Part shown: piece by piece, positions 1 to 38,268 of the stretch
Layout of the letters: each line of letters begins with the position of its first letter
How positions within the stretch are numbered: the stretch's first letter is position 1
IMG/VR virus record: IMGVR_UViG_3300035698_020817
Location: 1-38,268 of that record
Length of the DNA stretch: 38,268 nt
Source: a virus
Reading direction: 5' to 3' (one strand)
Made by a program: the position numbers and the translations under genes
The notes under the pieces: model-generated
Database searches by the model: none
Seen by the model: the letters and a program-made list of their open reading frames with translations, nothing else
Told to the model about the DNA's origin: nothing

Positions 1-127
1 GACATGTCAAACGAGTGAAAAAATAACTCCGCATAACATTCTTCATTAATCGTTCTTTTTTAGTCAGAACTACAATGTAAAACTCGTTACCATGGTCTTT
101 TTTTCCACGTTTAATCGCTTCTTGAAC
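1..127. repeat. Terminal direct repeat, left copy (assembly overlap)
   Basis: The first 127 bases are identical to bases 38142-38268. An exact overlap of 127 bases is the signature of a circular contig from an assembler run with k-mer 127. A gene is also read continuously across the joint, which supports a circular or circularly permuted molecule of about 38,141 bp. A true 127-bp phage terminal repeat is possible but less likely, because the repeat begins and ends inside a coding frame. Confidence 0.95.
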
Positions 128-268
128 GTTGCTTTCATAATCTTTGAGCTGTTCTTGCGTTTGTTCGTGAGGAGAATGGTCAATAGTCTCGTTTTTTAAT
201 ATGAGGTCACGTGATATTTTTCCGACTGTCTCACGGTCAGTTATTAACTTCTTCTTTTTTTCTTTCAC
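1..268 (-). CDS. Conserved virion-region protein, N-terminal part of a gene crossing the contig ends
   Basis: On the minus strand a frame opens with GTG at 268, preceded at good distance by an AAGGAAG ribosome binding site, and runs off the left edge. Joined to 38141-37900 through the 127-bp overlap it gives one 169-residue protein. The N-terminus is very rich in lysine and charged residues; the centre has a FYIVVLT strand and then KKERLMKNVMR. No family is recognised with certainty. It lies in the head operon between the scaffold gene and two small genes before the portal, so a role in head assembly is inferred from position only. Linear gene callers would miss this start and begin the gene at an internal methionine. 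Confidence 0.8.
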   Translation of the reverse strand, partial: MKEKKKKLITDRETVGKISRDLILKNETIDHSPHEQTQEQLKDYESNVQEAIKRGKKDHGNEFYIVVLTKKERLMKNVMRSYFFTRLTC

Positions 269-338
269 TATCTTCCTTTTTTATAGAAGGGATGAGGAAG
301 GGTTAACGGAGAGCAGAGACCCTTCCCCAGGGAGAGAT

Positions 339-488
339 TTACCTTTCTCGCATCGTAAGTTCGTAATTAAGACGATCTTCTCTACGCTGTGAAGTTCCTC
401 GCTTAGAAAAAGATCGCATATTAGGAGGAGTTCCTAATATAGCATATGCAATTTTTTTCGCTTTACCGTTAGGTCGAGGCATTGTCAT
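339..488 (-). CDS. Small basic protein of the head operon (49 aa)
   Basis: A 49-residue frame starts at ATG 488 (a second ATG two codons later is equally possible) and ends with TAA. It begins MTMPRPNGKAKKIAYAILG and is strongly basic, with many Arg and Lys. It lies 8 bases downstream of the stop of the 72-residue gene and about 70 bases before the GTG start of the origin-crossing gene, so all three look co-transcribed with the portal. No family is recognised. The basic composition would suit nucleic-acid or scaffold binding, which is only an inference. Confidence 0.55.
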   Translation of the reverse strand: MTMPRPNGKAKKIAYAILGTPPNMRSFSKRGTSQRREDRLNYELTMRER

Positions 489-496
489 ACTATTCC

Positions 497-715
497 TTAG
501 TATTTTTCAGGATAAGCACCTTTCTTCAATGAAGAAGAACTTAGATCATCCTTAATTTGTTTATCAATTCCAGAAAGAGTGTCGTTAAGTTCAGGGCTAC
601 TATAATAAGATTCTTTTGGATATAGAACATATTTAACTTCTTGAGGAAGATTTGCTATAGCGCTCATATCTTCTTTAATCATCATTGAGTCATTATAGTA
701 CTTTTTCTTAGCCAT
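497..715 (-). CDS. Hypothetical head-operon protein (72 aa)
   Basis: The start is set at ATG 715 because AAGGAG lies a few bases upstream; a longer frame reaching 775 would overlap the portal gene and lacks such a site. The 72-residue product begins MAKKKYYNDS and is hydrophilic, without membrane segment or signal peptide. It follows the portal gene by about 10 bases, so it is part of the same operon. I do not recognise the family. Confidence 0.65.
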   Translation of the reverse strand: MAKKKYYNDSMMIKEDMSAIANLPQEVKYVLYPKESYYSSPELNDTLSGIDKQIKDDLSSSSLKKGAYPEKY

Positions 716-725
716 GAAAGGCTCC

Positions 726-2801
726 TTATATAGAAACTGCAGGTCCATTGTTATTAGGACCGGCAAGGTTATCACCTCTATCTATCACAGGACCACCCTG
801 TAAAGAAGGTGTTTGTTCTTGTTTAGATTCATTCGCTTTTAAAGCATCTGCAATAGCTAAAAGCTTTTGTATTTGTGTAATATCAATATCATCCAATTCT
901 TTCATAGCTTTAACTTTATTGAGAGTAGCCATTTCACGATCTTTGTTGGCTTCTGCCATTCTTTCAACCGCAAGCGCTCTATTTTCTGGTATTCTAGAGA
1001 GGCGCTCCTGCCCAAGAGAATTATCAGCGATTGCCCGAGCATGTGCAAGATCAGTTCGTGCTTTTTGCTCTTCAACAGTTGCTTGTAATTGCATTTGTTC
1101 TATTTTAGCTTGTTCTTCTTTTTGTTTTTGCATATTCTCAATAATTTCATCTTTATTTTGCATAGTAGCAGCAAGTAAAAGATCTTCGTCAGTTATAGGC
1201 ACACCAGCTTCACGAAGTTGTAACATTTGAGCAAACTGCATCTGTTTTTGAGTAGTTGTATTAAGACCATCTTCAACAGCAGCGTCATATTTACCAAAAG
1301 CTTTATTATAAAACTGCTTAGATGGCTCTTCTTCGATTATTCGAGAAACTTTACCCGGAGTGAAGTTAGACTGAATAACCTTAATCATTAACTTACCAAG
1401 AATCTTTTGAGACCTATCTAGTTGATCAAAAAGTATTTGAAGAGTAGTAAGACCAGCACCTTGTCTCAACATAGATAAAATACCAGCTTTATCGTCAGTT
1501 GCAGAACCAAGAAGCTCTTCATTAACACCAGAAATTTGATTTATTTCTTGAGCCATATTTTCTGATAATTGGAATAATGACGGTGGTATCTGCGGAGGAG
1601 TAATAGCCTCAACATCAGACATTTGCGCTTCTTCTTTAAGTGCAAGCCCACGACCTTGCCCAGACATGAATATATCTTTCGGGTTAACAAGCGCATTTTC
1701 TTTATACTTAAAGCCTGAATTAATCTGAGACTCTACGATATCGAGTTCGATTACCTTTCTGCGATTAAACACGTACTGAGCGTCTCTAAGCCCTCGAACC
1801 ATTCCTTGTATTCTATTAGGATAATGAGGCATTTGAGGGTTAAAGTAACCTAAAACAGGAACGAATGGATACTCATCTATACCAATAGGATTAGGCCCAT
1901 CGTACATAACCTTACCCTGAACAACGATAGCCACCTTAACAGTAGGAATATCTTGCTTAATAACCTCAACTTGCGGGTAAAGCGCAACAAAATCTTTTAA
2001 TGCGTCAGGATCTTCTGACTTCCACTCAAGTGTTTCGCCAGTTTCTGTATCAACTAATACTTCTTGAGTCCTATAGTCACGATAATAAAATTCATCGTAC
2101 GCTAAGAGGCTGTTTGTATTAAAGTTGTAGTTCTCTGGTAAAAATTCAAACTTTCCATCACGCTGATGACCATGAGGAAGCTCCATAATCTCTTTAGCCG
2201 AGTCAGGAAGCAGTGACAGTACTTCTTTTCTAGTAAGATACGCGCGTTTCCATATACCATTACAGTCAGATAAATCAGCTTTTCTGAAATAGGGGTCAAT
2301 TAAAAAACTATTATATGCGCAGTTATCTACTTTTATGTTTCCTGAAATTGGATCTGACCTATAATCTACAGATATTTGTAAAAGATTAAGCCCTGTAACT
2401 AACGTTCCATGAAATGACTCTGAAATTGTCTCTAGAATACCTTCTTGTTGGTTAGCCCATAACATAATCTTCGAAAATTGGTCTGCTGTAGCTTGGTCTG
2501 AGTTTTCAACAGGAACAACAATAGTAGATTTACGATTACGTCGCTGGTAACCAGAGGCCATGTTAATAACACGTCTAATTCTATTAAATTGGAATTGTCT
2601 GTTTCTATGTGCTGGTAGGTTACCATAAATTTCGTTCCATAAAGTCTGATCTCCAGCCTCAAACCGAGTATCGGTATCAGCTTCACCCCAATACGACTGA
2701 TTTATCGTAATGCTTTCTGAATAAAAATGTTCCATTCTTTGGAGAATGCCGCGGTTCTTTTCATCGTAATATTGCGGTCCTAGGTTGGGAAACAAACTCA
2801 C
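726..2801 (-). CDS. Portal protein, P22 type
   Basis: This is the dodecameric ring at the capsid vertex through which DNA is packaged and ejected. The protein has about 691 residues, the size of P22-type portals. The N-terminal part has RFEAGDQTLWNEIYGNLP and a NRIRRVINMASGYQRRNR segment typical of the family. The central part has YPFVPVLGYFNPQ and GMVRGLRDAQYVFNRRK, then the helical SENMAQEINQISGVNEELLG region. The C-terminal 150 residues are Gln/Lys/Glu-rich coiled-coil, as in long portal barrels. I prefer the GTG start at 2801, which has AAGGGAG six bases upstream; a TTG at 2807 is too close to that site. It heads the small-gene head operon, and TerL lies upstream on the same strand. Confidence 0.92.
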   Translation of the reverse strand: MSLFPNLGPQYYDEKNRGILQRMEHFYSESITINQSYWGEADTDTRFEAGDQTLWNEIYGNLPAHRNRQFQFNRIRRVINMASGYQRRNRKSTIVVPVENSDQATADQFSKIMLWANQQEGILETISESFHGTLVTGLNLLQISVDYRSDPISGNIKVDNCAYNSFLIDPYFRKADLSDCNGIWKRAYLTRKEVLSLLPDSAKEIMELPHGHQRDGKFEFLPENYNFNTNSLLAYDEFYYRDYRTQEVLVDTETGETLEWKSEDPDALKDFVALYPQVEVIKQDIPTVKVAIVVQGKVMYDGPNPIGIDEYPFVPVLGYFNPQMPHYPNRIQGMVRGLRDAQYVFNRRKVIELDIVESQINSGFKYKENALVNPKDIFMSGQGRGLALKEEAQMSDVEAITPPQIPPSLFQLSENMAQEINQISGVNEELLGSATDDKAGILSMLRQGAGLTTLQILFDQLDRSQKILGKLMIKVIQSNFTPGKVSRIIEEEPSKQFYNKAFGKYDAAVEDGLNTTTQKQMQFAQMLQLREAGVPITDEDLLLAATMQNKDEIIENMQKQKEEQAKIEQMQLQATVEEQKARTDLAHARAIADNSLGQERLSRIPENRALAVERMAEANKDREMATLNKVKAMKELDDIDITQIQKLLAIADALKANESKQEQTPSLQGGPVIDRGDNLAGPNNNGPAVSI

Positions 2802-2876
2802 AAACAACTCCCTTTTTTGAAAAAGTTAACATTTATTCAAGTTCAGTCTAAAAAGAGAACCTATTGATAGCAAGTT

Positions 2877-3179
2877 TTAAGGTTTAATCGGCGGAACAGA
2901 CAAAAGAGCGTAATGAGTAAAGTCATCTAACAAATCTTGGTCGTTATATTTATAAAATTCATCAGTGCCACATTCGTACCCAGAAGAAAGAATTGACCAG
3001 CATCTTTCCAACTCCCCTTCAGATAGGGTACAACTGCTTAATCCGAACAACTTTATTATACCAAACGCATAATCTATATCTTCTTTAAATGCTTCGTCAT
3101 ACACAACAAATGGAACACCAGACCTTTCTTTAGTTCCAAGTACTTCAAGAGCTTTTTTATCTAGCTTTTTCCAATTCAT
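2877..3179 (-). CDS. Hypothetical protein (100 aa)
   Basis: A 100-residue acidic protein starts at ATG 3179 with AAAGGAG seven bases upstream. It begins MNWKKLDKKALEVLG and contains several cysteines (SSCTLSEGELERCW, YECGTDEF) that do not form a clear zinc motif. It is the first minus-strand gene after the divergent control region at 3180-3315 and stands just upstream of the portal. No family is recognised. Confidence 0.7.
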   Translation of the reverse strand: MNWKKLDKKALEVLGTKERSGVPFVVYDEAFKEDIDYAFGIIKLFGLSSCTLSEGELERCWSILSSGYECGTDEFYKYNDQDLLDDFTHYALLSVPPIKP

Positions 3180-3246
3180 AGAATTACTCCTTTATTTATC
3201 AGACACTTTTCTCTTGTACATAACGTTACTATACATATATGCACAT

Positions 3247-3275
3247 TTGACATATTTGTGTATATATGTTATTCT
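3247..3275 (+). promoter_or_regulatory. Sigma70-type promoter TTGACA-17-TATTCT
   Basis: A consensus -35 box TTGACA at 3247-3252 is followed after exactly 17 bases by TATTCT at 3270-3275, about 40 bases before the zinc-ribbon gene at 3316. It faces the plus-strand regulator island and lies in the divergent gap opposite the gene starting at 3179. The spacer contains ATATATGTTATT, a 12-mer that recurs in the divergent region near 13004, suggesting a shared operator. Confidence 0.7.
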
Positions 3276-3315
3276 ATATATAAGAGGTAAGAACAACACA
3301 AAGCGAAAGATAATT

Positions 3316-3477
3316 ATGAAAGAATATAAAACACACTCAGATAAATGCGGAGATAGTCATTATCACCAATCAGACTTTTTAGGTCGGCGTGGAAAACTTA
3401 TAAAATGCGAAGAATTCCATCACTTTGAAGGATCAATTATGTGCGCAGAATGTGTGGAGAAATTTAATGAAAGATAA
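3316..3477 (+). CDS. Small zinc-ribbon-like protein (53 aa)
   Basis: The ATG at 3316 follows the promoter at 3247-3275 by about 40 bases. The 53-residue product has Cys and His spaced like a small zinc-binding fold: KCGDSHYH, then LIKCEEFHHFEG, then MCAEC. A longer frame reaches back to 3214 but would add a hydrophobic run encoded by the promoter itself, so it is rejected. Its stop overlaps the start of the next gene, indicating translational coupling. Function unknown; a regulatory role is inferred from the neighbours. Confidence 0.6.
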   Translation: MKEYKTHSDKCGDSHYHQSDFLGRRGKLIKCEEFHHFEGSIMCAECVEKFNER

Positions 3478-3652
3478 AAATAAAGTGTCACGAATATCCA
3501 TTGATCTACCGTCAGACCTACAAAGAAAGCTGAAAGCTATAGCGGGCCTCCAAGGAACAACAATGAGAGCTGTAATCGTTCAATCTCTTGAAAATGAATT
3601 CGCTTCAATTAAAGAAACAACACAGCAATCAATTGAAAAACTTAACATGTAG
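3467..3652 (+). CDS. Ribbon-helix-helix DNA-binding protein
   Basis: The 61-residue product starts at ATG 3467, inside the end of the previous gene. Its first part, VSRISIDLPSDLQRKLKAIA, followed by TMRAVIVQSLENEF, matches the strand-helix-helix pattern of CopG/Arc/MetJ-type repressors. Such proteins bind as dimers to short inverted repeats and often control their own operon. Likely targets are the promoter just upstream or the divergent minus-strand genes. It may instead be the antitoxin of a module, but no toxin is recognisable next to it. Confidence 0.75.
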   Translation: MKDKNKVSRISIDLPSDLQRKLKAIAGLQGTTMRAVIVQSLENEFASIKETTQQSIEKLNM

Positions 3653-3668
3653 CCATAGAAGAACGTAA

Positions 3669-3854
3669 GTGAGAAAATTATCCGAATATTTTGGAATAAA
3701 AGAAGCCGCAGAATTTCTTGGAATAACAGAAAATACACTGCGAAACTGGGAAGTTGCAAAAAAGATACCAGTACATCGCAACCCTATAAACAATTACAGA
3801 TTATACAAAAAAGAAGACCTTGAAGCGGTGCTTAACAATATAGAACAAGTATGA
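3669..3854 (+). CDS. MerR/excisionase-type helix-turn-helix protein
   Basis: The 61-residue product begins at GTG 3669. YFGIKEAAEFLGITENTLRNWE followed by RLYKKEDLEAVL is the MerR-like winged helix seen in excisionases, small phage regulators and the N-terminus of IS607-type resolvases. It stands alone here, with no catalytic domain attached, so a DNA-binding regulator is the likely role. No integrase is found in the genome, which argues against an excisionase. Confidence 0.75.
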   Translation: MRKLSEYFGIKEAAEFLGITENTLRNWEVAKKIPVHRNPINNYRLYKKEDLEAVLNNIEQV

Positions 3855-3903
3855 AAAGACTTTATTGGTAAAGATTGAACAATGAAAACAAAAAGGAACC
3901 ACG

Positions 3904-4383
3904 ATGCCCTCTAAAGAAGTAATTAAAAATAAGTTAAAAGAACAAAAGGATCGCCTACAAAAAGTATTCGACATACCATTTCTTTATTTTGAATTCTTAA
4001 AAGAAGAAAATAGCGATCTCTTCTCCAGATGTTTTGAAATAACAGGTCCTGAAGGATCAATGTTTGACGCAGAAACAAAAGAATATATAAAAGAATTAAA
4101 TGATTTGGTTGATGAAGCGATATGCGCGAAAGAGACACAACAAAGAGTATGGGGCGACATCGGAACTAAAATTGAATTGTTGAATAAGTTTAAAGATCAT
4201 GCCAAAAATGGATGTGCAGATAAAACATGCACTGAAGTCAATAAAGTATCTGTCTTAAACAGCCATTGTCTTAAAAAACTAGGAACAACAAGAGAAGATT
4301 TAATAAAAACATGCTCCGAGGCTCAACTCTATATTGATAAACTGGCAAGAGATCCTAATTCTATAGTTGAGATTAACAAGTAA
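3904..4383 (+). CDS. Hypothetical protein (159 aa)
   Basis: The ATG at 3904 has AAAGGA upstream. The 159-residue product is hydrophilic and mostly helical, with Lys/Glu-rich stretches and five Cys in its second half (NGCADKTC, NSHCLKKLG, KTCSEAQ). It is the last sizeable gene of the plus-strand regulator island. A palindrome follows directly after its stop. No family recognised. Confidence 0.65.
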   Translation: MPSKEVIKNKLKEQKDRLQKVFDIPFLYFEFLKEENSDLFSRCFEITGPEGSMFDAETKEYIKELNDLVDEAICAKETQQRVWGDIGTKIELLNKFKDHAKNGCADKTCTEVNKVSVLNSHCLKKLGTTREDLIKTCSEAQLYIDKLARDPNSIVEINK

Positions 4384-4386
4384 AAT

Positions 4387-4401
4387 AACGATTAAATCGT
4401 T
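4387..4401. repeat. 15-base palindrome AACGATT-A-AATCGTT
   Basis: A perfect inverted repeat with 7-base arms lies immediately after the stop of the 159-residue gene. It is AT-rich and not followed by a T run, so an operator or weak hairpin is more likely than a terminator. Confidence 0.5.
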
Positions 4402-4426
4402 GGTCTAAAGAAAACAGAAAGGAGCT

Positions 4427-4504
4427 ATGCTTTCAATTCATGCTCCTGTACTGTTAAATGAGAATAATAATTTAATTTTGTCCCCAAATGTGGCGGGTGG
4501 CTAA
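4427..4504 (+). CDS. Possible very small protein (25 aa)
   Basis: AAAGGAG precedes an ATG at 4427, which opens a 25-codon frame ending in the odd Gly-rich stretch PNVAGG. The ribosome binding site is among the best in the window, which is the only reason to list it. It lies in the convergent gap between the plus-strand island and the minus-strand paralogue pair. It could be a chance frame. Confidence 0.25.
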   Translation: MLSIHAPVLLNENNNLILSPNVAGG

Positions 4505-4531
4505 AAGTGTGGTAGGGGTGAATGGGATCAT

Positions 4532-4918
4532 CTAAAAAACTTTAACTACTTCTTCGCCTTCAACCTCTTTTAACACTATTTTCAACAAAATGGACAAAAA
4601 GGTTTCAACAGTCAACCCATAAGACATAGCTTCTTTTTCTATGTCAGGGAAAGTGTCATATTCCCTTACGCTATAATCACCACTAAGAAGGACAAAGTCA
4701 TTCAACCTCACCCTTAATGTCATTGCCCCGCTATCAACTTCTTTTAAATCAAGAGCATTAAAATGCGGCGCCTTTACTGTACTATCATCGCCCTTAAACG
4801 CTTCGCTTATTCTTCTAATCAAAAAGTTGAATTCACTAGATAAGCAAGTAACAGAAATTGCAACCATCTTCTTTAATGTCTCGTCGTCTACCTTAATGTT
4901 TATATATCTATCTTCCAT
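4532..4918 (-). CDS. RHH-like protein, paralogue of the upstream gene
   Basis: The 128-residue protein begins MEDRYINIKVDDETLKKM, a strand plus helix resembling a ribbon-helix-helix N-terminus. The remainder is unrecognised and acidic. It is clearly related to the 133-residue neighbour: both begin MED, then IKV-DET-K-M, and both end in a helix resembling LSxxLKxxVxE. Its start overlaps the last codons of that neighbour by 11 bases, so the two are translated together. They probably arose by tandem duplication. Confidence 0.65.
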   Translation of the reverse strand: MEDRYINIKVDDETLKKMVAISVTCLSSEFNFLIRRISEAFKGDDSTVKAPHFNALDLKEVDSGAMTLRVRLNDFVLLSGDYSVREYDTFPDIEKEAMSYGLTVETFLSILLKIVLKEVEGEEVVKVF

Positions 4919-5309
4919 CTTCTTCTTCTTCCTTTTTCTTCTTCATAACTGCATCGATAATACCCTGAGGGCGATCTCGAACTTCCTGCTTTAACATAAG
5001 AGATAATAAAACCTCAAAAGACAATCCATTAAACTTAGCTTCCTTTCTAATCTTTACAAAAGAACCGTAACTTACAAAGTCAGATGATATTTCCATAAAA
5101 CCTGAAGCAATACATTGAATATCTTCTGAGGTAAAGGTCCATTTGCTCGGACAATAAGACGAAGACATGTTTATTCCCCGTTCTTTAAACCCTTTATTAA
5201 TTGCAAAATTGAATACTACGTTTAAACTAACAGAGCACTCTTCTGCAATCTCAGTCATTCCCTTTACTGTTTCATCTGCTACTTTAATGCGAGTATGATT
5301 ATCTTCCAT
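4908..5309 (-). CDS. RHH-like protein, first of a tandem paralogue pair
   Basis: The 133-residue protein begins MEDNHTRIKVADETVKGMTE and continues with SLNVVFNFAINKGF, the pattern of a ribbon-helix-helix domain. The C-terminus is a highly charged KKKKEEEEDGR tail. It is preceded by a purine-rich AAAGAGAAG site and lies about 20 bases after the TerL stop. Related genes elsewhere in the window at 3467, 25353 and 25516 share only the RHH pattern. A DNA-binding role is inferred. Confidence 0.65.
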   Translation of the reverse strand: MEDNHTRIKVADETVKGMTEIAEECSVSLNVVFNFAINKGFKERGINMSSSYCPSKWTFTSEDIQCIASGFMEISSDFVSYGSFVKIRKEAKFNGLSFEVLLSLMLKQEVRDRPQGIIDAVMKKKKEEEEDGR

Positions 5310-5330
5310 CTTCTTCTCTTTCTTAATTAA

Positions 5331-8300
5331 TTATCTAAAAAACCTCGGTAAACCAGCGTTATCACCAAGCATAGCTTCTCTATAATTACGATCAAGATCT
5401 TCTGATGTTGCTCCTTTTCTACAGAGCCTTAAAGATAAGCACATATAACGCAAACTATCACACCAATGAGAGTTGTTATCGTGAAGTGGATGAGCTTTAT
5501 ATACCTTGTTTCTTGAGTCATATTCTTTTCTATAATCTCGTATCGCCCGAATAAGATCTTTACACTTACTCTCATCTATCCATATACGAGGCAACGTTGA
5601 ACGGACAGCTTCTATTCCATCCATAATCGATACATTAGGTACCGCAGAATGCCGCAAGTTACGATCTGTTTTTACCTCGAATTTAACACCAAGCTCTTTA
5701 GCTTTGTCCCAACGAGACATTCCAGAACCAAACTCACGGACCATGATGTCATGAGGGGCAAAATGTTTATTGTAGTTATATGGCTTCTCTTTTACTACTC
5801 CAACATAATGTTCAAGACCTTTACTATCATTACAATACGAATCAATAATATGTATAGATTTTCCTACAAGCTGGAAAAAGAGAATCACGGTTGAGTCTCT
5901 AACCCCTAAATCCCAGGCAGTATTAACCTGAAACGCTGGCTCCCATGGAACTGAAGTTGTCTGGTTATTAAGCTCCATGTTATTAAGATATTTACCGTAG
6001 TATGAACCGAGCGCGCCTGTAGAAAACGAACAGTTGTGAACAGCTCTTCCATAAACTAAATAGCTTTCATCGTACTGAACACTAAAATTATATACTTTCC
6101 CCGAGAACACAGCAGAAGAAACTTCACGAACACGAGCAGCTACAGAGTTTTTAGCACGCATTAAATATGGCTGCTTTGACCCAAGCCGCTGAAACCATAC
6201 TGATACACTGTATGATTCCTGACAATTTACTACCCTTCCTTCTATTTCTCCCTTGCATGCAGGCCTTTTTGATATTCCAGTAGTAAATCCATCATTAATA
6301 CTATTAGCTAAGAGTTGCACTTGATAAGCAAGAGACTTGCTTACAGTTGAATACATATATTTTTCTGCTTTTCCGCTTTTATTATAACAACCATCGCCCT
6401 TCATTAGTTCATAGAAAAATTCTTTTTCATGTCCACCGATCAAAGAAAATGGAATTCTTTTATTGTTTGCTTGAGTTCCGCAATTATCTTTAAAAAAATC
6501 CACAAACTGAACTGAATTACACACAATGTTAAACGCTGTTCGAGCCTTATACACAGAAAATTTAATATTTAAGTTGTTAAGATAAGTCGATATTCTATCA
6601 ACAGTATCTTGAGTCCCTATTGTGAATTGAACACCATTCTTGAACGCACTTCCATCACAAATATACCAACTCAACAACATACATAAATCAAAAGAAATAA
6701 CAGAGTGCTTTCCAAGAGCCATCTTAGGAAAAACAAGAAAATCTTCTAATGTAATATCTTTTGCCTTCTTCCATGTATAAGTTTGGCTTGTTCTGTCATA
6801 TGTTCTTATAGGGTGTTCTGGAGTGCATCGTATTACTTCGCATGAACCATATGATTTAATTTCATAAAGATCTCCGCTATATTCTCTTGAAACAGTATCA
6901 GTTACTTTGCGGATTCTTCCTGTATGAGAAAAAACCATATCATTCACTTTAATAGCATCAATTCTTTTAACACCACTAGACGTAACAATATGCTGATCAC
7001 CAGGGAAACAATAATATTCTTGTTCAATCATGTCCTCACTCATGAGGCCTTCTTCGCGTTCTTTTTCAATAAGCTCCGGAGAGACAACATTAGTGTCTTC
7101 TATTGTAAGCAAGTCACTATGCCAATCATCAGAATTTCGTGCAATTTCATAAAGGGAATAGAAATGATTTTGGCCAAATGGCGTACTGATGAAGACACAC
7201 CACCCATCATTAGCGACTAAAATAGGTCGCAAGGTAGGGTAGGTTTCAGGGTGCTGGAAGGCGTATTCAGAGAAAACTATTCCTTTTGGATTACTTCCTC
7301 TCAAAGAATCGAAATTATCGCTGCCAAGAAAATATATCTTCGAACCGTTAATTAACTCTATCTTCATCTCTTGTAAGTTAACCTTCTTGATAAGCTCTTC
7401 TGGAATATAATCTAAAAATCGCTGACCTGTCATAGTCATGCCTTCAAAGATAACTAATCGAGCCTGCCTGTAAGTAGGTAAAAGATAATAATATGACCCA
7501 ACAGTCTTAATTGCTTGCCTAATAACGAGGTTAAATGCGGCTACATCCTTTCCACTGTTGTGAACAAGGAACCCATTAGCAATAAAATTATGATTATTCT
7601 CTGTTTCTATATCAAACAGTTCTTTAGATTCACCATCTGAAACATTAAAAATTGTGCTAAAGCACGACTTAAACGTTTTTCGATCTTTAGAGTATTTTTC
7701 TATAAGTTTTAGCGCCTGTTTCTGATATTCTTCTTTTCCATAGACTCTATACGTTAAAACCTTTTTGACGTACTCTTGCTTACCAACCTTTATCTTCCAG
7801 TTTGAACCTCTTTCTTTGTATGGATTTTGAGGCATAACCCCAATCTTTCTAAGGACCCAGTAGATGTCCCACGCATACTCATAACTTTCACCACAATTAA
7901 AAGTTACTTCGACACCTGGAGGAACAGTTTTAGTTGCGTCTTTTGGATTCCAAGTCCTTTCATTGCAATAAATGCTACCATCAGCGGATATAAGCGCAGA
8001 AATAAAATATAAAAGAGACTCTTGGTTAAAATTCCATATTGATTTTGGCAATCGCTGTTTGCTTTTGACGATATTACATCCTTCAGCCCGAAAAAGATCT
8101 TTTATTGGATTAGCATAAGGTCCTTCAAGAGTTTTCTTAGAAAACCCAATATCGTAACCGTTGCCTTTCTTCCTCCAAACAGGCTTTACATCGAAAAGCT
8201 TACATGCTATAAACTCAACCCTATTAAGAATAACGTCATTCGTGTTAGTAAACTTTGGTTGTTGATATGCAGAAACATACCCGTCAGCTAACATGAATCC

Positions 8301-8768
8301 CCAAAACTCTGCCAACAAATTATCTTTTATATCCCCAGTGTCAATTCCAGAATACTGAAGCATTTGTCTATTTTTACCTATCTCTTTAAGCGGATTCCAT
8401 TTTACTTTACTCGAAGACGAGTGAGTATGTGCAAAAACATGATCGTCAGATGAAATAACTGAAAGATTTGGCGAAGAAACTACCTTTGTGTCCTTAACGC
8501 CTGTAGACCACTTGTGCTTAACCTTGTCAGAAACAAAAGACTCTCCATCCCACGAAAGAATAGAGTCTCCCTCTTTAATATCTCTTAAAAACTTAAAAGA
8601 CCCATCACTCATTGTGATATGACTATCACCAGAAAGACATCTTCTATGCCACACGAGAACAGCGCGTTTAATACCCTTGTTTTCAATGGCATGGAACAAA
8701 CCCTTTTGGTATGATCGTGGCTTGAATTTATTTAACTTTATCTTCGTCTGTACACTCAGGTTATTCAT
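5331..8768 (-). CDS. Terminase large subunit (TerL) carrying two inteins
   Basis: This is the packaging motor: an ATPase and nuclease that cuts concatemeric DNA and pumps it into the prohead through the portal. The reading frame has 1145 codons. Removing two inteins (residues 44-404 and 587-912) leaves 458 residues, a normal TerL size. The spliced protein has Walker A VWHRRSGKD, a Walker B-like IVFSEYAF, motif III FISTPFG, and a nuclease domain with [10 protein letters not shown], then HDIMVRE, then [13 protein letters not shown] supplying acidic metal ligands. Intein 1 sits inside Walker A between R43 and S405, so the unspliced enzyme should be inactive. Intein 2 sits at the ATPase/nuclease boundary (EQEYY then CSFSTG). 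The start overlaps the HNH gene by 8 bases. Confidence 0.95.
6033..7010 (-). mobile_element. Intein 2 in TerL (326 aa, LAGLIDADG-type)
   Basis: Residues 587-912 of the TerL frame. It begins CFPGDQHI (block A, Cys1), has a block [10 protein letters not shown] with the conserved TxxH, DOD-type endonuclease motifs near LLSWYICDG and [10 protein letters not shown], block F around [16 protein letters not shown] and block G AVHN, with Cys as the +1 residue. Cys1, the penultimate His, the terminal Asn and Cys+1 are all present, so it should self-splice. The endonuclease motifs keep the acidic positions, suggesting it was recently active. Precise removal joins EQEYY to CSFSTG, the usual TerL sequence. 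Confidence 0.93.
7557..8639 (-). mobile_element. Intein 1 in the TerL Walker A loop (361 aa, LAGLIDADG-type)
   Basis: Residues 44-404 of the TerL frame. It begins CLSGDSHI (block A), has block [11 protein letters not shown], two DOD motifs ([13 protein letters not shown] and [13 protein letters not shown]), block [17 protein letters not shown] and block G FLVHN followed by Ser as +1. All splice residues are intact. Excision creates WHRRSGKD, restoring the P-loop. Highly conserved ATP-binding sites are classical intein homes, because imprecise loss is lethal. The two inteins in this gene differ in sequence and so look like independent arrivals. Confidence 0.94.
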
Positions 8769-25291: not shown

Positions 25292-25320
25292 TTGACAATA
25301 ATCTGCTACCATGGTATATT
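25292..25320 (+). promoter_or_regulatory. Sigma70-type promoter TTGACA-17-TATATT
   Basis: TTGACA at 25292-25297 and TATATT at 25315-25320 are separated by exactly 17 bases, about 35 bases upstream of the RHH gene at 25353. The -10 box lies within a large inverted repeat, so a bound repressor would block it. Confidence 0.75.
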
Positions 25321-25336
25321 GGTAGTATGGTAGCAG
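25303..25336. promoter_or_regulatory. Operator-like inverted repeat CTGCTACCAT-N14-ATGGTAGCAG
   Basis: Perfect 10-base arms at 25303-25312 and 25327-25336 enclose 14 bases that contain the promoter -10 box and a further GGTA/TAGT half-site. The symmetry and position, with an RHH gene 17 bases downstream, are typical of an autoregulated RHH operator. Confidence 0.7.
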
Positions 25337-25352
25337 GTATAGAAGGACACAA

Positions 25353-25529
25353 ATGAAAAAAAAACAGATGAGCTTTAGGGTTAATGAAGAAGTTAGAAGA
25401 ACCCTGAGAATACTAGCATTAAAGCATAACGAATCTCTTTCATTGTATATAGAAAAAATTTTTAACAAACATTTAAAAGAACAATTAAAATATGGAAATC
25501 TTAAAGAGGAAGACTATGAAGCACTCTAA
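25353..25529 (+). CDS. Ribbon-helix-helix protein (58 aa), probable autoregulator
   Basis: The ATG at 25353 follows AAGGA. The product, beginning MKKKQMSFRVNEEVRRTLRI with LALKHNESLSLYIEKIFNKH, fits the RHH fold (strand SFRV, helix, SLSLYIEKIF helix). It lies directly downstream of a strong promoter overlapped by a 10-base-arm inverted repeat, so it very likely represses its own operon. The next gene starts 14 bases before its stop, so the two are coupled. An antitoxin role is possible, but the partner has no toxin signature. Confidence 0.75.
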   Translation: MKKKQMSFRVNEEVRRTLRILALKHNESLSLYIEKIFNKHLKEQLKYGNLKEEDYEAL

Positions 25530-26118
25530 TGTAGAAAAAGTTGAAGATCCTGTAGTAAAAAAAACTATAGATAAAAAGATTGAAGACCCTGTAGTCAAAA
25601 AAGCTGAAATTAAAAAAGAAGAACCAAAACCAGAACTAAGTAAAATAAAACAAAAAAAGAGAATTGAAATATCACGAGACATCTTTGAATCTATAGAGCC
25701 TTGGGCAAAACATCATAACAAGCCAACCGCGTTGTATATCGAAGAATTGATCGTAAAAAGCTATATGGAGCATGAAGTTTATATGAAGTCTGGACCTAAA
25801 AGAAGTAGAAAGGAAGTATCGAAGGAATATTTTGATAGAGTCGTTTCGGCAGAAATGCAATACGGGGAGAATCTTCCAATACGCATCGAAGAAACAGTCG
25901 TTAGAAAGTATGATAATTGTGAAATTTTCTTCAAAATAGAAAAAATAATAGATCCAATAGAAGAAAAGAATGTCTCCATATATAAAAAAGCAAAAAGAAT
26001 TGCATTCGGAACGTTCGTTTTATTAAACCCTTTATCATGGATATATATTTATTTTTTATGGGTAACTGGCAAACAAAGACTAGTAATGGAAATTAATAAC
26101 AAGAAAAGAACACTATAA
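25516..26118 (+). CDS. RHH-like protein with C-terminal membrane segment
   Basis: The start at ATG 25516 has GAGGAAG upstream. The 200-residue protein has an N-terminal charged repeat (VEDPVVKKTIDKK, IEDPVVKKAEIKK) and a central RHH-like stretch (RIEISRDIFESIEPWAKHH with TALYIEELIVKSYME). A basic region follows, with a C-terminal hydrophobic helix (AFGTFVLLNPLSWIYIYFLWV) and a positively charged tail. A DNA-binding-like domain tethered to the membrane is unusual and could anchor or sense. No known family recognised. Confidence 0.65.
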   Translation: MKHSNVEKVEDPVVKKTIDKKIEDPVVKKAEIKKEEPKPELSKIKQKKRIEISRDIFESIEPWAKHHNKPTALYIEELIVKSYMEHEVYMKSGPKRSRKEVSKEYFDRVVSAEMQYGENLPIRIEETVVRKYDNCEIFFKIEKIIDPIEEKNVSIYKKAKRIAFGTFVLLNPLSWIYIYFLWVTGKQRLVMEINNKKRTL

Positions 26119-26137
26119 AACCTATGGAGGTTATAAA

Positions 26138-26428
26138 ATGAAAATCGTAAGAAGAAGAAATAAATGGGTAGAAGCTGCTCATGATCTTTATTCCTTAAAG
26201 AATGACATAAGAGAATTACAGATTAAGCAGAATAAAATGAGGAATGAGCTTATATGCCTCTCAAAGAATATAAGCTCGCAAGGAGGAGGGTTTTCATTTC
26301 TAATTCAGGAACGAAAAGGTGGCGTCGACTACTCTCTAATTCCCGAATTGAGAAAGGTAGACTTAGAAGACTATAGAAAAGATACCGTTTCAGCGTGGCT
26401 TTTACAAAAAGAAACAATAAAAATATAA
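26138..26428 (+). CDS. Small phage protein with VDYSLIPEL motif (96 aa)
   Basis: GGAGG lies upstream of the ATG at 26138. The product begins with a basic coiled-coil-like helix (KNDIRELQIKQNKMRNELICLSK) and ends with GGVDYSLIPELRKVDLEDYRKDTVSAWLLQ. That C-terminal motif resembles small proteins found beside phage recombination exonuclease genes, as far as I recall, but no such nuclease is seen here. Function unknown. Confidence 0.6.
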   Translation: MKIVRRRNKWVEAAHDLYSLKNDIRELQIKQNKMRNELICLSKNISSQGGGFSFLIQERKGGVDYSLIPELRKVDLEDYRKDTVSAWLLQKETIKI

Positions 26429-26433
26429 AAGAG

Positions 26434-26461
26434 GCTGTGTTGCCAAGACAAACAACACAGC
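26434..26461. terminator. 9-bp hairpin GCTGTGTTG-N10-CAACACAGC
   Basis: A perfect intergenic inverted repeat lies between the 96-residue gene and the small membrane protein. It is followed by AATTCAAG rather than a T run, so attenuation or mRNA stabilisation is as likely as termination. Confidence 0.45.
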
Positions 26462-26490
26462 AATTCAAGATATAGCAAAGGAAAATAAAC

Positions 26491-26655
26491 ATGATAGAAT
26501 CTATACTATTATTGCCAGTAATGGCATATATATTCTTATTCCAAATAAATTTAATTTATACCATATATTACTTCATATATAAAGCATTAAAACATCTTTT
26601 AATTGCCCCTTTTAAAATAATAAACAAAGCAAGAAACTTTAATGACTGGAGTTAA
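26491..26655 (+). CDS. Small hydrophobic membrane protein (54 aa)
   Basis: ATG 26491 is preceded by AAAGGAAAATAAAC. The 54-residue product is mostly one or two hydrophobic helices (SILLLPVMAYIFLFQINLIYTIYYFIY), followed by a basic, amphipathic tail ending FNDWS. It overlaps the end of the convergent minus-strand gene by four bases. Holin, exclusion or toxin-like roles are possible; nothing in the sequence decides. Confidence 0.6.
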   Translation: MIESILLLPVMAYIFLFQINLIYTIYYFIYKALKHLLIAPFKIINKARNFNDWS

Positions 26656-27797
26656 AACAATCTTTGTTTCTTAGCAAACGCCTTAAGCCTTACATCTTGT
26701 CTTCGTGTTTTCTCTTTAATAGATTCTTTAATGAAACTAACTTCAGATTTAAACTCTTTGGCAATTTTTTCAACTTGAGGTTCTGCTTGCTTTTCTACTA
26801 ATTGCTCAAAGTTATGAGGACGATATCCATTATTGTTATCTATAATATCTTTACCAATTTTACCTTTTAGCTTTGAAATTTGATTAAAGAGACGCATATT
26901 TCTTATGACGCGTAACTTTCCCTCGTCGCTTTGCATTAAATTTGGAATAGTTTCAAGATACTGGTTAACTTCTTGCTGTGTAACTTTAGATCCAAAGAAT
27001 TTTCTAACATCTTTTAAAAAATCTTTGGATAGTTTAGAGAATTCTTGAGCTTCATCACTTAAAAATGTTCCTCTAAGATCTATCCCTACACTTTTTCCAG
27101 TTCCAGGCACAGGTACAACATGAGAAATTGTTTCTAGTATTGATGCTCCAAGAGGAGATGGAAGCCGTCCTTCCTTAATTAACTCTTCCATTCTATCAAG
27201 TCTAATGTCACCTGAAGTTGCGCCTTCTTCAGTCTCTCTTAATTGTTCATAATATTTTTTTGTTTTTGTATCAATTTTATCTTGTTGCGCAGTAAATCTA
27301 TCAAATCTTTTTTCAACTTGTTCTCTCATTCGTGCTTTCTGTATCGCCGTGAGAGGTAGATTATTTAATTGAGATTCAAATGATTCAAGTTCTTTAGCGG
27401 CTCGAGCTCCAGGCGAAAGGGTTGATTTAGGTTCTTCAGTTGGCGCCGCTTCTTGTTGTGGAATAATCCCTTCTTCTGCTGGTTGTTGTAATTGTTGTTG
27501 AGACTGCTCTTTTCCCGCAAGCAACGAAAGAATATTTTCCAAGTTTTCTTCTGGGGCATCCTGTTGTTTTTGGCCGCCAAGACTCCCAGATAAAATATTT
27601 TCCAACAGGCCTTGCTCTTGTTCTTGCTCCGCTTGCTGTTGCGCCTCACCAAAGCCACGCAAGTTATCTTGTCTTCTTTGCTGCATCTCGCCCAATTGCA
27701 TCTTTGCCAATAATTCTAGCGACCGACCTAAACCTGTTCCAAAAGCAGAACCAATGTCTCCACCTAAATCTGTTTCTCTAAGTGTTTGTATTGCCAT
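26652..27797 (-). CDS. Putative DNA ejection / internal virion protein (381 aa)
   Basis: The 381-residue protein has an N-terminal Gly-rich segment (DIGSAFGTGLGRSLELLAKMQ), a very Gln/Glu-rich region (residues 40-120), and a long helical C-terminal half with KTRRQDVRLKAFAKKQ at the end. Low-complexity Gln-rich helical proteins next to a gp7-like gene match the P22-type ejection proteins, which are released with the DNA. Start and stop overlap the preceding 184-residue gene by one base, so they are coupled. Function inferred from composition and synteny. Confidence 0.6.
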   Translation of the reverse strand: MAIQTLRETDLGGDIGSAFGTGLGRSLELLAKMQLGEMQQRRQDNLRGFGEAQQQAEQEQEQGLLENILSGSLGGQKQQDAPEENLENILSLLAGKEQSQQQLQQPAEEGIIPQQEAAPTEEPKSTLSPGARAAKELESFESQLNNLPLTAIQKARMREQVEKRFDRFTAQQDKIDTKTKKYYEQLRETEEGATSGDIRLDRMEELIKEGRLPSPLGASILETISHVVPVPGTGKSVGIDLRGTFLSDEAQEFSKLSKDFLKDVRKFFGSKVTQQEVNQYLETIPNLMQSDEGKLRVIRNMRLFNQISKLKGKIGKDIIDNNNGYRPHNFEQLVEKQAEPQVEKIAKEFKSEVSFIKESIKEKTRRQDVRLKAFAKKQRLF

Positions 27798-28351
27798 TAT
27801 CCTAATCCTCCTTTACCAAGACCATATTGGGCAGCAAAAAATGGTGCTGCTGCAGATGCTCCTCCACCTAAAGTTTCAAGTAGGCCTCCAAATAATCCTT
27901 TTCTTGCCGGTATGTGAAATTGTTGAGAAGTTGGAGTTAGGGCAGTACCTAATAAATTTTGTAACATTTGATATTTTCCACCAGCAAGCTGTGACTCAAG
28001 GCCTGTTTGTGCTCTGAGAATAGCATCTCGTGTTCCAGATTCTCTAAGCGAGCTTCCTCCTGCGGTAAATCGTTCTAATAGTTCAGGAAGACCTCTTTCT
28101 TTAAAGTCAGTTCGTGCTTGTTCAGCTATCGGATCTTGCCCTTGTCCTTGTCCTTGTCCGCCAAGCTGACCAGACAAAAGAGAAATAAGCTGGCTTCGTA
28201 GGTCCTGTTGTTGTGGATCTTGGCCCTCAAACTTTCCTATTCGTCCACCAGTAGGAAGATCAGTAAACGATGCTTGTTGGCCTCCGTCTCCTTGCTGCTG
28301 ACCCCCTGACCTAAAAAGATCACCAAACAAAAGACTCATTAAGTTAGCCAT
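27797..28351 (-). CDS. Putative DNA transfer protein, gp7-like (184 aa)
   Basis: The 184-residue protein is Gly/Gln-rich (GQLGGQGQGQGQDP) with a helical middle, FKERGLPELLERFTAGGSSLRESGTRDAI and LESQLAGGKYQMLQNLL, and a Gly/Ala-rich hydrophobic end (GGGASAAAPFFAAQYGLGKGG). P22-type DNA transfer proteins of this size with a membrane-active end occur beside the tail hub genes. It is encoded between the lone plus-strand virion gene and the 381-residue protein. The assignment is tentative. Confidence 0.6.
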   Translation of the reverse strand: MANLMSLLFGDLFRSGGQQQGDGGQQASFTDLPTGGRIGKFEGQDPQQQDLRSQLISLLSGQLGGQGQGQGQDPIAEQARTDFKERGLPELLERFTAGGSSLRESGTRDAILRAQTGLESQLAGGKYQMLQNLLGTALTPTSQQFHIPARKGLFGGLLETLGGGASAAAPFFAAQYGLGKGGLG

Positions 28352-28437
28352 ACAATATCCTTCAATACAACGTGTAATATATATATCATCGTTATGATAC
28401 TATAGTCAGTAATATAAACAAAACATAAGGAGAGAAA

Positions 28438-28971
28438 ATGGCAGACATTAAAGATGGAGTATTTGTTCCAACAACTGATGTATTTGACTCGTTACACCCA
28501 GGACAAATGGACCCAAACTCACCAGAATATTTAAACTTTTTAACACGATTAAGACAAAGTATAAATGTAATTTCAACTGTTCTTAATTTAAAGGACACGG
28601 GATATTATATAACAGAAGAAATGGCTAACGGACAACTCTATTTTCCAGATCCTGCGCTCAATTCATCTACAGCACAAATCCCTAAATATAGAAACGTCTT
28701 TAGAAAAGTAATCGACTTTGGTGCGCTTCCAAATACAGGAACAACTAACGTAGCCCATGGAATAACAATAGATGCAAATACATCATTTACTCGAATTTAT
28801 GGCACAGCAACTGATCCTAGCTCTTCATTTATACCGCTGCCTTACGCCTCACCTACCGATGCAAATAATATAGAACTTAGCGTTGACGCAACTAATGTAT
28901 CAATTACAACTGGATCAGATAGAACTGGATACACAACAACATATGTCGTTCTTGAATGGATTGTAGAATAA
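28438..28971 (+). CDS. Virion-associated protein encoded alone on the plus strand (177 aa)
   Basis: AAGGAGAG precedes ATG 28438. The 177-residue product has a helical N-terminal part (YLNFLTRLRQSINVISTVLNLKDTGYYI) and a beta-rich C-terminal part (FRKVIDFGALPNTGTTNVAHGI, FTRIYGTATDPSSSFIPLPY, NIELSVDATNVSITTGSDR). I have the impression that this pattern occurs in tail or fibre-region proteins of uncultured phages. It is the only plus-strand gene inside the virion module, with its own hairpin terminator downstream, so it is probably expressed separately from its minus-strand neighbours. Confidence 0.7.
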   Translation: MADIKDGVFVPTTDVFDSLHPGQMDPNSPEYLNFLTRLRQSINVISTVLNLKDTGYYITEEMANGQLYFPDPALNSSTAQIPKYRNVFRKVIDFGALPNTGTTNVAHGITIDANTSFTRIYGTATDPSSSFIPLPYASPTDANNIELSVDATNVSITTGSDRTGYTTTYVVLEWIVE

Positions 28972-28976
28972 AAGAT

Positions 28977-29003
28977 GGTCACTATAAGTATTTTATAGTG
29001 ACC
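28977..29003. terminator. Bidirectional hairpin, 11-bp stem GGTCACTATAA / TTATAGTGACC
   Basis: A perfect 11-base inverted repeat with a 5-base loop lies six bases after the stop of the plus-strand virion gene. On the minus strand it is followed by a T-rich stretch (ATCTTTTATT), so it could also stop transcripts from the gp10-like gene before they reach the antisense region. Confidence 0.7.
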
Positions 29004-29100
29004 AAAGAAAAAAGAAAGAAAGAAGAGAGATGAAACAAACAACTCATGAAAAGCGTCATATGTACTCATACTACTTCAGCAATCTAATAAAGCAAAGCAA

Positions 29101-31323
29101 TTATGAACCTAATCGAGGACTACTTTCCATAGCATGAAACACAAATGCATGTAACTGAAAATCAGCTTTTACAATATCAAAGTTTTGCAACTGTATGTCA
29201 GTTAAATAAATCCTTAATTGAGAACCACTTCCTTCAAGTTGTGTATAAATTGGATGCCATAACCTATCTTGGAATTCTTCGAGTGGATAGATCGGATATG
29301 GTGTCGTCTCTAAAAGAAGAGACTGTACCGCTAACCGAGACGAAGATGGATATGTGTCTACCGTTATTTCTCCATTCTCTGTACCATCAACAAGGAAATC
29401 TACACGAGAAACAAACTGACTAACACCCTCCTTAACAAAGAAGTTAAATTCTTTTGTCCTAATATCTATCCTGCTTACACGCGTTATAGTTCCACCACCT
29501 TGATATGTTGGCGTAATGGTAAAAATTGGATCAATTATTTCAATAGTATCTTTATCTACGATCTTGGAGATTTCAAAGTTTCTATCATTCAACAAAGTAT
29601 TATCTATACAGTTTTCAATGCGTATAAATTCTCCTGCTATAAAATTATGATCTATAACAGTAAGTTGAACATCAAAATCAACAGCAGACAGAGCTATATC
29701 GGTTATTTGAAGCGCTGGAGCATTTCTTCCAAGATCTTTACTTATAATAAATGTAAATCCTTCTTGATTTCCTGCAAGAACTGATTGAGTAACAGCTTGG
29801 AATTCGCCGCTTGACCATGGTTCATCATACCCTTCCCATGCTACCGGCAGAGCGCTCCATACAATGTCTTGTTTTATCTGATAATACCCAAAACAGGTAA
29901 TTGTATCGTCATTAAGCCCCCAAGAACCATTTTTATAATTAAACACCAGCACTTGGTTGGGATATTTTGGATCTGTGTCTGCTGGAGATTTTCCCGTTTG
30001 AGGAAACGTCCAATAGACAGCCTCTGTTTCAAAATCTCTTATACCGTATACTCGTTCAACGCCAGCATTCTTATTGTGAACCTTAAATACAAGCTCTGGT
30101 ATTTTTTCATCTACCCTTTTTACATATGCGCCATTACAGGCATGAATACCAACGTTTCCAACTCCAACAATATCACCATCAAAGATAACTGATGCAAAAG
30201 TAGACTCAGCACCTAATTCAGAATTTATTTTTTGCCATGCGAACGGCCTAATTTGGTTGCCTTGATAGACAAGTTCCCAGGTACTTCTTTCAAAGAAAAC
30301 AATAAGTCTATCTTTGATAATTCGAGCACTTACAATTGCTTCTTCAGTAGGAGCATCTAGAAATCCGCCCTTCCCCGAAACTTCAGAAAACGTATCAGCT
30401 GCGCTAACATAACTTCCCGTCTGAGAATATCGGCATCGATACTGATAAACGCGATCATTGCCACCAACAGTTTCTAATGTATTAAGCGCCAAAAGTCTAT
30501 TTTTAAACACAAGAACCATTTTTGCTGAATCAAGTGTATTAGCCCCTGTTGTTATATAGGCAACAGTTGACCATGTTTTAGGTGTTACTGTATTGGTCGA
30601 TAGGCTATAGTTCCGTATTCCATCATCTCTATTATAATTGACGACAAAAAGCCTATCGTCAGGAGTAGTAAGAATATTTGCATAAGAAGTTACTCCCCAA
30701 AAGAATTGAGAATCAGTTCCAGACCATAGCGAATCTCCAGCAACTGACTCAAGCGCTAGTCGCTCCCAGCCTCCAACAATGTATTCATACGCAAACTGTG
30801 TATCAAACGCAATGGTTCCATCATCATTTATTTCACTTGTTTCTTCTGTTAAGAGCCCCATTACTGGAGTTGCGGGATAAAAATAGACATCAGTTGCTGC
30901 TATTAAAGCATCTCCACCTGCAAGAGCAAATGTAGGACCACCAAATGTAAACGTTCCTGTTGCAGTAGTTGCTCGTGTTGGCGCTCCAGCTAATGTAGCT
31001 CCATCTTGATACACAGAGAACACAACGTCACCACAAGAAAACATCTGGCCTGGATTTTGTTCTGTTCCTGGGACTACTGCTGGTGCAGCTAAGTTACCAG
31101 ATCCATCAGTTGTTCCAATATTAATGCGTAATCGTGATGCTAGTTGTTGGTTATCAACAGATTGATCCATTAAACGAGAACCAAATCTTTTCCTTACTCT
31201 ACCTCTGTAAGTATAAGCGTTTTTTAATACATCAAACGCGTCATTTGGAATTAGCCACGGTTTTACATTATTTTGTAATCCCGTATCAATTGGAGCAATA
31301 AGGAACCGTTGAGTCTTTGCCAT
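29101..31323 (-). CDS. P22 gp10-like tail hub / stabilisation protein (740 aa)
   Basis: The 740-residue protein begins with APIDTGLQNNVKPWLIPNDAFDVLKNAYTYRGRVRKRFGSR, the characteristic opening of this family. Many beta strands with Trp/Tyr follow, consistent with a propeller-like hub (VIFDGDIVGVGNVGIHACNG, RVYGIRDFETEAVYWTFPQ). Residues about 540-610 contain a small VIDHNFIAGEFIRI module resembling the domain in two other virion proteins here. It closes the portal channel together with the adaptor. It is flanked by the gp53-like fibre gene upstream and the plus-strand gene downstream. Confidence 0.75.
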   Translation of the reverse strand: MAKTQRFLIAPIDTGLQNNVKPWLIPNDAFDVLKNAYTYRGRVRKRFGSRLMDQSVDNQQLASRLRINIGTTDGSGNLAAPAVVPGTEQNPGQMFSCGDVVFSVYQDGATLAGAPTRATTATGTFTFGGPTFALAGGDALIAATDVYFYPATPVMGLLTEETSEINDDGTIAFDTQFAYEYIVGGWERLALESVAGDSLWSGTDSQFFWGVTSYANILTTPDDRLFVVNYNRDDGIRNYSLSTNTVTPKTWSTVAYITTGANTLDSAKMVLVFKNRLLALNTLETVGGNDRVYQYRCRYSQTGSYVSAADTFSEVSGKGGFLDAPTEEAIVSARIIKDRLIVFFERSTWELVYQGNQIRPFAWQKINSELGAESTFASVIFDGDIVGVGNVGIHACNGAYVKRVDEKIPELVFKVHNKNAGVERVYGIRDFETEAVYWTFPQTGKSPADTDPKYPNQVLVFNYKNGSWGLNDDTITCFGYYQIKQDIVWSALPVAWEGYDEPWSSGEFQAVTQSVLAGNQEGFTFIISKDLGRNAPALQITDIALSAVDFDVQLTVIDHNFIAGEFIRIENCIDNTLLNDRNFEISKIVDKDTIEIIDPIFTITPTYQGGGTITRVSRIDIRTKEFNFFVKEGVSQFVSRVDFLVDGTENGEITVDTYPSSSRLAVQSLLLETTPYPIYPLEEFQDRLWHPIYTQLEGSGSQLRIYLTDIQLQNFDIVKADFQLHAFVFHAMESSPRLGS

Positions 31324-31324
31324 G

Positions 31325-31969
31325 TTATATCCCTACAGCAAACCATCTAAAATATGCAGCTGTTGGTTGTCGCGCTCCACCAAAACCGCCATAATTCCAT
31401 GCTGTAACATCAAAATCAGTAAGGTTAAATTGGTACACTCGAGCAAACGCATCTCCAGCTGCCGAAGGGTCTCCACCTGCAGATTGCTCAACTGTCACAT
31501 AGATACCAAACGTATTTGCAAAAGCAGAGTTAAATGCAATATTTTTTAGTCCAGTTCCCGCGGCTTGATCATTACCCCATTGAATCCTGATCCCAGATGG
31601 AAGTTTTGTTTCACCTTTTGCATCTCGCTTTGCATAGGTAATGTTTCTTTCAGCTTTATCCAGCGCAGTTGCCTCTCCTGTTTCAGGAAGTACAAAGAGT
31701 TGTGTTACTGTACTAGGCCCAACTGTAACAGCCTTTGTAAATAATTTAATTTCATCGGCTACGGCAACAGGACTTGGAGTACCTGGAGGATCTGAAACAT
31801 AATTAGGAAGAGAAACGGTATTATGCTTACCTTGATTCGCAGAAGGATCATCAAACTTCACATGATCAACTTTAATTAAAGCATCTATTGACTGAAAGTT
31901 GTTCAAAAGGTCACTTTGAGATGACTTAATTCTGTCAGTTGGTTTCGGAATGTCTTTATTGTATGGCAT
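31325..31969 (-). CDS. Tail fibre-like protein with gp53-like C-terminal domain (214 aa)
   Basis: The N-terminus (MPYNKDIPKPTDRIKSSQSDLLNNFQSIDALI) is a typical attachment helix. The C-terminal 90 residues, GIRIQWGNDQAAGTG, IAFNSAFANTFGIYVTVEQ, VYQFNLTDFDVTAWN and AAYFRWFAVGI, match the general pattern of gp53-like fibre tips. It is translated one base after the 53-residue gene region and just before the hub gene, so it is probably a fibre or knob subunit of the tail. Confidence 0.7.
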   Translation of the reverse strand: MPYNKDIPKPTDRIKSSQSDLLNNFQSIDALIKVDHVKFDDPSANQGKHNTVSLPNYVSDPPGTPSPVAVADEIKLFTKAVTVGPSTVTQLFVLPETGEATALDKAERNITYAKRDAKGETKLPSGIRIQWGNDQAAGTGLKNIAFNSAFANTFGIYVTVEQSAGGDPSAAGDAFARVYQFNLTDFDVTAWNYGGFGGARQPTAAYFRWFAVGI

Positions 31970-31973
31970 AATT

Positions 31974-32135
31974 TTACCCTATTCGTAATTTACTCTTACA
32001 TTCTTTTATCTTTACGCAATTCTTTAACGCTTTACATAGAAAACGCACGTACTGTTCGCGTGAAAGTTTCTTTTTTTTAGAATATAAAATATAATTTTCA
32101 GCTAATTCTTTCATATCTGGAATAAATATAGACAT
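31974..32135 (-). CDS. Small basic protein in the tail operon (53 aa)
   Basis: ATG 32135 has GGAGC about ten bases upstream. The 53-codon frame fills the gap between the adaptor and fibre-like genes exactly. The product is basic and helical (KELAENYILYSKKKKLSREQ, ALKNCVKIKECKSKLRIG) with three Cys. No family recognised. Confidence 0.55.
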   Translation of the reverse strand: MSIFIPDMKELAENYILYSKKKKLSREQYVRFLCKALKNCVKIKECKSKLRIG

Positions 32136-32136
32136 A

Positions 32137-33087
32137 TTATACAGAGCTCCCAAAATTATTTGAACCTATTGAACCATTTTCAAGATTAGAATAGATAGTA
32201 GCAGTACGTTCATTTGTTTGTTGCACAATTGTTCTTCTTAGGACCATTCTTTCTTGTCTATTAAACTCATGCATAATCATTTGAACGGTATCCATATCCA
32301 TTCTGTCTTGTAGTACCTTGATTGCGGCGCCGTATGCAATGTATTGCCACCATTGTTCTAGCTCTGGAATATCTCCATTTTCTATAAGCTGGGTTGGCTG
32401 AACAAATGCTTCTATTTGTACTACATATGGCTGATCAGGAACCGGCCTAAAGGTAAATGAATTATTAAAGTACAACATCGCAGTTGGACGTCCAGCTTGG
32501 TACGGTACTGTTTGAGAGTTTATTACAGCTGCTGGAGGAGAAGAAAATGCAAGGGTGTAGGCTCCAGTAACATAATCTATTGTACCAGTCCCATCTCCAG
32601 ATAATAGGCCATCAGAATTAATATCTCTAAGTATTAATCCATCATTAGCTGCATCTCTTGAAGTGAATGCTACGTCTCCTCTTAAAACAGGTTTACCTGA
32701 AAGGGTTCCTGCAAAGTTAAACGTTACACCATCTCCAGTAAAGCCTGTGCTTTGAATAGAATTATTAAAAGGATATAAGTTATAAAATTCATCTTCTGAC
32801 TGAGAAAGAAGTGATTTAAATCCTGCGATATATACAGGAGGATTAAAGGTAATATATTCGTTTATATCGCCAAGAACGGAAGAAATAGTATAGGTATCTA
32901 TATTTGGCTCTACATTAAACTTCACTGGCTTATGCAGAGAAAATAAACGTAACGTTTCAGGAAAATCATATGCTATAAAAGTATTTATATACTCTTCTAA
33001 TTCAGTATTAGAAAGCTGCGCTGTAGAAGGAGTTTGAGTTAGCCTTCTGACCTTGTTTCTTATTGCCTCCAAAGTAGCTGTAGCCAT
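32137..33087 (-). CDS. Head-tail adaptor-like protein (316 aa)
   Basis: The opening TLEAIRNKVRRLTQTPSTAQLSNTELEEYINTFIAYDFPETLRL is typical of podovirus adaptor proteins (P22 gp4-like in position). The middle has an inserted beta domain with SGDGTGTIDYVTGAYTLAF, and the C-terminal part is helical (QWWQYIAYGAAIKVLQDRMDMDTVQMIMHEFNRQER), as expected for subunits packing against the portal. It lies in the order capsid, small virion proteins, adaptor, fibre, hub. Confidence 0.7.
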   Translation of the reverse strand: MATATLEAIRNKVRRLTQTPSTAQLSNTELEEYINTFIAYDFPETLRLFSLHKPVKFNVEPNIDTYTISSVLGDINEYITFNPPVYIAGFKSLLSQSEDEFYNLYPFNNSIQSTGFTGDGVTFNFAGTLSGKPVLRGDVAFTSRDAANDGLILRDINSDGLLSGDGTGTIDYVTGAYTLAFSSPPAAVINSQTVPYQAGRPTAMLYFNNSFTFRPVPDQPYVVQIEAFVQPTQLIENGDIPELEQWWQYIAYGAAIKVLQDRMDMDTVQMIMHEFNRQERMVLRRTIVQQTNERTATIYSNLENGSIGSNNFGSSV

Positions 33088-33140
33088 AACATCTCCTAAT
33101 TATAATATTATCTACGAAGATATATTATCGCGAAATATTC

Positions 33141-33497
33141 TTATAGTACATTTTTTGTTGCCTGTAATAATGACGAATTTATCTCTCCAACTGGGGTAAC
33201 TGACGGGTAATCATTTACATACCAAGGAACAGGAGCTGGAACTGTAAAAGAATCAAAACTAACTGTATCAATGTCAATCACAAAACTGTCACTTGTAGGG
33301 ACAGAAGTAATAGTCCCTACAAGCTTATGAAGTTGCCTCATTCCAAATTCTTCAGGAACAGTAATTCTTACAACAAGCCCTGCTAAGTACCCATGATCAA
33401 AACTCGTGGTAACAACAGCACTAGAAGCGTTAGTTACATTAGAAACTAATCGTAATGCAGGAGTGTAAGTTGGGCTAACAATAGCAAAGCCTGGCAT
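33141..33497 (-). CDS. Small virion protein with an E1-FCCH-like beta domain (118 aa)
   Basis: The 118-residue protein contains ASSAVVTTSFDHGYLAGLVVRITVPEEFGMRQLHKLVGTI, SDSFVIDIDTVSFDSFTVP. The same motif order (VSCTVDHGLTVGQEVRLVVPAAYAMTQMDGL, LTLDIDSTAFTAFKFP) occurs in the 324-residue protein at 34006-34980, so the two share a domain. It is probably a decoration or connector protein. It lies four bases after the 134-residue gene. Confidence 0.65.
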   Translation of the reverse strand: MPGFAIVSPTYTPALRLVSNVTNASSAVVTTSFDHGYLAGLVVRITVPEEFGMRQLHKLVGTITSVPTSDSFVIDIDTVSFDSFTVPAPVPWYVNDYPSVTPVGEINSSLLQATKNVL

Positions 33498-33500
33498 AAT

Positions 33501-33905
33501 TTATACCTTTTCTACGGTAATAATTCCATCTTTACCTTCTTCTTGAAGGCCTTCAATATCAACAAATTCAAGTGATTGGAATCCAAATCTTCGTTTCTTT
33601 TGTCCGACACGCATATGAGAAGAACCATCATCATTACTTAAATAGGCATGTACGGGATACCAACCATTATTGTTAAGATGTTTAGCTACCCCGAGAGGGA
33701 CATTATATATTTGACCGTCTACCATGTCGTATCGCTCTGTTTGATCTTCTTTATACAGTCGAAGCACAAAGCTCATCTGGCCGCCAGGAACTTCATAAAA
33801 CTTGAACATCCCTTTCACCATCTCTCTGTCTCTATCTCTGTACCATTTTAAATTTTTTTTAGGTTTTTGTTGTTCTTTTCTTTTACTTTGATCAGCTGTT
33901 ATCAT
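33501..33905 (-). CDS. Conserved virion-operon protein (134 aa)
   Basis: The 134-residue basic protein begins MITADQSKRKEQQKPKKNLKWYRDRDREMVKGMFKFYEVPGG and has a central IYNVPLGVAKHLNNNGWYPVHAYLSNDDG. I believe similar proteins accompany N4-gp56-type capsid genes, which fits its place here. The role is unknown; a head-completion function is inferred from position. A paired hairpin region precedes it. Confidence 0.6.
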   Translation of the reverse strand: MITADQSKRKEQQKPKKNLKWYRDRDREMVKGMFKFYEVPGGQMSFVLRLYKEDQTERYDMVDGQIYNVPLGVAKHLNNNGWYPVHAYLSNDDGSSHMRVGQKKRRFGFQSLEFVDIEGLQEEGKDGIITVEKV

Positions 33906-33922
33906 TTTGTTCCTTTTTTTAG

Positions 33923-33956
33923 AGCACGACCTGGAAGGAGTAAACCAGGCCGCGCT
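33923..33956 (-). terminator. 12-bp RNA hairpin in virion operon (two G-U pairs)
   Basis: Arms at 33923-33934 and 33945-33956 pair along all 12 positions when read as minus-strand RNA, two of the pairs being G-U. On the plus strand those two would be A-C mismatches, so the structure is selected, if at all, in the minus transcript. No T run follows. A second inverted repeat lies just upstream. Together they could reduce expression beyond the capsid genes or mark an RNA-processing site. Confidence 0.6.
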
Positions 33957-33969
33957 TTAGACTAAACCT

Positions 33970-34006
33970 AATAAAACACGTGGTGCTTAACTCACTGTGT
34001 TTTATT
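33970..34006 (-). repeat. 10-bp inverted repeat AATAAAACAC / GTGTTTTATT at a stop codon
   Basis: Arms at 33970-33979 and 33997-34006 enclose 17 bases and overlap the end of the 324-residue gene. With the hairpin at 33923-33956 it forms a structured gap in the otherwise tightly packed virion operon. Confidence 0.5.
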
Positions 34007-34980
34007 TACTCATTAGTTACGCTAAAGGATTTCCCTGCTCTCCAGATCATTACGTCATTAGTGTCTCCACCTGGAGCATCTTCTCCACCTGGCAAGCTCA
34101 TAGCAAGAACTGCCCGGTTATCAGTTGCACCAGCAAGAATATCTACACCACTTGAAAGTGACTCTGCAGTATCTTGCCCTAGAGGGACAACCAATGCAGG
34201 ACTAAACGGAACAACCCCAGGAAGTGGGAACTTGAACGCAGTAAATGCCGTAGAGTCAATGTCCAATGTTAATGTATTAGCAGTAACTGCAGTAACAGTT
34301 GCTGACAATCCATCCATTTGGGTCATTGCATACGCAGCAGGAACAACAAGTCTAACTTCTTGTCCAACAGTTAATCCATGATCAACAGTACAACTAACTA
34401 CAGCTGGTCCAGCAGCAGTAATGTTAGCAATAAAGCGACGTCGTGGATAAAACATATTATCCCATTTTACTTGTCTCCAAAAACCTGCAGTTGCAGCTGC
34501 TCCAGGAGCAGTAGCAATCGCATAAGCAAATTTGAAACTAGTATCAGCAACAAGAGTATCTACTTGGAATTCAATTCCAGCCAAATTTTCTTGACCAGTT
34601 AATCCTGTAAGAAGAACAACATCATCATTAACCAAAGCACCAGTATCTGCAGTTAAAACAACAGGCTGGGTAAGGTTTGACGAACCAGTTACTGCAATAG
34701 CTGCAGTTAAAGGACTTGCGCTTGTATCTATAAGCGTAAAGCCAGTAGTCGCTAAGATATTAAAGTTTAAATTATCACCACCACCACTTTTGAATTCTCT
34801 GGTAGCAGTTCCATTAGCCATTCCACGCTGCCAAAAAAACCTAACGCTATTATCGTCAGTTGCAGCAGCATTAGAAAGGTTTATAACTTCCATCCAATCT
34901 ACGTCAGAACGTAGCTCAACAAGTTTAGTTGCTCCATCAGAAACAAACTTTCCTTGTAATATAGCTGTATCTAAAGCCAT
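34006..34980 (-). CDS. Virion structural protein with E1-FCCH-like domain (324 aa)
   Basis: The 324-residue protein has an N-terminal part with DWMEVINLSNAAATDDNSVRFFWQRGM and Gly/Thr-rich beta segments. A central WRQVKWDNMFYPRRRFIANITAAG leads into the domain shared with the 118-residue protein (VDHGLTVGQEVRLVVP, TLTLDIDSTAFTAF). It ends with ILAGATDNRAVLAMSLPGGEDAPGGD. It follows the capsid gene by 8 bases, so it is probably an abundant head-decoration or vertex protein. The exact role is inferred. Confidence 0.65.
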   Translation of the reverse strand: MALDTAILQGKFVSDGATKLVELRSDVDWMEVINLSNAAATDDNSVRFFWQRGMANGTATREFKSGGGDNLNFNILATTGFTLIDTSASPLTAAIAVTGSSNLTQPVVLTADTGALVNDDVVLLTGLTGQENLAGIEFQVDTLVADTSFKFAYAIATAPGAAATAGFWRQVKWDNMFYPRRRFIANITAAGPAVVSCTVDHGLTVGQEVRLVVPAAYAMTQMDGLSATVTAVTANTLTLDIDSTAFTAFKFPLPGVVPFSPALVVPLGQDTAESLSSGVDILAGATDNRAVLAMSLPGGEDAPGGDTNDVMIWRAGKSFSVTNE

Positions 34981-34988
34981 TATATATC

Positions 34989-35582
34989 CTAAGCTAATGT
35001 TGTGCGTAAATTAATAACCCACAAGTCATTGGTAATTCTAGGAACTTCCGCAAACTTGTAACCAACAGAAGCATTTAGAGCTAACGGACCATCATAAATT
35101 GGTGGTCTGTAGATAAAGCTTGCGCTATATCCATCTTGTTCTATACATGCATATGCTTCCATGCCAACACAGAAAATGTTATACACATCTGAACCATTAG
35201 CTGATGCTGTTGGAGTTTTTGACCCAATTGAAGAAACTAAGAAACGTAGATTTCCAATAGATCCCCACTCAGAACGCAACGCATTCATAGGTGATGGATA
35301 TTGGTTTTTCTGAATAAATCCAGCTACATTATCAAGGTTTCCTGTCAACTGAGTTGAACATAATCCAAAATAAGCATCTCTAACTGGCGCAGTACCAAAC
35401 TTATCGTCACCTTCAATATTGTCCATTACTGTGTACGCATCATTATTTAATAATGTGCGAACAATTTCATCAACATCTGAACGTGAAATTTCTGTTGGAT
35501 TGTCGCCGTTCACGCCACCAACACAGTTAATGAATGATGCTGTTCCAGCAAGCATATTGCGGGTTAACTCATCCTCGGTTTG
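34989..35582 (-). CDS. Major capsid protein, N4-gp56 type, exon 3
   Basis: This exon encodes the C-terminal 197 residues. It begins QTEDELTRNMLAGTASFINC and continues with the conserved NGDNPTEISRSDVDEIVRTLL, APVRDAYFGLCSTQLTGNLD, NQYPSPMNALRSEWGSIGN, MEAYACIEQDGYS and YKFAEVPRITNDLWVINLRT. A caller would start at the ATG at 35585-35583, but that ATG belongs to the last bases of intron 2. Exon 3 truly starts at 35582 with CAA, giving VSLR joined to QTEDELTR as in the family. It is the conserved half of the capsid shell protein. Confidence 0.93.
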   Translation of the reverse strand, partial: QTEDELTRNMLAGTASFINCVGGVNGDNPTEISRSDVDEIVRTLLNNDAYTVMDNIEGDDKFGTAPVRDAYFGLCSTQLTGNLDNVAGFIQKNQYPSPMNALRSEWGSIGNLRFLVSSIGSKTPTASANGSDVYNIFCVGMEAYACIEQDGYSASFIYRPPIYDGPLALNASVGYKFAEVPRITNDLWVINLRTTLA

Positions 35583-35788
35583 CATTTGTTACTCTCCGCA
35601 AGGAGGGGTATATCATTTCTGTATACCTCAGGAGCTTTCGTACTCCTGTTCGGACTATCACATCTCATCTCTGAGTTTTTGGGTTTAGTCTCTCACGCTG
35701 CACAGATCTCTCTTGCTTGCGCCCTGTCGCCATAGTATTACCGTAGGCTTCCAAGTCAATTACCAAAAATTTATACTCCGCCAAATTA
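35583..35788 (-). mobile_element. Group I intron 2 in the capsid gene (206 nt, no ORF)
   Basis: The intron starts at 35788 after U of a U-G pair. P1: exon ACUCCGU with internal guide GCGGAGU. P3: UUUUUGG with CCAAAAA. P4: GCC with GGC of GACAGGGC. P7: GACUA (AGAGACUAAAC) with UAGUC (GUGAUAGUCCG). P8: CUCA/UGAG. P9: CAGGAG/CUCCUG. P10: UUUG with exon 3 CAAA. It ends with omega-G, the G of AACAAATG. Removal joins CGT to CAA and restores LGVSLRQTED. It shares ATTGACTTGGAAGCC and GACAGGGC with intron 1, so both belong to one family. It is a minimal intron without an endonuclease. Confidence 0.92.
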
Positions 35789-35828
35789 ACGGAGTGAAAC
35801 GCCTAAACGAGCCGCTGCTTCATTTAAA
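35789..35828 (-). CDS. Major capsid protein, exon 2 (40-nt mini-exon)
   Basis: Forty bases between two group I introns encode the end of Val and then LNEAAARLGVSLR. This supplies precisely the residues missing between QDPV (exon 1) and QTEDELTR (exon 3), which is the conserved string of N4-gp56-type capsids. Both junctions keep the frame. No gene caller would find an exon this short. Confidence 0.92.
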
Positions 35829-36613
35829 CAATCTGTTACTTTTATGACCTATTTTCATAGGCGGAGAAACCTCTTCGGGTTTCTCTCTCCTGGTTTCCTC
35901 AGGAGTTCAGACTTTCGCATATCCTGTAAGAAGGATCCAACCCGCTAAGTCGTTCACCGTGGATTTCTGTACAATTATCATTAACTATGACACAGTAGTA
36001 CATGAAAGGAATTATATGGAAACTAAAAGAAGAAAATATTATCGCAGATCTCCAGAATTTACTCCAAAACAACATAACCAAATTTATTTGGCCTATCTTG
36101 CTGGAATTATTGATGGAGAAGGTTGCTTTTATATTGGCCAAGCAGGCAGAGCTAGTAATGGCAAGATAACTCGTCATCATAGATGCTGCCTTAAAATTGA
36201 TAATACCGATCAAATTCTTATTGATTGGTTGGTTGTCAATTTTGACGGACTTAATTCTGCTCGAACACGATGGACGTCCAAAAGATCTTATGAACGGACT
36301 GTGCATACGTGGGTAGTTACAGGAGATAAACTCTTGGAACTTTGTGAGCAAATTTTTCCATATTTGGTCATTAAAAAAGCGCACTGCGAAAACATTATTA
36401 AATTTAGAAAAACTTTCACCAATAAAATTGGAGAACATACTAAACCTTCTGAAGAATTTATTCAGATACGTGAAGAGTGTTTGAAAGTTAGTCGTAAACT
36501 TAATTCTCGCTGGCATAATCATCCTTTAAAAAATCCTTCGGCCCTGTCACCCTCGTCTTAACGTTAGGGCTTCCAAGTCAATCAGGGTCGGTTTTAATCC
36601 CGCTTTTATCTTA
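35829..36613 (-). mobile_element. Group I intron 1 in the capsid gene (785 nt) carrying an antisense endonuclease gene
   Basis: The 5' splice site follows the U of CCCGU at 36614. P1: AUCCCGU with GCGGGAU. P3: CCGACCC with GGGUUGG. P4: GCCCU with AGGGC. P7: GACUU (AACGACUUAG) with AAGUC (CGAAAGUCUG). P8: AUCC/GGAU. P9: CUCCUG/CAGGAG, followed by two further hairpins. P10: UAAA with exon 2 UUUA. It ends with omega-G at 35829. Splicing joins GT to T and gives DPVLNEAAARLG. The LAGLIDADG gene sits in the loop between the two halves of the P6 region, on the opposite strand. Confidence 0.93.
36016..36561 (+). CDS. LAGLIDADG homing endonuclease, antisense inside intron 1
   Basis: The start at ATG 36016 has AAAGGA five bases upstream; a longer frame to 35959 would run into the intron core. 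The 181-residue protein has one LAGLIDADG motif (YLAGIIDGEGCFYIG) and HRCCLKIDNTDQILIDWLVVNF, typical of a single-motif enzyme acting as a dimer. KLLELCEQIFPYLVIKKAHCENIIKF and a basic C-terminus follow. It would cut intronless capsid genes to spread intron 1. The gene is transcribed opposite to the capsid, so it is not made from the spliced mRNA. Its last codons are the complement of the ribozyme P4-P6 core. Confidence 0.9.
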   Translation: METKRRKYYRRSPEFTPKQHNQIYLAYLAGIIDGEGCFYIGQAGRASNGKITRHHRCCLKIDNTDQILIDWLVVNFDGLNSARTRWTSKRSYERTVHTWVVTGDKLLELCEQIFPYLVIKKAHCENIIKFRKTFTNKIGEHTKPSEEFIQIREECLKVSRKLNSRWHNHPLKNPSALSPSS

Positions 36614-36956
36614 ACGGGATCCTGATTCTGTAATGTCACTTGCTCATTGAGCTGGACATAGGTCAGTTAAGAATCAGATTTACAGCACCATTACCGTAAA
36701 AATCTATTTTAGCGTCTATGTCTACTGCGGTTAGTTGTTGAGCTGGAGGAGTTACTCCAGTATTCCCCAAAGGAACCAATGCAGAGTTTAATGGATTATA
36801 CCTACGCATACGAAGAGTTGTGCCACCTTTACGAGGCATAACCTTTTTCATTGCAGGTATTTTATGAATAAAGTTCGGAGTCGGAACAGACAAAAGCTTA
36901 TAATCAAAGCTTTGTTGGACCGGCGCCGGAAGAACTGAAGATGTAGTAATTGCCAT
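36614..36956 (-). CDS. Major capsid protein, exon 1 (with an unexplained frame break)
   Basis: From ATG 36956 it reads VPTPNFIHKIPAMKKVMPRK, GGTTLRMRRYNPLNSALVPL and VTPPAQQLTAVDIDAKIDFYGNG, matching the N-terminal part of N4-gp56-type capsids. The frame then meets TGA at 36665-36663 after VNLILN. The conserved continuation TYVQLNEQVTLQNQDPV resumes one frame over at 36661 and runs to the splice site at 36614. The exons total 977 bases, two more than a multiple of three. Either 26-29 extra bases were inserted here, or ribosomal bypassing/frameshifting occurs, or the sequence has an error. Confidence 0.88.
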
Positions 36957-36992
36957 CTTTTACCTTTAAAGTTTTAAAATAACTCTAACTGT

Positions 36993-37081
36993 AAGGCAGA
37001 CGAAGCCTTGTGTACGTCAGACGGGTTAGCGAAACCCAATACGCAAGAGGAAGTGTGGGGTGCGAATCCCAATACAGCACT
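36993..37081 (-). other. Structured leader region before the capsid gene
   Basis: Three stem-loops follow one another: AAGGC/GCCTT (36993-37009); GTGTA/TACGC enclosing GGGTT/AACCC (37010-37044); and AGTGT/GCACT enclosing GGG/CCC around a T-loop-like TGCGAAT (37052-37081). It lies in the capsid 5' untranslated region between a promoter-like pair and the ATG. It is not a canonical tRNA. It could be a translational control or stabilising element. The 244-base gap 36957-37200 contains no gene. Confidence 0.5.
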
Positions 37082-37084
37082 ACT

Positions 37085-37114
37085 AGTATAGTAAGACAAA
37101 TAAAAAAGATGCAA
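37085..37114 (-). promoter_or_regulatory. Candidate capsid promoter TTGCAT-18-TATACT
   Basis: On the minus strand TTGCAT (37114-37109) and TATACT (37090-37085) are 18 bases apart and point to the capsid gene. The -35 box lies within the terminator stem, so transcription is stopped and restarted here. A fresh promoter fits the high capsid demand. Confidence 0.45.
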
Positions 37115-37196
37115 CTATAAATACTGGTCGTAGGGGTTCACTTGTATTACTAATTCTAATTATATCAATACAAATTATTATAGTTGCATCTTTTTT
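37102..37196. terminator. Bidirectional terminator, 19-bp perfect stem
   Basis: AAAAAAGATGCAACTATAA (37102-37120) pairs perfectly with 37178-37196. Both strands end in a T run, as for an intrinsic terminator working in both directions. The 57-base loop contains an inner TTGTATT/AATACAA stem (37142-37148, 37167-37173). It starts right after the scaffold stop codon. Confidence 0.75.
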
Positions 37197-37200
37197 TATA

Positions 37201-37890
37201 TTAAGATGACTTTCTTGCGTCAATCATCTCTCTATAAAGTTTCTTCTTTAATTCTGGAGTTAAACCATTTGCAAATGCATTCGCATGAGACAATGGGCTG
37301 TCTCCTTGTTGTGGAGATACGCTCGATAAAGATCTAGGCTTTGCCATATTCTTCTGAACAACTTCCTTAGAAGCGTCATAACGGTTGTCTTCGTAAATGC
37401 CTAACTTTTTAATAATAGTATAGGTAGAAGAAGCAGTATTATAAAGACTTGATGGAGTCGAAAGCTTTGCTGCAATTTCTGGATAGGCAACTCTAAGTTT
37501 TTCAATTGATTCAGCTGTTACCACTGATTCAAAGTCTGGATATTCAGCTTTTATTCGAGCTTCAGTAGTAGTTTGTTCAACTTGTTTCTTATAGGAGTTA
37601 AGATCGTTTCTTAACTTTTTTAAATGTCTTCCTTCAGCAAGGTCATCATCTCCAAGCTCAGGATCAGTTGCTTTTGGTTGATCTCGCTCTCGTAAAAGAT
37701 CTCGAATCTTTTTGTTGGACTCTTCTAGTTCTCGCTCAGTTTCTTCCTTTGCCTCTCTTAATTTCCTAAAGTTCCTTCTTTCTGCGACTTCAGGTGCTGG
37801 CTGTTCAGTAGTTTCAACTTGTTCTTCTTGAACAGGCTGTTCTTGAACTGGCTCTGTGCTTTCTACGTTTTCTTGCAAAGTTTCTTCCAT
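37201..37890 (-). CDS. Scaffolding protein
   Basis: The 229-residue protein is strongly charged and helical. It has an N-terminal Glu/Gln/Pro-rich region (EPVQEQPVQEEQVETTEQ), then a coiled coil (RNFRKLREAKEETERELEESNKKIRDLLRERD), a helix with EARIKAEYPDFESVVTAESIEKLR, and a short basic C-terminus (ELKKKLYREMIDARKSS). Such a composition immediately before the capsid gene is characteristic of scaffold proteins, whose basic C-terminus binds the coat subunits. It is the gene order portal, small genes, scaffold, capsid, as in P22-like phages. Confidence 0.8.
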   Translation of the reverse strand: MEETLQENVESTEPVQEQPVQEEQVETTEQPAPEVAERRNFRKLREAKEETERELEESNKKIRDLLRERDQPKATDPELGDDDLAEGRHLKKLRNDLNSYKKQVEQTTTEARIKAEYPDFESVVTAESIEKLRVAYPEIAAKLSTPSSLYNTASSTYTIIKKLGIYEDNRYDASKEVVQKNMAKPRSLSSVSPQQGDSPLSHANAFANGLTPELKKKLYREMIDARKSS

Positions 37891-37899
37891 ACTATTCTC

Positions 37900-38268
37900 C
37901 TATTTTTCTAAAAATGGAGCATTTATAATCTCTCCATTTAATCTTTTAGACTTCTTCAATAGATCTCCTGAGTCAAAGTCTAGCACAAAATGTAACAGAT
38001 CACGCTCAGATTTATCAATAGTAAGGGCGTTGTCTTTTAAATAAGCACAGGTGTCTTTTGATGGAACAACCCATAAAAATTCTATATCACCATCATTACT
38101 ATTCCTGTATTTATATACTGCTTGATCCCAGTCGGGGGTAGGACATGTCAAACGAGTGAAAAAATAACTCCGCATAACATTCTTCATTAATCGTTCTTTT
38201 TTAGTCAGAACTACAATGTAAAACTCGTTACCATGGTCTTTTTTTCCACGTTTAATCGCTTCTTGAAC
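37900..38268 (-). CDS. Conserved virion-region protein, C-terminal part of the gene crossing the contig ends
   Basis: The frame enters from the right edge (bases 38142-38268 duplicate 1-127) and ends at TAA 37900. Unique positions 38141-37900 encode TPDWDQAVYKYRNSNDGDIEFLWVVP, CAYLKDNALTIDKSERDLLHFVLDFDSGDLLKKSKRLNGEI. With 268-1 it makes a 169-residue protein. The gap to the scaffold gene is nine bases, so it belongs to the head operon. Family not recognised. Confidence 0.8.
   Translation of the reverse strand, partial: VQEAIKRGKKDHGNEFYIVVLTKKERLMKNVMRSYFFTRLTCPTPDWDQAVYKYRNSNDGDIEFLWVVPSKDTCAYLKDNALTIDKSERDLLHFVLDFDSGDLLKKSKRLNGEIINAPFLEK
38142..38268. repeat. Terminal direct repeat, right copy (assembly overlap)
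   Basis: Identical to bases 1-127; see the left copy. Removing one copy closes the circle and restores the gene across the joint. Confidence 0.95.

Follow-up and report, generated by a model that had tools for sequence, protein, structure and literature searches.

In our reading, two class-1-type inteins, both equipped with a LAGLIDADG homing endonuclease of their own, entered the large terminase gene (terL) of an uncultured tailed phage in separate events, and an HNH gene, the third homing-type element of the locus, has entered the overlap between terS and terL; we put the probability of this reading at about 0.93. The gene lies in a window of 38,268 nucleotides (the whole stretch of DNA analyzed, IMG/VR record IMGVR_UViG_3300035698_020817), a virus record that also encodes a phrog_156 portal, a RusA-like resolvase, and an Erf-like annealing protein.

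The terL frame and its exteins

The terL frame comprises 1145 codons, read from 8768 to 5331 on the minus strand, with zero internal stops; a preliminary description of this DNA had placed the gene at 5331-8768, and this placement is right. The identification of the frame as TerL, also made there, is borne out by matches to PHROG terminase families and by an alignment to the TerL of P74-26, a protein of solved structure, in which HRRSGKD falls on the P-loop GRQSGKS and ISTP on the coupling motif. From this alignment, which spans the P-loop to the ISTP motif, and from the PHROG families, the exteins can be seen to hold Walker A, a Walker B-like motif, the coupling motif, and the nuclease domain. 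Pfam terminase models gave no match to the TerL exteins at E≤0.1.

Together, the inteins make up 687 of the 1145 residues (residues 44-404 plus 587-912), or 60.0% of the frame, in agreement with the lengths of 361 and 326 residues and the share of 60 percent given in the preliminary description. Removal of both leaves a predicted spliced TerL of 458 aa; its computed mass is 53.2 kDa, instead of the 52 kDa proposed earlier for such a product. After in-silico splicing, the main PHROG terminase match, 66.7 bits for the unspliced frame, became a single continuous match of 108.9 bits over residues 11-428. The unspliced frame is 2.5 times the true length, a warning for annotation and phylogeny pipelines in which TerL serves as a marker.

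Table 1. Features of the terminase locus in the window
Feature	Positions	Strand	Evidence
terL open frame, 1145-aa precursor	5331..8768	-	PHROG terminase large subunit matches on extein parts
N-extein, TerL residues 1-43, terminating within the P-loop (WHRR)	8640..8768	-	Colinear with intein-free L002
Intein 1 (site A), 361 aa, residues 44-404, Hint domain and two LAGLIDADG motifs	7557..8639	-	Pfam, AF2 and Foldseek, recurrence
Middle extein, residues 405-586, remainder of ATPase domain	7011..7556	-	PHROG matches, P74-26 TerL alignment
Intein 2 (site D), 326 aa, residues 587-912, Hint domain and LAGLIDADG endonuclease	6033..7010	-	Pfam, profile match, recurrence
C-extein, residues 913-1145, nuclease domain	5334..6032	-	phrog_2472, E=2e-40; 91% identity over 188 residues to L002
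Free-standing HNH endonuclease ORF, 241 aa, between terS and terL	8761..9486	-	phrog_374 HNH endonuclease, E=1.8e-56; absent from L002
Probable terS	9440..9961	-	Position and colinear L002 gene, 73% identity over 163 aa
Upstream copy of duplicated terS/terL overlap (terS 3' end, also HNH 5' codons)	9452..9477	-	26 bp, 88% identical to downstream copy, E=1.8e-4
Downstream copy of duplicated overlap (terL 5' codons)	8737..8762	-	Nearest to the single L002 copy

Two inteins at sites A and D

Intein 1 divides Walker A between Arg and Ser (WHRR/SGKD), and the alignment of this site to GRQSGKS of P74-26 TerL agrees with its earlier placement inside the P-loop. Taken alone, the segment scores 37.2 bits with Pfam Intein_splicing, over the cut-off of 35.8; LAGLIDADG_3 gives 19.3 bits, slightly under the Pfam cut-off of 22.5, and the fold supports a LAGLIDADG endonuclease. 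An AF2 model computed from a 17-sequence alignment reaches a pLDDT of 92.2, and its best Foldseek matches are crystal structures of inteins and homing endonucleases, the first being the TliVMA intein (7qsu, E=3.5e-19); on this model, intein 1 is predicted to adopt the Hint fold. Cys1, block-B His67, and the terminal HN are invariant in the family, as are the acidic LAGLIDADG residues Asp119 and Asp220 in the 17 aligned members, and the +1 residue is Ser. A search with intein 1 of 50,697 phage records returned zero matches at E≤1e-5.

Intein 2 interrupts EQEYY/CSFS at the ATPase/nuclease junction, past the ATPase motifs, where the preliminary description had it separating the two halves of the protein. 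The WDLG motif, which we take to belong to the nuclease half of TerL, is placed downstream of this site. Alone, intein 2 scores 36.3 bits with Intein_splicing (cut-off 35.8) and 33.9 bits with LAGLIDADG_3 (cut-off 22.5), and its profile matches PI-PkoII (2cw7, E=2e-11). The AF2 model, made from a two-sequence alignment, has a pLDDT of 37.5, too low for use; a Hint fold is predicted for this intein from its Intein_splicing score. In its family, Cys1, block-B His66, and the terminal HN are invariant; the +1 residue is Cys. LAGLIDADG residue 119 is Asp in the window and Glu in L029, one of the related contigs, and Asp206 is invariant.

The inteins are only distantly alike (hhalign probability 95%, 21% identity; 27% over 88 residues) and are therefore distinct elements, not the outcome of a recent duplication. 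The preliminary description had claimed two distinct full-length inteins with Cys1, a block B His, a terminal His-Asn, and Ser or Cys at +1, and all of these were found intact. The LAGLIDADG-type motifs it had noticed are likewise present, two with their acidic residues in each intein, and in the Hint and LAGLIDADG domain search that it suggested, run here with Pfam, both inteins pass Intein_splicing, while LAGLIDADG_3 is passed by intein 2 and narrowly missed by intein 1.

Intein-free alleles

Contig L002 encodes a TerL that is 88-89% identical to the exteins over its full length and has neither intein. Its gene order is that of the window (RusA, terS, terL, small ORF, portal), the HNH gene is also absent, and it retains 30 of 40 bases around site A and 37 of 40 around site D as an empty target. 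A second contig, L119, has an intein-free TerL that is 72% identical to that of the window in the nuclease segment, and the window clusters with L002 and L119 in the extein tree with 99% SH-aLRT support. Besides L002, 59 further dereplicated relatives have an intein-free TerL. The comparison with intein-free TerL that the preliminary description had proposed thus finds the exteins colinear with L002 at 88-89% identity. Given L002 and the other intein-free TerLs, the two segments are therefore insertions; the idea that they are normal TerL domains is ruled out by the empty L002 allele and the 59 other empty relatives. Two intein gains in the lineage of the window are the simplest reading, bearing in mind that change counts alone cannot separate gain from loss. 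The double-intein window and the intein-free L002 form a clean natural control pair.

Mobility of the inteins

Each intein family is present in other viruses without the other, that of intein 1 at RR/SGKD and that of intein 2 at QEYx/C. Since each is found alone at identical sites, the two are independent mobile elements. The intein 1 site is occupied in 34 further dereplicated viral TerLs, and the elements at site A vary in size, the full-length forms having ~360 aa and the mini-inteins 128-162 aa. Homologues of intein 2 occur at the same junction as in the window, most of them in TerLs whose P-loop site is empty.

At site A, Ser is found at +1 in all 35 dereplicated carriers versus 13 of 65 scorable empty TerLs (Fisher p=1.8e-16, relatedness ignored); at the empty site the residue is Ala in 48 of 65, L002 being one of the Ala alleles. 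This bias fits both the chemistry of splicing, in which a nucleophile is required at +1, and co-conversion of the codon in homing. Intein distances do not track extein distances across 22 full-length carriers of a site-A intein (Mantel r=-0.03), a result that at ~47% identity may partly reflect saturation, and on the extein tree the presence or absence of a site-A intein must have changed at least 19 times. The missing correlation and the number of changes, drawn from a sample enriched for inteins, suggest frequent horizontal movement of the inteins.

Five insertion sites and multi-intein terminases

Five intein sites were found in this TerL family: A in the P-loop, B before the LRGSN motif, C in the coupling motif (S/TP), D at EYY/C, and E in the nuclease motif SHx/CDAxRY. 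Example inserts at sites C and E have Hint or intein matches. Site B is the least certain of the five, and its inserts may be unusual inteins or elements related to them; the insert in L068 has a good LAGLIDADG match and a weak Intein_splicing match. The site-B inserts of L068 and L054, at extein position 126, begin with Cys and end with SGN, not HN.

In a sample of 104 dereplicated TerLs, enriched for inteins by design, 44 bear inteins, and 12 of these 44 have two or three; apart from the window, there are 11 multi-intein TerLs, two of them triple. When contigs were chosen by the nuclease domain, blind to inteins, 11 of 80 had at least one intein and ~5 of 80 had two or more. The preliminary description had called double-intein terminases rare, a statement at odds with the 12 multi-intein genes among 44 and with the cases already published, those of cyanophage Mic1 (PMC7156551) and the crAss-like phage OBYQ01000140 (PMC7886860). 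Multiple inteins in TerL are uncommon, yet not exceptional in this family. The triple-intein terminases are those of L038 (1426-aa TerL, sites A, D, and E) and L071 (1182-aa TerL, sites A, C, and E).

Site E of the window is empty and has Cys at +1 (SHWCDSLRY, 5460-5462, minus strand), where L002 has Ala. This Cys could be a trace left by a third intein that has since been lost, but it is found in 13 site-E-empty alleles, the window included. In L112, an apparent single-base frameshift, possibly a sequencing error, lies around 410-440 in the terL P-loop; a P-loop intron reading was dropped because the feature resembles a single-base frameshift in the contig. An Rfam search of the window, L112, and L003 found no RNA intron.

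An HNH gene in the terS/terL overlap

In L002 and L119, the end of terS runs into the start of terL for a few dozen bases, and no gene lies between them. In the window, a piece of this overlap is duplicated around the HNH gene, a gene that the preliminary description does not mention, and terS and terL are therefore both unbroken; the start codons of the HNH ORF match the old terL start. The probable terS had no match in a PHROG search. L126 repeats the pattern at the protein level, its HNH protein beginning MGVETTIKLNKFTPR and its TerL MGIETVIKLNKFSPR, and in six other viruses (L112/L113, L126, L135, L137, L163, and L175) an HNH gene immediately precedes terL. The region upstream of the terminase has been described as a hotspot for homing-endonuclease-like genes (PMC10448857).

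We tentatively suggest, with slightly less than even confidence, that this terL family is a multi-site parasite hotspot, in which up to three inteins per gene occupy five sites at or near catalytic motifs, long and mini forms alternate at the P-loop, and the HNH element duplicates the terS/terL overlap as it enters, thus taking over the terL start and leaving both genes whole. The hotspot deserves a systematic survey. In this family, the same terL has from none to three inteins distributed over five sites, which suits it to the study of how an essential gene is invaded and of whether several inteins can coexist cost-free.

Comparison with known systems

The TerL of cyanophage Mic1 resembles that of the window in having a pair of dissimilar inteins, of which at least one includes an endonuclease domain, but it is the nuclease domain, rather than the ATPase/nuclease junction, that its second intein interrupts, and an endonuclease is reported only in its larger intein, whereas both inteins of the window keep their endonuclease domains (PMC7156551). 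In OBYQ01000140, a Delta-group crAss-like phage, TerL is likewise split into three in-frame parts with two inteins between them; there, Hint-Hop inteins are combined with TAG recoding, in contrast to Hint and LAGLIDADG domains and the standard code in the window (PMC7886860). The TerL inteins of mycobacteriophages, at sites a-g, also target the P-loop and other ATPase motifs (Kelley et al. 2016, PMC5050341), and splicing has been demonstrated for five of them and cutting of the intein-free target for two of these five (PMC5050341). Site a of the mycobacteriophages separates the invariant Lys and Thr, and site b is one residue off, whereas the break in the window, R/SGK, is ahead of the Lys; every one of the mycobacteriophage sites falls within the ATPase domain, unlike site D of the window, at the domain end, and site E of its relatives, in the nuclease domain (PMC5050341). 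Colonization of the terminase locus by inteins and/or homing endonuclease genes is shared with terL of Campylobacter phage IBB_35 (PMC3322345) and with homing endonuclease gene islands (PMC10448857), although the HNH gene of IBB_35 is in an intron and that of the window is free-standing (PMC3322345). The TerL intein of Caulobacter phage CcrColossus, considered as a same-site case, lies at P-loop K/S and is without Cys1, and is thus a different insertion.

Proposed mechanism and alternative explanations

We infer splicing, endonuclease activity, and homing for both inteins. Excision of intein 1 through Cys1, the terminal Asn, and the +1 Ser would reconstitute WHRRSGKD in the P-loop, excision of intein 2 through Cys1, the terminal Asn, and the +1 Cys would reconstitute EQEYYCSFS, and the precursor would thereby become the 458-aa TerL. 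Each endonuclease would cut the intein-free terL of phages infecting the same cell, and repair of the cut allele would then install the intein there, converting nearby bases, including the +1 codon. By analogy with the mycobacteriophage TerL inteins, selfish homing combined with obligatory protein splicing is the best-supported account, and the locus is best read as a hotspot densely settled by such elements. It is plausible, as stated in the preliminary description, that DNA packaging depends on the two splicing reactions and would wait for them.

It is conceivable that the inteins are instead retained as a conditional-splicing control of packaging, keeping the ATPase off until both have left and so timing motor assembly. 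Site A does break the P-loop, the sites of the family lie at or near catalytic motifs, and roles of this kind have been proposed by Kelley et al. (PMC5050341) and by the Mic1 authors, who suggest intein control of packaging (PMC7156551). However, insertion into conserved motifs is equally expected for homing targets, the close relatives L002 and L119 are intein-free, and intein presence is scattered over the tree; we regard such control as unlikely. HNH genes adjoin terL in several relatives, as would suit a packaging cofactor like HK97 gp74, a precedent discussed in PMC10448857, rather than a mobile element. A cofactor role is quite improbable for the gene in the window, which is missing in the closest relatives, L002 and L119, and is flanked by the duplicated terS/terL stretch expected for an inserted element.

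For a metagenomic contig known from sequence alone, it might also be asked whether one or both inteins have decayed and can no longer splice, leaving a defective allele, and the LAGLIDADG score of intein 1 does fall under its cut-off. Against such decay stand the single uninterrupted frame, splice-junction residues that are intact and conserved in both families, the +1 Ser and Cys in place, and stop-free exteins 88-89% identical to the empty allele, and we consider it very unlikely. That an assembly artefact or chimera put intein sequences into terL can be practically discounted: we found no point in its favor, the junctions are exact and in-frame at both sites, the same sites are filled in many independent contigs, and in IMGVR_UViG_3300046360_000144 (L038/L111/L153) the sites of both inteins are filled and a third intein is present.

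Genomic context

The nearest named genome match is a Methylococcaceae metagenome-assembled genome, at 53% over the nuclease segment, which is too distant for this family to be proposed as the host. A megablast search of window positions 1-12500 against phage records gave no match. Elsewhere on the minus strand, large ORFs of 513 and 790 aa (16646-18187 and 20090-22462) are without a PHROG match, and a second, different HNH endonuclease gene (phrog_1872/phrog_59) lies at 23495-24136. The adjacent small ORFs at 4532-4918 and 4908-5309, also on the minus strand, look like paralogues (MED..IKV.DET) and are represented by a single copy in L002.
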